From NCBI RefSeq assembly GCF_001552615.1, contig NZ_BCRN01000005.1, positions 124,001 through 188,000 of the forward strand: a stretch of 64,000 nucleotides of DNA. The letters run 5' to 3'. The notes below the pieces were generated by a model that was given only the letters and a program-made list of their open reading frames with translations, did not search any database and was not told where the DNA came from. The stretch comes from Millisia brevis NBRC 105863 (GTDB lineage Bacteria; Actinomycetota; Actinomycetes; Mycobacteriales; Mycobacteriaceae). Shown piece after piece: positions 1 to 64,000 of the stretch. The stretch's first letter is position 1, and each line of letters opens with the position of its first letter. The position numbers were made by a program, and so were the translations under genes.

Positions 1-289
1 AGGTGAGCTCGGTGGTGCTGCGCCCGAAGACCACCGTCGCCGGGTCGACGTGCAGGAAGTCGCCGAGCGCCGCCCGGTAGGCAACGACGATGTCGTCGGC
101 ATTGCGTTCGGCGAGGTTGGCGCGCCCCCGGTTGGCCAGCGGGGCGGTCAGCGCCGCGTACATCGCCGCCGCCACCACGTCCGGCGTCTGCGTACCGCCC
201 GGTCCGTCGAAGTGGGCGATTCCGGAGCTCAACGAGCCGAAGCCCGCCCGCAACGCTGTCGTATCGATCGTCTGCTCGATGCCGGTCAC
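1..289 (-). CDS. Cysteine desulfurase-like aminotransferase, class V (5' part only)
   Basis: The gene runs off the left edge, so only about 96 N-terminal codons are visible. The translation from a GTG at 289 contains the segment FDGPGGTQTP followed by a stretch ending VDPATVVFGRSTTELT. This resembles the N-terminal substrate and PLP entry region of class V aminotransferases of the cysteine desulfurase-like (SufS/CsdA-related) family. The PLP lysine lies outside the window. The GTG at 289 is preferred because a GAGAG stretch lies about 12 bases upstream and the downstream sequence starts like family members. These enzymes use PLP to act on cysteine or related amino acids; the substrate of this subgroup is not settled. 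The family call is fairly secure, the exact function is not. Confidence 0.7.
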   Translation of the reverse strand, partial: MTGIEQTIDTTALRAGFGSLSSGIAHFDGPGGTQTPDVVAAAMYAALTAPLANRGRANLAERNADDIVVAYRAALGDFLHVDPATVVFGRSTTELT

Positions 290-688
290 CGGTGCATCAT
301 CTCTCGTTTTCGGCGTCGGCCGGGCATTCACCGCATCCGATCCGCCGCTACCACGACATCGCCGTGACCCCGACGGCGGCGCGCCGACAATCACTCGACC
401 ACCCGGTGATCGTCGGTGACCGCTGCCCACCTACGGTGAGACGATTGCGCTCAACCCAACCGGGGACGAGCACGCCGGACAACAGACGCAACTCCGACCG
501 ACCGGCCGGTGCAGAAAGGGCTGATGCGGTGGCGGGGCCGGCGGACGCAAACGGGCTTGGTTATGATGCAGAAAAACGGGCACAATCCCGCATACCTGCT
601 GTTTCGCCAATTCCGGAGGCCGATTCGTCTTCGTACGACCAGCCAATAACCTCGTCTACATCGAAGATGGTAGAAAAGTAGCCCAGAA
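290..688. other. Intergenic region between the divergent desulfurase-like and TPR genes
   Basis: About 400 bases without a convincing gene. A TATGAT hexamer at 562-567 on the plus strand is the only good -10-like element seen and could serve the TPR gene with a leader of about 115 bases. No clear -35 or hairpin was found. Confidence 0.35.
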
Positions 689-3600
689 ATGCCACCGAAA
701 ACGTTCTCCACCAGCGCACCCGGTGCCGGTTCCGCCGATGGTTCGGTCGGCGGCGTGAAGGGCCGAGAAAAGGGTCCGGACAACGGCCGGCCGATTCGGA
801 ACGAATTCCCGGGAATGTCCGGCGTTCCGGCCGGCACGCACGCCGCTTCCGGCGACCGTCGGGCCCGCCGGATCGACGCGGCCGCGCTCGGTTCCCTGCA
901 CATCGGCGCCCTCCCGGAGGGTGCGTCGGGGTTCGTGGGGCGGGCCGATGAACTCGCGATCGTCACCGGCTGGTTGTCCTCCGGACAGCCCGGCATCCAC
1001 GCCGTGATCGGGACCGCGGGCAGCGGAACGTCGGCACTTCTGGAGCAGGCCCTCGGCGATCAGGCGGCCGGCGAGGACCCGACCGGCCGGGATACGACGG
1101 CTCCCATTCGTACGGATTCCCTCCATACACCCCCCGTGCACATCGACGCGGTGGTGCGTGCGACCGGCCTGACCGCCGATCGCTGTGCCGAGTTGATCGC
1201 CCGGCAGTTCCACGACGTGGAGGCCTTCGTCCGCGTCACCGGCTACGGGGCAGCGCTCGAGCTGGTGGAGGCGCTGCGCCGCTCGCAGACCCCGGGCGAC
1301 CGTCCGGCGACGATCGTCATCGACGGGCTCGACGAGGCCGACGGCCAGACACCGAGCCTCATCGAGGATCTACTGCTCGGCTTGGCGCCCTATGCGACGG
1401 TGGTCGTCTCGACCCAGCCGCTGACCTCCGGCAGCCGCACCCTGTCCGACCTACTGCTTCCGGTCGAGGTCCTCGACCTCGACGCCGAGGAGCGCCGGGA
1501 ATCGACCGCCGCGGCCATTCGCGACTATCTCGGCAAGCGGCTGCCCGATCAGGACATCGACGCGATCCTCGCCGCCCACGAAGCCGCCGCCGCCCCGACA
1601 TTCCTGTGGGCTCGGCTGGTCGCCGACCTGCGCGAAACGACGCCCGACGCCGACGTTCCGGACTCGATCGAGGCGGCCCTGATCGCCGACCTGGCCGCCG
1701 CCTCCGGCGATGGGGTCGACCTGCCCGACGGCATCGACGCCCCCACGCTGGCCCGCAGCCTGCTGTGCGCGCTGACCGGGGCCTTCGGCGGCGGATTCCC
1801 GCGCCCGGAGTGGATCGCGGTCGGCTCCGCGTTCGTCGGAACCGACCTGGACGACAGCCACATCCGCTGGGTCCTCGACCGGCTGGGCCGTTGGATTCGC
1901 GCCGGTACCAGCGATCCGAGCCACCCCGACAGCGCCGAGACCACCGTCTACGCGCCGGTCCATCACAGCGTGCACCGGTTGCTCGCTTCGGATCCCGAGG
2001 CCGACGCCGAGAGCCCCTTCGATCCGGTGGCGGTGGTCGTCTGGGAGGCGCTCGCCGACCGCTACGAGTCGCTCCTGCAGACCGGCACGCCGGCCCGCGA
2101 GGCGTACTACCTGTGGGCCTACTGTCAGCGGCACGCCCGCGAGGCCGGTGTCGTCGGCCTGGAACGGCTGCGGGCGCTGGCCGAGATCGATGCCGACCTC
2201 GGCGACGACCTCGCCTCCGTGCAGACCCGGGTCGCGGCCGGCCTGGGCCGGTTCGGCTACCGGGACGAAGCGTTGACCCTCGTCGAGGACGCCGTCCTGC
2301 AGCACCGCGCGCTGGCCGCCGAGGACGCGACCCGGCTTCCGGAGCTGGCCGAGGCGCTCAACGCGCTCGGCAATCACTTCTGGTCGGCCGGTCATCCCGC
2401 CGAGGCGCCGGACGCGATCGGCGAGGCGGTGCGGCTCTACCGCAACGTCACCGCCCGCAACCGCGCCTACCTGCGCAGCTTCGCCCGCGCCCTCAACAAC
2501 CTCGGCGTGCGCTACAGCGGCCTCGGGCGCCCCCTGTTCGCGGTGGCGCCCACCGAGGAAGCGGTGCGGCTGCGCCGCAACCTCGCCACCCGCAACCCGG
2601 CCTACCTGGGCGATCTCGCCGGCGCGCTCAACAACCTCGGCATCACCTACGACGACGTCGGCCGCACCGCCGACGCGATCGCGCCCAGCGAGGAGGCCGT
2701 CGAGCTCTACCGCAGCCTGGCCGCCCGCGACGCCGCGTATCGGTCCGATCTGGCGATGGCGCTCAACAACCTCGGCACCTGTTACGGCAATCTCGGTCGG
2801 CACGCCGACGCCCTCGCGCCGGCGGGTGAGGCGGTCGAGCTGTACCGCGAGCTGGTGGCCGACGACCCGACCCGCATCCCGGATCTGGCGATGGCGCTGA
2901 GCAACCTGGGCAACCACCACAGCAAGCTCGGCCGCCCGGAGGATGCCCTCGGCCTGGTCGAGGAGTCGGTGGAATTGCGCCGCGAACTGGCGGCCGACTT
3001 CCCGGCGCAGCTGCCGAACCTCGCCAGCGCGCTGAACAACCTCGGCAACCGGTACAGCGAGCTGGGCCGCCGCGACGATGCGGCAACCCCGGCCCGCGAG
3101 GCCGCCGATATCTACCGCACGCTGACCGAGCAGGATCCGGCGCATCGCCCCGGTCTGGCCACCGCCCTGAACAATCTGGGCAATCACCACAGCAAGGCCG
3201 GCCGGCATGCCGAGGCGCTCCCGCCGACCGAGGAAGCGGTGCAGTTGCGCCGCGAGCTGGCCGCGCAGAATGCCGCGCACCTGCCCGAACTGGCGCGCGC
3301 GCTCAACAACCTCGGCGTGCGATTCGGCGCGGTGGGCGACTTCGGCGACGCGTTGGCGGCCACCGAGGAGTCGGTCGACTGCTACCGGACGGTCATCGCC
3401 GGCAATCGCGCCCACATCCCGGGCCTGGCCATGGCGCTCAACAACCTGGGCACCCGGCGGGCGGAGAACGGCGACAACCCCAATGCGCTGCGGGCCGTCG
3501 CCGAGGCGAGCGACCTGTACCGGGAGCTGGCCGACCGCAACCGCGCCTTCGCCCCCAATCTGGCGATGGTGCTGCGCAATCTCGGCCGCCGGCATGCGGA

Positions 3601-4141
3601 CGTCGGCAACGACGGCGCCGCTATCGCGCCGACCGAGGACGCGGTGGACCTCTACCGTGAGCTGGCCGACGAGAACCCGGCATACCAGGCGGATCTCGCG
3701 GTGGCGCTGACCGATCTCGGGCAGCGGTACGCCCGCTCGACCCGCATGTCGAATGCGCCGGCGGTGGTCGAGGAGGCCGTGGCGATCTACCGCGACCTCG
3801 CCGAGCACGACCCGGCCTATCAACCGGATCTGGCGGCCGCGCTCAACGATCTGTCCGCGCACTACGCCGAAGCCCTGCACCGCTCGAACGCGGTCGCCCC
3901 GGCCGAGGAGGCGGTGGCGATCTACCGCGACCTCGGTGCCGCCTTCCCGATCCATCGGGCGGACCTGGCGATGGCGCTGAACAACCTCGGCGTCGCCTAC
4001 GACGACGTGGGGCGGCGCGACGATGCGCGCACCGCGACGCAGGAGGCGATCGAGCTGTACCGCGACCTGGCGCAGGACGATCCGTACTACCGGCAGGACC
4101 TCGACGGAGCGCAGCGCAACCTGGACCGGTTCGGCAGCTGA
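689..4141 (+). CDS. Large STAND-like NTPase with a 45-residue-unit TPR array
   Basis: A 1150-residue protein. Residues 1-70 are polar and look disordered, with no recognisable effector domain. Residues 80-220 look like a NACHT/NB-ARC type NTPase: a P-loop-like GTAGSGTS at 108-115 and a clear Walker B, ATIVIDGLDEAD, at about 207-218. The P-loop lysine is replaced by threonine, so normal ATP hydrolysis is doubtful. A middle helical region leads into thirteen TPR-like units from about residue 550 to the C-terminus, each with the core ALNNLG and a following EEAVELYR helix. Units are exactly 45 residues long. STAND proteins are signalling switches in which repeats sense a ligand and the NTPase oligomerises. 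Here the output domain is not visible, so a regulatory scaffold is as likely as a defence protein. The ATG at 689 has only a weak purine-rich site upstream; Met43 is an alternative start. Confidence 0.75.
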   Translation: MPPKTFSTSAPGAGSADGSVGGVKGREKGPDNGRPIRNEFPGMSGVPAGTHAASGDRRARRIDAAALGSLHIGALPEGASGFVGRADELAIVTGWLSSGQPGIHAVIGTAGSGTSALLEQALGDQAAGEDPTGRDTTAPIRTDSLHTPPVHIDAVVRATGLTADRCAELIARQFHDVEAFVRVTGYGAALELVEALRRSQTPGDRPATIVIDGLDEADGQTPSLIEDLLLGLAPYATVVVSTQPLTSGSRTLSDLLLPVEVLDLDAEERRESTAAAIRDYLGKRLPDQDIDAILAAHEAAAAPTFLWARLVADLRETTPDADVPDSIEAALIADLAAASGDGVDLPDGIDAPTLARSLLCALTGAFGGGFPRPEWIAVGSAFVGTDLDDSHIRWVLDRLGRWIRAGTSDPSHPDSAETTVYAPVHHSVHRLLASDPEADAESPFDPVAVVVWEALADRYESLLQTGTPAREAYYLWAYCQRHAREAGVVGLERLRALAEIDADLGDDLASVQTRVAAGLGRFGYRDEALTLVEDAVLQHRALAAEDATRLPELAEALNALGNHFWSAGHPAEAPDAIGEAVRLYRNVTARNRAYLRSFARALNNLGVRYSGLGRPLFAVAPTEEAVRLRRNLATRNPAYLGDLAGALNNLGITYDDVGRTADAIAPSEEAVELYRSLAARDAAYRSDLAMALNNLGTCYGNLGRHADALAPAGEAVELYRELVADDPTRIPDLAMALSNLGNHHSKLGRPEDALGLVEESVELRRELAADFPAQLPNLASALNNLGNRYSELGRRDDAATPAREAADIYRTLTEQDPAHRPGLATALNNLGNHHSKAGRHAEALPPTEEAVQLRRELAAQNAAHLPELARALNNLGVRFGAVGDFGDALAATEESVDCYRTVIAGNRAHIPGLAMALNNLGTRRAENGDNPNALRAVAEASDLYRELADRNRAFAPNLAMVLRNLGRRHADVGNDGAAIAPTEDAVDLYRELADENPAYQADLAVALTDLGQRYARSTRMSNAPAVVEEAVAIYRDLAEHDPAYQPDLAAALNDLSAHYAEALHRSNAVAPAEEAVAIYRDLGAAFPIHRADLAMALNNLGVAYDDVGRRDDARTATQEAIELYRDLAQDDPYYRQDLDGAQRNLDRFGS
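2290..4115 (+). repeat. Coding TPR array, 135-base period
   Basis: The codon at the second position of the ALNNLG core (usually Asn) falls at 2360, 2495, 2630, 2765, 2900, 3035, 3170, 3305, 3440, 3575, 3710, 3845 and 3980, with a degenerate copy at 4115. Every interval is exactly 135 bases, so no unit carries an insertion or deletion. The units differ in sequence, so this is a diverged protein repeat and not a fresh DNA tandem repeat. Confidence 0.9.
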
Positions 4142-4160
4142 ACCGGGCGCGGTCGCCGGG

Positions 4161-5579
4161 TCAGTGGGTGAACTCGCCGTGTCCGGCTCGGGGCAGCGGT
4201 GTGCTGATCGAGTCGAGGTAGCGCACCTGCGCGCGGATATCGCCGAGCAGCGCCCCGGCCAGGTCGCGGCTGAAGCCGTTGCGCACGACGATGCGTTGGA
4301 CGGTCAGATCGGCCAGGTCGTCCGGCATCGGGTAGGCGGGCACGAGCCAGCCGCGCAGCCGCAGCCGCTCGGACAGGTGGTGCAAATCCCAGGTGCCGGG
4401 GTGGTCGGCCCGGAGGCGCCACGCGAAGACCGGGATATCGGTCGGGTGGTTCCACAGTTCGAAGGGCCCGATATCGGCGATGCCGTCGGCCAGGAAGCCG
4501 GCGACGTCCAGTGACGCCTGCTGGACCTTGCGGAAGCCCTCCCGTCCCAGCCGCAGGAACAGGTAGTACTGCAGCAGCACCTGGGCGCCGGGCCGCGAGA
4601 AGTTCAGCGCGAAGGTCGGCATATCGCCGCCGAGGTAGCTGACCCGAAAGATCAGGCTCTCGGGCAGATCGGCGCGGTCGCGCCAGACCACCCAGCCGAT
4701 GCCGGGGTAGACCAGGCCGTACTTGTGCCCGGAGGTGTTGATCGACGCCACCCGCGGCAGCCGGAAATCCCAGACGATCTCGGACTGGCAGAACGGGGCG
4801 ATCATCCCGCCCGACGCCGCGTCGACGTGGATCGGCACATCCGGCCCGCCGGCGGCGGCGATCGCGTCGAGCGCCGCGGCGATCTCGCGGACCGGCTCGT
4901 AGACCCCGGTATAGGTCACGCCGAGGATCGCGACCACGCCGATCGTGTTCTCGTCGACCCACCGGTCGAGGTCGTGGCCGTCGAGCATCCGGTGGTCCTC
5001 GCTGATCGGCACGTACCGCGGCTCGACCTCGAAGTAGTTGCAGAACTTCTCCCAGCAGACCTGCACCGCCGACGACATCACCAGATTGGGCCGCTCGGTG
5101 GACGCGCCCTCGGCCCGGCGCCGTTCCTGCCAGCGGCGTTTGAGGGCCAGCCCGCCGAGCATCGCGGCCTCGGAGGAGCCGACGGTGGAGGTGCCGATGC
5201 TCGACGTCGGGTCGGGCGCCTGCCACAGGTCGGCGAGCATGGTCCAACAACGGGTTTCGATCGCCGCGGTCTGCGGGTACTCGTCCTTGTCGATCATGTT
5301 CTTCGGCGCGGCCTGCAGATAGATGCGCTGCGACTGGTCATCCATCCACGTGGTCACGAAGGTCGCCAGGTTCTGCCGAGCGTTGCCGTCGAGCATCGCC
5401 TCGTCGTGGACGATCTGGTAGGCCGCGTCGGCCGGGGTCTCCAGATCGGGGATCCGCAGTTGGGGCACGGTGGCGGTGGTCTCCGGGCCCGCGAACAGCG
5501 GGTTGACCGCGACGTCCTCGATGAAATTGACGCCGCGGCCGCGGAAGTCGAGCGGCGAGGGGTTGTCGGTATCGCTCAT
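4161..5579 (-). CDS. gadB: Glutamate decarboxylase
   Basis: A 472-residue PLP enzyme that converts glutamate to GABA and CO2, consuming a cytosolic proton; it usually serves acid tolerance or GABA metabolism. The translation shows the group II decarboxylase features: SIGTSTVGSSEAAMLGGLA in the N-terminal third, HVDAASGGMIAPF, and the PLP lysine in NTSGHKYG at about residue 286. The length agrees with bacterial GadB proteins of about 460-470 residues. The start at 5579 (MSDTDNP) is preferred over an in-frame codon 60 bases upstream because AGGA sits about 11 bases before it and the upstream extension looks non-coding. The gene converges with the TPR gene, leaving only 19 bases between stops. 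No antiporter gene is next to it. A gamma-glutamyl-GABA hydrolase-like amidase lies at 22.9 kb, but a pathway link is only a guess. Confidence 0.95.
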   Translation of the reverse strand: MSDTDNPSPLDFRGRGVNFIEDVAVNPLFAGPETTATVPQLRIPDLETPADAAYQIVHDEAMLDGNARQNLATFVTTWMDDQSQRIYLQAAPKNMIDKDEYPQTAAIETRCWTMLADLWQAPDPTSSIGTSTVGSSEAAMLGGLALKRRWQERRRAEGASTERPNLVMSSAVQVCWEKFCNYFEVEPRYVPISEDHRMLDGHDLDRWVDENTIGVVAILGVTYTGVYEPVREIAAALDAIAAAGGPDVPIHVDAASGGMIAPFCQSEIVWDFRLPRVASINTSGHKYGLVYPGIGWVVWRDRADLPESLIFRVSYLGGDMPTFALNFSRPGAQVLLQYYLFLRLGREGFRKVQQASLDVAGFLADGIADIGPFELWNHPTDIPVFAWRLRADHPGTWDLHHLSERLRLRGWLVPAYPMPDDLADLTVQRIVVRNGFSRDLAGALLGDIRAQVRYLDSISTPLPRAGHGEFTH

Positions 5580-5682
5580 GAGGTCCGATCCTGGTCTGTG
5601 CCGGTGACGGCGGCAAGGATCGCCACCGGCCACCGACATGAACGGTTGGGCGTATCGGACAGTCCGTGCCCGGGCCGACCGG

Positions 5683-6306
5683 TTACCGATCGTCGAGCAG
5701 TGCGTCCAGGCAGAGCCGGAGGGCGACGGCGACCTCGTCGATGCTCAGCGGTGTGGGCCGGCCGTCGGTCACCGCGTCAGGATCGGTCTCGGCGCCCACC
5801 CGGGCCCGCCCGCGGCTGCGAATGGCCGGGATGTGGACAAATCCGCCGGGGATCCCGAGGGTGGCGACCTGCCGGGCGATCCGATTGCAGACGAAGGTGC
5901 CCGCATCGTGCGACACGTGGGCGGGGACGCCGGCGGCCCGGATCGCGGCCACCGCGCCGGCCGGCCGGTAGGGCAGATCGATCCATTCGGGCCCGGCGTC
6001 GATCGGAGCGGCGGTCGGCCGATCGCCGACGTTGTCGGGGATTCGGGCGTGCATGACGTTGCGGGCCCGCGATTCCGGGGTGACCGCGGTGCGCCCGCCC
6101 GCTTCGCCGACGGCCAGGACGGCGTCGGGGCGGTGCCGTTCGACCAGGTCGCGCAGGGTGATCGGGGCGGCGGCGAAGCTGACCGGCAGCACCGCGGTGG
6201 TCATCCGCGCCCCGCTCCAGCCGACGGCCAACCGGTCGACCGCGGCCAGGGCGGCGTTCTCGCTGTCCCCGCCGAACGGTTCGAATCCGGTCACCAACAG
6301 GCGCAT
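5683..6306 (-). CDS. pcp: Pyroglutamyl-peptidase I
   Basis: A 207-residue cysteine peptidase of family C15 that removes N-terminal pyroglutamate from peptides in the cytosol. The N-terminus LLVTGFEPFGG is the family hallmark. The catalytic triad is visible as Glu78 in GRTAVTPESRARN, Cys140 in HDAGTFVCNRIA and His158 in GGFVHIPAIRS. The length fits the family (about 200-215 residues). The ATG at 6306 was chosen because the TGFEPFGG motif follows within a few residues, as in relatives, and AGGATGG lies upstream. The gene lies about 100 bases upstream of gadB on the same strand and is divergent from the kinase-like gene that starts at 6448. No operon partner is obvious. Confidence 0.95.
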   Translation of the reverse strand: MRLLVTGFEPFGGDSENAALAAVDRLAVGWSGARMTTAVLPVSFAAAPITLRDLVERHRPDAVLAVGEAGGRTAVTPESRARNVMHARIPDNVGDRPTAAPIDAGPEWIDLPYRPAGAVAAIRAAGVPAHVSHDAGTFVCNRIARQVATLGIPGGFVHIPAIRSRGRARVGAETDPDAVTDGRPTPLSIDEVAVALRLCLDALLDDR

Positions 6307-6435
6307 CCACCCATCCTGCCCGTGTCGGCGGCAGGGCGCCCCGGTGGCGTGTGCAACCGTTCCCCTCTTCGGCAAGCCGCGACGATAATCTCCTCGGCCC
6401 CGCACTCCTGCAGATGTACGCACACCGCCCGCCGA

Positions 6436-6441
6436 TACGGT
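6436..6441 (+). promoter_or_regulatory. Candidate -10 (TACGGT) of a leaderless gene
   Basis: TACGGT ends six bases before the GTG at 6448, the spacing expected if transcription starts at the first base of the start codon. Confidence 0.5.
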
Positions 6442-6447
6442 GGCGTG

Positions 6448-7302
6448 GTGGTCGACCTCGATCCCAACGACCTGCCGATCACCGATACGGGAGCGCCCGC
6501 GATCGGCGGGCTGGTGTCGACGGCGCGCTTCGGCCGCCTGCCCGATGGGCGGGAGGTGGTGGTCAAGCGGGCCGGCGACCGGGTCGGGGCCCTCGAGGAG
6601 CTCGCGCACGAAGCAGCGGTTCTGCACCTGCTCGCCGGGCGTTGTCGGGCGCCGGCCGTCGTAGCCGAGGGACCGGACGTCCTGGTCCTCGAGCGGTTGA
6701 CCGGTCGGGTCGAACTGTCGGCATGGTCGCCGCGGCTACGGGACCGGTACGTGCGGATGCTGGGCGAGATCCACGACCTCGACGGAGCGGTCGCCGAGGT
6801 ACTCGAGCCGTGGTCGACATGGGTGGAACCGGATGCGGAGCCACCGGACTGGTCGGCCGATCCCGGACTGTGGGCCGAGGCGATCGAGCTGGCCGGAAGC
6901 GAGCCGCCGCCGGCGCGGGCGGTGTTCTGCCATCGCGATATCCACCCGGGAAATGTGCTGGTCGACGGGGCGGACCCGCGGATCACCGGGGTGATCGACT
7001 GGGGTGCGGCGGTGGCGGCGCCGGCCGCGGTCGACCTCGCACATCTCGCGCACAATCTCGCCTGTCTACACGGCGTCGATACCGCTCGCGACATGGTGGC
7101 GGCCTATCGGGTCGCGGCGCAGCGACGGGGCGTGGCGGTCGACGACCTCGACGATCCGTACTGGTGGGCGCACGAGATCCTGTCCTGGTTGCCCGATCCC
7201 GCGCACATCCTGCCGCCCTGGTCGCCGGCGCGGCCGGACCTGACCGCGCCGCTGGTGCGCCGCCGCTCGCAGGATCTGCTGCGGTGGGCGCTCGCCCGCT
7301 GA
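6448..7302 (+). CDS. APH/choline-kinase-fold phosphotransferase
   Basis: A 284-residue protein with the aminoglycoside phosphotransferase fold. The N-lobe carries VVVKRAGDRVGALEEL (ATP-binding lysine) and a following AHEAAVLHLL helix. The catalytic loop is FCHRDIHPGNVL, and the metal-binding Asp is in ITGVIDWGAA. Such proteins phosphorylate small hydroxylated metabolites or antibiotics in the cytosol, and the substrate cannot be told from the sequence. There is no resistance-gene neighbour, so a housekeeping metabolite kinase is more likely than aminoglycoside resistance. Two GTG codons lie in tandem (6445 and 6448). The second is preferred because it fits a leaderless start behind TACGGT. 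The gene converges with the ArsR gene. Confidence 0.85.
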   Translation: MVDLDPNDLPITDTGAPAIGGLVSTARFGRLPDGREVVVKRAGDRVGALEELAHEAAVLHLLAGRCRAPAVVAEGPDVLVLERLTGRVELSAWSPRLRDRYVRMLGEIHDLDGAVAEVLEPWSTWVEPDAEPPDWSADPGLWAEAIELAGSEPPPARAVFCHRDIHPGNVLVDGADPRITGVIDWGAAVAAPAAVDLAHLAHNLACLHGVDTARDMVAAYRVAAQRRGVAVDDLDDPYWWAHEILSWLPDPAHILPPWSPARPDLTAPLVRRRSQDLLRWALAR

Positions 7303-7383
7303 TCCGCGCCGCGTACGCGCGGGTACGCCTCGGGACGGTCCGGAGAAGCCCCGGGGAAAGCTCGGACCGGGGGCGCGTTCGGC

Positions 7384-7743
7384 TCAATCGGTGGACAGGT
7401 CGCGGTCCAGTCGATCGAGCAGATCGACGGCCGGACCGGCGTATCCGCTGATCCAGCGGTCGTAGATCCGTTTGATCGGCACTGCGGCCAGGTGGTTCCA
7501 GCGTTCCCGCCCGCGCCGTTCGACCAGCACGAGACCGGCGCCCTCGAGCACCCGCAGATGCTGCATCACCGTGCACCGATCGAGGGTCGCGACCTCGGCG
7601 CACAGCGCCCCGGTGGTCCTGGGGCCGTCCTTGAGCCGATCGAGCAACTGCCGTCGAGTCGCCGAGGCCAATGCCTTGAACACCGCGTCGTCGTCCGCGG
7701 AAGCGGCCGGGTCCGCCGCGGGGCTTCTCGAGGCGGATGACAT
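7384..7743 (-). CDS. ArsR-family winged-helix repressor
   Basis: A 119-residue ArsR/SmtB-type regulator. The DNA-binding part reads KALASATRRQLLDRLKDG, then the recognition helix region CTVMQHLRVLEGAGLVLVERRGRERW and a C-terminal tail YDRWISGYAG. The last segment resembles the ArsR subgroup paired with SRPBCC/AHSA1 proteins rather than metal sensors. No metal-binding Cys motif of the arsenic or cadmium type is present. The gene is divergent from the SRPBCC gene. The two start codons are only 16 bases apart and both lie inside one perfect palindrome, which strongly suggests that this repressor controls both genes. Confidence 0.92.
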   Translation of the reverse strand: MSSASRSPAADPAASADDDAVFKALASATRRQLLDRLKDGPRTTGALCAEVATLDRCTVMQHLRVLEGAGLVLVERRGRERWNHLAAVPIKRIYDRWISGYAGPAVDLLDRLDRDLSTD

Positions 7744-7762
7744 GTTGTATTTTTACAACATG
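7741..7762. promoter_or_regulatory. Palindromic operator that includes both start codons
   Basis: CATGTTGTA at 7741-7749 and TACAACATG at 7754-7762 form a perfect 9-bp inverted repeat around TTTT. The ArsR ATG reads from 7743 leftwards and the SRPBCC ATG begins at 7760, so each arm carries a start codon. On the plus strand TATTTT (7748-7753) ends six bases before ATG 7760 and would be the -10 of a leaderless SRPBCC transcript. Binding of the ArsR dimer would cover the promoter and both initiation sites. Confidence 0.7.
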
Positions 7763-8260
7763 TCTGAGTCCGATACCACCACGACACCGTCGGGTGTCGA
7801 CACCGGCGTGCGTTTCCGGGTCTCCGGCCGCATCGGTCGCCCCGTCGGGGAGGTCTTCGAGGCCGTCGCGAACCCCGGCGAGCTCTCGCGGTACTTCACC
7901 ACCGGCGGCGCGCAGGGGCGACTGACCGCCGGCGCCACCGTGACCTGGGATTTCTCCGACTTCCCGGGAGCCTTCCCCGTGCAGGTCGTCGAGGCGATCG
8001 AGGGCGAGCGCATCGTGTTGCGCTGGGATCCGAGCCCGGGGACCACCCCCGACGACCGGCCGACCACCGTCACGATGACCTTCGCGCCCCTCGACGACGA
8101 CACCCGAACCCTGGTGACGATCACCGAGGAGGGCTGGCTGGACACCGAGGCCGGCCGCACCGCCTCCTACGGCAACTGCGAGGGCTGGACCGGGATGCTC
8201 TGCGCCCTGAAGGTGTGGACCGAGCACGGGATCAACCTGCGCGAGGGCTTCTACATCTGA
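7760..8260 (+). CDS. SRPBCC/AHSA1-domain protein
   Basis: A 166-residue START-like (SRPBCC, AHSA1) protein. The segment VSGRIGRPVGEVFEAVANPGELSRYF is the first strand and helix of the fold, and the C-terminal part (GWTGMLCALKVWTEHG) is the long final helix that closes the hydrophobic pocket. Members bind hydrophobic ligands or act as chaperone-like proteins. In ArsR-SRPBCC pairs the ligand is usually unknown. The start ATG lies in the right arm of the shared palindrome and there is no Shine-Dalgarno sequence, in keeping with a leaderless message. It is transcribed away from the ArsR gene and followed by the amidotransferase gene, which has its own promoter. Confidence 0.88.
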   Translation: MSESDTTTTPSGVDTGVRFRVSGRIGRPVGEVFEAVANPGELSRYFTTGGAQGRLTAGATVTWDFSDFPGAFPVQVVEAIEGERIVLRWDPSPGTTPDDRPTTVTMTFAPLDDDTRTLVTITEEGWLDTEAGRTASYGNCEGWTGMLCALKVWTEHGINLREGFYI

Positions 8261-8312
8261 TCCCCCGCCGAGGTCCGAGCCGACCGGGGAGACCGCGCGG
8301 ACCGATCGTGGT

Positions 8313-8318
8313 TACCCT
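8313..8318 (+). promoter_or_regulatory. Candidate -10 (TACCCT) of a leaderless gene
   Basis: TACCCT ends six bases before the GTG at 8325. Confidence 0.5.
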
Positions 8319-8324
8319 GCTGGG

Positions 8325-9143
8325 GTGAAGCCGTTCCTGCTGTTGGCCACCCGCGCCGAGGATGTCGCCGCCGACGGCGAGTACCGGGCGTTCCTGCATC
8401 ACTCCGGCCTCGAGCCCGAGCAGCTGATCCGCCATCGGCTCGAACGCGATCCGCTGGGCACGATCGATCTCGCCGACTACTCCGGGATCATCCTGGGCGG
8501 CAGCCCCTTCAACGCGAGCGAGCCCGAGGAGTCCAAGAGCGACGCGCAGCGCCGCGTCGACACCGAGCTGAGCGATCTGCTGGACATGGTCGTCGCGGAG
8601 GACTTCCCCTTCCTGGGCGCCTGCTACGGGGTGGGCACGCTCGGTCTGCACGAGGGCGCCGTCGTCGACGACACCTACTCCGAACCGGTTGGCGCGGTCG
8701 ATATCTCGCTGACCGACGCCGGCCGGGAGGATCCGCTGCTCGCCGGCCTGCCCGATACCTTCGAAGCCTTCGTGGGCCACAAGGAGGCGGTCAGCACCCT
8801 GCCGGAGCATGCCGAGTTGCTGGCGAGTTCGCCGACCTGCCCGGTCCAGATGTTCCGGGTCGGCACCAATGTCTACGCCACCCAATTCCATCCGGAACTC
8901 GACACCGAGGTGCTCTGTGACCGGGTCGACGTTTACCGCAACGCCGGCTACTTCCCGCCCGAGGACGCCGAACAGGTCAAGCAGGCGGCCCGGGCGGCCG
9001 ATGTGCGGCACCCCTTCGCGGTGCTGCGCACCTTCGTCGAGCGCTACGCGCGCCAGTCGCTCCCGGCCCGTTCGCAGGCCGGCGGCGGCCGCGCCCCCGC
9101 GGCGTCGTCGAGCACCGACGAGTCCTGGGCCGCCTTCCGCTGA
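8325..9143 (+). CDS. Class I glutamine amidotransferase-like protein
   Basis: A 272-residue protein with a class I glutamine amidotransferase domain. The nucleophile elbow is FLGACYGVGTLG (Cys about residue 106) and the catalytic His-Glu pair is in YATQFHPELD. The oxyanion region is SGIILGGSPFN. These domains release ammonia from glutamine. Stand-alone forms resemble GMP synthase amidotransferase subunits or act on gamma-glutamyl compounds. No synthase partner is adjacent, so the acceptor is unknown. The last 25 residues (rich in Ala, Ser and Arg) extend beyond the fold. The GTG start at 8325 has no ribosome-binding site but is placed exactly for leaderless translation. Confidence 0.88.
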   Translation: MKPFLLLATRAEDVAADGEYRAFLHHSGLEPEQLIRHRLERDPLGTIDLADYSGIILGGSPFNASEPEESKSDAQRRVDTELSDLLDMVVAEDFPFLGACYGVGTLGLHEGAVVDDTYSEPVGAVDISLTDAGREDPLLAGLPDTFEAFVGHKEAVSTLPEHAELLASSPTCPVQMFRVGTNVYATQFHPELDTEVLCDRVDVYRNAGYFPPEDAEQVKQAARAADVRHPFAVLRTFVERYARQSLPARSQAGGGRAPAASSSTDESWAAFR

Positions 9144-9184
9144 TCGCTACCGGGAGCCCCGCGTAGCGACGGTCGAGGACGTCC

Positions 9185-9190
9185 TAGGGT
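9185..9190 (+). promoter_or_regulatory. Candidate -10 (TAGGGT) of a leaderless gene
   Basis: TAGGGT ends six bases before the ATG at 9197. Confidence 0.5.
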
Positions 9191-9196
9191 GGATGG

Positions 9197-10537
9197 ATGA
9201 CCGATCTGCTCGCGCGGGTTCACGAGGTGTTGCCGTCGGTACGCCGTGATCTCGAGGCCCTGGTGCGCATCCCGTCCGTCAGCGCCGACCCGGCCCGCGC
9301 CGATCAGGTGCAGCGCAGCGCCGAGGCGGTGCGCGATCTGCTGGCCGCCGAGGGCTGCGAGACGCAGATCATCACCGCGGGCGGCGGTCCCGCGGTCATC
9401 GCGCACAAGCGCAGCGCCCGCGCGGACGCGCCGACGGTGCTGCTCTACGCGCACCACGACGTGCAGCCGGAGAACGACCCGGCCGAGTGGGATACCCCAC
9501 CGTTCGAGCCGACCGAGCGCGGCGACCGGCTCTACGGCCGCGGCGCCGCCGACGACAAGGCCGGGGTTGCCGCCCATCTGGGCGCGCTGCGCATCCTCGG
9601 CGACGACCTGCCCGTGCACGTGACCGTCTTCGTCGAGGGCGAGGAGGAGGTCGGCTCGGAATCGTTGCCGGCGTTCCTGCGCGACTACGCCGAGCAGCTG
9701 AGCGCCGATGTCATCGTGATCGCCGATTCCGGGAACTGGGATATCGGCACCCCGGCGTTGACGACGAGCCTGCGCGGCCTGGTGCGCGCCGACGTCGAGG
9801 TCCGCACGCTGACCCACGCGGTGCACTCCGGGATGTGGGGCGGACTGGTCCCCGATGCGTTGATCGCGCTGAGCCGGCTGATCGCCTCGCTACACGACGA
9901 CGCGGGCGACGTGGCGATCGCCGGACTGTTCGCCGGCCCGGCCGCCGATGTCGACTACCCGGAGGAACGGCTGCGCGCCGAGTCCGGGGCCAATCCGGGG
10001 ATCGAGTGGATCGGCACCGGTTCGGCGGTCGCGCGGCTGTGGACCAAGCCGGCGCTGTCGATCACCGGCCTCGACGCCCCGAAGGTCGACGGCGCCTCGA
10101 ATACCCTCGTCCCGGCGGCGCGGGCCAAGATCTCGCTGCGTATCGCGCCGGGCGACACCACCGACAACGCCCTCGCCCGGCTGCGGGAGCACTGCGAGAA
10201 GCATGTCCCGTGGGGCGCAAAGCTGACCTTCACCCCGGTCGATGTCGGCGAGGCGACCTCGATCGACGCGACCGGACCGGTCTACGACGCCGCCCGCGCC
10301 GCGTTCACCGAGGCCTGGGGTGGCGTCGAACCGATCGACATGGGCGTCGGCGGGTCGATCCCCTTCATCGCAGAATTCGTCGACACGTTCCCGAACGCGA
10401 AGGTGCTGGTCACCGGGGTCGAGGACCCCGATACCCGCGCGCACGGCGCCAACGAGGGGCTGCACCTCGGCGAGTTCGAGCGGGTCCTGCACGCCGAGGC
10501 TCTGCTGCTGCGCAATCTGGGGCAGCTGCCGAGCTGA
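9197..10537 (+). CDS. M20-family dipeptidase
   Basis: A 446-residue zinc peptidase of the M20 family, closest in layout to the dipeptidase/CNDP-like group. Metal ligands and catalytic residues are visible in order: LLYAHHDVQP (His and general-base-associated Asp), GRGAADDKAG (bridging Asp), VEGEEEVGSES (catalytic Glu pair), VIADSGNWDIG (Asp) and a C-terminal His in ARAHGANEG. The lid domain lies between about residues 190 and 320, with LRISLRIAPG-type strands. Such enzymes hydrolyse dipeptides or N-acylated amino acids in the cytosol. There is no operon partner: the gene has its own leaderless-type promoter and ends convergently with the GNAT gene across a hairpin. Confidence 0.92.
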   Translation: MTDLLARVHEVLPSVRRDLEALVRIPSVSADPARADQVQRSAEAVRDLLAAEGCETQIITAGGGPAVIAHKRSARADAPTVLLYAHHDVQPENDPAEWDTPPFEPTERGDRLYGRGAADDKAGVAAHLGALRILGDDLPVHVTVFVEGEEEVGSESLPAFLRDYAEQLSADVIVIADSGNWDIGTPALTTSLRGLVRADVEVRTLTHAVHSGMWGGLVPDALIALSRLIASLHDDAGDVAIAGLFAGPAADVDYPEERLRAESGANPGIEWIGTGSAVARLWTKPALSITGLDAPKVDGASNTLVPAARAKISLRIAPGDTTDNALARLREHCEKHVPWGAKLTFTPVDVGEATSIDATGPVYDAARAAFTEAWGGVEPIDMGVGGSIPFIAEFVDTFPNAKVLVTGVEDPDTRAHGANEGLHLGEFERVLHAEALLLRNLGQLPS

Positions 10538-10542
10538 CCGGA

Positions 10543-10575
10543 CCGGCGGCCGCGGATGAGCTCCACGGCCGCCGG
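10543..10575. terminator. Bidirectional hairpin between convergent genes
   Basis: CCGGCGGCCG (10543-10552) pairs perfectly with CGGCCGCCGG (10566-10575) around a 13-base loop. It lies between the stops of the dipeptidase and GNAT genes. No T-tract follows, as is usual in this lineage. Confidence 0.5.
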
Positions 10576-10586
10576 CCGGCCGAACG

Positions 10587-11234
10587 TCAGTCGTCGGTGA
10601 TCTTCAGGAACCGGCGCAGCGGCTCGACGCCCTCCATGACCGGCGGCGGTCCGGAGACGAAGGTCTCCGGGGTCACCACCACGCGCTGGACCTCCGCCGA
10701 TTGCCCGCGACGCTGGTCGATCTCGGTGCCATTGTCGCGGTAGCCGACCTTGCGCGAGACCGCCAGGGACGGCCCGTTGTCCGCGAAGGCCTCCGACTCG
10801 AGCCGCAGTGCGCCCAGACCCTCGAACCCGAAGCTGCACACCATCCGCCGCATCCGGGTGCCGATGCCACGGCCGTGGAATCGAAGCCCCAGCCAGGAGC
10901 CGGTGGTCGCGGTCCGGGTGATCGGGAAGTTCGTCGCGGAGATGTCCTGCAGGCCCGCAGCCTCGCCGTTCACCCGCACCAGGAACGTCAGCTGCCACTT
11001 CTCGGGCACCACCCGGGCCGGACCGGTCCCGATGTGGCGAAACGTCTGCGCGGGCAACTCCTCGGCCGGCACATCGGTCCACGACGTCGCGAACGGCATG
11101 TACTCCGGGTCGTGCACGCCGCCGAGGGCGACGTCGACCAGTTCGGGAGCGTCCGTTTGGCGAACGATGCGCATCTCGATGTCCTCGCAGCGCAGCACTA
11201 CGCCGAAGGGCGGCCAGATCTCCTCGATACGCAT
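10587..11234 (-). CDS. GNAT-family N-acetyltransferase (RimJ/RimL-like)
   Basis: A 215-residue protein with a GNAT fold. The acetyl-CoA loop is seen as GSWLGLRFHGRGIGTRMRRM, followed by a helix and the strand ALRLESEAFADNGPSLAVSRKVGY, which is the typical Asn-Ser-Arg-Gly region of RimJ/RimL relatives. It should transfer an acetyl group to an amine on a protein or small molecule; the target is unknown. The ATG at 11234 (MRIEEIW) is preferred over a TTG 36 bases upstream because the extra residues look unlike the family, but neither start has a clear ribosome-binding site. The gene converges with the dipeptidase and is divergent from the fructose PTS operon. Confidence 0.82.
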   Translation of the reverse strand: MRIEEIWPPFGVVLRCEDIEMRIVRQTDAPELVDVALGGVHDPEYMPFATSWTDVPAEELPAQTFRHIGTGPARVVPEKWQLTFLVRVNGEAAGLQDISATNFPITRTATTGSWLGLRFHGRGIGTRMRRMVCSFGFEGLGALRLESEAFADNGPSLAVSRKVGYRDNGTEIDQRRGQSAEVQRVVVTPETFVSGPPPVMEGVEPLRRFLKITDD

Positions 11235-11601
11235 GCCATCAGGATCGACGCCGACCTGTGTCCGGTTCAACCGAATTTTGCAGTGTTGCGTTCTCGCCCG
11301 AACGTGTGGCTATGAGACCCTTGACACAGCCTTCAATCGGGCATAAAACAATATATACACAACTAAAACAACGGTGTTCCTCCCGGTGAACCCTCCTCCG
11401 CACCTCGGTGCGGGCGCTCGTTCGCAGACCTCGCGGGATCACCATCCGGTGGGTCGCCGTATCGCGCCGACGATCCATCGAGAGTGCACGCCTCGGAACG
11501 ATCTGCCGTGGTCGGACCCAACCGAACCACCCCCGATTCGACCGGTGGCGTCGCACACTGGAATCCCAGCGCCACACCCCCTCGAATCGGGAGTTTGAGC
11601 A
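11235..11601. other. Intergenic region upstream of the fructose PTS operon
   Basis: About 370 bases without a gene. It contains a near-consensus sigma-70-type promoter (separate entry) and an AT-rich stretch at 11342-11371 that stands out strongly from the local base composition and could hold a regulator site. No fruR gene is adjacent. Confidence 0.6.
11321..11349 (+). promoter_or_regulatory. Candidate promoter of the fruA-ptsH operon
   Basis: TTGACA at 11321-11326 and TAAAAC at 11344-11349 are separated by 17 bases. If used, transcription starts near 11356 and the leader is about 245 bases long. Confidence 0.5.
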
Positions 11602-13710
11602 ATGTCCGTGATCACCGCCGATCTGGTTCGCCTGGATGCCGACCTCGGGTCGGACAAGAACGCCGTCATCCGATCCCTCGCGGACGTGGTGTCCGCGGCC
11701 GGGCGTACCACCGACCCGGAGCAACTGACCACCGATGCCTTTGCGCGCGAGGCCACCTCGCCGACCGGCCTCAAGGGTGGCATCGCGATTCCGCACTGCC
11801 GCACCACCGCCGTCGCCGACCCGACCGTCGCGTTCGCCCGCCTGGCACCCTCGGTCGACTTCGGCGCCAAGGACGGCCCCGCCGACCTGGTCTTCCTGAT
11901 CGCCGCTCCCGACGGCGGCGGCGAACAGCACCTGCAGTTGCTGACCAAGCTCGCTCGCGCCCTGGTCCGGGCGGACTTCCTCGCCTCGCTGCGCGCGGCC
12001 GGATCGCCCGCCGAGGCCGCGGACCTGATCACCGGGATCCTCGGGGACGCACCGGCTTCCGGCCCCGCCACCCCATCGACCCCGGCAGCTGCGGCACCCG
12101 CAGCCGCAGCTGCCGACGCACCGGCCACCGCCGCCGCGCCCGCTGCGCCGGCCGAGGCACCGGCGGCGAACGAACGCACCCGGCACCTGGTCGCCGTGAC
12201 CGCCTGTCCGACCGGTATCGCCCATACCTATATGGCCGCCGAGGCCCTCGAGGAGGCGGCGGCCCGCGCCGGCGTCGACATTCAGGTCGAGACCCAAGGC
12301 TCCGCGGGCTCCACCCCGCTGCCCGCGGCGACGATCGCCGCTGCGGACGCGGTGATCTTCGCGGTGGACGTCGGCGTTCGCGGCCGGGAACGCTTCGCGG
12401 GCAAACCGCTGCTGGCCTCCGGGGTCAAGCGGCCGATCGACGACGGCGACACGATGATCGCCGAGGCTCTGAAGCTGGCCGACAGCCCCAATCCACCACG
12501 GGTGGAGGGCGATGCGAGCGCGGCCACCTCCGATACCGGCGCCGGCGAATCGCGGGCCGGAAAGGTCCGCCGCGTGCTGATGACGGGCGTGTCGTACATG
12601 ATCCCGTTCGTCGCCGCCGGCGGTCTCTTGATCGCCCTGGGCTTCCTGCTCGGCGGATACGACATCACCGGCTCGGCGTCGGACATCGTCCTGGACAATT
12701 CGATATTCACGCTGCCGGATCCGAGTTCCCTCGGGCTGGAGCACGTGCTGTTCAACAGCCCGATCTTCGCCTACTTCGGCGCTCTGTTGTTCGTACTCGG
12801 CTCGACCGCCTTCTCCTTCCTGGTGCCCGCACTGGCCGGCTATATCGCCTTCGCGATCGCCGACCGCCCCGGTATCGCACCGGGATTCGTGATGGGCGCG
12901 ATCGCCGGCGTCGTCAACTCCGGCTTCCTGGGCGGCATCGTCGGCGGTGTCCTCGCCGGCCTGGCCGCGGCCTGGATCGCCGGGTGGAAGGTCCCGGTCT
13001 GGGCGCGCGGGCTGATGCCGGTGCTGGTGATTCCGTTGGGCGCCACCCTGATCAGCGGCTTCGTGATGATCGTCGTCCTCGGCAAGCCGCTCGCCTGGCT
13101 GATGCAGGCCCTCAGCGACGGACTGTCGTCGATGAGCGCCGGATCGAGCATCATCCTCGGCGTGATCCTCGGCCTGATGATGGCCTTCGACATGGGCGGC
13201 CCGCTGAACAAGACCGCCTACGCCTTCGCGACCGCCGGGCTCGGCGCCGCCGCCACCGCTACCAACGCCCCCGAACTGAAGGTGATGGCCGCCGTCATGC
13301 TCGCCGGCATGGTTCCGCCGCTGGCACTGGCCCTGGCGACCGTGCTGCGGCCGAAGCTGTTCACCGCCCCCGAGCGCGAGAACGGCAAGGCGGCGTGGCT
13401 GATGGGTGCCTCGTTCATCACCGAGGGTGCGATCCCGTTCGCCGCGGCCGATCCGCTGCGCGTCATCCCGCCGATCATGGTGGGCAGCGCGGTGACCGGT
13501 GGTCTGGCGATGGCTCTCGATGTCACCCTGCGCGCCCCGCACGGCGGCATCTTCGTCCTCTTCGCGGTCGGCAACATCCTCGGCTTCCTGATCAGCCTGG
13601 TCGCCGGCACCCTGGTCGCCGCCGCCCTGGTCCTGCTCGCCAAGTCCACCGTTCGCACCAAGGACGCGCCCGTAGCGGCCGCATCGACCCCGGAGACGGT
13701 CGCGGCCTGA
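11602..13710 (+). CDS. fruA: Fructose-specific PTS enzyme II (EIIABC)
   Basis: A 702-residue membrane transporter that takes up fructose and phosphorylates it, using phosphate passed from HPr. The domains are in one chain: EIIA at 1-150 with the phospho-accepting His65 in GIAIPHCRT, an Ala/Pro-rich linker at 152-190, EIIB at 194-290 with the active Cys202 in VTACPTGIAHT, and the membrane EIIC from about 325 to the end, beginning VLMTGVSYMIPFVAAGG. The EIIC has about ten hydrophobic segments. A GGGAG site lies upstream of the ATG. HPr follows 79 bases downstream. No fructose-1-phosphate kinase (fruK), enzyme I or fruR gene is present in this locus, unlike many actinobacterial fru operons, so those functions must be elsewhere. 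Confidence 0.95.
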   Translation: MSVITADLVRLDADLGSDKNAVIRSLADVVSAAGRTTDPEQLTTDAFAREATSPTGLKGGIAIPHCRTTAVADPTVAFARLAPSVDFGAKDGPADLVFLIAAPDGGGEQHLQLLTKLARALVRADFLASLRAAGSPAEAADLITGILGDAPASGPATPSTPAAAAPAAAAADAPATAAAPAAPAEAPAANERTRHLVAVTACPTGIAHTYMAAEALEEAAARAGVDIQVETQGSAGSTPLPAATIAAADAVIFAVDVGVRGRERFAGKPLLASGVKRPIDDGDTMIAEALKLADSPNPPRVEGDASAATSDTGAGESRAGKVRRVLMTGVSYMIPFVAAGGLLIALGFLLGGYDITGSASDIVLDNSIFTLPDPSSLGLEHVLFNSPIFAYFGALLFVLGSTAFSFLVPALAGYIAFAIADRPGIAPGFVMGAIAGVVNSGFLGGIVGGVLAGLAAAWIAGWKVPVWARGLMPVLVIPLGATLISGFVMIVVLGKPLAWLMQALSDGLSSMSAGSSIILGVILGLMMAFDMGGPLNKTAYAFATAGLGAAATATNAPELKVMAAVMLAGMVPPLALALATVLRPKLFTAPERENGKAAWLMGASFITEGAIPFAAADPLRVIPPIMVGSAVTGGLAMALDVTLRAPHGGIFVLFAVGNILGFLISLVAGTLVAAALVLLAKSTVRTKDAPVAAASTPETVAA

Positions 13711-13789
13711 GCGATCAGCCGAACCGCCCCACAGCACCGCCGTCCGCTGACACCATCGTCACCGGGAACGACACACACCAGGAGGCTCC

Positions 13790-14035
13790 ATGCCCAGCAA
13801 GACCGTCATCGTCGGGTCGTCGGTCGGCCTGCACGCCCGTCCCGCCGCGATCATCGCCGAGGAGGCCGAGAAGCTCGACTCCGAGGTCACGATCAACGGT
13901 GTCAACGCCAGCTCCTCGCTGATGATCATGACGCTCGGCGCCGGCCCGGGCACCAGCGTCGAGGTCGCCGGTGACGACGCGGCCGCCGTCGACACGATCG
14001 CGGCTCTGGTCGAGAAGGATCTCGACGCCGAATAG
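13790..14035 (+). CDS. ptsH: Phosphocarrier protein HPr
   Basis: An 81-residue HPr that carries phosphate from enzyme I to EIIA. The phosphorylated His15 is in VGLHARPAA. The second conserved helix region reads NASSSLMIMTLGAGPG, with serines near the position that is regulatory Ser46 in Firmicutes; actinobacteria generally lack the matching kinase. The start at 13790 has a strong AGGAGG site six bases upstream. It is the second gene of the fruA unit and ends before a long hairpin. Confidence 0.96.
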   Translation: MPSKTVIVGSSVGLHARPAAIIAEEAEKLDSEVTINGVNASSSLMIMTLGAGPGTSVEVAGDDAAAVDTIAALVEKDLDAE

Positions 14036-14047
14036 CACCACCTCCGT

Positions 14048-14088
14048 CGATCGCCGGGGCCGCGCACCAGTCGCCGCCCCGGCGATCG
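14048..14088 (+). terminator. Terminator hairpin after ptsH
   Basis: A perfect 13-bp stem: 14048-14060 pairs with 14076-14088 around a 15-base loop. It begins 12 bases after the ptsH stop codon. There is no T-tract. Confidence 0.65.
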
Positions 14089-14266
14089 GCGTTTCCGGTT
14101 GGCCGGTGGTGCGCAACGCTCGACACGCCCACGTCATCGTGGCGGCTGCATCGCTCCCACTGCCCGTCACGAATTCCCCACCTGAACAGGGATAATCGCC
14201 GCAATCATCACGAAAGCCCTTGTGGGGAGCCATCTGAGGTTCGGCCGGTTGTTCGAACCGTTCGCG

Positions 14267-14272
14267 TACGAT
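14267..14272 (+). promoter_or_regulatory. Candidate -10 (TACGAT) of the csbD gene
   Basis: TACGAT lies 40 bases upstream of the csbD ATG. The -35 region is not convincing, which could mean an alternative sigma factor, as is common for csbD-type stress genes. Confidence 0.3.
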
Positions 14273-14311
14273 GGACCGGGCAAGGCAGTCGACGACGACA
14301 GGAGCTGAGCT

Positions 14312-14509
14312 ATGGGCTTGACGGACAAGGCAAAGAACGCAGCCGAGGACGCGGTGGGCAAGGCGAAGGAAGCCTACGGCGACGCAACCGGCGACGAGCA
14401 GAAGCAGGCCGAAGGCAAGGGCGAGCAGGCCGAGGCCGGCGTGAAGAAGGTCGGCGAGAACATCAAGGACGCCGCCCAGAACCTGAAGGACACCGTCACC
14501 GGAAACTGA
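14312..14509 (+). CDS. CsbD-like stress protein
   Basis: A 65-residue, highly charged, helix-forming protein of the CsbD family: GLTDKAKNAAEDAVGKAKEA at the start and EQKQAEGKGEQAEAG in the middle. It has no cysteine, tryptophan or hydrophobic core. Members accumulate in general stress and stationary phase; the molecular role is unknown. An AGGAGCTGAG ribosome-binding stretch precedes the ATG. The gene stands alone between two hairpins. Confidence 0.9.
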   Translation: MGLTDKAKNAAEDAVGKAKEAYGDATGDEQKQAEGKGEQAEAGVKKVGENIKDAAQNLKDTVTGN

Positions 14510-14539
14510 TCCGACCGGACGGATCCAACCATCACGAGC

Positions 14540-14575
14540 CATCGGGGCGGGCGCCATCGGGTGCCCGCCCCGATG
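14540..14575 (+). terminator. Terminator hairpin after csbD
   Basis: A perfect 13-bp stem: 14540-14552 pairs with 14563-14575 around a 10-base loop. It starts 31 bases after the stop codon. Confidence 0.7.
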
Positions 14576-14662
14576 TGCGTCGCCCGCGCGGGTACCCGCT
14601 ACCTTGAGTCCGACATACGCCAGGGCGCCGGATCACCGGTGACGACGACGGGAGTGGCGGCC

Positions 14663-15127
14663 ATGCCGGACGAGATCGAAACCCTCATCGAGGAGAGCAT
14701 CGAGATCGATGCGCCGCCGGAGAAGGTGTGGGCGCTGGTGAGCGATCCGTCCCGGATGTCGGCCTGGAGCCCCGCCGTGCTCAAGACGTTCGTTCGCGGC
14801 CGGCCCCTCGGCGTCGGCACCGTCATGATCAACATCAACCGGGTCGGCCCGCGGGTATGGCCGACCACCTCGACGATCGTCCGCTTCTCCGAGCCCGCCG
14901 AGTGGGCCCAGCGGATGCGGGAGAACCGCACCGTGTGGTCGTTCACCCTCGAACCGAGCGCGACCGGCACCACGCTGACCCAGCGCCGCGAAACCCCGAA
15001 CGGTGTCCTGCCCGCGGCGACGACGCTGATGAAGATCTTCTTCGGCGGTCTGGGCAGCTTCCAGGGGCAGTTGCGCACCGGGATGCAGCAGACGCTGCGA
15101 GCGATCAAGGCCGCCGCCGAGTCCTGA
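14663..15127 (+). CDS. SRPBCC family protein (polyketide-cyclase-like)
   Basis: A 154-residue START-like protein: ESIEIDAPPEKVWALVSDPS is the classic first strand and helix of polyketide cyclase/dehydrase-like SRPBCC proteins. The chain ends with a long helix (FFGGLGSFQGQLRTGMQQTL). It probably binds a hydrophobic ligand in the cytosol. The start at 14663 (MPDEIET) is chosen because the fold begins there and GGGAG lies about 10 bases upstream; a further in-frame extension to 14561 overlaps the csbD terminator and is unlikely to be translated. Confidence 0.85.
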   Translation: MPDEIETLIEESIEIDAPPEKVWALVSDPSRMSAWSPAVLKTFVRGRPLGVGTVMININRVGPRVWPTTSTIVRFSEPAEWAQRMRENRTVWSFTLEPSATGTTLTQRRETPNGVLPAATTLMKIFFGGLGSFQGQLRTGMQQTLRAIKAAAES

Positions 15128-15180
15128 CCGACCGGGCCCGCGGCGGGACGGACACACGGGCGACCAGCCGGGGGTCAGCA

Positions 15181-15238
15181 GGATCGGCGGCTCCAGCCGG
15201 ATCGCGGCGGCTCCGGCCGGATCGGCGAAGGTTCAGCC
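15181..15238. repeat. Short imperfect tandem repeat, about 20 bp x 3
   Basis: Three adjacent copies begin GGATCG at 15181, 15199 and 15219 and end in AGCC or GGCC. They are 18, 20 and 20 bases long and lie in the gap before, and partly over, the stop codon of the glycosyltransferase gene on the minus strand. Confidence 0.6.
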
Positions 15239-16795
15239 GATCGGCGCCGGGTGACGCGAGCGGCCGCGGCGCAGGACCGACGGATCGTGCACGTCCGGGG
15301 CGCCGTCGAGCACCCCGCCGGCCGGATCGTCGGTCCCGTCACGGCGCACCGGGTCTACCTCGGGACGGTAGATCGTGCGCAGCACCAGGCCGCACAGCAC
15401 CAGCACGGCGATATCGCGGATGGCGACGGTCGTGGTGAACCACTGAATCGGCAGACCCTTGTTCTCCGGGCCGAGGTAGTACATCATCCGCGGCACCCAG
15501 ACCAGGGCGTCGATCGCCATCCAGGCCAACAGGATTCGGGTGTGCGGGAGCGCCAGCACCGCGAGCGGGACCAGCCACAGCGAGTACTGCGGACTCCACA
15601 CCTTGTTGACCAGCAGGAATCCCGCCAGCAGCAGGAACATCAGCGACGCCACCCGCGGCCGTCGCGGCGCGGTCGCGGCGACCACCGCCACCGCGGCACA
15701 GACCAGGACGAAGGCGATCAGCGACACCGCGTTGAGCAGGGGGACGTCCATCCCCGACCACGGCGTCAGCGAGCGCACCACGTTGTAGATCGAGTCCGGG
15801 TCCATCCCGCGTTCCCGGTTGAGCCGGAAGAACTCCCGCCAGCCGGCCGGAAAGGCCACCGCGATCGGCAGATTCACCAGCGCCCAGGTCAACAACGCGG
15901 CCGTGAACGCCTGCACCCAGGCACGCATATTGCCGGTGCGCCAGGCCAGGATCAGCAGCGGTCCCAGCAGGAAGACCGGATACATCTTCAGTGCCGCACC
16001 GACACCGAGCGCCACGCCGGCCAGCGCCGGCTTCCGCCGCGCCCACAGCAGGATGCCGATCGCCATCGCCGCGGTGGCGAGGGTGTCGAAGTTGGTGAAC
16101 GCATGCACGATCACCAGCGGTGAGCAGGCCACGATGGCGATATCCCAGATGCGTCGCCGACCGGCGACCAATGCCGTCGCCCAGATGGTGACCAACCAGG
16201 CGAACGCGGCCCCGAGCGCGACGACGTTGAAGTAGACGACCACCTCGAGCGCCTTGGGCGTCCACGGGATCGACATCCACGCCTTGGTGATCACCATCGA
16301 GACGTACTGGTACAGCCCGGAGAGCACCGGGTACTCCATGTACCGCACCTGCGGCTCGCCGTCCGGACCGTCCTCGACCCAGGAGGTCTTGTAGGGGAAC
16401 AGGCCCTGGTCGAGCCGCTCGGCCGAGTAGAGCGGAACGATGTCGGTGTAGCACATCGCGACGTACTGGCGGCTGCCGTCGGACCAGTTGAGCCCGAGGT
16501 TGCCGTTGTCGTCGCGGGTCTGCTGGATGCAGGCGGCCTTGGTGAACCACCCCAACGCCAGGAAGATCACGCCGAACAGCAGCAGCACCCGCATCGGCGT
16601 CCAGAACCGTTGCCGGCCGATCTGGGCGTGTGCGCCGACCGGACCGCCGATCGTGGACGACAAGTCGGCCACGATCGGATCGGTATGGCTGGGCAGGTCC
16701 CGGTCGGTCACCCCGACCGCGGGGTCGATCCCGCTTCCGGGCGGCAGGTCGGCGGGCTCGGCGCCGACCTCACCGGTGTCGGTCGAATCGGGCAC
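15233..16795 (-). CDS. GT87-family (DUF2029) membrane mannosyltransferase-like protein
   Basis: A 520-residue polytopic membrane protein of the DUF2029/GT87 family, which includes polyprenyl-phosphomannose-dependent mannosyltransferases of lipomannan and lipoarabinomannan assembly. The cytosolic N-terminus is about 75 residues. The first membrane span (FWTPMRVLLLFGVIFLALGW) is followed by a large extracytoplasmic loop with the acidic segment MCYTDIVPLYSAERLDQG and then about eleven further spans. The position immediately after ponA matches the mycobacterial Rv0051 locus. It starts with GTG at 16795, eight bases after the ponA stop, and is probably translated from the same message. The exact acceptor is not known. 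Confidence 0.85.
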   Translation of the reverse strand: MPDSTDTGEVGAEPADLPPGSGIDPAVGVTDRDLPSHTDPIVADLSSTIGGPVGAHAQIGRQRFWTPMRVLLLFGVIFLALGWFTKAACIQQTRDDNGNLGLNWSDGSRQYVAMCYTDIVPLYSAERLDQGLFPYKTSWVEDGPDGEPQVRYMEYPVLSGLYQYVSMVITKAWMSIPWTPKALEVVVYFNVVALGAAFAWLVTIWATALVAGRRRIWDIAIVACSPLVIVHAFTNFDTLATAAMAIGILLWARRKPALAGVALGVGAALKMYPVFLLGPLLILAWRTGNMRAWVQAFTAALLTWALVNLPIAVAFPAGWREFFRLNRERGMDPDSIYNVVRSLTPWSGMDVPLLNAVSLIAFVLVCAAVAVVAATAPRRPRVASLMFLLLAGFLLVNKVWSPQYSLWLVPLAVLALPHTRILLAWMAIDALVWVPRMMYYLGPENKGLPIQWFTTTVAIRDIAVLVLCGLVLRTIYRPEVDPVRRDGTDDPAGGVLDGAPDVHDPSVLRRGRSRHPAPIG

Positions 16796-16803
16796 CTATC
16801 CGG

Positions 16804-19800
16804 CTACCCGCCGGTCCGCGGTGGTGTCGCGCCGGCCCCGGCTCCCACCGCGTTGCCATTGCCGTTTCCGTTGCCGTTCTCGCGGCCGGAGCGGTTCTCG
16901 GTGGCCGCGTTGCCGTTACCGGTTCCGGTCGCCGCCTGTGGTGTCGTCCCGCCCGATTGGTTCTGGGCGGGCGCCGCGGCCCCCGGGATCGGGATGGTCA
17001 CGCCCGGCAGGATCTCCACCTCGGTGGGAACCTGCACCGGCGGTTCGACCGGCAGCGACGGCAGCTGGATCGGCGGCAACTGCAGCGTGGGCGGCGCCTC
17101 GGAGGTCGGTCGCGACTGCGAGGTTTCGCTGCGGCTGCCGTTGTTGCTCGACGACGGCTCCGACAGCGGTCGGCCGGCCTGTCCGCCGATCGAGCCCGGG
17201 GTCGGGAAGCTCTCGACCTCGGTGCCGGACAGGATGCCGTCCATCGTGTCCTTCCAGATGTCCGACGGCAGACCCGATCCGTAAATCGATGCGCCCGCGT
17301 AGTTGAACAGCGGCGAACTCTGCTCGGTACCCACCCAGACCGCCGTCGACAGCGACGGGGTGAAGCCGACCATCCAGGCGTCCTTGTTGTTTCCGGTATC
17401 GCCGAGCTGCGCGGTGCCGGTCTTCGCCGCCGACGGACGACCACCGGCAAGCGCGTGCCCGCGCGAGTAAGCGGCGATCGGTTCCATCGCGGAGGTCACG
17501 TTGTCCGCGACGTCCTCGTCGATTACCTGCCGGCCCGGGTCGCCGGCGCCGCGATCGAGCAGGACCCGACCGTCCGCGGTCACGACCCGCTGCACGAAGT
17601 ACGGCTGGTGGTACATGCCGGAGGCCGCGAACGTCGCATACGCGGACGCCATGTCGATCACCCGCGACTGGTACTGGCCGAGCACGATGCCGTTGTTCGG
17701 GCCGGCGCCGTCGGGTTCGGTCAGCGTGGGTCCGATACCGGGCAGCTCGCGCGCGATACCCGCCTCGTGTGCGATATCCGCGATGTCCTGCGGACCGTTG
17801 TCGAGCGACAGCTCCAGTCGATAGAAGCTGGTGTTCAACGACCGCTTCAACGCCTCGGAGATCGAGCAGGTGCCGCAGGACGCGCCTTCGACGTTGTTGA
17901 TCTCGATGCCGTGGACGGTCAGCGGTGAACTGTCGTATTGCTGGGACAGCGGGATGCCCTGATTGAGCGCCGCGGCGAGGGCGAAAACCTTGAACGACGA
18001 GCCGGTCTGCAGTCCCGACTGGGCGTAGTCGAAGCCGTGCCCGTCCGAGCCGCCGTAGTAGGCGACCACCGCACCGGTGCGCGGGTCGATCGAGACCGCG
18101 GCGGTGCGCAGATTCTCCGGCTCACCCTGCATATTCGTATTGACCGCTTCGATCATCTGCGCCTGGGCATCCGGACGGATCGAGGTCGTGATCTGCAGAC
18201 CTTCGGTATTGATCACGTTCTCGTCGATGCCCTCGGCGGCCAGCTCGGCGAGCACCTGGGTCTTGATCAGCCCATTGGGCCCGGCGTCGAGCGGACTGCC
18301 CACCGATACCTGGGCGGCGGGCACCACGGTCGGGAAGATCTGCGCATCGCGGTCGGTCTGCGAGAGCGCACCCATGTCGACCATGCCGTCGAGCACGTAG
18401 TTCCAGCGGGTCTGGGCACCCTCGGGATTGCTCTCCGGGTCGAGCTGCGAGGGCAGCTGAATCGTCGCCGCCAGGACCGCACCCTCGGACAGGCTCAGTT
18501 CGTTGACCGGCTTGCCGAAGTAGGCCTGCGAGGCGGCGGCGATGCCGTAGGCGCCGCGACCGAAATAGATGGTGTTGAGGTAGGCGGCGAGGATCTCGTC
18601 CTTGCTCCACTCGCGGGCCATCTTGGCCGAGAGCACCAACTCGTGCAGCTTGCGTTGAATCGTCGGGGCGGACCCGACCAGCGCGTTCTTGACGTACTGC
18701 TGGGTGATCGTCGAGCCACCACCGGCGTTGTCGCGGCCGAGGAGCTGGTCGCGAGCCGCACGGGTGAAGCCGACGATCGAGAAGCCGGGGTTGTTGTAGA
18801 AGTTGCGGTCCTCCGCGGACAGCACCGCGGTGCGCACGTACTCCGGCACCTGGTCGATCGGCACGTCGGTGCGGTTGCCCTCCGGCGGCACGACGCGACT
18901 GAGTTCGGTGGTGCCGTCGGCGGCCAGGATCGTCGCGATCTGGTTCGTCTGGATCTCACCGGGCTGCGGGACGCTCACCACCAGGTAGGCGATCACGAAC
19001 GCGGCGGCCGGCAGGACCATCGCCAACAGCACGACGGCGACCAACAAGCGGCGCACGGTCCGTCCTCTCGGTAGGCGCCGACGACCACCGCCACCGGATC
19101 CACCTCCCGACCCGGACGATCGATCGTCCGGGGGCTCGGGCGGCGGGCTACCGGCGGCGCCGGCCCGATCCGTCCGGGTGGGCGCGGGCGCGGCGGACGC
19201 GGCGGCGGCCGAGTAGGCGCGCGGGCCATCCGCCGACGGGGACAAGGGGCGATCGGGACCGTGAGCGACGCGCTGGGTCGGCGACGCGGCGGCTGCTCCG
19301 GCGGCAGCGGCACCGACGGCGGCGGCTCCCGCTGCGGCGGCGATCGGGGCGCGACGGGTCGGCTCCGCGGCCGAACCGTTCGACCGGCCGGCGTCGGCCG
19401 CACCGGGTCGCGATGCGGGCTGATTCCACTGGCCGGGCTGGTCGGCGGGACGACGAGCGCCGGCGGGCGGGCCGGAACGCGCCGGGCCGGATGGCGGGCG
19501 GCGCTGGTCCGCGCCCGCGGCGCGGGCGGCCGAACCGTCCACACCGCGGGTCGCCCCGGGGTCGGCGGCGTAGCGCGGTTCCCCGTCGCGGCGGTTGTAG
19601 GAGTCGCCGGCGTACGGGTCGGAGTTGTAGGGGTCGCGACCGCGTGGGCCGGGGACGCCGTTGCCGCGCGGCGGGCCGTCGTACGGGCGCGGACCGCCGG
19701 GCGGCCGCGAGGGCGCGCCTGCCCGAGGTGCGCCGTTGTCCCGGGGAGCGGTGGGGCGTGGTGCTCCGGCGTCGGCGCCGTTACCGCGACGCTGCTCGTC

Positions 19801-20187
19801 CGGGGCGCGGCGGGCGTCGCGCGGCGGGCCGTCGTACGGACGCGCGCCACCCTGCGGCGGGGCATCCGGGCGCCGCTCCGGCGCTCCGTGTCGACCGGAG
19901 CCGTTCGGGCCGGCGGTCTCGGCATCGCTCGGAGACCCGCCGTACCCGTCCTGGCGACGGCGGGGGTCGGTCTCGCGGACCGGCGGCGGTGCATCGCGCC
20001 GGCCGTATCGATCCGGATAGGGCGCCCGCTGGGCGGGCCACGTTCCGGAGGAGGGACCGCGCTGTTGCGGTGCCACACGATCGGGCGGTGGAACCGGCCG
20101 CCGGGGCGGCAGGTTGCGCTCGTTCGGTGATGCCGGTCGCTGTGGTGGCAGCGACTGACGGTCGATGTTGTCGTAGGGATCGTTCAC
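16804..20187 (-). CDS. ponA1: Bifunctional class A penicillin-binding protein, PonA1 type
   Basis: A 1127-residue peptidoglycan synthase. Residues 1-377 are a Pro/Arg/Gly-rich cytosolic tail with repeated PYDGPPR units. One membrane span follows (about 378-402, LLVAVVLLAMVLPAAAFVIAY). The GT51 transglycosylase begins with the catalytic Glu in LSAEDRNFY (about 457) and contains GGSTITQQYVKNALV. The transpeptidase has TGSSFK (SxxK, about 725), SLNTSFY (SxN) and AAKTGTAQLG (KTG, about 917). The C-terminal tail is Pro-rich with a run of alternating Gly-Asn. M. tuberculosis PonA1 is clearly shorter, mainly because of its N-terminus. It polymerises and cross-links the wall at the growing pole. The GTG at 20187 has GGAGC upstream. 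Confidence 0.95.
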   Translation of the reverse strand: MNDPYDNIDRQSLPPQRPASPNERNLPPRRPVPPPDRVAPQQRGPSSGTWPAQRAPYPDRYGRRDAPPPVRETDPRRRQDGYGGSPSDAETAGPNGSGRHGAPERRPDAPPQGGARPYDGPPRDARRAPDEQRRGNGADAGAPRPTAPRDNGAPRAGAPSRPPGGPRPYDGPPRGNGVPGPRGRDPYNSDPYAGDSYNRRDGEPRYAADPGATRGVDGSAARAAGADQRRPPSGPARSGPPAGARRPADQPGQWNQPASRPGAADAGRSNGSAAEPTRRAPIAAAAGAAAVGAAAAGAAAASPTQRVAHGPDRPLSPSADGPRAYSAAAASAAPAPTRTDRAGAAGSPPPEPPDDRSSGSGGGSGGGGRRRLPRGRTVRRLLVAVVLLAMVLPAAAFVIAYLVVSVPQPGEIQTNQIATILAADGTTELSRVVPPEGNRTDVPIDQVPEYVRTAVLSAEDRNFYNNPGFSIVGFTRAARDQLLGRDNAGGGSTITQQYVKNALVGSAPTIQRKLHELVLSAKMAREWSKDEILAAYLNTIYFGRGAYGIAAASQAYFGKPVNELSLSEGAVLAATIQLPSQLDPESNPEGAQTRWNYVLDGMVDMGALSQTDRDAQIFPTVVPAAQVSVGSPLDAGPNGLIKTQVLAELAAEGIDENVINTEGLQITTSIRPDAQAQMIEAVNTNMQGEPENLRTAAVSIDPRTGAVVAYYGGSDGHGFDYAQSGLQTGSSFKVFALAAALNQGIPLSQQYDSSPLTVHGIEINNVEGASCGTCSISEALKRSLNTSFYRLELSLDNGPQDIADIAHEAGIARELPGIGPTLTEPDGAGPNNGIVLGQYQSRVIDMASAYATFAASGMYHQPYFVQRVVTADGRVLLDRGAGDPGRQVIDEDVADNVTSAMEPIAAYSRGHALAGGRPSAAKTGTAQLGDTGNNKDAWMVGFTPSLSTAVWVGTEQSSPLFNYAGASIYGSGLPSDIWKDTMDGILSGTEVESFPTPGSIGGQAGRPLSEPSSSNNGSRSETSQSRPTSEAPPTLQLPPIQLPSLPVEPPVQVPTEVEILPGVTIPIPGAAAPAQNQSGGTTPQAATGTGNGNAATENRSGRENGNGNGNGNAVGAGAGATPPRTGG

Positions 20188-20220
20188 TCGGGTCGGCTCC
20201 GTTGGTCGGCCACGGACGGC

Positions 20221-20637
20221 TCACTCACTGGCGGTACGCCTGCGGGAGTGTCCGGATCCTCGCCGCTTCGGCGGCGTCGGCACTCCCATGACGTACGACT
20301 GGACCAAATGGTTCCAGCTGCAGCTGCGGCAAACCTCCACATCATGCACGGTGAATTCCTCACACGCGCTTGCCATGCGCACGAGCTCATCGCTTCCGCG
20401 CGCAGATCCCGACACCTGGCCGAGACGCTCGCCGAATACCCACGAAACCACTGTCAACTGCTCTTTTCGGCAAATCGGACAGCGGATTTCGGTGGGTCGG
20501 CCATGAAACTTCGCGGCGCGCAGCAAGTAGGGGTCGGCATCGCATACCTCGCCGACTCCGACCCGCCCCGCGTAGACGTCGGCAAGGAGCGACTTGCGCC
20601 GAAGCGCGAAGTCGACCAGCTGCCTCTGTAACCGCAC
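20221..20637 (-). CDS. DUF5318 zinc-ribbon-like protein (Rv0049 family)
   Basis: A 138-residue protein of unknown function, conserved next to ponA1 in Mycobacteriales. It starts VRLQRQLVDFALRRKSLLAD and carries two CxxC pairs, CPICRKEQL and CRSCSWNHL, that should bind a metal ion. The middle reads YLLRAAKFHG. The C-terminal 20 residues are basic. The GTG at 20637 is preferred over upstream codons because relatives start at the same residue and a TACTCT hexamer sits seven bases upstream, as for a leaderless gene. It lies 33 bases upstream of ponA1 and may be cotranscribed with it. Confidence 0.88.
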   Translation of the reverse strand: MRLQRQLVDFALRRKSLLADVYAGRVGVGEVCDADPYLLRAAKFHGRPTEIRCPICRKEQLTVVSWVFGERLGQVSGSARGSDELVRMASACEEFTVHDVEVCRSCSWNHLVQSYVMGVPTPPKRRGSGHSRRRTASE

Positions 20638-20644
20638 GGTGACC

Positions 20645-20650
20645 AGAGTA
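20645..20650 (-). promoter_or_regulatory. Candidate -10 (TACTCT) of the DUF5318 gene
   Basis: On the minus strand TACTCT ends seven bases before the GTG at 20637. Confidence 0.5.
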
Positions 20651-20965
20651 CGTCCGCGCTCGGCGGGCGGCGTCGCTGCGGGGGCACCCGAGCACCCCGC
20701 CTCCTCTACCGCGACGGTCACCCGATCGCGGCTACTTCGGCAAAGCCGCTGCTCTGCTCGGCGAGTCTCGGCGACGGCGAAGCGGGCCGTCCACGACCAC
20801 AAACATCTTCCACATCCGGCGGTGGGGCCGCTCCCGACCGCCGCGGACCACATCCGGGCCCCGCCGGCCGGTCACGCCGACTCGGGCATCGCGACCGCGT
20901 TCACCCGCTCCTCGACGAGCAGGCGGTTGCCGGTTCCGTCGCTGTTACCTCGGATACACCTCCCC

Positions 20966-20999
20966 TATATATCGCGCCGATACATTCTTCGGCTATAGT
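20966..20999 (+). promoter_or_regulatory. padR promoter and candidate PadR operator
   Basis: TATATATCG at 20966-20974 and CGATACATT at 20978-20986 form a dyad (7 of 9 positions) around CGC. TATAGT at 20994-20999 is a good -10 element. The dyad overlaps the place where a -35 would lie, so PadR binding would block transcription of padR and ino1. PadR sites often carry ATGT/ACAT arms, which fits only in part. Confidence 0.45.
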
Positions 21000-21065
21000 C
21001 TGGTGTTACATCGTTGGACCGACGTTCTTCGGTGGCTGCACCATCGGATCGAGAAACGGGGAAGC

Positions 21066-21620
21066 ATGCTCGAGTTGGCAATCCTCGGCCTGCTTCTCGA
21101 GTCGCCCATGCACGGCTACGAGCTGCGCAAGCGACTCACCGGACTACTCGGTCCGTTTCGGGCCTTCTCCTACGGCTCGCTGTACCCGACACTTCGACGG
21201 ATGCTGGCCGACGGCCTGATCGTCGAGGGACCGGGCGCGGTGGGCACCGGAAAGCGGCGCGCACGGCGGGTATACGAATTGACGCCCACCGGAAACGAGC
21301 GCTTCAAGGAGTTGGTCTCGGATACGGGACCGCAGAATTACACCGACGACGGATTCGGCGTGCACCTGGCGTTCTTCGGCCGTACTCCCGCGACAGCGAG
21401 GATGCGGATTCTGGAGGGTCGTCGGCGACAGGTCGAAGAACGACGGGAAAGCCTGCGCGAGACTGTCACCAGAGCCGGCGGCACGCTCGACAGATATACC
21501 CGTGGCCTGCACCAACTCGGTCTGGAATCGAGTGAGCGGGAAGTCCGTTGGTTGAACGAGTTGATCGCCGCCGAGAATCTCGAGCGGAAAACACACGAAG
21601 GAGAACCCGACCATGGGTGA
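21066..21620 (+). CDS. PadR-family transcriptional regulator
   Basis: A 184-residue regulator. The winged helix starts at once: [20 protein letters not shown], then the recognition helix and wing in [19 protein letters not shown]. The C-terminal half is a helical dimerisation part with [15 protein letters not shown]. The position upstream of ino1 matches Rv0047c. The stop overlaps the ino1 start by eight bases, so both are cotranscribed, and the regulator probably controls its own unit. The ATG at 21066 has a GGGGAA site upstream and lies where the family starts; an in-frame extension of 21 codons is not conserved-looking. Confidence 0.92.
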
Positions 21621-22692
21621 CAGTAGCGGAGCCGTGCGCGTAGCGATCGTTGGCGTGGGTAACTGCGCCTCGTCCCTGGTACAGGGCGTGGAGTATTACC
21701 GCGATGCGGATGACAGCCAGACCGTTCCCGGTCTGATGCACGTCCGTTTCGGCCAGTACCACGTCCGCGACATCGAGTTTGTCGCCGCGTTCGACGTGGA
21801 CGCCAAGAAGGTCGGCTTCGACCTGTCGGAGGCGATCTTCTCCTCGGAGAACAACACGATCAAGATCTCGGACGTCCCGCCGAGCGACGTGACCGTGCAG
21901 CGCGGCCCGACCCTCGACGGCCTCGGCAAGTACTACCGGGAGACCATCGAGGAGTCCGACGCCACCGCCGTCGACGTCGTGCAGGCGCTCAAGGACGCGC
22001 AGGCCGACGTGCTGGTGTCCTACCTGCCGGTGGGTTCCGAGGAAGCCGACAAGTTCTACGCGCAGTGCGCGATCGACGCGGGCGTCGCCTTCGTCAACGC
22101 CCTTCCGGTGTTCATCGCTTCGGACCCGGTGTGGGCCAAGAAGTTCGAGGATGCGGGCGTCCCGATCGTCGGTGACGACATCAAGTCCCAGGTCGGCGCG
22201 ACCATCACCCACCGCGTGATGGCGAAGCTCTTCGAGGACCGCGGCGTGCAGCTCGACCGCACCATGCAGCTCAACGTCGGCGGCAACATGGACTTCAAGA
22301 ACATGCTCGAGCGCGAGCGCCTCGAGTCGAAGAAGATCTCCAAGACCCAGGCCGTGACCTCGAACGTCAAGCGCGAGTTCGGTGCCAAGGATGTGCACAT
22401 CGGCCCGTCCGACCATGTCGGCTGGCTCGACGACCGCAAGTGGGCGTACGTCCGCCTCGAGGGTCGCGCCTTCGGCGATGTGCCGCTGAACCTGGAATAC
22501 AAGCTCGAGGTGTGGGACTCGCCGAACTCGGCGGGCATCATCATCGACGCGGTGCGAGCCGCGAAGATCGCCCTCGACCGCGGCATCGGCGGCCCGATCC
22601 TGCCGGCGTCGTCCTACCTGATGAAGTCCCCGCCCCAGCAGCTGGCCGACGATGTCGCCCGCGTCGAGCTGGAGAAGTTCATCATCGGCTGA
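21613..22692 (+). CDS. ino1: Inositol-3-phosphate synthase
   Basis: A 359-residue NAD-dependent enzyme that makes 1L-myo-inositol 1-phosphate from glucose 6-phosphate. In this lineage the product feeds phosphatidylinositol, its mannosides and mycothiol. The Rossmann loop is [16 protein letters not shown]. Typical family blocks follow: [28 protein letters not shown], and [13 protein letters not shown] with the catalytic lysines further on ([12 protein letters not shown]). The length matches actinobacterial Ino1 (about 360), shorter than the eukaryotic enzyme. It starts inside the end of padR with GAAGGAG upstream and ends before a perfect terminator hairpin. Confidence 0.97.
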
Positions 22693-22708
22693 TCATCCCC
22701 CGATCGTG

Positions 22709-22743
22709 AAGGCCCCGAACCCGGTATCCGGGTTCGGGGCCTT
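22709..22743 (+). terminator. Strong terminator after ino1
   Basis: A perfect 16-bp stem: 22709-22724 pairs with 22728-22743 around the loop TAT. It is the tightest hairpin in the window. Confidence 0.9.
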
Positions 22744-22865
22744 CCGGCGTATCCGGAGAGAATTCGGTATCCGGCATGTAAACGCCGCCCGATCGTCGCC
22801 TCCGACCGGGCATTCCCGGGTCACACTGGTCGTCGAACACCGGTGATTCGAGAAAAGGCGCGACT

Positions 22866-23630
22866 ATGACCACGGCGGTTACCGAGCAGTCCCGTCCGGC
22901 GCAGGCCCCGCAGCCGGGCCCACCCCTGATCGGCTTGTCCACCTACCGGGAGAACGCGGCGTGGGGGGTCTGGCGTCAGCCGGCCGATCTACTGCCCGCC
23001 AACTACGCCAACGCCGTCGCCGCGGCGGGCGGCGTCCCGGTCCTCCTTCCCCCCGCCGCCGGCGGCGACATCACTGCCGCCAGTGCGGTTGTCTCCCGCC
23101 TGGACGGCCTGATCATCAGCGGCGGCGCCGATGTCGAGCCGACCCGCTACGGCGCCGACGCCGACCCGCACACCACCGCCTGCCGACCGGAGCGCGACGC
23201 CTGGGAGCTGGCATTGCTCGACGCTGCCGACGCGATCGACCTGCCGGTCCTCGGGATCTGCCGCGGGATGCAGCTGATGGCCATTCGCGCCGGAGGCAGT
23301 CTGGTCCAACATGTTCCGGACGTCGTCGGGCATACCGAGCACAGCCCGGCGCCGGACCGCTTCGGCCTGTCGGAGATTCGCATCGAGGTGCACAGCCGGC
23401 TGCGCCGGATGATCGGCCCGACCACCCGCGGCGCCTGCCACCATCACCAGGCCGTCCGCGAGCATCCCGGCTACCGGGCCGTCGCCTTCGCCGCCGACGG
23501 GATGACCGAGGCGATGGAAGCCGACGGTGAACGGTTCAACCTGGCCGTCCAGTGGCATCCCGAAACCGCCAGTGACACGGGCCTTTTCGCCGGTCTGGTC
23601 CGCGCGGCGCGGGCCGGCCGCGTGGTCTGA
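22866..23630 (+). CDS. Gamma-glutamyl-gamma-aminobutyrate hydrolase-type amidase (C26)
   Basis: A 254-residue class I amidotransferase-fold hydrolase of the PuuD/C26 group. It starts with PPLIGLSTYRENAAWGVW. The nucleophile is in LPVLGICRGMQLM, and the His-Glu pair is in LAVQWHPE. The segment LDGLIISGGADVEP is the usual oxyanion strand. PuuD cleaves gamma-glutamyl-GABA in putrescine breakdown; related enzymes act on other gamma-glutamyl amides, for example gamma-glutamyl polyamines or glutamyl-ethanolamide. No glutamate-putrescine ligase gene is adjacent, so the substrate is open. It converges with the GMC gene, with 19 bases between stops. Confidence 0.9.
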   Translation: MTTAVTEQSRPAQAPQPGPPLIGLSTYRENAAWGVWRQPADLLPANYANAVAAAGGVPVLLPPAAGGDITAASAVVSRLDGLIISGGADVEPTRYGADADPHTTACRPERDAWELALLDAADAIDLPVLGICRGMQLMAIRAGGSLVQHVPDVVGHTEHSPAPDRFGLSEIRIEVHSRLRRMIGPTTRGACHHHQAVREHPGYRAVAFAADGMTEAMEADGERFNLAVQWHPETASDTGLFAGLVRAARAGRVV

Positions 23631-23649
23631 CAGTCGGCCGACCGCCGGG

Positions 23650-25209
23650 CTACCCGGACTGCCGGGACCACGCCGCCGCCATCCCCGGGGTTGGTGCACC
23701 GGTCATCGCCGCCGCGCATCGCTCCGCGATCAACACCACTGCCGCATTGGTATTGGCCGAGGGAATGCTCGGCATCACCGATGCGTCGGCAACCCGCACT
23801 CCGGTCGGCCCGGATCGAAGGGTGAACGACCCGGGATCGACGACAGCGGCGTCGTCGGTTCCCATGCGCGCGGTTCCCACCTGATGGTGATAGCTCGACG
23901 CGGTCCGGCGGACGTACTCCCGGATATCCCCATCGGTCGCGATCGAGGGCCCCGGATAGATCTCGACCGACCCCCACTCCCGTCGCAAGGATCGCTGGGC
24001 GACGATGCCGCGGACCTCCTTGACCGAGGCCACCAGACTCTCCAGATCGCGACTGTCCGAGAGAATTCCGGGGTCGAAGGCGACCTGTCGATGCGGGTCC
24101 CGATCGTTCAGGCGTACTCTTCCGCGGCTTTCCGGCCGAACGAGACCGGCGTGAATGGTGAAGCAGCTCGGTGGGGTCGGCATCGTCTCATCGACCATGG
24201 GAGCGGACCAGTAGATCGGTTGTGTATCCGGCGCCGGGCAGTTCGCGCGGTGGGTGGAGAAGTGATGCACCTGGGCGATCGGCTGATAGGCCTCCCGCTC
24301 GGGCAGCGCCCGCCCCTCGGTGTGCCCGACGATCGGGACCAGCAGGTGATCGTGCAGGTTCTCCCCGACACCGGACGCATCCACTGCCACGTCGATGCCA
24401 CACTCGGCCAGGTGATCCGCCGGTCCTACCCCGCTGAGCAGCAGGATCCTCGGGGTGTCCAATGCGCCGGCACACAGGACGACCTCGCCCGCCTCGATGC
24501 GTTCCACCTCGCCGTGCTTCTCGACGTCGAGTCCGACGACCCGGTCGTCGACGATCAGCAACCGATGCACCCGGGTGTCGCACTGAATCCGCAGGTTCGG
24601 ATGGTCGGCGACGGGTTGGACGTAGGCCCGGTAGGTGGACAGCCGCTTCCCGTTCCGCAGATTGAGCTGCATCCACGAAACCCCGTTGGGATCACCGTCG
24701 TTATAGTTGTCCTGCAGCGGAATTCCGTACTCGCGGGCCGCTTCGATCATGCCGGAATGGATGGCGCTGCGGGTGTAGTCGGTGGTGACGTCGAGCAGAC
24801 CGTCGGGGTCGAGGTCACCGGAACGCCGTTCGATGTGCTCGAACCACGGCTCGACACCGGCCCAGTCCCACCCGGGTGCGCCCTCGGACGACCACCGGTC
24901 GTAGTCCGCCCGGGCGCCGCGCGCCCAGATGCATCCGTTGAGTGAATGGGACCCACCCAGGACGCGTCCACGGGGCCAGAACAGTCGACGATCCGCGGCA
25001 TGGATCTGCGGCGTCGTGGTGTAGGCCCAGTCATTCTCGGTGTTCCAGAGCTCGACCACCCGCCCGAGGTCATCGATCTGCGGCTTGTCCTGCCCACCAC
25101 CGGCTTCCAGTAGCAGCACGGTCCGACCGACGTCGACCAGACGGCGGGCGATCACCGAGCCGGCGCTGCCCGCTCCGACGATCACGACGTCGTACGTTCG
25201 AGCAGTCAT
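23650..25209 (-). CDS. GMC-family FAD-dependent alcohol oxidoreductase
   Basis: A 519-residue flavoprotein. It has the FAD-binding YDVVIVGAGSAGSVIARRL at the N-terminus, the GMC signature GRVLGGSHSLNGCIWARG, and the catalytic His region YHHQVGTARMG followed by VRVADASVMPSIPSANTNA near the C-terminus. Members oxidise choline, long-chain, terpenoid or polyethoxylate alcohols. Its start codon shares one base with the stop of the upstream monooxygenase remnant (TGATG), so the two were translationally coupled. A role downstream of a Baeyer-Villiger step is inferred. Base composition is lower in GC than in most neighbours. Confidence 0.92.
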   Translation of the reverse strand: MTARTYDVVIVGAGSAGSVIARRLVDVGRTVLLLEAGGGQDKPQIDDLGRVVELWNTENDWAYTTTPQIHAADRRLFWPRGRVLGGSHSLNGCIWARGARADYDRWSSEGAPGWDWAGVEPWFEHIERRSGDLDPDGLLDVTTDYTRSAIHSGMIEAAREYGIPLQDNYNDGDPNGVSWMQLNLRNGKRLSTYRAYVQPVADHPNLRIQCDTRVHRLLIVDDRVVGLDVEKHGEVERIEAGEVVLCAGALDTPRILLLSGVGPADHLAECGIDVAVDASGVGENLHDHLLVPIVGHTEGRALPEREAYQPIAQVHHFSTHRANCPAPDTQPIYWSAPMVDETMPTPPSCFTIHAGLVRPESRGRVRLNDRDPHRQVAFDPGILSDSRDLESLVASVKEVRGIVAQRSLRREWGSVEIYPGPSIATDGDIREYVRRTASSYHHQVGTARMGTDDAAVVDPGSFTLRSGPTGVRVADASVMPSIPSANTNAAVVLIAERCAAAMTGAPTPGMAAAWSRQSG

Positions 25210-26831
25210 CAGTGCACCTCCTCGAGCGCGACACCGGACAGTAAATCCCGGTAGCCGTCGCGTTCCGCACGGGAGCAGGCGGCCAGGTAGTTCGGAACTC
25301 CACCGAAGTAGGTATTGACCGCGAACGACTTGCCGTCGACGTTCCCGCCGTAGAACCAGGCCCTGGCTTGTTGTGCATATCGTTTCATCACGGTGGACTC
25401 GACCGCTGCGGTCGACTCCCGCATCCAGGCGCGGTCGGCGGCCGCCGTCGATTCCAACGCGACCATCCCGTGCTCATCGGCCCACGCGAACGCCCTCGCG
25501 AGCCATTCCGCCTGTGCCTGAATGGTTACCACCAGGTTGCCGGCGGGGTATGCGGCCCGAGCATCATGAAGAAGTTCGGGAAGCCGCCGACGGTCATGCC
25601 GAGGAAAGTCCGCAGTCCATCCCGCGCCCACACCTGCGACAGACTCTCCCCACCACGTCCCACGATGTCGATCGCATCGAGGCTGCCGGTCAGGGCATCG
25701 AAACCGGTCGCGCAGATGATGACGTCGAGATCGAATCGACCGGATTCGAGGACGATTGCCGCACCGTCGATCGCCCGAATGGGGTTGGACCTGACGTCGA
25801 CCAACCGCACATTGGGAAGGTTGAAGGTCTCGTAGAAGCGGTGTCCCGTCGAGACTCGCTTGGCGCCGATCGGATAGTCCTGTGCGCTCAGCAATTCGGC
25901 AACCGCCGGATCGATGACGGTGGCACGAATCTTCGCCTTGACGAAGTCGGAGGTGGCCCACGCCGCGTCATCGTTGGTGGACAGATCGGCAAACGTTTCG
26001 GAGATGAAGTGGAAGCCACCCTCGGACCAATGCTGTTCGAGGACGTCGTTCCGCTCCTCTGCGGTGAGGTCCTCGAATCGACCTCGGGGCGGTCCCATCG
26101 CGACCCCGAACGGATGTTGCTGACACATACGGTGGTAGTCGAAGAGGCGGTTGCGGATTTCGGCGCTATCCTGCTCGGTCAGCTTCTCGCTATTGGCGGA
26201 AACGACGTAATTCGGCGTTCGCTGAAAGACCACCAGTTCTTCCACGTCGGCAGCGATACGCGGAATCAACTGAACCGCCGACGACCCCACCCCGATAACG
26301 CCGACGCGCTTGCCCCGCAGATCTACTCCGCCTTCCGGCCAGGCCGCCGTGTGCAGGACCGCCCCCTTGAAGGAGTCGATTCCTGCGATCGCGGGCAGAT
26401 AGGCCTTCGACAGCAGACCCATCGCGCTGACCACTCGCCGCGCACGGTACCGATTACCGGATCGGGTTCGCACGTCCCAGACGGACTCCTCTTCGTTCCA
26501 ACGCATCCCGGATACCTCCGAGCCGAGCCGGATGTTCGGATGCAGGTGGGTTCGTGTTGCGAAGTGCTGCAGGTACGCCCGCACCTCCGGGCCCGTCGGG
26601 TACCGCTCCGACCAGTCCCAGGAATCGATGACGTCCCGGGACAAGGTGAGACAGTAGTAAGTAGTGCGACTCGCAGTCGGTGCGGACGCCGGGGTAACGG
26701 TTGTTCGCCCAAGTTCCGCCCACATCGTTGCCTGCGTCGAGCAGTATCGCCGCATCACCCGCCTGCAGCGCCAGGTACAGCGCCGACAGACCGCTGAAGC
26801 CCGCACCAATGATCAGGGTGTCGTAACACAT
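25209..26831 (-). pseudogene. Baeyer-Villiger-type flavin monooxygenase, broken by two frameshifts
   Basis: Read in three pieces, this is a full-length class B flavin monooxygenase of about 540 residues. Piece 1 (from 26831) has the FAD motif TLIIGAGFSGLSALYLALQA and GGTWANNRYPGVRTDCESHY. Near 26670 a TACTTACT tandem duplication adds four bases and shifts the frame. Piece 2 continues YYCLTLSRD, the NADPH motif KRVGVIGVGSSAVQLIP and MMLGPHTP. Near 25550 one base is missing, and piece 3 continues AGNLVVTIQAQAEWLARAF to the normal end EEVH. The two shifts sum to +3, so the first and last pieces are in the same frame, but piece 2 cannot be reached. A tandem four-base duplication is more like a real slippage mutation than a base-calling error. 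Unless the assembly is wrong, no active enzyme is made. The family oxygenates cyclic or linear ketones to esters. Confidence 0.85.
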
Positions 26832-27036
26832 GTCCCGATCAGCGTTTGATTCGGTCGTATGAACATTCTCGGTCACAATCTCAACCCCCAATGAGCAGCG
26901 CATGAATGCATGAATTGCCGACCACCATCACGTGCCGGGGTGCTCCGGGAGGAGGCCGGCCGATCGGTCGGGTCGGAAGACCCGACCGACGTCGACCGGA
27001 CAACCTGCAACGTCGGCCCCGGCGGCTACCGCACGG

Positions 27037-27438
27037 TCAGCCACGCCCCCAGAAGGCGTCCTCGGCCGGGCCGTCCTCGGAGAAGAGATGTACCTCGACG
27101 ATCCTGCCGTCCTCGATGGTCAGCAGGTCGACGCCGGCCATGTCCATCGCGTTGTCGTCCAACTTGCCGGTGAACCGAACCGGCACGGCGACGAGGGCGC
27201 CGTTCGCCATGGCGGGGCCGGTCTTGATCAGGGCGAAGGTTCCCTGACTGACCTCCATCATTCCGCCGATGAGCGCACCGACAGCCTCGGGACCGGAATG
27301 GTCGCCGGAGAAGCGATTCGTACCGGGCTGATGCCACACGACGTTCGGGCTGAAAAGCGCCATCGCGGTGGGTACTTCACCAACCGAAAGCGCATGGAAG
27401 TAGGAGTCCGCAACCTCGATCGGATTCTGCGTTGTCAT
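27037..27438 (-). CDS. SnoaL/NTF2-like protein
   Basis: A 133-residue protein with the NTF2-like cone fold: a first helix IEVADSYFHALSVGEVPTAM, then ALFSPNVVWHQPGTNRFSGDHSG and the terminal strands VDLLTIEDGRIVEVHLF. SnoaL-type proteins act as small isomerases, hydrolases or dehydratases, or have no catalysis. The His-Gln pair in the VVWHQPG strand is typical of this group, but the substrate is unknown. GAGGGA precedes the ATG. It is divergent from the HxlR regulator gene and precedes the monooxygenase and GMC genes on the same strand, so the three were probably one catabolic unit under HxlR control. Confidence 0.85.
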   Translation of the reverse strand: MTTQNPIEVADSYFHALSVGEVPTAMALFSPNVVWHQPGTNRFSGDHSGPEAVGALIGGMMEVSQGTFALIKTGPAMANGALVAVPVRFTGKLDDNAMDMAGVDLLTIEDGRIVEVHLFSEDGPAEDAFWGRG

Positions 27439-27469
27439 CTCGAATTCCCTCTCGTCGAATTTCCGAACG

Positions 27470-27518
27470 GCCCAATACTTTCATCTGGTAACCTGTTACC
27501 TCAACGTAAGTATTGGGC
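27470..27518. promoter_or_regulatory. Nested dyads between the NTF2-like and HxlR genes
   Basis: GCCCAATACTT (27470-27480) and AAGTATTGGGC (27508-27518) form a perfect 11-bp inverted repeat. Inside it GGTAAC (27487-27492) and GTTACC (27495-27500) form a second one. The block lies between divergent starts and is the likely HxlR operator. Confidence 0.6.
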
Positions 27519-27533
27519 GATCGGAGGACTGTG

Positions 27534-27944
27534 ATGCCCGGAACACCACGCGGTACGCGGGAGCGCCCAGCGCCGCAGCGGTCCACCACCCAGTGGAACG
27601 TCATGATGGCCACCTGCCCGTCGCGCACCTCGCTGGCGCGTATCGCCAACAAGTGGACCGCGATGATCGTGATCGCGCTGAGCGACAGCGCTCTTCGCTT
27701 CGGTGAACTCCAGCAGCAGGTTCAGGGAATCAGCGGCAAGGTACTCACCGACACCCTGCGCACCCTGGAGCGGGACGGCATCGTCGACCGCCGGGTTTTC
27801 GCCGAGGTACCGCCGCGGGTCGAATACGAACTGACCCCGCTCGGCAGCACGCTCATCGAGCCGTTGTCCGCCCTGCGTCATTGGGCGGAATCACATTTCG
27901 ACGAGGTTCAAGCGGCCCGCGTCGCCTACGACCACCGCCCGTGA
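27534..27944 (+). CDS. HxlR-family transcriptional regulator
   Basis: A 136-residue winged-helix regulator. The core reads SLARIANKWTAMIVIALSDS, then LRFGELQQQVQGISGKVLTDTL with the recognition helix, and the wing RTLERDGIVDRRVFAEVPPRVEYELT. One cysteine at the start of the fold (MATCPSR) is in the position used for redox or aldehyde sensing in some HxlR proteins (for example YodB and HypR). GGAGG lies close to the ATG at 27534. It is divergent from the NTF2-like gene across a double dyad and should respond to a substrate or product of that pathway, possibly a reactive carbonyl; this is inference. Confidence 0.92.
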   Translation: MPGTPRGTRERPAPQRSTTQWNVMMATCPSRTSLARIANKWTAMIVIALSDSALRFGELQQQVQGISGKVLTDTLRTLERDGIVDRRVFAEVPPRVEYELTPLGSTLIEPLSALRHWAESHFDEVQAARVAYDHRP

Positions 27945-27963
27945 ACCGGGACCTGGACCGGAC

Positions 27964-30459
27964 TCACGCCGAGAGCCAGGGCCCGATGCGACTGTTCGGA
28001 TCGGCTTCGATGTCGGCGACGGTGCCGGTGGCGATGACGCGCCCACCCTCGTCGCCGGCGCCGGGTCCGACGTCGATGACATGGTCGGCGTTGACGATCA
28101 TGTCGGTGTCGTGTTCGATGACCAGGATCGTCGCTCCCGCGTCGAGCAGTCGGTCGAAAACTCCCAGCAGCGTGTGGATGTCGCGTGGATGCAGGCCGAT
28201 CGACGGCTCGTCGAAGACATAGAGCTGATGCTTCTGACCGCGGCGGCTCTGCGCGGCGAGTTGGAGGCGCTGCGCCTCGCCGCCGGAGAGTGCGGGGGTC
28301 GGTTCACCGAGCCGTAGATAGCCGAGGCCGACGTCGCGCAGCGACTCCAGGATGCGGCTGATCGCCGGCTCCGCGGCGAAGACCTCCGCCGCCCGGGTCA
28401 CCGACAGTTCCAGCACGTCGGCGATCGACATCCCACCCAGCGTGACCTCGAGCGTCTCGGGGTTGTAGCGCCGACCGTCGCAGTCCGGGCAGGGCATCGG
28501 GATGTCCGGCAGGTATTGCACGTCGAGGCTCAGTTCGCCGAGCCCCTGGCAGGTGGGGCAGCGGCCGGCGGAGGTGTTGTAGGAGAAGCGGCCGGCGTTC
28601 CACTTCCGCCGCCGCGCCTCCGGGGTGGCGGCGAAGAGCTTGCGGATCGGGTCGAAGACCCCCGAGTAGGTGGCCGGGGTCGATCGGGAGTTGCGCCCGA
28701 TCGGCGTCGCGTCGACGACGGTGACCTTGCGCAGGTCGGCGTCGTCGAGATCGTCGACGTGTTCGGGTAAGGCCCTGCCCTCCAGCCGATTGCGCAGCGC
28801 GGGAACCAGGCTGTCGAGGATCAGCGCGGTTTTGCCGGCGCCGGAGGTGCCGGTCACCGCGGTCAACTGCCCGAGCGGGATCGTCGCGGTGACGTCGCGA
28901 AGGTTGAGGAATTCCGAGATGTGCACGCGCAGTGGTCGACCGGACTCGCGCCGATCGGTCGGGCGGATGCGCAGCGGGCGATCGGCGGCCAGGAACGGGG
29001 CGATCAGCGAATCGGCGGCACCGATGACCTCCGGGACCGTTCCGGCCGTCACCACCCGTCCTCCGTCGCTGCCGGCTCCCGGTCCCATCTCGATCAGGTG
29101 GTCGACGGCGGCGAGGACCTGTACGTCGTGGTCGACCACCAGCACCGTATTGCCGTTGTCGACCAGGCTGCGCATGCTGTCGATCAGGCCGTGCACATTG
29201 GCAGGGTGCAGCCCGATCGTCGGCTCGTCGAGGACTAACAGCATACCGGTCGCGCGGGCCAGCACGGTCTGGGACAGCTGGATGCGCTGCCGCTCGCCGG
29301 TCGAGAGGGTGTCGCCGGATCGGTCGAGACTCAGATAGGCCAGCCCCAGGACGACCAATGGGTCGATCGCCCTGCGTAATTCGGCGGTCAGGCGCTGTGC
29401 GAAGTCCAGGGTGTCCGCGGGTACCGAGGCGTCGATATCCGGGATCAGCGCCTCGAGGTCGCGCAGGGTCAGCGCGCTGACCTCGGCGATGGTTCGGTCG
29501 GTGACGGTGGTGGTCAACGCCTCCGGCCGCAGCCGGGTGCCGTGGCAGGCCGGGCAGCGTCGCCGGATGAAGTAGCGGTCGGCGCGGGCGGAGGCTCCCG
29601 CCTCGTCGCCCTCGTGCGCGATCTGGTCGATCGACTCGTAGGCGTTGACGTAGACGGCGTTGAGGGTGACCGCGCGGCCGTCGTTGGTCGGAATGACGAT
29701 GCGCCGCTTGACCTGCTCGCCGTGCAGGACGATCTCGCGTTCCCCCTCGGTCAGCTCCCGCCAGGGCACGTCGACGCGCACCCCGAGTTCGGCGACGACC
29801 AGCGGCATATTGCTGCGCATCAGCCCCCGCCAGGGCAGTACGGCGCCGTCGGCGATCGACAGGTCCTCGTCGGCGATGATCGACGTCGGGTCGATCTCGC
29901 GGGTCTCGCCGATGCCCTTGCACTCCGGGCAGGCGCCGAGGGTGTTGAAGGAGAAGCCCTCCGCGCTCGGCGGTGTGAAGACCACACCGCAGACCGGGCA
30001 GGTCCGTTCCTCCGCGAGGCCCTGGACGTAGGACGGTGGGAGGCGATGACCATTGGGGCAGACATGCCGGCCGATGCGGGAGAACAACAGCCGCAGCACG
30101 GCCAGGGCCTCGCTCATCGTGCCGACCGTGCTGCGCGGGCCCGGCAGGGCCGGCCGCTGTCGCAGGGCCAGCGCCGAGGGCAGGTAGGAGATGCGGTCGA
30201 CGTCGGGTTTGGCCGGCTGGCCGATGCGCCGACGGGTGAAGGTGGACAGCGCGTCGAGGTAGCGGCGCGAGCCCTCCGCGTACAGCACGCCCATCGCCAG
30301 CGACGACTTGCCGGAACCCGACAGGCCGGTGATGCCGACCAGCAGGCCGAGTGGGATGTCGATGTCGACGTCACGCAGGGTGTTCACCCGCGCGCCGCGC
30401 ACCTCGATCGCTCGGGGACCCGCCGGCCGCGGCCGGGGCGCACCCACGGAGACCTCCAC
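27964..30459 (-). CDS. Short UvrA-like (UvrA2-type) ABC protein
   Basis: An 831-residue class II ABC protein of the UvrA family. It has two ATP sites: Walker A GLSGSGKSS near residue 50 with LSTGERQRIQLSQ and LLVLDEPTIGLHPAN, and a second GTSGAGKTAL with PALSGGEAQRLQLAAQ and VFDEPSIGLHPRD. Zinc modules are seen as CPNGH/CPVCG, CPACHGTR and CPTCQGLG/CPDCDG. It is about 120 residues shorter than housekeeping UvrA, as in UvrA2/DrrC-like proteins that lack the UvrB-binding module and are linked to resistance to DNA-binding drugs. The GTG at 30459 has a TAGTCT hexamer seven bases upstream. It is divergent from the GyrA-gate/GNAT gene and converges with the HxlR gene. Confidence 0.9.
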   Translation of the reverse strand: MEVSVGAPRPRPAGPRAIEVRGARVNTLRDVDIDIPLGLLVGITGLSGSGKSSLAMGVLYAEGSRRYLDALSTFTRRRIGQPAKPDVDRISYLPSALALRQRPALPGPRSTVGTMSEALAVLRLLFSRIGRHVCPNGHRLPPSYVQGLAEERTCPVCGVVFTPPSAEGFSFNTLGACPECKGIGETREIDPTSIIADEDLSIADGAVLPWRGLMRSNMPLVVAELGVRVDVPWRELTEGEREIVLHGEQVKRRIVIPTNDGRAVTLNAVYVNAYESIDQIAHEGDEAGASARADRYFIRRRCPACHGTRLRPEALTTTVTDRTIAEVSALTLRDLEALIPDIDASVPADTLDFAQRLTAELRRAIDPLVVLGLAYLSLDRSGDTLSTGERQRIQLSQTVLARATGMLLVLDEPTIGLHPANVHGLIDSMRSLVDNGNTVLVVDHDVQVLAAVDHLIEMGPGAGSDGGRVVTAGTVPEVIGAADSLIAPFLAADRPLRIRPTDRRESGRPLRVHISEFLNLRDVTATIPLGQLTAVTGTSGAGKTALILDSLVPALRNRLEGRALPEHVDDLDDADLRKVTVVDATPIGRNSRSTPATYSGVFDPIRKLFAATPEARRRKWNAGRFSYNTSAGRCPTCQGLGELSLDVQYLPDIPMPCPDCDGRRYNPETLEVTLGGMSIADVLELSVTRAAEVFAAEPAISRILESLRDVGLGYLRLGEPTPALSGGEAQRLQLAAQSRRGQKHQLYVFDEPSIGLHPRDIHTLLGVFDRLLDAGATILVIEHDTDMIVNADHVIDVGPGAGDEGGRVIATGTVADIEADPNSRIGPWLSA

Positions 30460-30466
30460 GCTGTGC

Positions 30467-30472
30467 AGACTA
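30467..30472 (-). promoter_or_regulatory. Candidate -10 (TAGTCT) of the UvrA-like gene
   Basis: On the minus strand TAGTCT ends seven bases before the GTG at 30459, which fits a leaderless message. Confidence 0.5.
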
Positions 30473-30573
30473 GTCCGGCGGACCGACCGGGCCCGTCGCC
30501 GGCGACATCCCCCGAGGTGGATACTGGGACCTCGGAGCGGAACCGACCACGAGCGAAGGGGCACTGGGAGAGC

Positions 30574-31245
30574 ATGACGCCGAAGGACCACGACCGGATT
30601 CTCGATCGCCGCGAGATCGCCAAGGCTCTGCTGGGGGCGCTCGAACGGCGCCACGAAATCCTCGACATCATCGTCGACAGCGACACCCGCGCCGACGCCG
30701 TCACCGCGATCGCCGCCGCTCTGGAGACCTCGGAGTCCAACGCCGAGACCGTGCTCAATCTGCCCCTGAGCCGCCTGACCAAGACCGAGCGCGACCGCAT
30801 CAGCGACGAGATCAGCAATCTGGATGCCGCTCTGGACTGGACGCCGAGCGAGCGCCCGAAGAGCGTCGATCCGTCCGTGCAGCTGCGCCCGATCGACACC
30901 AGCTCCGGCGACGCCGACTTGTTCCGGCAGCGGTGCGCCGAGCGGATCGGCGAGGACGGTGCCCCGTGGTCGGCCGAGCGGATCGCCTCGGAGCGGTCGG
31001 CGGGCGCCCGCCGCGTCGAGGATGAATCGGCCGTATGGCTGGTGGCCGTCGACACCTCCGGCGGTGAGCCGGACCGCGTCGGTTTCGTCTTCGGTGAGTG
31101 GACCGGCCAGGAGGTCGACGTCGCGATCTGGGTCGCTCCCGAGCGCCGCAAGCAGGGCTACGGAACCGCCCTGCTCAAGCAGTCCCGCAGCGAATTGGCC
31201 GCGTACTTCCCCGGTACGACCCTGGTGGTCCGGGCACCGGCCTGA
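30574..31245 (+). CDS. GyrA-like gate helix segment fused to a GNAT acetyltransferase domain
   Basis: A 223-residue protein with an unusual make-up. Residues about 8-90 align by eye with the long coiled-coil/exit-gate part of DNA gyrase subunit A: AKALLGALERRHEILDIIV, then AETVLNLPLSRLTKTERDRI, matching the gyrase pattern of a helix, then AILDMQLRRLAALERQ. Residues about 150-223 are a GNAT-like domain with the acetyl-CoA loop IWVAPERRKQGYGTALLKQ. There is no breakage-reunion tyrosine domain. GGGAG lies five bases before the ATG. The gate segment could mediate dimerisation or contact topoisomerase, and the GNAT part could acetylate a partner; both are inference. It lies back to back with the UvrA-like gene, so a shared role in drug or DNA-damage tolerance is possible. 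Confidence 0.75.
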   Translation: MTPKDHDRILDRREIAKALLGALERRHEILDIIVDSDTRADAVTAIAAALETSESNAETVLNLPLSRLTKTERDRISDEISNLDAALDWTPSERPKSVDPSVQLRPIDTSSGDADLFRQRCAERIGEDGAPWSAERIASERSAGARRVEDESAVWLVAVDTSGGEPDRVGFVFGEWTGQEVDVAIWVAPERRKQGYGTALLKQSRSELAAYFPGTTLVVRAPA

Positions 31246-31263
31246 TCCGCATCCGTCGCCCGA

Positions 31264-31296
31264 AAGGGGTGAGCCGCGCACGGCGGCTCACCCCTT
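31264..31296 (+). terminator. Terminator hairpin after the GNAT fusion gene
   Basis: A perfect 13-bp stem: 31264-31276 pairs with 31284-31296 around a 7-base loop. Confidence 0.8.
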
Positions 31297-31603
31297 CGGC
31301 GCTTCGGCTCCCTTGTTCGGGTTTGTGCGCACCGCGGGAGACCGTCCGCGGACGGCCATCCCGTCGGAAACCCCTCGCCATCCCTTGGCGCCGTTGCCGA
31401 ATGGCGTGAGCCACATCATGGCGACCATTTCTCGCCAAACACGAAGCTTCACACCATTTACCGAGACTGTAACCAGTGTGTGAAGATCCGGCACCAAATT
31501 TGACCTATCCACTGCGGATCCACGGAACCCTGCGCTTCAATATGTGAGATTTCGTAGCCGCGGTTCCGGCAGCGCCGGCCTCGGAGAAAAGCGAGGAGGT
31601 AGC
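31297..31603. other. Upstream region of the permease operon
   Basis: About 300 bases without a gene, more AT-rich towards the right. CTTCACAC (31447-31454) and GTGTGAAG (31478-31485) form an 8-bp inverted repeat that could be an Lrp/AsnC or other regulator site. TTGACC at 31500-31505 could be a -35, but no good -10 is at the right distance. Confidence 0.4.
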
Positions 31604-33091
31604 GTGGCCGACACCGAACAGGCCCAACTAAAGGCCGGAGCGATCGGTTTCTTCGACGCTCTGGTGATCGGCTTGGCCGCAACGTCGCCCGCCTACACAC
31701 TGGCGGCGATCATCGGCCCGGTGGTCGCGCTGGTCGGGATATTCGCGCCCGGCATCCTGCTGGCGAGCTTCGTTCCCATGTTGTTGATCGCGTCGGCGTT
31801 CTATTACCTCAACACGGTCGACCAGGACTGCGGCACGACCTTTTCCTGGGTGACCCGGGCGTTGGGCCCGTGGGCGGGCTGGTTCGGCGGTTGGGCCATC
31901 ACGATGACCGGTGTGCTGGTCATCGGATCGCTGGCCGAGGTCGGCGTCCGGTACTCGCTGTTGACCGTCGGACTGGACGACGCCGCCGACAACATCTGGC
32001 TCGTCCGCATTCTCGCGGTCCTGCTGATCCTGTTGACCACCGCGATCTGTGTGATCGGCACGGAGGTGTCGGCCAAGCTGCAGAACGTCCTGATCGTCCT
32101 GCAGGTCGTATCGCTGCTGATCTTCGCCGGGGTCGCGCTCTACCGGGTGTACGCGGGCACCTCGACCCTCGACGCGATCGACCCGTCGCTGAGTTGGCTC
32201 AACCCGTTCGGTGCCGGCGGCGCCGCGCTGACCGGCGGCCTGCTGCTCGGTGTCTTCGCGTTCTGGGGCTGGGAGTCGGCGGTCAATCTGACCGAGGAGA
32301 CCACCGATTCGTCGCAGGCGCCCGGCAAGGCCGCGATGCTCTCCACCGTCGTCCTGGTGATCACCTACGTGGCGGTCGCCTTCGCCGTCGTCGCCTACGC
32401 CGGCACCAACTTCCTCGCCGAGAACAGCGAGGAGGAGGACGTCATCTTCCAGTTCCTGGCCACCGAGTCGATGGGCGGCTGGGACTGGATCGTGCTCTTC
32501 TCGGTCGCCACCTCGGCGATCGCGTCGACGCAGACCACGATCATCCCGGCGTCGCGGACCGGCCTGAGTATGGCTCGGCGCAAGGCGCTTCCGGCGATGT
32601 TCGGCCACATCCACCCGCGCTTCCGCACCCCGGACGTGTCGACCTGGTGGGTCGCCGGGATCGCGATCGTCTGGTACCTGGTGCTGTCGATCATCAGCGA
32701 GAACGCACTGTTCGACTCGCTGACCGCCCTGGCCCTGCTGATCGCGTTCTACTACGCGCTCACCGGTATCGCCTGCGCCGTCTACTTCCGCAAGCGGCTG
32801 CTGAGTAGCGCCAAGAACTTCCTGCTGATCGGGGTGGGTCCGGTCATCGGCGCGGTCCTGCTGATCTGGCTGCTGATCGTGTCGATCCGGGATATGGCCA
32901 ACCCGGAGAACTCCTATACCGGCCAGTCCTGGCTCGGCCTCGGGCCGCCGCTGGTGATCGGCATCGGCATCATCGTCACCGGTGTCGTGGTGATGGTCTT
33001 CTGGTACTTCCGCGATCGCACGTTCTGGGAAGAACGCCCCAGCACCGTCGATGAGGATCTGGCCCGCACGGCAGGAGAACCGCAGGCATGA
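31604..33091 (+). CDS. APC-family amino acid permease
   Basis: A 495-residue transporter with about twelve membrane spans. The first span region GAIGFFDALVIGLAATSPAYTLA is the typical unwound helix of the APC superfamily, and GVFAFWGWESAVNLTEET is the span-6 substrate region. The C-terminus is a short cytosolic tail. It should import an amino acid, amine or similar compound by proton or solute coupling; the substrate is unknown. The GTG at 31604 has GAGGAGG upstream. The stop overlaps the Usp start (ATGA). An Lrp/AsnC regulator and a TOBE protein follow in the same direction, which suggests one amino-acid-responsive unit. Confidence 0.92.
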   Translation: MADTEQAQLKAGAIGFFDALVIGLAATSPAYTLAAIIGPVVALVGIFAPGILLASFVPMLLIASAFYYLNTVDQDCGTTFSWVTRALGPWAGWFGGWAITMTGVLVIGSLAEVGVRYSLLTVGLDDAADNIWLVRILAVLLILLTTAICVIGTEVSAKLQNVLIVLQVVSLLIFAGVALYRVYAGTSTLDAIDPSLSWLNPFGAGGAALTGGLLLGVFAFWGWESAVNLTEETTDSSQAPGKAAMLSTVVLVITYVAVAFAVVAYAGTNFLAENSEEEDVIFQFLATESMGGWDWIVLFSVATSAIASTQTTIIPASRTGLSMARRKALPAMFGHIHPRFRTPDVSTWWVAGIAIVWYLVLSIISENALFDSLTALALLIAFYYALTGIACAVYFRKRLLSSAKNFLLIGVGPVIGAVLLIWLLIVSIRDMANPENSYTGQSWLGLGPPLVIGIGIIVTGVVVMVFWYFRDRTFWEERPSTVDEDLARTAGEPQA

Positions 33092-33507
33092 GTGTCGTTC
33101 TCGGATACGACGAATCGCCGGGGGCCCAGCACGCGCTGACCGTCGCCCTCGACGTCGCCCGCCATTACGCGACCAATGTGGTGCTCGTCTACGGGACGGC
33201 CCCACCGAACAGCGAACTGGGCGAGGAATTCCGCTCCCACCGCGAGGCGCTCGAACAGATGGGCCGCACCGCGGTCGGCAAGGCGGTCGAGGCGGCGGAC
33301 GCGGCCGGCATCGAGACCGTGGTCGAGCTGGTGTCGGCCAACCCGGTCGACGCCCTGCTCGAGGCCGCCGACCGCCACGAGGCAACGGTGATCGTGGTGG
33401 GCACCTGGGGCGAGAGCCCCTTGCGCGGGGCGATTCTCGGGTCGACGCCGCACAAGCTCCTGCATCTGTCGAAGCGGCCGGTGCTGTGCGTACCGGCGCC
33501 CGACTAG
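33088..33507 (+). CDS. Universal stress protein (single domain)
   Basis: A 139-residue UspA-fold protein: it starts VVLGYDESPGAQHAL and has the nucleotide loop VGTWGESPLRGAILGSTPHKLLHLSKRPVL, close to the G2xG9xGS/T pattern of ATP-binding Usp proteins. It is translationally coupled to the permease (4-base overlap), so it may modulate transport as other permease-linked Usp proteins are thought to do. That link is inferred from position. Confidence 0.92.
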   Translation: MSVVLGYDESPGAQHALTVALDVARHYATNVVLVYGTAPPNSELGEEFRSHREALEQMGRTAVGKAVEAADAAGIETVVELVSANPVDALLEAADRHEATVIVVGTWGESPLRGAILGSTPHKLLHLSKRPVLCVPAPD

Positions 33508-33554
33508 CCGACGGAGTTCCGGCACGCACCGACCGGGGGGACGGGAAGAAGAAC

Positions 33555-34004
33555 ATGGTCGAACTCGACGATGTCGCCAAACAGATCATCGCGGAACTCC
33601 AGAAGGACGGGCGCACCCCGTTCGCGGCGATCGCCAAGAAGCTCGGCCTCTCGGAAGGGGCCATCCGACAGCGCTACTCCAAGCTGAAGGAATTGGGCCT
33701 CATCCAGGTCGTCGCGGTCACCGATCCCATGCAATTGGGATTCGAGCGGCAGGCGATGATCGGCATCGGGGTGACCGGCCGGATCGAGCCGGTCGCCGAT
33801 GCCGTTCAGGTCTTGCCCGAGGTCACCTACGTGGTGATCACCGCCGGACCCTACGACCTGCTGGTGGAGGTGGTCTGCGAATCGGACGAGCATATGCTCG
33901 ACCTGATCTCCAACAAGATCCGCCGCATCGAGGGCGTCTCGCAGACCGACGCCCTGATGTACCTGCAGTTGCGGAAACAGACGTACTCGTGGGGTGTGCG
34001 CTGA
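33555..34004 (+). CDS. Lrp/AsnC-family transcriptional regulator
   Basis: A 149-residue regulator: an N-terminal helix-turn-helix (KQIIAELQKDGRTPFAAIAK, then EGAIRQRYSKLKELGLIQVV) and a C-terminal RAM ligand-binding domain (AMIGIGVTGRIEPVADAV, then YVVITAGPYDLLVEVVCES). Such proteins form octamers or dimers and sense amino acids. It lies 47 bases after the Usp gene and most likely controls the permease upstream. The ATG at 33555 has GGGAAGAAG before it; a long in-frame extension upstream overlaps the Usp gene and is not real. Confidence 0.92.
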   Translation: MVELDDVAKQIIAELQKDGRTPFAAIAKKLGLSEGAIRQRYSKLKELGLIQVVAVTDPMQLGFERQAMIGIGVTGRIEPVADAVQVLPEVTYVVITAGPYDLLVEVVCESDEHMLDLISNKIRRIEGVSQTDALMYLQLRKQTYSWGVR

Positions 34005-34037
34005 GCAGCTCCCGCGCCGAACGACACAGGAGTCCTC

Positions 34038-34253
34038 GTGCAACTGTCGATTCGCAACCAGCTTGCCGGTGAAGTCATTTCGGTCACCCCCGGCCTGGTC
34101 AGCACCACGGTGAAGATCAAGCTGCACGGCAGCGAGCAGATCGTCACCTCGTCGATCACCAAGGAGGCCGCCGACGAGCTCGGTCTGGCGCCCGGCCTCG
34201 AGGTGGTCGCGCTGGTCAAGGCGTCCGAGGTCAGCATCGGCGTTCCCGACTGA
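34038..34253 (+). CDS. TOBE-domain molbindin-like protein
   Basis: A 71-residue protein made of a single TOBE (Mop) domain: SIRNQLAGEVISVTPGLVST, then VTSSITKEAADELGLAPGLEVVALVKASEV. Single-domain molbindins bind molybdate or tungstate as oligomers in the cytosol. No molybdate transporter is nearby; its place at the end of the permease cassette is unexplained. The GTG at 34038 has a CAGGAG site. Confidence 0.9.
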   Translation: MQLSIRNQLAGEVISVTPGLVSTTVKIKLHGSEQIVTSSITKEAADELGLAPGLEVVALVKASEVSIGVPD

Positions 34254-34273
34254 CCCGAGCGGCGGTCCCCGGG

Positions 34274-34279
34274 TACGGT
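34274..34279 (+). promoter_or_regulatory. Candidate -10 (TACGGT) of the epimerase gene
   Basis: TACGGT ends six bases before the ATG at 34286. Confidence 0.5.
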
Positions 34280-34285
34280 TACCCC

Positions 34286-35128
34286 ATGACGGAGACCTCG
34301 ACCGCCGACCGGTCCGACGAATTGATCCTGGTGACCGGCGCGTCGGGCCGGGTGGGCACCGTCCTGCGACCGCGGCTGCGGGAGGCCGGGCTTCGGCTGC
34401 GCCTGCTGGATCTGAAGGCCCCCGACGACCGGCTGGACGACGAGGACTGGGTCGAGGCCGATATCCGTGATCGCGGTGCGGTGGCGGCGGCGATGACCGA
34501 CGTGACCGCCGTCCTGCATCTGGCGGGCCTATCGGTCGAGAACCACTGGGACGAGATCCTGTCGATCAATATCGCCGGGACACAGGTGGTCCTGCAGGCC
34601 GCCGTCGACGCCGGCATCCGACGGGTGGTCCTCGCCTCGAGCAATCACGCGGTCGGCTTCTGGACGCGCGCCGACGCCGGCGGCATCGAGTTGGCGCCGG
34701 GCATCGCGCCGCGCCCGGACACCTTCTACGGCTGGAGCAAGGCGGCCGGCGAATCGTTGGGGCGGCTCTACCACGACCGGTTCGGCATCGACGTCGTCGC
34801 ACTGCGGATCGGTTCGTGCGCCCCGACCCCGCCCGGCCCGCGCGGGCTGTCGACCTGGCTGTCGCCGGATGACACCGGACGTCTCGCCGTCGCCGCGCTG
34901 ACCAGCCATCGCCCCGACGGTTTCCGCATCGTCTGGGGCATCTCGGCGAACCAGCGGCGTTGGTGGTCGCTCGCGGAGGGCGCGGACATCGGGTACGTCC
35001 CCCGGGACGACGCCGAGGAGTTCGCCGACGAGCTGCTCGACGGGGTCACCTGGGATACCGACGAGCCGAACCTCTTTCGGGTGGGCGGCCATTTCACCGA
35101 GATGCCGCTCGGCGAGCCGGTCGAGTAG
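34286..35128 (+). CDS. NAD-dependent epimerase/dehydratase-family protein
   Basis: A 280-residue extended short-chain dehydrogenase: the dinucleotide loop LVTGASGRVGTVLRPRL, the active-site YGWSKAAGE (Tyr-x3-Lys) and the upstream SSNHAVGF strand. The layout (Ser-Asn-His before the YxxxK site, short C-terminal part) resembles uronate dehydrogenases, which oxidise hexuronic acids to lactones. No uronate pathway gene is adjacent, so a general NAD(P)-dependent sugar-type oxidoreductase is the safe call. It converges with the LysR gene. Confidence 0.85.
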   Translation: MTETSTADRSDELILVTGASGRVGTVLRPRLREAGLRLRLLDLKAPDDRLDDEDWVEADIRDRGAVAAAMTDVTAVLHLAGLSVENHWDEILSINIAGTQVVLQAAVDAGIRRVVLASSNHAVGFWTRADAGGIELAPGIAPRPDTFYGWSKAAGESLGRLYHDRFGIDVVALRIGSCAPTPPGPRGLSTWLSPDDTGRLAVAALTSHRPDGFRIVWGISANQRRWWSLAEGADIGYVPRDDAEEFADELLDGVTWDTDEPNLFRVGGHFTEMPLGEPVE

Positions 35129-35140
35129 CCGACCGCCCCG

Positions 35141-36076
35141 TCAGCAGGGATCGCCGGGCGACTGGGCGGCGATCTCGGTCAGCACCTTCAGCAGCGCCGC
35201 CACCCCGGGGTCGCGCTCGGCTCCCGACCGCACCAGGGCGGAGAGCACCCGCGCCGGGGAACTCCCCAGGACCGGGCAGCAGACGACGCCGGCGGGCAAC
35301 AGCGCATGCGCCATCCGCGGGATCAGCGCCACCCCGACCCCGGCGGCGATCAACGCGCCGACCGCATCCCATTCGCGCGCCTGATGCTGGACGTCCGGGG
35401 TGAAACCGGCTGCCGCGCAGGCACCCATCGCGACGCTCGAGCAGGCGGGATGCCCACCCACCCACACGAGTTCGGCGAGGTCGGCCAGATGCACCCCGTC
35501 CGGGTCGGCGATCGGATGTCCCTCCGGCAGGACGACATCCAAGGCATCGGAGACGAGATCGACACGGTGGTACCGCATATCGCCCCGCGCGGGTGAACTG
35601 GTGCTGTCCGCCTGAACGATCAGGTCGACGTCGCCGCAGTCCAGGGCGACGATCCCCTCGTGGGGTTCCTGCTCGAAGACCCGCAGCCGCAGACCCGGCC
35701 GCTCGGCCCGCAGCCGCTTCAACGCCGGGCCGACCAGGCCGCTGATCCCGGTGGACAGCGAACTGATCCGGATCTCGCCGATCGTGCCCTCCGACCAGGC
35801 GACCAGATCGGCGCGCGCCCGCTCGAGCTGCTGGTCGACCGCCGCCGCGTGGCGCAACACCACCCGGGCCTGCCCGGTCAGCGCCACCCCGCGCCCACGC
35901 TTCTCCAACAGCGGTACGCCCAGCTCGCGGGCGAGTCCCGCGATCTGCTGCGACACCGCCGACGGCGTCAGGTGCAGGGCCCTGGCGGCCTCCGAGACGG
36001 TGCCGCGACGATCGACCTCGCGCAGCACCCGCAGCTTGCGCAGATCAATCATGAAGTCCCGGCTAATCGTTTCCAT
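35141..36076 (-). CDS. LysR-family transcriptional regulator
   Basis: A 311-residue regulator: an N-terminal helix-turn-helix (LRKLRVLREVDRRGTVSEAA, then LHLTPSAVSQQIAGLARELG) and a periplasmic-binding-like effector domain from about residue 95. The ATG at 36076 is supported by a TAGAAT hexamer six bases upstream (leaderless pattern), although an internal Met nine codons in aligns better with many relatives. It is divergent from the EamA exporter gene, the usual arrangement when a LysR protein controls the transporter in response to the exported compound. Confidence 0.92.
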   Translation of the reverse strand: METISRDFMIDLRKLRVLREVDRRGTVSEAARALHLTPSAVSQQIAGLARELGVPLLEKRGRGVALTGQARVVLRHAAAVDQQLERARADLVAWSEGTIGEIRISSLSTGISGLVGPALKRLRAERPGLRLRVFEQEPHEGIVALDCGDVDLIVQADSTSSPARGDMRYHRVDLVSDALDVVLPEGHPIADPDGVHLADLAELVWVGGHPACSSVAMGACAAAGFTPDVQHQAREWDAVGALIAAGVGVALIPRMAHALLPAGVVCCPVLGSSPARVLSALVRSGAERDPGVAALLKVLTEIAAQSPGDPC

Positions 36077-36082
36077 TCAAGA

Positions 36083-36088
36083 ATTCTA
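36083..36088 (-). promoter_or_regulatory. Candidate -10 (TAGAAT) of the LysR gene
   Basis: On the minus strand TAGAAT ends six bases before the ATG at 36076. It overlaps a GAATTC/TCTAGA-rich dyad between the two divergent genes. Confidence 0.5.
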
Positions 36089-36127
36089 GATGGACTGAAC
36101 GATTCCGTCGCGCCCATACTCCGATGC

Positions 36128-37054
36128 ATGACTACTCGCGGCATCTACCTGATCCTCGCTCTCGGCGTGATCTGGGGAATCCCCTATGCGTTGATCAAGA
36201 TCGCGGTCGTCGAGATGTCCCCGCAGATGCTGGTCCTCGTGCGCACCGGACTGGCCGCGGCCATCCTGCTCCCGATCGCCGCCCGCCGCGGGGTGCTGCG
36301 ACCGCTGCTGACCCACTGGCGGCCGCTGCTGGCCTACACGCTCGCCGAGATCATGCTGCCCTGGTACTTCATCAACTCGGCCGAGCAGCGCCTGCCGAGT
36401 TCGACCGCCGGGCTGCTGTTGGCCTCGGTCCCGCTGGCCGGGGTGGCGATCGCCTTCCTGATGGGGCGGGCCGAGCCGATGCAGCGGCAGAACTGGCTGG
36501 GGCTGGCGATCGGCTTCGCCGGGGTCGGCGCCCTGGTGGGGGTCGACATCGCCGGGTCGGATCTGATCGGGGTGGCCGAGATGTCGGTGGCCGTCGTCGG
36601 CTACGCGATCGGCCCGGCGCTATTGGCGCGGTATCTGTCCGCGCAGTCCGGCCTCGCGGTGGCGGCGGCATCGTTGGCGATCGCGGCGATCGTGTACCTG
36701 CCGATCGTGCTGCTGACCGACGGCATCCCGACCACCCTGCCCTCGACCGGGGTGATCGCCGCGGTGGTCGTGCTGGCGGTGGTGTGCAGCGCCCTGGCGT
36801 TCCTGCTGCTGTTCGCGCTGGTCGGCGAGGTCGGCCCGGTCCGCGCGACCGTGATCACCTACCTGAATCCGGCGGTCGCGGTCACCGTCGGCGCGCTGTG
36901 GCTCGGTGAACGGATCACGGTGTGGACCCTGGTGGGCTTCGTGCTGGTGTTGTCCGGTTCGTTCCTGGTCACCTACCGGCGCCGCCTCGGCGGGGACACC
37001 GTCGACGTGGTGGTGACCGGCACCCCCGCGGTCGGATCGCCGGCGGAACGATAG
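36128..37054 (+). CDS. EamA/DMT-family transporter
   Basis: A 308-residue membrane protein with ten hydrophobic spans in two EamA halves. The first half begins YLILALGVIWGIPYALIKIA, with AEIMLPWYFINSAEQRLPSS after the third span. The second half ends ATVITYLNPAVAVTVGALWLGE, a strong EamA signature. Such carriers export amino acids, nucleosides or drugs. It is divergent from a LysR gene with only 51 bases between the starts, so it is probably the regulator's target. Confidence 0.92.
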   Translation: MTTRGIYLILALGVIWGIPYALIKIAVVEMSPQMLVLVRTGLAAAILLPIAARRGVLRPLLTHWRPLLAYTLAEIMLPWYFINSAEQRLPSSTAGLLLASVPLAGVAIAFLMGRAEPMQRQNWLGLAIGFAGVGALVGVDIAGSDLIGVAEMSVAVVGYAIGPALLARYLSAQSGLAVAAASLAIAAIVYLPIVLLTDGIPTTLPSTGVIAAVVVLAVVCSALAFLLLFALVGEVGPVRATVITYLNPAVAVTVGALWLGERITVWTLVGFVLVLSGSFLVTYRRRLGGDTVDVVVTGTPAVGSPAER

Positions 37055-37083
37055 CCCGACCGGCGCGTACCCGAGACGGACGA

Positions 37084-37119
37084 ACGGGCCGGGGCTCCCT
37101 CGAGGGAACCCCGGCCCGT
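37084..37119. terminator. Bidirectional terminator between EamA and MMPL genes
   Basis: A 17-bp stem with one mismatch: 37084-37100 pairs with 37103-37119 around a 2-base loop. It serves two convergent genes. Confidence 0.85.
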
Positions 37120-37136
37120 CGGCGGTGAATCGACGA

Positions 37137-39353
37137 TCAGTGCCCGGCGCTGCGGACGAGATCGGCGTCGTCGGCCGGCCGGTCCTGCGCCTCGATCGCG
37201 CGGCCCTCGACGTCGAGGTCCGGCAGGATCCGATCGAGACCGCTCGGCATCCACCAGGCGCTGCGGCCGAGCAGCGACAGCACGGCCGGGATGATCACCA
37301 TGCGCACCAGGAACGCGTCGACCAGGACGCCGACGGTCAGGGCGAGCGCGATCGAGGCGATCATCGACTCGCCGCTGGTCACGAAGCCGCCGAAGACCGA
37401 CGCCATGATCGTCGCGGCGGCGACCACCACCGGCGCCGACCGGCGGAAGCCGTGCCGCACGGCCTCCTTGGGGTCCTCGCCGTGGGCGTACGCCTCGTGG
37501 ATTCGGGAGACCAGGAAGACCTGGTAGTCCATCGCCAGGCCGAACAGGATGCCCACCACGATGATCGGCAGCAGGCTCATCAGCGGCGCCGGCTGGTCGA
37601 CACCGAAGATGCCGCCGAGCCAGCCCCACTGGAAGACCGCCACGGTGACACCGAGGGCGGCGCCGTAGGACGCCAGGAAGCCGACGGTCGCGATCACCGG
37701 CACCAGGATCGAGCGGAAGACGACCAGCAGCAGCAACAGCGCCAGGCCGACGACCAGGGCGAGGTAGCGCGGCAGCGCGCCGGAGAGGGTCTCGTCGACG
37801 TCGATGCCCACCGCGGTCGGGCCGGTGATCTTCACCTCGACACCCGAGCCGAAGTCGGTCGCCCGCAGCCGGTGCACCAGATCGGCGGTCGCCTCGTCGG
37901 TCGGCCCGCTACCGGGGATGACGGTGAACAGCGCCGCCGAGCCGTCGGACGACGGGATCGGCGGGGTCACCGCGACGACGTCGGATTCCTGCTGGACGGT
38001 CGCGGCAACCGCGGCCGCGGACGTCGCGGGGTCCTGGCCCTGCACCAACATCAGCAGCGGGCCATTGGCACCGGCACCGAAGTTGTCGGTCACCAGGTCG
38101 TAGGTCTGTCGGCGTTCGCTGGTGGTCGGCAGATCGCCGTCGTTCGGCAGGCTGGTGGTCATCGAGGCCATCGGCACCGCGAGCACACCGATCACCACGA
38201 GGCCGGCGACGGCCGACAGGAAGGGACGATCGGTGATCACGCTCGACCAGCCGCGCAGGAAGCCGCGACCGTTCGGCACGGCCTCCTCGATGATCGTGCC
38301 GCTCCCGCGGGTCTCGATCGCCGTCACCCGCTCGCTCGCCCGCAGCGCCCGCATGCCGACGTACGACAGGATCGCGGGAACCAGGGTGATGGCGACCAGG
38401 ACGGCGATCACGACGGTCGCGGCGGCCGCCAGGCCCATCTCGGCGAGGAAGGGGATGCCGACCACCGAGAGGCCGGCGAGCGCGATCACCACGGTGGTAC
38501 CGGCGATGGTGACCGCCGAACCCGCCGTTCCGGTGGCCCGACCGATCGCCTCGTGAACCTCACGGCCGCGGCGCAGTTCGGATCGGAAACGGGCGAAGAT
38601 GAACAGCGCGTAGTCGATTCCGACGGCCAGGCCGAGCATGACGGCGAGGATCGGAGTGGTCGACTGCAGGTCGATGAAACCGGTCAACGCGGTGACGCCG
38701 GCGGCGCCGATACCGACACCGATCAGCGCGGTCGCGAGATTTGCGCCGGCCGCGGCGAGCGAGCCGTAGGTCAGCATCAATACGATGAAGGCGACGGCGA
38801 CACCGACGATCTCACCGGGCCCGAGGATTTCCGGGGTCGTCTCGTAGGCGTTCCCGCCGATGCGCACGTCGAGGCCCGCCGCGCGGGCGGCGTCGACCGC
38901 CTCCTGCACGTCGTGCAGCGATTCCTCGGAGACGTTGCCGGTCGCGACGTCGAAGGTGACCGTCGACAGGGCCACCCGCAGGTCCGGCGACACGGACGGC
39001 TGGGCGGGGTTGAGCGGGTCGGTCACCGAGTGCACCTCGGGTACCGCGGACAGCGCCTGGACCGCCTGCGCGATCGGCGCCGCGACGGCCGGGTCCTGCA
39101 CGGTGGTGCCGTCCGGCGCGACGATCACAACCTGGGCGGTGGCCCCGTCGGCACGCAGATCGGGAAAGGCGGAGTTGACGGTGTCGAGGGCCTCGGTGGA
39201 TTCGGTACCGGGGATGGAGAACGATGTCGCCGTCGGCCCGGACAGGGTTGCGGCCCCGGCGCCGGCGGCGATCAGTGCCAGCAACCAGATCACGACGACG
39301 AGCCCGCGGCGATGTGCTGCCGCAAGTCCGAGTCGTTGGAGTAGGCGTGCCAT
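37137..39353 (-). CDS. MMPL-family RND transporter
   Basis: A 738-residue membrane protein with two MMPL repeats. Each half has one span, a large extracytoplasmic loop and five spans. The first span is LVVVIWLLALIAAGAGAATL. The second-repeat span block contains LPIIVVGILFGLAMDYQVFL, with the conserved Asp-Tyr pair in the proton relay, and the first has VMLGLAVGIDYALFIFARFR. It is shorter than MmpL3 and lacks its long C-terminal tail, so it resembles the general actinobacterial MMPL exporters of lipids or drugs. AAGGAA precedes the ATG. A TetR gene lies 102 bases upstream on the same strand and probably controls it. Confidence 0.93.
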   Translation of the reverse strand: MARLLQRLGLAAAHRRGLVVVIWLLALIAAGAGAATLSGPTATSFSIPGTESTEALDTVNSAFPDLRADGATAQVVIVAPDGTTVQDPAVAAPIAQAVQALSAVPEVHSVTDPLNPAQPSVSPDLRVALSTVTFDVATGNVSEESLHDVQEAVDAARAAGLDVRIGGNAYETTPEILGPGEIVGVAVAFIVLMLTYGSLAAAGANLATALIGVGIGAAGVTALTGFIDLQSTTPILAVMLGLAVGIDYALFIFARFRSELRRGREVHEAIGRATGTAGSAVTIAGTTVVIALAGLSVVGIPFLAEMGLAAAATVVIAVLVAITLVPAILSYVGMRALRASERVTAIETRGSGTIIEEAVPNGRGFLRGWSSVITDRPFLSAVAGLVVIGVLAVPMASMTTSLPNDGDLPTTSERRQTYDLVTDNFGAGANGPLLMLVQGQDPATSAAAVAATVQQESDVVAVTPPIPSSDGSAALFTVIPGSGPTDEATADLVHRLRATDFGSGVEVKITGPTAVGIDVDETLSGALPRYLALVVGLALLLLLVVFRSILVPVIATVGFLASYGAALGVTVAVFQWGWLGGIFGVDQPAPLMSLLPIIVVGILFGLAMDYQVFLVSRIHEAYAHGEDPKEAVRHGFRRSAPVVVAAATIMASVFGGFVTSGESMIASIALALTVGVLVDAFLVRMVIIPAVLSLLGRSAWWMPSGLDRILPDLDVEGRAIEAQDRPADDADLVRSAGH

Positions 39354-39455
39354 GTCGATTCCTTCGTGAGGGAGGTCGAGTGAAGGCGACGGGCCGCCAT
39401 GCCCGTTACCCGCGGAGAATTGTTGTGTTGTGGGGTTGCGGCCGCAGGGCCGAGA

Positions 39456-40046
39456 TCAGTCGTCGAGAATGCGCGCGACGGCCTCGAACAACAACGGTGT
39501 CAGGTCCGCTCGCGGTAGTCCGTGATCCTCGGAGCAGCCAAGGACGACACCGGAGCAGACCATCTCCAGTGCGAGGATCGTTCGAAACTCTTGCTCGCGT
39601 GTGGGATTGGGGCCGGCAAAGAGCCCGATGATCGCCATCCCGCGCTTCTTGAGTTCGCTTTCGTTCGTGGGCTGACCACCGGCGTTCATCGCGTCGGCGC
39701 GCTGCATGTCGTCGACGAGGAATTGCACGAGCCCCGGATTGTCCAGAGCTCCCTCGATGATCGCTGCCACGGCGGCGCCGTGGCTGTCGGCGACGGTGTC
39801 GGCGGCGACGCCCCCGAACTCGTCGAGTTTACGAATCGCCAACGCTCGGACGGCCTCGAGCAAGGCCTGCTTGCTGGGGAACCGATGCAGCAGGCCGGTC
39901 TTCGAGTATCCGGCGGCGTCGGCGACCTGCTTGAGGGAGGTGCGGTCGAATCCATGAACGGCGAAGAGCCCGGCCGCGATATCGAGAATCCGTTCGTCGA
40001 TATCGGCGGACCGGCCCCGGACGCCACCCGAACCGCCGCTCACCAC
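39456..40046 (-). CDS. TetR-family regulator
   Basis: A 196-residue repressor: the DNA-binding domain IDERILDIAAGLFAVHGFDR, then TSLKQVADAAGYSKTGLLHRFPSKQALLEAV, and a helical ligand-binding part with FLVDDMQRADAMNAGG. It is the probable regulator of the downstream MMPL exporter. Two tandem palindromes lie just upstream of its GTG start, so it very likely represses itself and the exporter together. Two GTG codons in tandem (40046, 40043) make the start uncertain by one residue. Confidence 0.92.
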   Translation of the reverse strand: MVSGGSGGVRGRSADIDERILDIAAGLFAVHGFDRTSLKQVADAAGYSKTGLLHRFPSKQALLEAVRALAIRKLDEFGGVAADTVADSHGAAVAAIIEGALDNPGLVQFLVDDMQRADAMNAGGQPTNESELKKRGMAIIGLFAGPNPTREQEFRTILALEMVCSGVVLGCSEDHGLPRADLTPLLFEAVARILDD

Positions 40047-40069
40047 ACCTGCCCCGATTGCGTGTTGAA

Positions 40070-40100
40070 GGACCGATTCGGTCCCGGACCGATCTGGTCC
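40070..40100. promoter_or_regulatory. Tandem TetR-type operator
   Basis: GGACCGATTCGGTCC (40070-40084) is a perfect palindrome with a one-base centre. GGACCGATCTGGTCC (40086-40100) is a second copy with two changes. The copies start 16 bases apart, which would put two dimers on neighbouring turns of the helix. Confidence 0.65.
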
Positions 40101-40233
40101 ATGTCACGACTATCACCGCACCCACAGCCCGCTGTCAACCGAATCCCGGGAGGAGGTGACTCGGATCGCAAACAGCGGCGGCGAGCGGCATCCGACGGAA
40201 ACGGTGTGACCTGCGGGAACCGGCCGAGTCCCG

Positions 40234-40239
40234 TAGATT
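40234..40239 (+). promoter_or_regulatory. Candidate -10 (TAGATT) of the double Usp gene
   Basis: TAGATT ends six bases before the GTG at 40246. Confidence 0.5.
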
Positions 40240-40245
40240 GACGCT

Positions 40246-41160
40246 GTGCCGATCATCGTGGGGTATACCGATACGCCCGGCGGGCACGACGCTCTCGTGC
40301 TCGGTGCACGCTTCGCTCGGGCGGGCGATCGCAGGGTGAACGTCGTCACCGCGTATCCGGAGGACGGCGGCGGCCTGGCCGCTGCGGCATCGGATCCGCG
40401 CTGGATTCAGGACGCCGAGAAGACCGCCCGTCGCCGGTTCGCCAATGCCCGCAAGCGGCTCGCGCGCGACGCCGAAGAGGATGCCGACTCCGAGAACAAG
40501 GTCAAGTACTCGATCGTCGGCCCCGGCAAGCCGGCGGAGATCCTGCTGGACGAGGCCAAGCAGGTCGGCGCCGATCTGATCGTCGTCGGCTCGGTCGGGC
40601 ACGGCCTGCTGGGGCGTTTGGCCGTCGGCCGGACGGTGCACTCGCTGCTGGCGTCGGCGACCGTTCCGGTGGTGATCGCGCCGCGCGGCTATCGGCATAC
40701 CGTCCGTCGACAGTTCCGCGTACTGGCCGTCGCGGTCGACAACACCGACAAGAGCCTGCGCGCGGTCGACTTCGCCGCCGACCTCGCCGGTCGGATCGAC
40801 GCCCAGATCGAATGCGTGACCGTCGTCGCCACCGACGGCGCCCGACCGGAGGGGGCCCGCCAGGTCGCCCGGGCGCGCTCGCGCGTCCCCACCGACCTCG
40901 ACGCCTACGGACACGTGCTGGTCGATCACGATATTCCCGGCACCCTGGCCGACCTGCCGCTCAAGGTCGACGCCCTGATCGTGGTGGCCCGCGGCTACTC
41001 GATCATGCGCCGACTGCTGCTGGGCAACGTGATCGGACGGCTGGTGCGGGGCAGTTCCTACCCGGTGGTCGTGCTGCCGAACCACGAGCACGTCGTCCAG
41101 AGCGGTCGTTCCGGCCACGAGGCCACCACCGACGACGCGGAGGACTCCGCCGGACACTGA
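40246..41160 (+). CDS. Universal stress protein with two Usp domains
   Basis: A 304-residue protein with tandem UspA domains. Domain 1 (1-147) starts IIVGYTDTPGGHDALVLGAR and carries the ATP-type loop VGSVGHGLLGRLAVGRTVHS. Domain 2 (about 155-295) has VARGYSIMRRLLLGNVIGRL, with a less canonical loop. Two-domain Usp proteins are typical of mycobacterial dormancy and stress responses and act in the cytosol. The gene has its own leaderless promoter. It converges with the Nit1C-type cluster, with 20 bases between stops and no clear hairpin. Confidence 0.92.
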   Translation: MPIIVGYTDTPGGHDALVLGARFARAGDRRVNVVTAYPEDGGGLAAAASDPRWIQDAEKTARRRFANARKRLARDAEEDADSENKVKYSIVGPGKPAEILLDEAKQVGADLIVVGSVGHGLLGRLAVGRTVHSLLASATVPVVIAPRGYRHTVRRQFRVLAVAVDNTDKSLRAVDFAADLAGRIDAQIECVTVVATDGARPEGARQVARARSRVPTDLDAYGHVLVDHDIPGTLADLPLKVDALIVVARGYSIMRRLLLGNVIGRLVRGSSYPVVVLPNHEHVVQSGRSGHEATTDDAEDSAGH

Positions 41161-41180
41161 CCCGGCTGCGGGTCATTCGG

Positions 41181-42284
41181 CTAGGACGTCGGTGTCGGGT
41201 GCGCCCGATAGAAGTCGAGATGGGCGCGCGCGGCGGCCTCCCAGGTATGTGCGCGGGCGAGTTCGCGGCCGGCTGCGCGGCGGACGCCGTCGGGCTGCCG
41301 AATGGCGGCGTCGAGGCCGGCGGCGAGGGCGGGCACGTCCGGCGCGAGGTCGATCGTGGACCCGAAGACCTCCCGCAGGATCGGCAGATCGCGGCCGACG
41401 ACGGGCCGTCCGGCCGCGAGCGCCTCCATCGCCGCCAGCCCGAAGCCCTCCTTGGTGGACGGGAAGGCGAAGGCGGCGCAACCGGCGACCATCGCCGGAA
41501 GCTCGTCCTCGGGAACGGCGCCGACGACGATCGGTTCGACTCCCAGCTCGACGGCGCGCTTCTCGAACCGGGAGCGATAGTCGCGGTAGTCGAAGAGCGT
41601 CTCGCCCCCCGCAAAAACCAGCGACAGATCCGGCCGATCGCGGTGCAGCAACGCAAATGCCTCGAGCAGATCGATACTGCCCTTGCGCGGCTCGATCCCG
41701 CCGACCGCGAGGATGTAGCGGCCATAGCGCTCGACCATGCGGCTGCGGGTGGCGACCGCTCCGGCCGCGTCGGAGGCGGCATCGGCGAAGCGCCGGTAGT
41801 CGACCCCGTTCGGGATCACCGTCGGGTGAAAGCCCCAGCCGGCGGTCACCTCCGCGGCGACGGCCCGCGAGACGCAGATCCGCGCATAGGGTTCGACGAC
41901 GGCCTTCTCGTGGCAGGCGACCAGGACCGGTGTGGTGAAGGCATCCAGGTGGTGGATGGTGCGGATGCAGGTCTGCACGGCATTGGCGCTGATGCAGTCC
42001 TGGGCGTGCACGATGTCGAAGGCGTTGGGGTCGAAGGCATCCCGCAGGGTATCGATCGAGCGCACGATGCGGTCGGTGATGGTTTCGTCGGGGACGTCGG
42101 TGAACGGTACGAGCCGCACCTCGACCGCCGGATCGACCGGCCGGAAGAAGGCCTCGTCGCCGCCGCGACTGAGCGACCAGACGGTGACCACCGCCCCCGC
42201 GTCGGCGAGCGCTTCGGCCAGATTCAACGTATGGACCACGCCGCCACGCGGTTTCGTCGAGTAGGTCAGCAGCGCGATGCGCAT
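41181..42284 (-). CDS. MSMEG_0565-type glycosyltransferase of the Nit1C cluster
   Basis: A 367-residue GT-B glycosyltransferase, family GT4. It starts RIALLTYSTKPRGGVVHTLNL, has the NDP-sugar region AVGGIEPRKGSIDLLEAF and the acidic E-x7-E motif in PSTKEGFGLAAMEALAAG. It is a recognised accessory of the actinobacterial nitrogen-starvation nitrilase cluster. The acceptor is unknown; one idea is glycosylation of the cluster's small-molecule product. It begins four bases after the stop of the nitrilase-like gene, and the pair shares a separate promoter, so it may be regulated apart from the other six genes. Confidence 0.9.
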   Translation of the reverse strand: MRIALLTYSTKPRGGVVHTLNLAEALADAGAVVTVWSLSRGGDEAFFRPVDPAVEVRLVPFTDVPDETITDRIVRSIDTLRDAFDPNAFDIVHAQDCISANAVQTCIRTIHHLDAFTTPVLVACHEKAVVEPYARICVSRAVAAEVTAGWGFHPTVIPNGVDYRRFADAASDAAGAVATRSRMVERYGRYILAVGGIEPRKGSIDLLEAFALLHRDRPDLSLVFAGGETLFDYRDYRSRFEKRAVELGVEPIVVGAVPEDELPAMVAGCAAFAFPSTKEGFGLAAMEALAAGRPVVGRDLPILREVFGSTIDLAPDVPALAAGLDAAIRQPDGVRRAAGRELARAHTWEAAARAHLDFYRAHPTPTS

Positions 42285-42288
42285 CGGA

Positions 42289-43134
42289 TCACGATCCGAC
42301 CGAGTTGTGCGAGCGGTAGATCTCCGGGCGCAGCTCCTCGAGATGGTTGAGCACCCGGCGGGCGCGTTGGGTATCGGCCTCGATATCGACGGTGGCGGTG
42401 GCCAATCCGCCCTTCGATCGGGTGGTGGCCAGCACGTCTCCGCCGGGTCCGACGATCTTGGCCTGCCCGAGGAAGCGCAGCGAGCCGGTGACGCCGGTCA
42501 GGTTGGACGAGACGACGTAGACCTGGTTCTCGGCGGCGCGGGCGCAGTCGTACAGGTCGAACAGTCGCGACTGCCGATCGGCGGGCAGACGGGCGGCGCG
42601 GTCGGTGACGCTGGCCGGCCACGCGGACAGCGCGACGATCACCCGAGCCCCGTCGAGGGCGAGGGTGCGCGCGGACTCGGGGAAAGTCTTGTCGTAGTCG
42701 ATCAGCATGCCGATGCGCCCGACCGGGGTGTCGAAGGCGCGGAAGGAATCTCCCGCCGCGTAGGCGAGCGATTCCCCCGCCGGCTGATGCACCTTGCGGT
42801 GGATGCCGAGCAGTCCGTCGCCGGACAGGCAGGCCGCACTGTTGTAGCGGCGGCCCTGAGCGGCCTCGGCGAATCCGATGCAGACGGTCATCGGGCCGGC
42901 CGCCTCGGCGATCGCCGCCAGTTCGGGGCCGTCCGGGTCGAGGGCGCGCGGCAGGTCCTCCGGATCGGGTGAGCGCAGGTCGCCGATATAGCCACCGATG
43001 GCCGCGTCGGGAAAGACCAGCAGGTCGACGCCGTCGCGGCGGGCCGCTTCGATGATCCCGACCGCCTTGGATACCCCGCGCCGGATGTCCCGCCCGAAGT
43101 TGGCGGCCAGCGCCCCGAGGGTGACCGATGACAT
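42289..43134 (-). CDS. Nitrilase-fold protein lacking the catalytic Cys and Glu
   Basis: A 281-residue carbon-nitrogen hydrolase-fold protein, clearly a paralogue of the cluster's nitrilase. The motifs that carry the Glu-Lys-Cys triad are intact except for the residues themselves. LLVFPDAAIGGY has Asp43 where the partner has Glu41, RKVHQP keeps Lys114, and LIDYDKTFPE has Asp146 where the partner has the nucleophile Cys152. Nitrile or amide hydrolysis by the normal thiol route is therefore impossible. The pocket framework (ALSAWPAS, SSNLTGVTGS, PGGDVLATT) is well kept, so selection seems to maintain the fold. It may bind the same ligand, form a mixed spiral with the active nitrilase, or act as a sensor. 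A TAGAGT hexamer six bases before the ATG indicates its own leaderless transcript. Confidence 0.9.
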   Translation of the reverse strand: MSSVTLGALAANFGRDIRRGVSKAVGIIEAARRDGVDLLVFPDAAIGGYIGDLRSPDPEDLPRALDPDGPELAAIAEAAGPMTVCIGFAEAAQGRRYNSAACLSGDGLLGIHRKVHQPAGESLAYAAGDSFRAFDTPVGRIGMLIDYDKTFPESARTLALDGARVIVALSAWPASVTDRAARLPADRQSRLFDLYDCARAAENQVYVVSSNLTGVTGSLRFLGQAKIVGPGGDVLATTRSKGGLATATVDIEADTQRARRVLNHLEELRPEIYRSHNSVGS

Positions 43135-43140
43135 GGTCAG

Positions 43141-43146
43141 ACTCTA
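43141..43146 (-). promoter_or_regulatory. Candidate -10 (TAGAGT) of the nitrilase-like gene
   Basis: On the minus strand TAGAGT ends six bases before the ATG at 43134. It separates the nitrilase-like and glycosyltransferase genes from the rest of the cluster. Confidence 0.5.
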
Positions 43147-43194
43147 CTCGAGCGGCCGGATACCGGTCGGCGCCGATTCACGCCGGCACCAGTT

Positions 43195-44625
43195 TCACGC
43201 CGCCCCCAGTCCGGTCACCGTCGAGGCGACCGCCACCGTGCTGACGCCGTCCGGCCACACCAGTCGCACGCCCGGTTGGGCGGACAGTCGCCCGCAGGCG
43301 GCGGTGCTGGTCGGGCCCGCCGGGATGCGGGCCGTCGGGTCCGTGGTCGCGTCGTCGGCGGTCAGCATGGCGAAGCCGGGGAAGCAGGTCAGCCAGGACC
43401 CCGGCGCGGCGTCGCGGGGGCGGGGGATCGCCGCGACGTCCAGTTCGGCACCGGTACCGGAGGCCTCCGCGAGCATGCCGAGGGTGCCGGCGATACCGGC
43501 CATGCTGACGTCCTTGGCCGCGCGTGGGCGCATTCGGGCGGTCAGTCCGGCCATCGCCACCAACTCCTCGCTGCTGCGCCGGCTGGTGGAGTCCCATTGC
43601 CGGCCCCGGTAGCCGGGCCGCCAGCCGCCGCCGAGGTCGGCGGTCAGCGACACCACATCGCCGACGCGCCCCGCACCGGCCGGCATCGCCGGACCGGCCG
43701 CGCCCAGGGCGGTGACCGACAGCGCGGCCGGCACCCCGACCTGGGTGTGGCCGCCGAGCACGGGGGTGCGCCACGCCGCGGCGGCCGCGGCGAGACCGCG
43801 CACGATGCGGGTCAGATGGGAGCGGGTCGGTGCGCCGACGGCGTCGAGCAGCCCCAGCGGGCGGGCACCCATCGCGCTGAGGTCGTTGATGTTGACCAGC
43901 ACCGCGCACCAGCCGGCCCATTCGGGGTCGCGTTCGACCATCGACGGGACGATCGCATCGCAGGCGGCGATCACGTCGCTGTGCGGGACCGGCACGCCGT
44001 CGTCGCCGCGGAAGCCGGCCGGTCCGAGGCCCCCGGCCTGCGCGCCGAGCGGGGCGAGCACGTCGGCGAGCATCGCCTTGGTCGCCTCGACGGTGCGCTG
44101 GACGGCGTCGATCGACCACCGCATCAGCAGGTGTGGGCTGCCGCCGATCGCCGGTGCGGCCCCGGCGTCGCGCCAGCCGAGCCGCCGGAACAGCGCGGCA
44201 TGCCGCTGCTGCACGGTCGCCTCGAAGCGCAGTACCCCCTCGGATTCGACGCGGGCGCAGGCGGCGCGGATCAGGGCGGCGCCGACCCCGCGGGCGTGCG
44301 CGGTATCGGCGACGACCAACCGGCTGCCGGTCCACCAGCCGATGTCCGGCGCGCATACCGGGGCGATCCGGACGCCGCCGAGGATCGTGCCGTCGCCGGC
44401 CGCGGCGACCAACACGATCGCCCGCGGGTCGTCGTCGATGTCGTCGCGGTCGGTGCCGGTGAAGAGCCCCTGGCGGACCACGAACTCCTCGTGCCGCAGC
44501 CGGCGATAGGCGTCGAGCGCGGCGGTCGAGTCGGCGACGGTCACCAGGTGGTCCGGGCGGACCGGCGGGGCGCCGGCGAGGATCGACAACTCCCGGTGGG
44601 GGTGTTGCGGCTGCGGGTCGGCCAT
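43195..44625 (-). CDS. GNAT-AIR synthase fusion (MSMEG_0567/Sll0786 plus Sll0787)
   Basis: A 476-residue two-domain protein. Residues about 20-170 are a GNAT domain with VADTAHARGVGAALIRAACA as acetyl-CoA loop. Residues about 185-476 are an AIR synthase/PurM-like domain: FRGDDGVPVPHSDVIAACDA, CAVLVNINDLSAMGARPLG, GGHTQVGVPAALSVTALG and AAKDVSMAGIAGTLGML. PurM-like domains bind ATP and activate an amide or acyl oxygen as a phosphate. In many bacteria the two parts are separate neighbouring genes (nitE and nitF), so this is a fusion of two consecutive pathway steps. It starts two bases upstream of the radical SAM stop region and is cotranscribed. The substrate is unknown; it may act on the product of the nitrilase. 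Confidence 0.9.
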   Translation of the reverse strand: MADPQPQHPHRELSILAGAPPVRPDHLVTVADSTAALDAYRRLRHEEFVVRQGLFTGTDRDDIDDDPRAIVLVAAAGDGTILGGVRIAPVCAPDIGWWTGSRLVVADTAHARGVGAALIRAACARVESEGVLRFEATVQQRHAALFRRLGWRDAGAAPAIGGSPHLLMRWSIDAVQRTVEATKAMLADVLAPLGAQAGGLGPAGFRGDDGVPVPHSDVIAACDAIVPSMVERDPEWAGWCAVLVNINDLSAMGARPLGLLDAVGAPTRSHLTRIVRGLAAAAAAWRTPVLGGHTQVGVPAALSVTALGAAGPAMPAGAGRVGDVVSLTADLGGGWRPGYRGRQWDSTSRRSSEELVAMAGLTARMRPRAAKDVSMAGIAGTLGMLAEASGTGAELDVAAIPRPRDAAPGSWLTCFPGFAMLTADDATTDPTARIPAGPTSTAACGRLSAQPGVRLVWPDGVSTVAVASTVTGLGAA

Positions 44626-44626
44626 G

Positions 44627-45682
44627 TCAGCCTCCGATCGTCGACAGGGCGCTGCAGGCGCCGCAGGCCGCGCAGCCGGCCCGCTGGTCGGCTCCGGCCA
44701 TGTCGATCAGCCGCAGGTGGGCGCCGACCTCGCGGGTGATCTTCTCGACGACGGCGGCTTCGGGCGCCGGCGCGTGATCGACGTCGACCGCGAGGGTGCC
44801 CTGCTGGGGGCGGAACGGCACGATGAACGGGTAGACCCCGGCATCGGCGAGTTGTTTGGCGCCGGTGATCATCTCATCCGGGTCCTCGCCCAGACCGACC
44901 AGCAGATAGGTCGACACCTGGTTGCGGCCGAAGACGCGCACCGCCTCGGCCCAGGCGGCGTGGTATTCCGCCAGCGGGACGGTCGACTTGCCGGGCATCC
45001 AGCGGCGGCGCACCTCGTCGTCGAGGGATTCGACGTGGATGCCGATCGCGTCGGCACCCGCCTCGCGCAGATCGGTCAACACCTTCAGGTCGGCCGGGGG
45101 CTCGCATTGCACCTGGATGGGCAGTTCGGGGACCGCGGCCCGTACCGCCCGCACACAGCGGGCGAGATGGCGGGCGCCGCGATCGGCGCCCGCGGACGTG
45201 CCGGTGGTCATCACCATCTGCCGCACCCCGTCGAGATCGACGGCGGCCCGGGCGACCTCTGCGATCTGCTCGGGGGATTTGACCGCGACGGTCGACCCGA
45301 CGCGCAACGATTCCTCGATCGAGCAGAAGCGGCAGCGCTGGTCGCGGCGGTAGCGGATGCAGGTCTGCACCACCGTGGTCGCCAGGACGTCGCGGCCGTG
45401 CAGGCGGGCGATCTTTTCGTAGGACACGCCGTCGGCGGTTGCGCCGTCGTAGAAGTGCGGCCGCCCGACCGACTCGACGCCGATGCCGATGTCCTCGCCG
45501 TCGCGCAGCACCCGGTCGCCGTCGAAGACGAAGGGGCTGTCCGCATTCCGTGGAATTGCCGCGGCCAAGCCGTCGATGACCAGGTGCCCGTCGTCGCTCG
45601 GCCCGGCCCCGCCGGTGCGGTGTACCGGTGGGGTTCCGCGAATGCCCAATAGGGCCAGTTCCACTCGGGTGGAGGTACTCAT
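44627..45682 (-). CDS. nitD: Radical SAM protein, MSMEG_0568 family
   Basis: A 351-residue radical SAM enzyme that resembles biotin synthase and lipoyl synthase in layout. The candidate cluster-binding cysteines are Cys108, Cys117 and Cys120 in TCIRYRRDQRCRFCSIEE, which is C-x8-C-x2-C and not the usual C-x3-C-x2-C. The (beta-alpha)6 part continues with MVMTTGTSAG, IQVQCEPPADL, AIGIHVESLD and YLLVGLGEDPDEMI. A second set, Cys337, Cys340 and Cys343, is spaced C-x2-C-x2-C at the extreme C-terminus and may hold an auxiliary iron-sulphur cluster. It is the conserved radical enzyme of Nit1C clusters. Its reaction is not known. It lies 16 bases after the flavin gene with a GGGAG site. Confidence 0.9.
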   Translation of the reverse strand: MSTSTRVELALLGIRGTPPVHRTGGAGPSDDGHLVIDGLAAAIPRNADSPFVFDGDRVLRDGEDIGIGVESVGRPHFYDGATADGVSYEKIARLHGRDVLATTVVQTCIRYRRDQRCRFCSIEESLRVGSTVAVKSPEQIAEVARAAVDLDGVRQMVMTTGTSAGADRGARHLARCVRAVRAAVPELPIQVQCEPPADLKVLTDLREAGADAIGIHVESLDDEVRRRWMPGKSTVPLAEYHAAWAEAVRVFGRNQVSTYLLVGLGEDPDEMITGAKQLADAGVYPFIVPFRPQQGTLAVDVDHAPAPEAAVVEKITREVGAHLRLIDMAGADQRAGCAACGACSALSTIGG

Positions 45683-45698
45683 CGCTGCTCCCTTCGGC

Positions 45699-46988
45699 TT
45701 ATCGATTGACGACCGAGCGCAGGCGGGTGCCGCCCAGTTCGGTCAGAATGTGCTCGGCCACGTACTTCGCATCCCGGTCGATGCCCAGGAATCGGCCCGA
45801 TCCCCAGGTGTGCATCCAGGGCAGTCCGACGAAGCTGAGGCCGGGTACCTCGGTGATGCCGCGGGTCTGCATCGGACGTCCGCCGCCGTCGAAGGCGCTC
45901 GCCTCGATCCACCGGTAGTCGGGTCGGTAGCCGATCGCCCAGATGATGCCGGTGACTCCGGCTTCGGCCAGGTCGAGGGACTCCGGGTCGGACGGCGGCT
46001 GCCAGACCGGCTCGTAGTGCGCGCCGGGTGGGGCGTCGATGCCCTGCCGCTCGATCCACCGGTCGATATCGGAACAGATCGAGTTGTAGACCGCGTCGGC
46101 GTGGTCGAGCGAGTCGGTCAGTGTCGGCGCGAACCGCAGCCGGGTGTCGCGGCCGTCGATCAGGGTGCCGTACAGACGCATCCCCTCGACGGCGAAGCGG
46201 CGCAGGTCGACGTCCCGGCCACCGTCGCGACCGGTGACGTAGTGATTGGTCTTCTCCCTGGCGGCCCGACCGCCGGGATATTCGGGCGTCGGGGTGTCGT
46301 AGAGGCCCATATCGGCCAGCCACGTCATGGCGTCGCGGCCGCGATAGAAACGGGCGACGCGCGGGGCGTTACCGATGGCCAGGTGGACCTGCCGGCCCGA
46401 CAGGTGCAGGTCCTCGGCGATCTGGGCGCCGGACTGGCCGGACCCGACCACGAGCACCGCACCGTCGGGCAGTTGCTGCGGGTTGCGGTATTGCTCCGAA
46501 TGGATCTGCTGCACAGTGGGATCGAGGGCGCCGGCAAAGTCCGGCAGCACCGGGAGTGGATATCCGCCGGTCGCGATCACCACCCGGTCGCAGGTGATGA
46601 CGCTCGGCCCGTCCGGGCCGGTGACCTCGAGGTCGAAGCCGCCGATCGTCGATCCGGTCAGCCGGGTGACCGTGGTGTGGGTGCGCAGTGGCGGTTCGAA
46701 GCCCGCCAACCAGCCGGTCAACCAGTCGACCACCTGGTCGCGGGTCATGAATCCGTCCGGTTCCGGTCCGGCGTAGGAATACCCCGGCAGCCGGCAATGC
46801 CAATTCGGGGTGACCAGGGTGAAGTTGTCCCAGCGGGTATCGGCCCAGGCGTGCATCGGGGTTCCCGATTCGAGCACCAGGTGGTCGATCCCGGCGTGGC
46901 CGAGATACCAGCTGACCGACAGGCCGGCCTGACCACCGCCGACGATCACCACCGGATGGTGTTCGCCGCGGGGCGTGGCGGCGGTCAT
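45699..46988 (-). CDS. nitH: Flavin-dependent oxidoreductase, MSMEG_0569 family
   Basis: A 429-residue FAD/NAD(P)H enzyme of the flavin monooxygenase superfamily. The FAD loop is VVIVGGGQAGLSVSWYLG, followed by WADTRWDNFTLVTPNWHCRLPG. The NADPH loop is VLVVGSGQSGAQIAEDLHL, and the second FAD region is GIIWAIGYRPDY. It is a fixed member of the Nit1C cluster and presumably oxidises a nitrogen-containing intermediate. The ATG at 46988 overlaps the stop of the MSMEG_0570 gene (ATGA), so the two are translationally coupled; a longer in-frame reading upstream is an artefact of that overlap. Confidence 0.9.
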   Translation of the reverse strand: MTAATPRGEHHPVVIVGGGQAGLSVSWYLGHAGIDHLVLESGTPMHAWADTRWDNFTLVTPNWHCRLPGYSYAGPEPDGFMTRDQVVDWLTGWLAGFEPPLRTHTTVTRLTGSTIGGFDLEVTGPDGPSVITCDRVVIATGGYPLPVLPDFAGALDPTVQQIHSEQYRNPQQLPDGAVLVVGSGQSGAQIAEDLHLSGRQVHLAIGNAPRVARFYRGRDAMTWLADMGLYDTPTPEYPGGRAAREKTNHYVTGRDGGRDVDLRRFAVEGMRLYGTLIDGRDTRLRFAPTLTDSLDHADAVYNSICSDIDRWIERQGIDAPPGAHYEPVWQPPSDPESLDLAEAGVTGIIWAIGYRPDYRWIEASAFDGGGRPMQTRGITEVPGLSFVGLPWMHTWGSGRFLGIDRDAKYVAEHILTELGGTRLRSVVNR

Positions 46989-47290
46989 GACGCCGCCTCC
47001 TTCGGTAGCGGCGGCTGCATCGAGACCACCCGGACGACGGCATCGGGTGCGTACCGTCGGGCGGATCTGTCGATGGCGGCGGTGGTTTCCGCCGCCGCGG
47101 TGCAGGCGAAGCCGTACTTCGCCCGCACCCGCTCGCTCGCCTCCGCCAGGGCCCACGTCGACCGGTCGCGGAAGTCCGCCACCGTATACGCACCGTCGAC
47201 CTCGAGGTGGTCGTGCATCACCAGGCTCGGTGAATAGCACTGCTGCAGAGCGCCGTCCGGCCAGCGGACGACCACGATCATCTCAGGCAT
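46985..47290 (-). CDS. nitG: MSMEG_0570-family nitrogen starvation response protein
   Basis: A 101-residue protein with no named fold. It starts IVVVRWPDGALQQCYSPSLV and continues with a charged helix (RSTWALAEASERVRAKYGFA) and a cysteine in YGFACTAA. WPDG-x4-CYSPS is the most conserved-looking feature and includes Cys18, a candidate reactive residue. It overlaps the nitrilase stop by eight bases and the flavin gene start by four, so stoichiometric production with both is likely. The role is unknown; a small partner or carrier of the nitrilase or the flavin enzyme is a fair guess. Confidence 0.88.
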   Translation of the reverse strand: MPEMIVVVRWPDGALQQCYSPSLVMHDHLEVDGAYTVADFRDRSTWALAEASERVRAKYGFACTAAAETTAAIDRSARRYAPDAVVRVVSMQPPLPKEAAS

Positions 47291-48182
47291 GGGCCAACGA
47301 CCGCCATCCAGCCGTCTGCGCGGCGTCGAGTTCGGTCAGCGGGCCGTAGGCGTCCGGCCGCCGATCGCGCAGGTGGAACATGCCGCCGCGCATCGCGGTG
47401 AAGGTCTGTGCCACATCGATATCGGCGACGGCCATACCGCTGTCGAGCAGGGTGGTGGCCAGGACGTTGCCGCCCGGATCGACGACCTTGGCGTTGCCGA
47501 CGTAGCGGAGCGAGCCGAAGGTCCCGGACTGGTTGGAGGCGATCCAGAAGACCTGGTTGTCGAGCGCGCGAGCGGTGTCGAAGAGGTTGAACCGATAGGT
47601 CCACCGGTCGTCCTGGAGGTTCTGCGCGGTCGCCGTCCGGGCCGCCGGCCACGCAGACAGGCTGGCGATGATCTCGGCACCGCCGAGGGCCATCATCCGC
47701 GCCGCCTCGGGAAACGCCTTGTCGTAACAGATCTGCAGACCCACGCGCCCGACGGGCGTTTCGAAGACCCCGTAGTCGTCACCGGCCGAGTAGGACATAT
47801 TCTCGCCGAGAGGCTGGTGGACCTTGCGGTAGCTGCCGTAGATGCGGCTGCCGTCCAGGATCGCGGCGGCGTTGTATCGGGTCTGCCCGTCCTCGGCGAG
47901 TTCGCAGAAGCCGATCGCTATGACCAGGTCACCGATGATCGACTGCACCCGTTGGATTTCCGGGCCGTCGAGCCGGATCGCCGGGGGCAGTGAGCGGCTG
48001 GTGGTCTTCACCGTGTCGCCGTGATTGCCCAACGACGAGAGGTAGCCGCCGATCGCGGCCTCGGGGAAGACCAGCAGCTGCACTCCCCGCTCGCGGGCCT
48101 GCTCGACGTACGCCCGGATCGTCGCGTAGTTGTCTTCCAGGTCACGGCCGAAGTTGGCCGAAACCGCTGCAACGGTGGTCAT
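47283..48182 (-). CDS. nitC: Nit6803-type nitrilase (active-site complete)
   Basis: A 299-residue nitrilase. The triad is Glu41 in LLVFPEAAIGGY, Lys120 in YRKVHQPLGE and Cys152 in LQICYDKAFPE. Nitrilases of this group hydrolyse nitriles to acids and ammonia and assemble into spirals. The Nit1C cluster has been linked experimentally in other bacteria to growth on cyanide as nitrogen source, so this enzyme probably releases ammonia from a cyanide-derived nitrile. It lies 26 bases after the MSMEG_0572 gene, with GAGGAT before the ATG, and overlaps the next gene. It stands in one operon with a dead paralogue about 4 kb downstream. Confidence 0.93.
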   Translation of the reverse strand: MTTVAAVSANFGRDLEDNYATIRAYVEQARERGVQLLVFPEAAIGGYLSSLGNHGDTVKTTSRSLPPAIRLDGPEIQRVQSIIGDLVIAIGFCELAEDGQTRYNAAAILDGSRIYGSYRKVHQPLGENMSYSAGDDYGVFETPVGRVGLQICYDKAFPEAARMMALGGAEIIASLSAWPAARTATAQNLQDDRWTYRFNLFDTARALDNQVFWIASNQSGTFGSLRYVGNAKVVDPGGNVLATTLLDSGMAVADIDVAQTFTAMRGGMFHLRDRRPDAYGPLTELDAAQTAGWRSLAHA

Positions 48183-48208
48183 ATCGGTTCATCCTCAACA
48201 GATTCGGC

Positions 48209-48733
48209 TCACACCATGTAGGTGGAGTTGATGATCGCGCCCTTGCGGGCGTAGTGGATCACGGCGTCCTGGACGTCCAGGGGATGCGCGGGGATCACAC
48301 CTTCGATGAGGTCCTCCTCGCGGCCGCCGTGCAGGGCCAGGCCGAAGCGGCAGCAGAAGACGGTGCCGCCCTCGGAGATGAAGGTGGCCAGGGCGTCGTT
48401 GATGTTCTGCTCGCCGGGGAATCCGGAGTCGCCGGTCTTCGGAAAGCCGCGTGTGGCAAGGCAGTTGATCGCACCGGGACCGTAGAAGTAGATCGCCGAC
48501 TCGAATCCCTTGCGCAGCGCCCGGGTGGCCTGCAGGACCGCGACGAACGACACCGAGGACTCGTGCGCGATGCCGTGCACCAGGGTGAAATAGGTTTCAC
48601 CGTTCTCGGCCTGGTAGTCGGGGAAGATCTTGGTGGATCCGTAGATGTTGGAGCCCTTGGGCAACGACGGGTGCGGGATCTCGGCGATGGACTTCGCGAT
48701 GTTCTCGGTGATGGTGTCGTCGAAAGGGGACAC
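48209..48733 (-). CDS. nitB: MSMEG_0572/Sll0783-family nitrogen starvation response protein
   Basis: A 174-residue protein, the first gene of the cluster. Its middle (FTLVHGIAHESSVSFVAVLQ, then GFESAIYFYGPGAINCLATR) and the later GGTVFCCRFGLALHGG suggest a DsrE-like alpha/beta fold, with three cysteines in CLATRG and FCCRFG that could be sulphur- or cyanide-reactive. The cyanobacterial homologue sll0783 is known as a nitrogen-starvation-induced gene. The GTG at 48733 has GGAGAG seven bases upstream. Its promoter region contains two GlnR-like boxes. Function unknown; a carrier or scavenger role is only inferred. Confidence 0.9.
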   Translation of the reverse strand: MSPFDDTITENIAKSIAEIPHPSLPKGSNIYGSTKIFPDYQAENGETYFTLVHGIAHESSVSFVAVLQATRALRKGFESAIYFYGPGAINCLATRGFPKTGDSGFPGEQNINDALATFISEGGTVFCCRFGLALHGGREEDLIEGVIPAHPLDVQDAVIHYARKGAIINSTYMV

Positions 48734-48823
48734 GTATCTCTCCAGAAGGGTGTGATGGCGGCATATCCGTCGAAACGTGACTGCCGACGGCAGGGTCGGC
48801 GGAGATGAGCGGGCGAGCGACGC

Positions 48824-48839
48824 TGCTCCGAATGGCTAC
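48824..48839 (-). promoter_or_regulatory. Second, weaker GlnR-like box
   Basis: On the minus strand GTAGC-CATTCG-GAGCA repeats the upstream box with three changes, 39 bases closer to the cluster's first gene. Confidence 0.4.
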
Positions 48840-48862
48840 ATCAGCCATTCCACTCGGGGTGT

Positions 48863-48878
48863 GTTTCCGAATGGTTAC
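48863..48878 (-). promoter_or_regulatory. Candidate GlnR box upstream of the Nit1C cluster
   Basis: On the minus strand GTAAC-CATTCG-GAAAC is an exact fit to the actinobacterial GlnR half-site pattern GTnAC-n6-GAAAC. It lies about 130 bases before the GTG of the first gene. GlnR activates nitrogen-scavenging genes under nitrogen limitation, which suits this cluster. Confidence 0.6.
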
Positions 48879-48922
48879 CGCTGGAATAACTGTGCATCCG
48901 GCGACGTAACAATCGGCCCGGG

Positions 48923-49894
48923 TCAGTCGGCCGTGCGCTCCGCGGCGCGACGGCGTTTCGCGGCGTGCATCGCGGCGACCCGGGCGATCGGAATCGTATG
49001 CCCCTGCGCGATCAGATCATCCGGAAGTGGTTGCGGTGCAGGCATATTATCGCGCCACGGATCGGTATCCCCGAGCAGCCGTGCGGCGGTGGCAATCGTT
49101 GCCGAGCCCGGCGCGAAGGAGTCGAGGCCGTCCCAGGTCAGCGGGAAGGAGACCGGTAGACCGGGCCGCAGGCGCGGCGTATAGGCCGCGGCGATGGTGG
49201 CGCCACCGGCGCGGGTGGAGTCGATGAAGACCTTGCCCTCGCGCTCGTCCTTCACGTACGCAACGGTGGTGTGCGCGGGATCGGCCTGCGCGGCGCGATG
49301 CGCCAACGCGCGGGTGGCGGCGGCGACGTCGACGGGGTCGGCGGTATCGATCGGCACGACGATGTGGATCCCCTTCGATCCACTGGTCTTGACGGCGCCT
49401 CGCAGCCCGGAGGCATCGAGCGTCGCCCGCACGGCATGGGCGGCCGTGACCACGGCGGAGAATGCGGCACCCTCCGGCGGGTCGAGGTCGATGATCAGCC
49501 GATCCTGCCGACCGTGGATGTCGATCACCGCCGGGTGGTATTCGACGGCACGCTGATTGGCCAGCCACAGCAGCGTGCGACGGTCCCCGCAGATCGGGTA
49601 CTGCACGGTGCGCCGCGACGCCGCCGCCTCCACCGCGATCCGCGGAATCCAGGCGGGCGCGTAGGCGGGCAGGTTCTTCTGCATGAACGGGTCACTGCCG
49701 GGCCGCACGCGGATCACCGACAGGGCGCGGTCGGCGAGGTTCGGCACGAGCCGATCGGCGAAGACGTCGAGGTAGTCGACCAGGTCGCGTTTGGTGATAG
49801 GTGGTGCACCCTCGGCCGTACCTCCGCCGAGCGGCTGGTCGAGATTGGTCAGTTCGACCCCGTCACGCTGTTCGACCTTCCGTTCGCGTGCCAT
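48923..49894 (-). CDS. LigD-type primase-polymerase domain protein
   Basis: A 323-residue stand-alone PolDom of the archaeo-eukaryotic primase superfamily. Visible parts are the early TKRDLVDYLDVFADRLVPNL, the catalytic metal-binding pair in LIIDLDPPEG, KTSGSKGIHIVVPID and the later EGKVFIDSTR. In mycobacteria, separate PolDom proteins (PolD1, PolD2 types) fill gaps with ribonucleotides in end joining and base excision repair. No ligase or Ku gene is adjacent. GAGGAG precedes the ATG. The gene lies directly upstream of the Nit1C promoter region on the same strand. Confidence 0.92.
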   Translation of the reverse strand: MARERKVEQRDGVELTNLDQPLGGGTAEGAPPITKRDLVDYLDVFADRLVPNLADRALSVIRVRPGSDPFMQKNLPAYAPAWIPRIAVEAAASRRTVQYPICGDRRTLLWLANQRAVEYHPAVIDIHGRQDRLIIDLDPPEGAAFSAVVTAAHAVRATLDASGLRGAVKTSGSKGIHIVVPIDTADPVDVAAATRALAHRAAQADPAHTTVAYVKDEREGKVFIDSTRAGGATIAAAYTPRLRPGLPVSFPLTWDGLDSFAPGSATIATAARLLGDTDPWRDNMPAPQPLPDDLIAQGHTIPIARVAAMHAAKRRRAAERTAD

Positions 49895-49903
49895 ATCCGC
49901 TCC

Positions 49904-50425
49904 TCACCGACCGCGCTCGACGCCGTGACGGCGCATGCGAAACGGCACGACCACCCAGACGACAAACCCGAAGACCACCAACCCGCCCGCGACGGCGAAC
50001 GCGGTGGTCCGGGTGGTCAGGACGTCGACCACCAACAGCACGCCGCCGATGACGGTGATCGCCAGGAAGACCAGTCCGGCGACCGCGGCGCGGGTGCTGT
50101 ACCGCACCAGGTAGTCCTTGACTCCCCGGCGGAACAGCACGCGGTGGGCGGCAACCGGTCCGGTGAAGCAGATCGCCGCGAGCGCGGCGCTGAGCAGCGT
50201 GGCCAGGTAGACGTTCATCTGAAAGGTATCGACCGTGGCGAAGCGCGCCTGGAAGGTGAGCGACAGCAGGAAGGCGAAGAGGATCTGGACGCCGGCCTGG
50301 GCGACCCGCAACTCCTGGAGCAGTTCGCCGAAATTGCGGTCGAGTCGCTGCGCCTTCGGTTCGTCGCGCAGATACCCGCCACCGGACGGCACGGGATCCG
50401 GGGCGGGTTGCTCGGCGCTTGCCAT
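49904..50425 (-). CDS. DUF6328-type four-span membrane protein
   Basis: A 173-residue membrane protein. A cytosolic N-terminus of about 35 residues leads to the conserved segment RNFGELLQELRVAQAGVQIL, followed by four spans: FAFLLSLTF, LATLLSAALAAICFTG, AAVAGLVFLAITVIGGVLLV and FAVAGGLVVFGFVVWVVVPF. A short basic tail ends the chain. Function unknown. The ATG at 50425 is preferred to an upstream GTG, without strong evidence. It lies nine bases from the PolDom start and may share its transcript. Confidence 0.75.
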   Translation of the reverse strand: MASAEQPAPDPVPSGGGYLRDEPKAQRLDRNFGELLQELRVAQAGVQILFAFLLSLTFQARFATVDTFQMNVYLATLLSAALAAICFTGPVAAHRVLFRRGVKDYLVRYSTRAAVAGLVFLAITVIGGVLLVVDVLTTRTTAFAVAGGLVVFGFVVWVVVPFRMRRHGVERGR

Positions 50426-50580
50426 CACCACATTCTGGACCACCCGCACCGGAGCGGGGGTGCGATACCGCCGAGGACCGGACCGGCGGCGGTATTCGAC
50501 GCCCTGCCGATCCGAACCATGGGCGACCGAACGAGCGTCGATTAGATTGATGCCGCAACTACTACACGCACAGGAGAAGC

Positions 50581-50979
50581 ATGTCCGCCGTCGAGATTCC
50601 CGCCTCCCACCGCGATCTGGTCGACGCCGCCGGGGTGGCGTCGCTGAGCACGATCGGTGCCAACGGGTACCCGCAGGTCACCGCGATCTGGTACCTGGCC
50701 GAGGGCGACACCCTCGCCACCTCGCTCACACTCGGCCGGCAGAAGACCAAGAACCTGCTGCGCGATCCGCACGCCACCCTGTTCTTCATCGATCCGACCA
50801 ACCCGTTCCGGACGCTCGAAATCCGCGGGGACGTGACGATCACCCACGACGACGCGGACCTGTCGTTCCTGCACAAGATCTTCGGCCACTACGGCGCGAA
50901 TCCGGAAGCGGCCGGAGTGCCGCTCGCGGACCGGGTCGTCGCTCGACTGACCCCGGTCCGCGTGATCACCAACGGCTGA
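50581..50979 (+). CDS. PPOX-class (F420-type) oxidoreductase
   Basis: A 132-residue split-barrel flavin-type protein: VDAAGVASLSTIGANGYPQV at the N-terminus and LGRQKTKNLLRDPHATLFFI in the middle. This is the pattern of actinobacterial F420-dependent pyridoxamine-oxidase-like reductases, which reduce small quinones, enones or biliverdin-like compounds. AGGAGAAG lies just before the ATG. It converges with the helicase gene, with nine bases between stops. Confidence 0.88.
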   Translation: MSAVEIPASHRDLVDAAGVASLSTIGANGYPQVTAIWYLAEGDTLATSLTLGRQKTKNLLRDPHATLFFIDPTNPFRTLEIRGDVTITHDDADLSFLHKIFGHYGANPEAAGVPLADRVVARLTPVRVITNG

Positions 50980-50988
50980 GCGGGACGC

Positions 50989-52512
50989 TCAGTTGGCCCG
51001 GCGGTTGCCCCGACCGGCGCCGGCGGAACGACCCGCCGACTGCGTCGATCCGGTGCGACCGCCGCGGCCGCCCGTGGAGCGGGCCTGGCGCTGCCCGCCG
51101 GCCTGCGGCTGACGGTTTCCGGCTGCCTGCGGCTGACGATTCCCGCCGGCCTGCGCCCGTGAACCACCGTTCGCCTGCGGCTGCCGCGACCGACCCGCCT
51201 GCTGACCACCGGAGTTCTCACCGCTTCCACCGCCGCGACGACCGCGTCCGGGACGCCGACGACGGCGACCCTCACCGGCCGCCTCGTCCTTCGGAGCCGG
51301 GTTCGCGGCGGCGGGCGGCGCCGGGACGTAGCCGCCCGGCACCAGGGTGCGCTCGCCGGGCACCAGTTCCTGCAGCACCGGATGGTCGGCGCCGGCGATG
51401 CGGGTCACCTTCGGCCGGATGCCGGCCGCCCGGGTCAACGAGTTGACGTCGCGGACCTGGTCCGGCAGGACGAGGGTCACGACGGTGCCCTCGGCACCGG
51501 CCCGCGCGGTACGCCCGGAACGGTGCAGGTAGGCCTTGTGCTCGGCCGGCGGATCGGCGTGGATGACCAGGGCGACGTCGTCGACGTGGATGCCGCGCGC
51601 GGCGACGTCGGTGGCCACCAGGGTCTGGGCCTCACCGGCGTGGAAGGCCGCGAGATTGCGGGTACGCGCGTTCTGTCCCAGGTTGCCGTGCAGCTCGACC
51701 GCGGGCACACCGGCCTTGTTGAGGCGCCGGGCGAGCGCCTTCGCGCCGTACTTGGTCCGGGTGAACACCACGGTGCGGCCGGGGCCGGCGGTCAGGTCGG
51801 CGAGGATCGCGAGGTGCTGATCCTTGGCGACGTGCAGCAGATGATGGGTCATCTGCACCGGCGTGCCCTCGACGCTGTCGGCCTCGTGGGTGGCGGGCCG
51901 ATTGAGGAAGCGCCGCACCAGGGTGTCGATCGCCTTGTCGAGGGTGGCCGAGAAGAGCATCCGCTGGCCGCCGGTCGGGGTGGCCGACAGCAGCCGGGTC
52001 ACGGCGGGCAGGAAGCCCAGGTCCGCCATGTGATCGGCCTCGTCGAGCACGGTGATCTCGATCGCGTCCAGGCTGACGTGGCCCTGCTTGATCAGGTCCT
52101 CGAGCCGGCCGGGGCACGCGACGACGATGTCGACACCGCCGCGCAGCGCCGAGACCTGCGGGTTCTGGCCGACGCCACCGAAGATGGTCGTCACCCGCAG
52201 CCCGGCCGCGTCGGTCATCGGGCGCAGGGTCTGCATGATCTGGGTGACCAGCTCACGGGTGGGCGCCAGGACCAGCCCGCGGGGGTGGCCCGGCCGGGCG
52301 GGGCGACCGGCCGCGAGCCGGGTGACCAGCGGAATGGAGAAGGCATAGGTCTTGCCGGAGCCGGTGCGGCCGCGACCGAGCAGGTCGCGTCCGGCCAGGG
52401 AGTCCGGGAGGGTCGCCAACTGAATCGGCGTGGGGGTGGTGATTCCCGCGTCGTCGAGGACACGGAGAATGGAGGTGGGCAGCCCAAACTGGGCAAAGCT
52501 GTCGTTCGACAA
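50989..52512 (-). CDS. DEAD-box RNA helicase (RhlE-like)
   Basis: A 507-residue helicase. Motifs in order: Q motif FAQFGLPTSILRVLDDAGI with TPIQLATLP, Walker A GRGRTGSGKTYAF, PTREL, DEAD in VLDEADHMADLGF, SAT in LFSATLDKA, and HRSGRTARAG in the second domain. The C-terminal tail from about residue 385 is basic and Gly/Arg/Gln-rich, with repeated RQPQA units that should bind RNA. Such proteins unwind RNA in cold adaptation and ribosome assembly. A TTG start at 52512 is inferred: the Q motif begins 10 residues later and AAGGA lies 13 bases upstream. About 260 bases of upstream DNA may hold a long leader. Confidence 0.9.
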   Translation of the reverse strand: MSNDSFAQFGLPTSILRVLDDAGITTPTPIQLATLPDSLAGRDLLGRGRTGSGKTYAFSIPLVTRLAAGRPARPGHPRGLVLAPTRELVTQIMQTLRPMTDAAGLRVTTIFGGVGQNPQVSALRGGVDIVVACPGRLEDLIKQGHVSLDAIEITVLDEADHMADLGFLPAVTRLLSATPTGGQRMLFSATLDKAIDTLVRRFLNRPATHEADSVEGTPVQMTHHLLHVAKDQHLAILADLTAGPGRTVVFTRTKYGAKALARRLNKAGVPAVELHGNLGQNARTRNLAAFHAGEAQTLVATDVAARGIHVDDVALVIHADPPAEHKAYLHRSGRTARAGAEGTVVTLVLPDQVRDVNSLTRAAGIRPKVTRIAGADHPVLQELVPGERTLVPGGYVPAPPAAANPAPKDEAAGEGRRRRRPGRGRRGGGSGENSGGQQAGRSRQPQANGGSRAQAGGNRQPQAAGNRQPQAGGQRQARSTGGRGGRTGSTQSAGRSAGAGRGNRRAN

Positions 52513-52772
52513 AACTGACTCGATCCTTGATTCGTCCCGCCCGTGCCGGCCCGACGGGGTGCGGGTGACATCGCCTGGAGCTGTGCATATGAGGAGCCGA
52601 GCTGCGACAGGCGGCCCGTCCGCGGCGGGTTGGCTACGTACGGATCTCCTCCACGCTAGCAGGTTCGGGCCGCAAACCGCGAAACAGTGACCCGGCGCAC
52701 GACCTGCCCACCGGGGTGGTCGGTCCCACGGAACTACCGGTCGGTGTCGGGTTCTGCCGCTAGCCTGAGCCG
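52513..52772. other. Divergent region between the helicase and ATPase genes
   Basis: The right end holds the leaderless-type promoter of the ATPase gene. The rest would be the helicase promoter and leader. I saw no strong hairpin or -10 element for the helicase. Confidence 0.35.
52761..52766 (+). promoter_or_regulatory. Candidate -10 (TAGCCT) of the ATPase gene
   Basis: TAGCCT ends six bases before the GTG at 52773. Confidence 0.5.
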
Positions 52773-53507
52773 GTGCCCCGCGACCTGCGCCGCCAACCGA
52801 TCCGCGGTTTCTCGGTCCTCGCCGAATCGCTGCCCGCGGTTCCCGAAACATCCTGGCCACGAACGGTTCCCGCCGTCGAGCAGATCGTCTCCGCCGGCCT
52901 GAACCTGCCTCCCGGGGTCACGGTGCTGGTCGGCGAGAACGGCTCGGGCAAGTCGACCGTCATCGAAATGATCGCTCGCGCAGTCGGTGTGAACCCGGAG
53001 GGCGGTGGGTCGTCCGGGGCACGATTCGCCGGCCGCCCCAGCGAGCCGACCGGACTGGAATTGCAGGCGCATCGCAGCCCCGGCGCGCCGCGGTGGGCGT
53101 ACTTCCTGCGCGACGAGACGCTGCACGGTCTCTACACCTACCTGGAGAACAACCCGGGCGGCGGCGACCCGGCCTATCACGAACTCTCGCACGGCGAGGG
53201 CCTCATGCGGATCCTGCAGAACAAGCTGTCGTCGCGCGGCTTCTTTCTGCTGGACGAGCCCGACGCGGCATTGTCGTTTCAGGCGAGCCTGGCCCTGATC
53301 GCGATATTGGTCGATCTGGCCGCGGCCGGCTCGCAGGTCGTGCTGGCCACCCATTCACCGCTGCTGGCCGCGATTCCCGGTGCGCACCTGCTCGAATTCG
53401 GCCCATGGGGCATTCGGGAGGAAAGGTGGGATTCGTTGAGCCTCACCGCAAATTGGCGCCGCTTCCTCGACAATCCGGACGGATACCTCAGGTACCTGCG
53501 GGGCTGA
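52773..53507 (+). CDS. Predicted AAA_21/AAA_23-type ATPase
   Basis: A 244-residue ABC-like ATPase without a membrane partner. Walker A is TVLVGENGSGKSTVIEMIAR, the signature-like SHGEG follows at about residue 148, Walker B is GFFLLDEPDAALSF, and the switch His is in VVLATHSPLL. The family (COG3910-like predicted ATPases) is widespread but poorly described; related domains act in repair and in toxin or phage-defence systems. No nuclease or partner gene is adjacent. It has its own leaderless promoter. Confidence 0.85.
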   Translation: MPRDLRRQPIRGFSVLAESLPAVPETSWPRTVPAVEQIVSAGLNLPPGVTVLVGENGSGKSTVIEMIARAVGVNPEGGGSSGARFAGRPSEPTGLELQAHRSPGAPRWAYFLRDETLHGLYTYLENNPGGGDPAYHELSHGEGLMRILQNKLSSRGFFLLDEPDAALSFQASLALIAILVDLAAAGSQVVLATHSPLLAAIPGAHLLEFGPWGIREERWDSLSLTANWRRFLDNPDGYLRYLRG

Positions 53508-53598
53508 GGGCATCGCCGCCTCCGCGCGCTCGAACGGTCCTACACTCGAAGCCGGGATGCAGTCGCACCACACACCGACGTGATCGACGGGGGACGTT

Positions 53599-54441
53599 AT
53601 GGCGCAGCAGGTGGCCCTGGTGACCGGGGCATCGTCGGGTATCGGCGAACAGACCGCGCGGACGCTGCAGAAGCACGGATTCAGCGTCTACGGCGCCGCC
53701 CGACGCGTCGACCGCATGCAGGCTCTGGCCGACAGCGGCATTCGCGTGCTGGCGCTCGACGTCACCGATCAGGACTCCTGCCGGGCGGCGGTCGACACGA
53801 TCGTCACCGAGACCGGGCGCATCGACGTGTTGGTCAACAACGCCGGCTACGGCTCCTACGGTGCGATCGAGGACGTGCCGCCGCAGGAGGCGCAGGCCCA
53901 ATTCGACGTCAACGTCTTCGGCGCGATGCAGTTGGTGCAGGCGGTGCTGCCGCATATGCGGGCTCAGCGGTCGGGCACGATCGTCAACGTCAGCTCGATG
54001 GGCGGCAAGATCTACACCCCCTTCGGCGGCTGGTACCACGCCACCAAGTTCGCGCTCGAGGCGCTCAGCGACTGTCTGCGGGTGGAGGTCAATCCCTTCG
54101 GTATCCGGGTGGTCGTGATCGAACCGGGTGGCATCCGCACCGAGTGGGGCGGCATCGCGGCCGAGAACCTGCGCAAGACCTCGGGGACCGGCCCCTACGC
54201 GGGCGCCGCGACCCGGCTGGCAAATGTGCTCGGCCGGGAGACCCGACTGGCCTCCCCGCCGTCGGTGGTCGCCAATGCCATCGCCAAGGCGGTCACCGCG
54301 AAGCGCCCGCGCACCCGCTATGCGATCGGCGCGGGCGCGAAGCCGGCCGTGATCGCCCGTCGGCTGCTGCCGGATCGCTTCTTCGACGCGGTGATCGGAC
54401 TGGCTCTGCGCGAACGGAGCGGATCAGCCGCCGCCGGCTGA
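53599..54441 (+). CDS. Short-chain dehydrogenase/reductase
   Basis: A 280-residue SDR. The NAD(P) loop is VALVTGASSGIGEQTARTLQ, NNAGYGSYGAIEDV follows, the catalytic triad region is IVNVSSMGGK with YHATKFALEAL (Tyr-x3-Lys), and PGGIRTEWGG lies after it. The C-terminal extension (KRPRTRYAIGAGAKPAVIAR) is typical of the oxidoreductases sometimes annotated as retinol or 17-beta-hydroxysteroid dehydrogenase-like in actinobacteria. The cofactor is probably NADP(H), judged from ARRVD after strand 2. GGGGGA precedes the ATG. The stop codon lies in a terminator hairpin. Confidence 0.9.
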   Translation: MAQQVALVTGASSGIGEQTARTLQKHGFSVYGAARRVDRMQALADSGIRVLALDVTDQDSCRAAVDTIVTETGRIDVLVNNAGYGSYGAIEDVPPQEAQAQFDVNVFGAMQLVQAVLPHMRAQRSGTIVNVSSMGGKIYTPFGGWYHATKFALEALSDCLRVEVNPFGIRVVVIEPGGIRTEWGGIAAENLRKTSGTGPYAGAATRLANVLGRETRLASPPSVVANAIAKAVTAKRPRTRYAIGAGAKPAVIARRLLPDRFFDAVIGLALRERSGSAAAG

Positions 54442-54449
54442 TCCGCTCC
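54416..54449. terminator. Bidirectional terminator spanning the SDR stop codon
   Basis: A perfect 15-bp stem: 54416-54430 pairs with 54435-54449 around CCGC. The stop codon at 54439-54441 lies in the right arm. It separates convergent genes. Confidence 0.85.
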
Positions 54450-54478
54450 GCCCTTCGCTCACCGGTTGCCCGGCGAGG

Positions 54479-56050
54479 TCAGACCCCGCCCAGCACCGAC
54501 TCCCGAATGTCGCGCTTGAGCACCTTGCCGACCTTGGAGCGCGGCAGATCGCTCCACAGGAAGTACTCCTTCGGCGCCTTGACCCCGCCGACGCGGGCAC
54601 GCACGAAGGTGTGCAACTCGGCGGTGTCGATCGTGGCACCGGCCCGCGGTTGGACCACCGCGGTGACCCGTTCACCCCACTTCTCATCGGGGACACCGAA
54701 GACCGCACAATCCTGGACGTCGGGGTGCTCCATCACCGCCTGCTCGACCTCGGTCGAATAGACGTTGAACCCGCCGGTGATGATCATGTCCTTGGCGCGG
54801 TCGACGATGAACAGGAAGCCGTCCTCGTCGAGGTACCCGATGTCACCGGTGTGGTGCCACCCGAAGGCCGACGCCTCCGCGGTCGCCGCAGGATTGTTGT
54901 GATAGCCCTCCATCACCAGGGAACTGCGCAGCACGATCTCCCCGCGTTCCCCCGAAGGTTGCTGTCGCCCTTCGTCGTCCATGATCGCCAGCGTCACCAC
55001 CGGGGCCGCTCGGCCGGCGCTGGCCAGCCGCTCGGTCGCGATCGATCCGTCCGGCCGGTAATGGTCGGCCGGACCCATCGTGGTGGCGACCATCGGCGCC
55101 TCGGTCTGCCCGAAGTACTGGGCCATCACCGGGCCGAATCGCACCAGCGCCTGCTCGAGCTTCGCGGCGGACATCGGCGCCGATCCGTACCAGAAGCATT
55201 GCAGCGACGAGGTATCGACCGTGTCAATGTCCGGGTGAGCCAACGCCATGTACAGCAACGTCGGCGGCAGCATCGTATGGGTGACCCGATGCTCCTCGAT
55301 CAGATGCAGGAACTCCCCGATGTCGGGATGCGCCATGATGACGATCTCGCCGCCGAGCGTCAGCACCGGGAAGGCGAGCACCCCGGCGGCGTGGGTGAGC
55401 GGGGCGAGCGCCAGGTAGACCGGCCGGCCGTGCCCGAAGGGGAACGGATAGCACATCAGGACGATCGAGCTCATCGTCTCCAGGTTGCGGCCGGACAGCC
55501 GCACCCCCTTCGGCACACCCGTTGTCCCGCCGGTGCCGACGATCATCGCGACGTCGTCGACCGGGTCGACCGTCACCCACCCACCGTCGGTGCGTTGCGC
55601 GGCCGGGGCGTCGGCCGTCCAGCGAGCGAAGTCGAGCGCCCCGGCCGGTGGATCGCCGTCGGCGTCGAGGCAGACCACCACCGTCAACTCCGGCAGGTCG
55701 GGCAGGATCTGCGCGACCAGGTCGGCGTACGCCCGCTGGAAGAGCAGCGCCCGGCAGCCCATCAATTCGAGCAGTTGCCGATTCTCCCGCGCCTCGTTGC
55801 GCGGATTGATCGGACACCACACCCCGCCGGCCCGCGAGATGCCGAAGACACAGGAGAAGGCCACCGGGTCGTTGGAGGACAGGATCGCCACCGAATCGCC
55901 CGGAGCGATCCCGCTACCGATCAGCGCCCGGGCGACCTCGTCCGAGAGCTGTTGTACCTGGCGGTAACTCATGACTCGATCGCCGGCCCGTAGGCACGCC
56001 GCGTCCGGGCCCAGACTCGCACCCTTGTCGAGGTAATCGACCAGTCTCAT
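54479..56050 (-). CDS. AMP-forming acyl-CoA synthetase
   Basis: A 523-residue adenylate-forming enzyme of the ANL family. The P-loop-like motif is IVGTGGTTGVPKGV, an adenine-binding part reads YFGQTEAPM, the motif GWHHTGDIGYLDEDGFLFIVDR is complete, and the catalytic lysine region is PRSKVGKVLKRD near the C-terminus. It activates a carboxylic acid, probably a fatty or branched acid, to its CoA ester. It is the last gene of a three-gene unit (SDR, reductase, synthetase), 16 bases after the reductase gene. Confidence 0.93.
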   Translation of the reverse strand: MRLVDYLDKGASLGPDAACLRAGDRVMSYRQVQQLSDEVARALIGSGIAPGDSVAILSSNDPVAFSCVFGISRAGGVWCPINPRNEARENRQLLELMGCRALLFQRAYADLVAQILPDLPELTVVVCLDADGDPPAGALDFARWTADAPAAQRTDGGWVTVDPVDDVAMIVGTGGTTGVPKGVRLSGRNLETMSSIVLMCYPFPFGHGRPVYLALAPLTHAAGVLAFPVLTLGGEIVIMAHPDIGEFLHLIEEHRVTHTMLPPTLLYMALAHPDIDTVDTSSLQCFWYGSAPMSAAKLEQALVRFGPVMAQYFGQTEAPMVATTMGPADHYRPDGSIATERLASAGRAAPVVTLAIMDDEGRQQPSGERGEIVLRSSLVMEGYHNNPAATAEASAFGWHHTGDIGYLDEDGFLFIVDRAKDMIITGGFNVYSTEVEQAVMEHPDVQDCAVFGVPDEKWGERVTAVVQPRAGATIDTAELHTFVRARVGGVKAPKEYFLWSDLPRSKVGKVLKRDIRESVLGGV

Positions 56051-56066
56051 CGACGCGTGCCCCCGA

Positions 56067-57194
56067 TCAGGCCTGCACGGTCAGCACCGGATCGGCCACC
56101 AGCCCGAAGGCCCGCAGCTGTCCGAGCAGTTCTCGATGCCCGAAGGCCTGACAGCCGGACGCGAATCCGGTGCGCAGCGGCGGCTGCTGGATCAGCCACT
56201 GGGCGGCGAAGGCCTGCAGCAGGCCGGTCTGCTTGTAGTTCTGGTTGCCGTGGATCACGCAATGTGCCCGCCCGAGCGGCCCGGAGGCGTGCACGGAATC
56301 GAGCGACTTGTTGATCCGGGCGTTCTCGCGCGGTGGCATGGTGTTCATCACCTGCGCCGCGGTCTGCTCGAGCGCGGCATCGCGATCCGCCTCGTTCATA
56401 TCCTTGGTCGCCTCCAGGGCGCCGGCGACGATCTGCGGAACACCGTTCATCAGAGCGGCATTGAAGACGCCGCCCTGGGCCTTCACATTCGCCACCCGGG
56501 GATCGCGCTTGAACCACACCGGATGGCTGGTGCCGCCCCAGGGCAACGACTGCGCGAGCTCGTGCTGACCGGGGACCACCAGGGGAACGAGCCCCTGGGC
56601 GGGGTCGAACTCGACGTAGCGGTTCTGCTCGAGGTAGTGCGCCCGCGAGGTGGCGGCGTTGACCAGGATCGTCTGGGTCGAGGCGATCGTCGGGCTGCCG
56701 CCCCAGAAGACCGCAATGTCCAGGGTGTCCAAACCCGGTGTTTCCAAACAGATCTGAGCGGCGATCTCGCCGGTGGTGTACATCTGCGCGAGGCCGGGCG
56801 AGAGCAGCAGTCCCTTGGCGGCGAAGTCCGCGCCGTACTGTTCGTCGCAGGTGATCAACCAGTCCTGCTCGCCGGTGGTGTCGGTGTAGTGCACCCCGGA
56901 GGCCAGCGCCGCTTCGACGACGACCGGGCCCCACTTGCTGAACGGGCCGACGGTGTTGAGCACCACCGAAGCGCCGCTGAACAATTCGGTCAGCGAGTCG
57001 AGGGAGTGCTCGACCTCGTGGATGTCGAAATCGGCGGTCTCGACGCCGGCGACGTGCCGTTCGAGGGCCTCGGTGAGCTTGTCCTTGCTGCGTCCGGCGG
57101 CGATGAACGGGACGTTGTACTCGCGCAGGTATTCGCAGATCAGCCGGCCGGTATAGCCGGAGGCGCCGTAGACGATGACGGGCTTGGTGGTCAC
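56067..57194 (-). CDS. Saccharopine dehydrogenase-like NAD(P) reductase
   Basis: A 375-residue protein with an N-terminal Rossmann domain (VIVYGASGYTGRLICEYLRE, with VLNTVGPFSKWGPVVVEAAL). This is the pattern of the saccharopine-dehydrogenase-like family that in mycobacteria includes trans-acting enoyl reductases of lipid synthesis. The C-terminal half lacks clear catalytic motifs. In this operon a role in modifying an acyl chain or a fatty-acid-derived compound is likely. The GTG at 57194 has GAGGAA upstream; longer in-frame readings run into the neighbouring SDR gene. Confidence 0.87.
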   Translation of the reverse strand: MTTKPVIVYGASGYTGRLICEYLREYNVPFIAAGRSKDKLTEALERHVAGVETADFDIHEVEHSLDSLTELFSGASVVLNTVGPFSKWGPVVVEAALASGVHYTDTTGEQDWLITCDEQYGADFAAKGLLLSPGLAQMYTTGEIAAQICLETPGLDTLDIAVFWGGSPTIASTQTILVNAATSRAHYLEQNRYVEFDPAQGLVPLVVPGQHELAQSLPWGGTSHPVWFKRDPRVANVKAQGGVFNAALMNGVPQIVAGALEATKDMNEADRDAALEQTAAQVMNTMPPRENARINKSLDSVHASGPLGRAHCVIHGNQNYKQTGLLQAFAAQWLIQQPPLRTGFASGCQAFGHRELLGQLRAFGLVADPVLTVQA

Positions 57195-57202
57195 GGGTTT
57201 CC

Positions 57203-58006
57203 TCACATTCCCATTCCGCCGTCGACCGAAAGGCCGGCGCCGGTCATGAATCGGGCGGCATCGCTCGCCAGGAAGGCGACGACATCGGCGATGTCGTCGG
57301 GTTCGCCGAGACGGCCGAGCGGGGTCTGGTCGACCACCGCGGCAACCGCGTCCTCGGGGGAGGGGAACAGGCCCAATGCGGCTTCTTCGACGGCCAGCTT
57401 CTGCCCCATCGCGGTCGCGACCAGGCCGGGGTAGACACAATTGACCCGCACGCCGTAGCCGAGCTTGCCCGATTCCATCGCCGCCACCCGGGTGATCCGG
57501 TCGACGGCGGACTTCGTGCCCGAGTAGCCGGCGATGCCCGGGAAGGCGATCGTCGCGGCGACCGAGGCGATGTTGACGATCGATCCGCCGTTCCCGGCGG
57601 CGCCGCCGGGGCGCATGGCGCGCAGGCCGTGCTTGAGGCCGAGCATCGTGCCGACGATGTTGATGTCGAGCATCGTGCGCAGTTCCGCGACAGCGATGTC
57701 GACCAGCAACGCGGTCACCTCGACGCCGGCGTTGTTGACCAATATGTCCAAACGTCCGGTATCCCGGACGATCTCGTCGACCGCGCTTTCCCAGTGCGAT
57801 TCGTCGGTGACGTCCAGATGGACGAATCGGGTCTGCGCGCCGGTGTCCGCGAGTTGCTTCGCGGCGGTGCGGCCCTTGTCCTCGGCAACGTCTCCGATCA
57901 CGACGGTCGCGCCTGCCCGCGCCAGGGATTCGGCCATCGCCAGTCCCAGTCCGCGAGCGCCTCCGGTGACCAGCGCCGTGCGGCCGGTCAGATCATGTAC
58001 AGACAT
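57203..58006 (-). CDS. Short-chain dehydrogenase/reductase
   Basis: A 267-residue classical SDR: TALVTGGARGLGLAMAESLA at the cofactor site (Asp in VIGDVAED after strand 2 suggests NAD), NNAGVEVTALLVD, IVNIASVAAT with GYSGTKSAVDRITRV (Tyr-x3-Lys) and PGLVATAMG, ending SVDGGMGM. Such enzymes oxidise or reduce secondary alcohols and 3-hydroxyacyl or steroid substrates. It is the first gene of the unit with the reductase and synthetase; the upstream DNA carries two operator-like dyads. GAGGAG precedes the ATG. Confidence 0.93.
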   Translation of the reverse strand: MSVHDLTGRTALVTGGARGLGLAMAESLARAGATVVIGDVAEDKGRTAAKQLADTGAQTRFVHLDVTDESHWESAVDEIVRDTGRLDILVNNAGVEVTALLVDIAVAELRTMLDINIVGTMLGLKHGLRAMRPGGAAGNGGSIVNIASVAATIAFPGIAGYSGTKSAVDRITRVAAMESGKLGYGVRVNCVYPGLVATAMGQKLAVEEAALGLFPSPEDAVAAVVDQTPLGRLGEPDDIADVVAFLASDAARFMTGAGLSVDGGMGM

Positions 58007-58080
58007 GGAGCTCCTCATTGAGCGTCGCATTTGTGTGGTCCCGATCACATCTCTTCCGGGACGTCTCCACCGTGGCACCA

Positions 58081-58120
58081 CTCTTGACAGTCGTCAAGAG
58101 ATCCTTGGACACTTGTCAAG
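58081..58120. promoter_or_regulatory. Double operator upstream of the SDR operon
   Basis: CTCTTGAC-AGTC-GTCAAGAG (58081-58100) is a perfect 8-bp inverted repeat. CTTGGAC-ACTT-GTCAAG (58104-58120) is a related copy with one extra base. The pair lies 75-115 bases upstream of the operon's first gene and looks like a TetR-type operator. No regulator gene is adjacent. Confidence 0.6.
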
Positions 58121-58187
58121 ACGACGGCGAAAACCCTTCCCGCCGGGCCCCCACCTGCGCCGATGCGGACAAACGTCCCCGAAACGG

Positions 58188-58219
58188 CACGAACCCCCGA
58201 CACCGGTCGGGGGTTCGTG
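58188..58219 (-). terminator. Terminator hairpin after the BCCT gene
   Basis: A perfect 13-bp stem: 58188-58200 pairs with 58207-58219 around a 6-base loop, 26 bases beyond the stop. Confidence 0.8.
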
Positions 58220-58245
58220 GGAGTGGCGCCTCGGCAGGCGGTGAA

Positions 58246-60297
58246 TCAGCTCAGCCGGAGGAACTCCAGGTGCCGCTCGTACTGGTCGAGGACGTCGTTG
58301 ATGATCTGCGACGAGCTGTAGCCCATGATGTCGTAGCCCTGACCGCCGGTGCTCAGGTAGACCTCGAGCCGTCCGTAGTAGTCGTCGCCGCGCCGGGCGC
58401 GACCGGCATACGTCGGCATGGCCACGGCGGTGCGGTGCACCTGGTACTGGAAGGCCGGCACGTTCGGATCGTCGTCGGAGCCGATGGTCAGCGTCACGCA
58501 GGGCGCGCCGTCCTCCGGGTCGGATCCCTCGACCACCGAAACCGTCTCCGGCGCGTCCTCGACGTTGCCGGCCATCACCTCCGCGGCGACCTCCTCGAGG
58601 GAGCTCCGCACGGTCCCGTTCAGGTACTCGTCGGCCTGCGTCAACGTCGGGTACGCCAGCGCCCGACTCAACCGAGCCCGCCAGGTGCCGGGGGTGAGCG
58701 TCTCGCTGCGGCTGGACATCGTCGAGTGGATCGCCTGGGCGGCGCCGTCGCTGCGGGTGCCCTCCCGACGCAGGGAGCGCAGCAGTCCGAACATCACCGC
58801 GACCATGACGAAGGCGAACGGCAGACCCATGATCACCGTCGCGCTCTGCAACGCCGGGATGCCGCCGACACCCAGCACCGCGGCGGTGAGCACACCGGTG
58901 GCGATCGCCCAGAAGATGCGCGGGAAGGACGCGGCGTCCTGGCGGGGGTCCTTCAGTCGCGACGTCAGATTCGCCATCACCAGCGCCGCGGAGTCGGCCG
59001 AGGTGACGTAGAACAGCAGCGCGGTCACCGTCGCGAGGATCGCGATCAGGGTGAACGCCGGGTACTGCTCGAGCAGCGCGTAGAAGCCGCGTTCGGGGGC
59101 GTCCATCGTGTTGAGCCCGAATTCGGCGTCGCCGCTGCGAATGACGTCGAGGGCGGCGTTTCCGTAGATCGAGATCCACATCAGGATGTAGGTGAACGGG
59201 ATGATCAGCACGCCGAGCGTGAATTCCCGCAGGGTCCGCCCCCGGGAGATGCGCGCGAGGAACATGCCGACAAACGACGCCCAGGCGATCCACCACGCCC
59301 AGAAGAAGAGCGTCCAGTCGCTCATCCAGGTGCCGGTGTCCTCGTAGGGGAACGTCTGCAACATCATGTCGGGGAACAGCCGCAGGAAGTCACCGATATT
59401 GGTGACCAGACCGTTCAGTAGGTATTCGGTCTTGCCGGCGATCAGGACCCAGATCGACAGCAGCACCGCCAGAACGACGTTCAACTCCGACAGCAGCTTG
59501 ATGCCGCGATCGACACCGGAGACCGCGGAGACGGTCGCCACCCCGACGCCGAGCACGATCATCGCGATCTGCGCCGGCAACCCCTCATCGATGCCGAGGG
59601 TCACCTCGAGGCCGACGTTGATCATCACCACGCCGATGCCCAGGGACGTCGCGACACCGAAGATCGTGCCGAGCACCGCCGCGAGATCGACCGCGTCACC
59701 GATCGGCCCGTCGACCCGCTTGCCCAGCAACGGATACAGCGCCGACCGGATCGCCAACGGCAGTTTGAGTCGATAGGCGAAGTAGCCCAACGCCATTCCC
59801 ATGAGGGCGTACATCGCCCAGCCGCTGATGCCGTAATGGAAGAGCGTCCACGCGACGGATTCGCGTGCCGCGTCGACCGTCTCGGGATCACCGCTCGGCG
59901 GCGCCAGGTACTGGGTCACCGGTTCGGCGACCGCGAAGAACATCAGGTCGGTGCCGATACCGGCAGCGAAGAGCATCGACGCCCAGGACAGCGTGCTGAA
60001 TTCCGGTCGCGCATGGTCGGGTCCGATCCGGATGCGGCCGTATCGGGAGAGCGCGATGTAGACGACGAAGACCAGGATCGCCCAGGCCAACAGGACGTAG
60101 AACCAGCCGAACCACTCCGAGGTCCAGCCGACGACCGCACCCAGCACCGTGGAGGCATTGTCGGGAAAGACGATCGCCCACAGCGCCACCAGGACTGTAC
60201 CGATGGCCGAACCGGCGAAGACCACCACGTTCAACTGGGGTTTTTCCGGCTCCGCCACCGCAAAATCGGAGACGGGCTCGTTGCGCGGTTGGGTCAT
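58246..60297 (-). CDS. BCCT-family betaine/choline transporter (BetT-like)
   Basis: A 683-residue transporter with twelve spans. Family marks are FAAGIGTDLMFFAVAEPVTQ in the third span region and the signature WTLFFWAWWIAWASFVGMFL followed by ARISRGRTLREF. The Gly-Ile-Gly-Thr-Asp variant in span 3 differs from the Gly-rich sodium site of BetP and suggests proton coupling, as in BetT. The cytosolic C-terminal domain of about 180 residues is long, as in osmoregulated BetT proteins. It imports choline or glycine betaine. AGGAAGG precedes the ATG. No choline-oxidising genes are adjacent. Confidence 0.93.
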   Translation of the reverse strand: MTQPRNEPVSDFAVAEPEKPQLNVVVFAGSAIGTVLVALWAIVFPDNASTVLGAVVGWTSEWFGWFYVLLAWAILVFVVYIALSRYGRIRIGPDHARPEFSTLSWASMLFAAGIGTDLMFFAVAEPVTQYLAPPSGDPETVDAARESVAWTLFHYGISGWAMYALMGMALGYFAYRLKLPLAIRSALYPLLGKRVDGPIGDAVDLAAVLGTIFGVATSLGIGVVMINVGLEVTLGIDEGLPAQIAMIVLGVGVATVSAVSGVDRGIKLLSELNVVLAVLLSIWVLIAGKTEYLLNGLVTNIGDFLRLFPDMMLQTFPYEDTGTWMSDWTLFFWAWWIAWASFVGMFLARISRGRTLREFTLGVLIIPFTYILMWISIYGNAALDVIRSGDAEFGLNTMDAPERGFYALLEQYPAFTLIAILATVTALLFYVTSADSAALVMANLTSRLKDPRQDAASFPRIFWAIATGVLTAAVLGVGGIPALQSATVIMGLPFAFVMVAVMFGLLRSLRREGTRSDGAAQAIHSTMSSRSETLTPGTWRARLSRALAYPTLTQADEYLNGTVRSSLEEVAAEVMAGNVEDAPETVSVVEGSDPEDGAPCVTLTIGSDDDPNVPAFQYQVHRTAVAMPTYAGRARRGDDYYGRLEVYLSTGGQGYDIMGYSSSQIINDVLDQYERHLEFLRLS

Positions 60298-60541
60298 CGA
60301 TCCGACCTTCCTTCATCGGGAACACCGCCTCGCGGCGCTGCACACTCCGCCGCCGCACGGCACCGGAACAGACCGCTGCGTTGCGGGCGACATCCCCACG
60401 CCGCACCCCGTCGACGGGAACGCCGCGGCGCGGGCGATAATGGCGCAAATGATATAGCGAGGATGAAGTCCCGTCGCGCCGAACGGAAAACGTTCGTCCA
60501 CTATCGACGGAGCGTGTTCGTCCCTCATCGGGAGGCTTTCT

Positions 60542-62071
60542 GTGAGCGTCGAACCAACCGATTCCGCCGATGCGCAGGCACCGACGCTCGGAGCGCGTTC
60601 GGCGGTCGTGCTGGTCTTCCTGTCCTCCGCAGCGGTTCTGGTCATCGAGTTGGTGGCGCTGCGCCTGCTCGCCCCCTACCTCGGGCTGACCCTGGAAACC
60701 AATACGTTGGTGATCGGTATCGCCCTCGCGGCGATCGCGCTCGGTTCGTGGGCGGGTGGCCGCATCGCCGACCGCACCGATCCGCGACGGCTGATCGGAC
60801 CGGCGTTGGCGATCTCCGGGGCGGCGGCAGCGGCCACCCCGTTCCTGGTGCGCGCGGCGGGCGCGGCCGCCGACGGCGCGCTGCTGCTACCGGCCGCGGC
60901 GGCGAGCATCATCGTGCCCGGCGCCCTGCTGTCCGCGGTGACCCCGATGGTGACCAAGCTGCGGCTGACCGACCTGGCGGAGACCGGGACGGTCGTCGGT
61001 CGACTCTCGGGTATCGGCACCGTCGGATCGATCGTCGGCACGGTGATCACCGGCTTCGTGCTGATCTCCCGGGTGCCGGTCAGCGGCATTCTGGTCGGGC
61101 TCGGAGCGGCGCTGGTGATCGGGTCGATCATCGTGGAGATCATGTTGCGGCGGCCGGCGGGCATCGTCGCGCCGGTGCTGGCGGTGGTCGCGGGCGGCGT
61201 CGCGGCGGCGGTGGCACCGGGCGGATGCGACGCGGAGACGACGTACCACTGCGCGTCGGTGCAGACCGATCCCGATCGGGAGAACGGCCGCATCCTGATG
61301 CTCGACGGGCTGCGGCACTCCTACGTCGACCTCGCCGATCCGACCTATCTGCAGTTCGCCTACGTCACGGCGATGGCGTCGGTCATCGACACCGCGTTTC
61401 CGGAGGGCGCGCCGATCGACGCGTATCACCTGGGCGGGGGCGGGATGACGCTGCCGCGCTACCTCGAGCAGGTGCGTCCCGGCACCACCAGTCTGGTCTC
61501 CGAGATCGACGGTGGGGTGGTGCGGATCGACCGGGAACGGCTCGGGCTGGTCACGGGCGACGACCTGGAGGTGCGCGTCGAGGACGGGCGACTCGGCCTC
61601 GGGCGGCTGGCCTCGGACAGCCGTCATCTGGTGGTCGGCGACGCCTTCGGCGGGGTGAGCGTGCCCTGGCATCTGACCACCCGCGAGGCGTTGACCGAGG
61701 TCCACCGGGTGCTCGATGAGGACGGGATCTACGTGGCCAATCTGATCGACCACGGCCGCCAACAGTTCGCCCGGGCGGAGACCGCGACGATCGGGGAGGT
61801 CTTCGAACACGTCGCGGTGCTGGGTCCGCCCAACGATCTGGGCATCGGCGACGTCCCGGCGGACGGCGGCAATCTGGTGGTGGTCGCCTCGGATCGGCCG
61901 ATCGACCTCGACGCGGTGCGCGCGTCGCTGACCGCGCGCGACTCGGACTGGGCGGTGATCTCCGACGACGCGCTCACCGAATGGATCGGCGACGCGATCG
62001 TGTTGACCGACAACTACGCGCCGGTCGACCAGATCCTCGAGCCCTACCCCGCCACCAGCCGATCGCGCTGA
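60542..62071 (+). CDS. Fused membrane/spermidine-synthase-like protein
   Basis: A 509-residue fusion. The N-terminal half has about seven spans of the MFS/spermidine-synthase fusion family (LSSAAVLVIELVALRLLAPYLGLTL at the start, then GIALAAIALGSWAGGRIADR). The C-terminal half is a methyltransferase-fold spermidine-synthase-like domain with YHLGGGGMTLPRYLEQVRPG, VSEIDGGVV and the diagnostic VVGDAFGGVSVPWHLTT, where true spermidine synthases have a conserved Asp after the third strand. Function in actinobacteria is unclear; polyamine synthesis is not proven. A GGGAGG site precedes the GTG. Confidence 0.87.
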   Translation: MSVEPTDSADAQAPTLGARSAVVLVFLSSAAVLVIELVALRLLAPYLGLTLETNTLVIGIALAAIALGSWAGGRIADRTDPRRLIGPALAISGAAAAATPFLVRAAGAAADGALLLPAAAASIIVPGALLSAVTPMVTKLRLTDLAETGTVVGRLSGIGTVGSIVGTVITGFVLISRVPVSGILVGLGAALVIGSIIVEIMLRRPAGIVAPVLAVVAGGVAAAVAPGGCDAETTYHCASVQTDPDRENGRILMLDGLRHSYVDLADPTYLQFAYVTAMASVIDTAFPEGAPIDAYHLGGGGMTLPRYLEQVRPGTTSLVSEIDGGVVRIDRERLGLVTGDDLEVRVEDGRLGLGRLASDSRHLVVGDAFGGVSVPWHLTTREALTEVHRVLDEDGIYVANLIDHGRQQFARAETATIGEVFEHVAVLGPPNDLGIGDVPADGGNLVVVASDRPIDLDAVRASLTARDSDWAVISDDALTEWIGDAIVLTDNYAPVDQILEPYPATSRSR

Positions 62072-62092
62072 CCCGGCCACAGCCATCCCCGC

Positions 62093-62131
62093 GGGGAGTT
62101 CTGCATCCTCGGCACGGATGCAGAACTCCCC
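62093..62131. terminator. Bidirectional terminator between convergent genes
   Basis: A perfect 16-bp stem: 62093-62108 pairs with 62116-62131 around TCGGCAC. Confidence 0.9.
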
Positions 62132-62153
62132 AAACAGCCGGGTGCGGTGCGGA

Positions 62154-63452
62154 CTACTGCTGCCGCTCGAGGTACTCGGCGTAGGCGGGCAGGTCCAACT
62201 GGCCGTGGCCGGACAGACCGATGACCACCACCTTGGGCTCGTCCGCCTCGGCGACCCATTGCATGGCGGCGGCGATCGCATGGGTGGACTCCGGCGCCGG
62301 CACGATGCCCTGGCTGCGGGCGAAGGTGACGCCGGCGGCGAACGCGGTGTCCTGATCGATCGCGGTGCCCTGGACGTAGCCCAGCTCGACCGTGTGGCTG
62401 AGCGCCGGCGACATGCCGTGATAGCGCAGCCCGCCCGCATGGATCGGGTCGGGCACGAAGTCCTTGCCGAGGGTGTGCATCTTGAGCAGCGGGGTCAGCC
62501 CGGCGACGTCGCCGTGGTCGTAGCGGTACTCGCCCTTGGTGATCGACGGGCAGGCCGTCGGCTCCGCGGCGACGATCAGCGGGTCGGAGCGGCCCTCGAT
62601 CTTCTCGCGGATGAACGGGAAGGCCAGCCCGGCGAGGTTGGAACCGCCACCGGCGCAGCCGAAGACCGCGTCCGCTCCGCCGTCCTCGACCAGTGCAAGC
62701 TGCTCGACCGCTTCCTGGCCGATCACCGTCTGGTGCAGTACGACGTGGTTGAGCACGCTGCCGAGGGCGTAGCGGGCCTCCGGGTCGACCACCGCGGCCT
62801 CGACGGCTTCGCTGACGGCCATGCCGAGGCTGCCGGTGGTGTCCGGGGTCTCGGCGAGGATCTTGCGGCCGGCCTCGGTCAGGGTGGACGGGCTCGAGTG
62901 GATCGTGCCGCCGTAGGTGCGAATCAGGTAGCCGCGGTAGGGCTTCGACTCGTAGGAGGCGCGCACCTGCCAGACCTCGACGTCGATGCCGAACTGGGCG
63001 CCGGCGAAGGCCAGCGCGCTGCCCCACTGTCCGGCGCCGGTTTCGGTGGTCAGCTTGGTGACCCCGTCGAGGTGGTTGTAGTAGGCCTGGGCCACGGCGG
63101 AGTTGGTCTTGTGACTGCCGACCGGGCTGACACCCTCGTACTTCGCGTAGATGCGCGAGGTGGTGCCGATCGCCTTCTCGAACGCCTTGAGCCGGATCAG
63201 CGGCGACGGACGCCACCGCGCGTAGATCTCGCGGACCGGCTCGGGGATCTCGACGTACCGCTCGGTGGTGACTTCCTGGGCGATCAGGCCGGACGGGAAC
63301 AGCGGCGCCAGATCGTCCGGTCCGACCGGCTCTCCGGTCCCCGGGTGCAGGTGCGGCGGAATCGGCTCCGGAAGGTCGGCCGCCAGGTTGTACCAGTGGG
63401 TGGGTACGGCGACGGTCGTGATATCGGGCGAAAGGTCGGCAGACGTGCTCAC
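62154..63452 (-). CDS. TrpB2-type tryptophan synthase beta-like protein
   Basis: A 432-residue PLP enzyme of the TrpB2 group, longer than ordinary TrpB (about 400). The PLP lysine is in VGSHKTNSAVAQAYYN. The phosphate loop is GCAGGGSNLAG, and ETGAGQWGSALA is the substrate part. TrpB2 proteins make tryptophan from serine and indole without a TrpA partner, or use O-phosphoserine. No trpA gene or other trp gene is near, which fits a stand-alone indole-salvage enzyme. The GTG at 63452 is fixed by a TACCCT hexamer six bases upstream; an in-frame extension of 60 codons looks non-coding. Confidence 0.93.
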   Translation of the reverse strand: MSTSADLSPDITTVAVPTHWYNLAADLPEPIPPHLHPGTGEPVGPDDLAPLFPSGLIAQEVTTERYVEIPEPVREIYARWRPSPLIRLKAFEKAIGTTSRIYAKYEGVSPVGSHKTNSAVAQAYYNHLDGVTKLTTETGAGQWGSALAFAGAQFGIDVEVWQVRASYESKPYRGYLIRTYGGTIHSSPSTLTEAGRKILAETPDTTGSLGMAVSEAVEAAVVDPEARYALGSVLNHVVLHQTVIGQEAVEQLALVEDGGADAVFGCAGGGSNLAGLAFPFIREKIEGRSDPLIVAAEPTACPSITKGEYRYDHGDVAGLTPLLKMHTLGKDFVPDPIHAGGLRYHGMSPALSHTVELGYVQGTAIDQDTAFAAGVTFARSQGIVPAPESTHAIAAAMQWVAEADEPKVVVIGLSGHGQLDLPAYAEYLERQQ

Positions 63453-63458
63453 GCGGAA

Positions 63459-63464
63459 AGGGTA
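63459..63464 (-). promoter_or_regulatory. Candidate -10 (TACCCT) of the TrpB2 gene
   Basis: On the minus strand TACCCT ends six bases before the GTG at 63452. Confidence 0.5.
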
Positions 63465-63530
63465 GTCGACGTGCGCCGACTCGACACATCCGAATGGCCC
63501 GTGAGCAGGCGCGCACCGGTGTTCGGGCCG

Positions 63531-63536
63531 TAGGGT
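63531..63536 (+). promoter_or_regulatory. Candidate -10 (TAGGGT) of the deacetylase gene
   Basis: TAGGGT ends seven bases before the ATG at 63544. Confidence 0.5.
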
Positions 63537-63543
63537 GACCCGG

Positions 63544-64000
63544 ATGCGACGACTCCCGATCGTGCTGCTGGCCGCCGTGCTGGTCGTTGCCGCATCGGCC
63601 GGCGCCGCGTGGAAAGTGTCCGGCTCCCGCACGATTCAGTTCTTCGGCGAGCATGTCGATCGGGTCGCGACCACCGAGAAGGTGATCGCGCTGACCTTCG
63701 ACGACGGGCCGGACGAAGCGACCGACGAGATCCTGGCCCTGCTCGCCGAGCGGGACGTGGCCGCGACGTTCTACCTCAACGGCGCCGGTATGGCCGACCA
63801 CCCGGAGTCGGGCCCGAAGATCGTGGCGGCCGGCCACGAGCTCGGCAATCACACCTGGTCCCACCGCCGGATGCTGCTGGTGTCGCCGTCCGCGGTGGCC
63901 GATCAGATCGAGCCGACCGACGAGCGGATCCGCGCGGCCGGGTGGGACGGCCCGATCACCTTCCGCCCGCCCTACGGCAAGAAGCTCTTCGTCCTGCCCT
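63544..64000 (+). CDS. Polysaccharide deacetylase (5' part only)
   Basis: The gene runs off the right edge after about 152 codons. The N-terminus is a signal peptide or membrane anchor (IVLLAAVLVVAASAGAAW). The NodB domain then shows its first motif LTFDDGPDEAT (catalytic and metal Asp), the second GHELGNHTWSH (zinc His pair) and the third FRPPYGKK. It removes acetyl groups from peptidoglycan or another surface glycan outside the membrane. The leaderless-type promoter fixes the start at 63544. Confidence 0.93.
   Translation, partial: MRRLPIVLLAAVLVVAASAGAAWKVSGSRTIQFFGEHVDRVATTEKVIALTFDDGPDEATDEILALLAERDVAATFYLNGAGMADHPESGPKIVAAGHELGNHTWSHRRMLLVSPSAVADQIEPTDERIRAAGWDGPITFRPPYGKKLFVLP

Follow-up and report, generated by a model that had tools for sequence, protein, structure and literature searches.

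What does a nitrilase-fold protein do when it lacks the catalytic nucleophile of its superfamily and is encoded directly beside a glycosyltransferase? The question is raised by a gene in a stretch of 64,000 nucleotides from Millisia brevis NBRC 105863 (the window, whose numbering is used throughout). Here eight consecutive genes lie on the minus strand in the order 572-571-570-569-568-567-566-565, the labels being our own, after the locus numbers of Mycolicibacterium smegmatis:

41181..42284 (-): 565, MSMEG_0565-family glycosyltransferase (TIGR04047, 461.5 bits, cut-off 259.85)
42289..43134 (-): 566, nitrilase-fold paralogue with Asp at the nucleophile position, 281 aa (PF00795 CN_hydrolase, 128.4 bits, cut-off 23.2)
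43195..44625 (-): 567, MSMEG_0567 family GNAT and AIR-synthase-like fusion (TIGR04045, TIGR04050)
44627..45682 (-): 568, MSMEG_0568 family radical SAM protein (TIGR04043)
45699..46988 (-): 569, MSMEG_0569 family flavin-dependent oxidoreductase (TIGR04046; ATG at 46988)
46985..47290 (-): 570, MSMEG_0570 family small protein (TIGR04042)
47283..48182 (-): 571, Glu-Lys-Cys paralogue, an amidase-like CN hydrolase and not a TIGR04048 nitrilase (profile scores, triad alignment)
48209..48733 (-): 572, MSMEG_0572/Sll0783 family protein (TIGR04044)
48863..48878 (-): GlnR-box-like site with zero mismatches, 130-145 bases 5' of the 572 start (weak)

Six of the eight products (572, 570, 569, 568, 567 and 565) score above the cut-offs of NCBIfam models, and the two CN hydrolases, 566 and 571, match general models only. 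The start of 565 lies 4 bases past the 566 stop. The upstream site has the GlnR-box-like form GNAAC-N6-GNAAC; the window holds three such sites against 0.8 expected, a count equalled in 4 of 100 shuffles.

With its eight genes, two CN hydrolases and TIGR04047 glycosyltransferase, the cluster follows the pattern of the gpr operon MSMEG_0565-0572 of M. smegmatis, in which MSMEG_0566 (annotated 'aliphatic amidase') has the same gene order and neighbours as 566; from this order and from related Mycolicibacterium loci, the two are presumed to be orthologues. According to reports on this operon, GlnR binds 5' of msmeg_0572 (PMC4222082), the eight genes are GlnR-dependent and strongly induced on nitrogen removal (PMC6039565), and MSMEG_0566 appears in nitrogen-starvation expression tables with values of 8.94 (PMC4222082) and 2.96 (PMC4617892). 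Deletion of the operon renders M. smegmatis peroxide-sensitive under nitrogen starvation, an effect that the authors were unable to attribute to single genes (PMC6039565). The same source describes MSMEG_0566 as a putative aliphatic amidase that could contribute to nitrogen assimilation, a suggestion that assumes an active MSMEG_0566 amidase. It also proposes that the TGA stop codon of 571 encodes selenocysteine. In the window this codon sits inside an 8-base overlap with the start of 570 (47283-47290), and the junction overlaps in all 77 loci having it; because this overlap with a separate gene family is conserved, the selenocysteine reading is unlikely.

Family assignment and predicted fold

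The original prediction placed 566 in a Nit1C cluster, as described by Podar et al. (2005; PMC1199592), who also note a glycosyltransferase in Burkholderia and Rubrivivax. The neighbouring genes fit this assignment: the six other Nit1C families (572, radical SAM, GNAT, AIRS, 570 and FAD) are present, with scores above cut-off for TIGR04044, 04043, 04045, 04050, 04042 and 04046, respectively, the AIRS gene being of the MSMEG_0567 form (TIGR04050) and scoring below cut-off for the sll0787 form (TIGR04049). The nitrilase itself does not fit. Neither 571 nor 566 is of the subfamily-1 (Nit6803) type, their scores against TIGR04048 being 42.9 and 32.3 bits, respectively, with a cut-off of 502.6. The Nit6803 and NitC nitrilases of Nit1C clusters (TIGR04048, 3wuy) resemble 566 in their superfamily fold (Z 31.9) and in overlapping families of neighbouring genes. 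The suggestion that 566 might be a partner in a nitrilase spiral likewise finds no support, both proteins falling far below the Nit6803 model and the nearest folds being those of amidases and N-carbamoylputrescine amidohydrolase.

Membership of the nitrilase superfamily as such is clear from both the PF00795 score and the fold. The AlphaFold2 model of 566 has a mean pLDDT of 90.7, with averages of 92 to 94 in the blocks that contain residues 43, 114, 121 and 146, and only 62 to 71 in the loop 171-190. Its best structural match is a Pyrococcus amidase C146A with bound glutaramide (6ypa_D; Z 35.0, rmsd 1.7, 255 residues); with matches within Z 1 of each other treated as tied, amidases rank first, followed by N-carbamoylputrescine amidohydrolase. 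This nearest solved fold, the amidase PH0642 of Pyrococcus horikoshii (1j31, 6ypa), has its nucleophile position numbered 146 as in 566, but it is 28% identical and has a natural Glu-Lys-Cys triad, the C146A form in 6ypa being engineered. According to the entry titles, ligand-bound structures have been deposited for solved amidase mutants that lack Cys or that lack Glu as well (4izv, E41Q/C145A with acrylamide), and a pocket can therefore bind without the triad.

The catalytic residues

Alignment of the two paralogues sets Asp43, Lys114 and Asp146 of 566 in the columns of Glu41, Lys120 and Cys152 of 571. The codons concerned in 566, together with that of a further active-site residue, are as follows:

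43006..43008 (-): residue 43 codon; Glu in Cys-type relatives, and Asp, His, Gly or Gln in the 566 clade
42793..42795 (-): codon of Lys114, the retained catalytic Lys, present in 92/92 tree rows
42772..42774 (-): codon of Glu121, a further conserved active-site Glu, in 37/38 Asp146 rows and 54/54 Cys rows
42697..42699 (-): Asp146 codon; Cys in 126/126 Cys-type relatives, fixed as Asp in the 566 clade

That 566 lacks the Glu and Cys of the superfamily and keeps Lys114, as originally predicted from this one sequence, was confirmed by the alignment with 571 and by comparison with relatives. In a first sample of 112 loci (L001-L112), the 110 566-type matches read DKD (101) or HKD (9), and 76 of the 77 571-type matches read EKC, the other being a partial match ('.EC'). 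With more families and one other class added, and with matches below 200 bits, shorter than 700 bases or containing an internal stop (for example, the Cys copy at L220) dropped, there were 243 distinct full-length relatives, 117 with Asp and 126 with Cys at the nucleophile position. Every one of the 126 Cys proteins is EKC; the 117 Asp proteins divide into 103 DKD, 7 GKD, 6 HKD and 1 QKD, none has Glu at residue 43, and no triad mixing the Asp and Cys types was found among the 243. The Glu-Lys-Cys triad of catalytic members of the superfamily is absent from 566. As a control, PF00795 gave 46 matches in 12 of 13 related genomes; DNA was available for 30, of which 28 could be aligned (2 could not) and 27 keep Cys, including 2 Cys paralogues from this cluster. 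The lone Cys-less protein falls within the Asp146 clade.

Conservation of an Asp/Asp pair was not borne out. Asp146 is the fixed change, and residue 43, which is Asp in this strain and elsewhere may be His, Gly or Gln, has altered at least five times inside the 566 clade on the tree. Because Gly or Gln is tolerated at residue 43, its use in a D/D pair or in a metal site was rejected. Two independent losses had also been proposed; every member of the clade lacks both residues, so that their order and independence cannot be read from the data. Only two sites, 146 (D versus C) and 267 (E versus D), are near-invariant in both the 566 and 571 groups with a different residue in each. The oddity seen in the window is real and conserved, and is restated here as one fixed Cys-to-Asp change in a paralogue of the amidase branch.

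A single clade under purifying selection

Since the Asp and Cys groups are defined by the residue itself, the tree is the independent test. It was built from 92 representatives (38 Asp and 54 Cys rows) and 2 outgroups, and all 38 Asp146 rows form one clade (support 100/95). With the triad columns masked they still lie on one side of a branch, apart from the 54 Cys proteins (SH-aLRT 93, quick search). The sister group of the clade (97/88) comprises eight Glu-Lys-Cys proteins from another actinobacterial class, and in three of the four sister-group loci read (L160, L171 and L172; Pfam checked for L172) an asparagine-synthase-like protein is encoded adjacent to them. These features of the sister group suggest that the ancestor of 566 was probably an active amidase-type enzyme. 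The three loci themselves present an amide hydrolase paired with an amide synthase.

In Gordonia the median dN/dS of 566 is 0.115 (18 loci, 153 pairs) and that of 571 is 0.117 (17 loci, 136 pairs), while the other genes give 0.045 (572), 0.119 (568), 0.169 (569), 0.174 (565) and 0.205 (567). Of 281 sites, 84 are at least 95% conserved in 566 versus 52 in 571, a difference that is only suggestive, since the sample of 571 proteins is the more diverse. The clade-wide loss of catalytic residues, under continued selection and in an intact predicted fold, makes 566 a probable pseudoenzyme. The idea of a maintained paralogue lacking the superfamily Glu and Cys is supported, and a search for homologues at the same locus that keep both residues, this strain alone being mutated, found none.

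Distribution

Among 201 genomes drawn from the family, 49 matched at 1e-40; in 48 of them 566 is full-length and a weaker match accompanies it, and in one (G193) there is a stretch only. The class draw gave matches at 1e-50 in 45 of 345 genomes, 31 with 566 and 14 with the Cys protein only, as judged by score and fetched loci; a Cys copy also accompanies 566 in 30 of the 31, the exception being G605. Matches were found in 9 of 396 genomes of the phylum draw, in 1 of 198 from the class of G563 (G563 itself) and in 13 of 199 from the class of G317, where those read were all EKC. Phage records contained no match to the lone 566 copy of G605 (L212). The Asp146 paralogue is carried by many soil actinobacteria, as part of a set of genes associated with nitrogen starvation.

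In Rhodococcus qingshengii N9T-4 a mobilizable plasmid of 565 kb carries the complete cluster (L259), with an IS256 transposase gene nearby. Two clusters on contigs titled Acidobacteriaceae bacterium (L046) and Kitasatospora (L078) are as close to that of the window as are Gordonia (80%) and Rhodococcus-type (73%) clusters, and these contigs are possibly mis-binned or contaminated.

Gene neighbourhood

The noted adjacency of 566 to a glycosyltransferase gene holds almost throughout. Of 106 loci with 566 (L033-L112, L155, L156 and L209-L232), 104 have the gene of an MSMEG_0565-type (GT4-type) glycosyltransferase immediately downstream. On the upstream side the neighbour varies among four cluster genes or lies outside the cluster set: 567 (55 loci), 569 (34), 571 (8), 570 (6) and 571 at a greater distance (2), with none found in 1 locus. 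Of the two exceptions downstream, one (L231) has the glycosyltransferase on another contig of the same genome, and the other (L212, in G605, which is 98% complete) is a lone 566 in a genome without 571 and without such a glycosyltransferase. In this single case (L212:9342-11334) an aldose 1-epimerase gene comes one base after the 566-type gene and supplies a second connection to sugars. Conversely, 18 loci have the Cys protein without 566, and the glycosyltransferase is present in 14 of them and missing in 4, one of which (L158) is a short contig. Since the glycosyltransferase and the Cys paralogue occur together in these 14 loci, neither needs 566, which is therefore an extra component of a pathway able to run in its absence.

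A strict module of 566 and glycosyltransferase, as first drawn from Mycobacteriales loci, was broken by the class draw with these 14 loci and the lone 566 of G605. Translational coupling was likewise dropped as special evidence for a 566-565 link: the gap between them has a median of 2 bases and is zero or less in 46 of 104 loci, and the junctions SAM568-AIR567, 571-570 and AIR567-571 are equally tight.

Other arrangements also occur. Among low-scoring TIGR04047 loci (L118-L142), none of those fetched in full (L159, L161-L170) contains 566, and some hold 572-, SAM568- and AIR567-like genes. In L162, L165 and L168 the TIGR04047 glycosyltransferase is above cut-off and belongs to another kind of cluster, which combines 572-, SAM568- and AIR567-like genes with proteins of FdrA-like appearance and has no 566- or 571-like match. 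A frame of about 500 codons resembling an AMP-dependent acyl ligase lies between FAD569 and SAM568 or 572 in some Gordonia, Mycolicibacterium and Williamsia (L033, L059, L063, L100), and is absent from the window. Beside 572 there is an amidohydrolase-like gene of about 275 codons in clusters of actinobacteria that do not belong to the window's family (L155, L156, L209, L217, L223, L231, L233, L237). In L155, L211, L234 and L237, 571 is separated from 566 or from the glycosyltransferase gene by a different FAD-oxidoreductase-like gene.

Possible roles of 566

The altered copy is kept about as strictly as the working one, and a different job for it is therefore probable; taken together, the sequence comparisons make it likely that 566 is retained for a function other than hydrolysis. 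More tentatively, and as the leading reading of its role, 566 may be a pseudo-amidase with a retained pocket that serves the glycosyltransferase branch of the pathway, a proposal to which we give somewhat less than even credence. The paralogue would stem from one old duplication of the amidase-like enzyme in the cluster; its nucleophile Cys became Asp and its general-base Glu disappeared, with Lys114, Glu121 and the surrounding pocket framework kept. Hydrolysis through a Cys thioester would no longer take place, and the Asp146-Lys114 site might instead bind, but not cleave, a small ligand that carries an amide, a carboxylate or a sugar. The protein could then work with the glycosyltransferase branch, for instance as a subunit that has no catalytic role, binds the acceptor or acts in regulation, and is made beside the glycosyltransferase. 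The constancy of the downstream neighbour, while the upstream one varies, speaks for such a link; the 14 loci without 566, the lone copy in G605, the separation in L231, the unexceptional junction and an indecisive correlation analysis speak against it. The earlier idea that 566 feeds the glycosyltransferase is possible, but that enzyme occurs without 566 in those 14 loci.

Of the competing explanations, plain decay of a redundant duplicate is the least credible. Residue 43 does vary, and the copy is absent from one genome (G613) though present in others of its genus, but purifying selection as strong as on the Cys paralogue substantively refutes decay, Asp146 is fixed, and reading frames and predicted fold are intact across several families and one further class; clade-wide fixation and dN/dS dispose equally of sequencing error. 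That 566 is an active enzyme of changed chemistry deserves more weight, unlikely as we consider it. Asp146, together with Lys114 and Glu121 or else with a moved residue such as Cys85, would serve as nucleophile, base or acid on the product of the pathway, and Cys hydrolysis would give way to, for instance, the reaction of a hydratase or lyase or the transfer of an acyl or glycosyl group. A site that is simply dead might be expected to drift, whereas Asp146 is fixed in 38/38 tree rows; Lys114 (38/38) and Glu121 (37/38) are kept with it, and Cys85 is found in 38/38 rows of the 566 clade versus 20/54 of the Cys group. Against this, no base is kept at residue 43, where Gly or Gln is allowed, there is no further strongly clade-specific polar switch beyond sites 146 and 267, and structure titles reveal no solved relative with such a site. 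It is doubtful that the nitrilase fold has in this clade a new catalytic branch, with a fixed Asp-Lys site in place of Glu-Lys-Cys and, as its substrate, a gpr-pathway metabolite that is glycosylated or accepts a glycosyl group, no amide or nitrile being hydrolysed.

It is also rather improbable that 566 joins 571 in a hetero-oligomer as the non-catalytic subunit, tuning the specificity or assembly of 571. The analogy is with the heteromeric nitrilase NIT4A/NIT4B2 of sorghum (PMC5154151), in which two paralogous nitrilase-fold subunits share a task; those subunits are plant subfamily-1-type nitrilases, and the available part of the account does not state triad loss in either. The two proteins of the present cluster are close paralogues (48% identity), a 571-type copy is found in 30 of the 31 class-draw genomes with 566 and a second weaker match in all 48 family-draw genomes with a full-length 566, and 571 and 566 stand in tandem in 8 loci. 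However, 566 occurs without 571 in G605 and 571 without 566 in 14 genomes, and two subtypes of 571, some 55-60% identical, stand beside similar 566 proteins. Over 88 complete clusters, distance matrices of 566 correlate with those of 568 at 0.89, 565 at 0.85, 571 at 0.78, 569 at 0.77 and 567 at 0.77, and after removal of 568 and 572 the partial correlations are 0.67 (569), 0.66 (565), 0.57 (567) and 0.51 (571); the co-variation of 571 with FAD569 (0.88, partial 0.83) exceeds that of either with 566. These values lean against 571 as an obligate partner and do not single out 565; as a partner test for 566 the approach was judged indecisive, FAD569 and SAM568 scoring as high as the glycosyltransferase.

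Implications for the gpr operon

In the open-licence papers of PubMed Central we found neither a function for a 566-type protein nor a natural Cys-to-Asp member of the superfamily. Such proteins are annotated 'aliphatic amidase' or 'carbon-nitrogen hydrolase', and arguments on nitrogen scavenging treat them as hydrolases. The clade-wide, selected loss of the nucleophile indicates that this label is probably wrong for the 566 clade. If so, a non-hydrolytic 566 subunit that binds a pathway intermediate would offer a handle for finding the product of the gpr operon.
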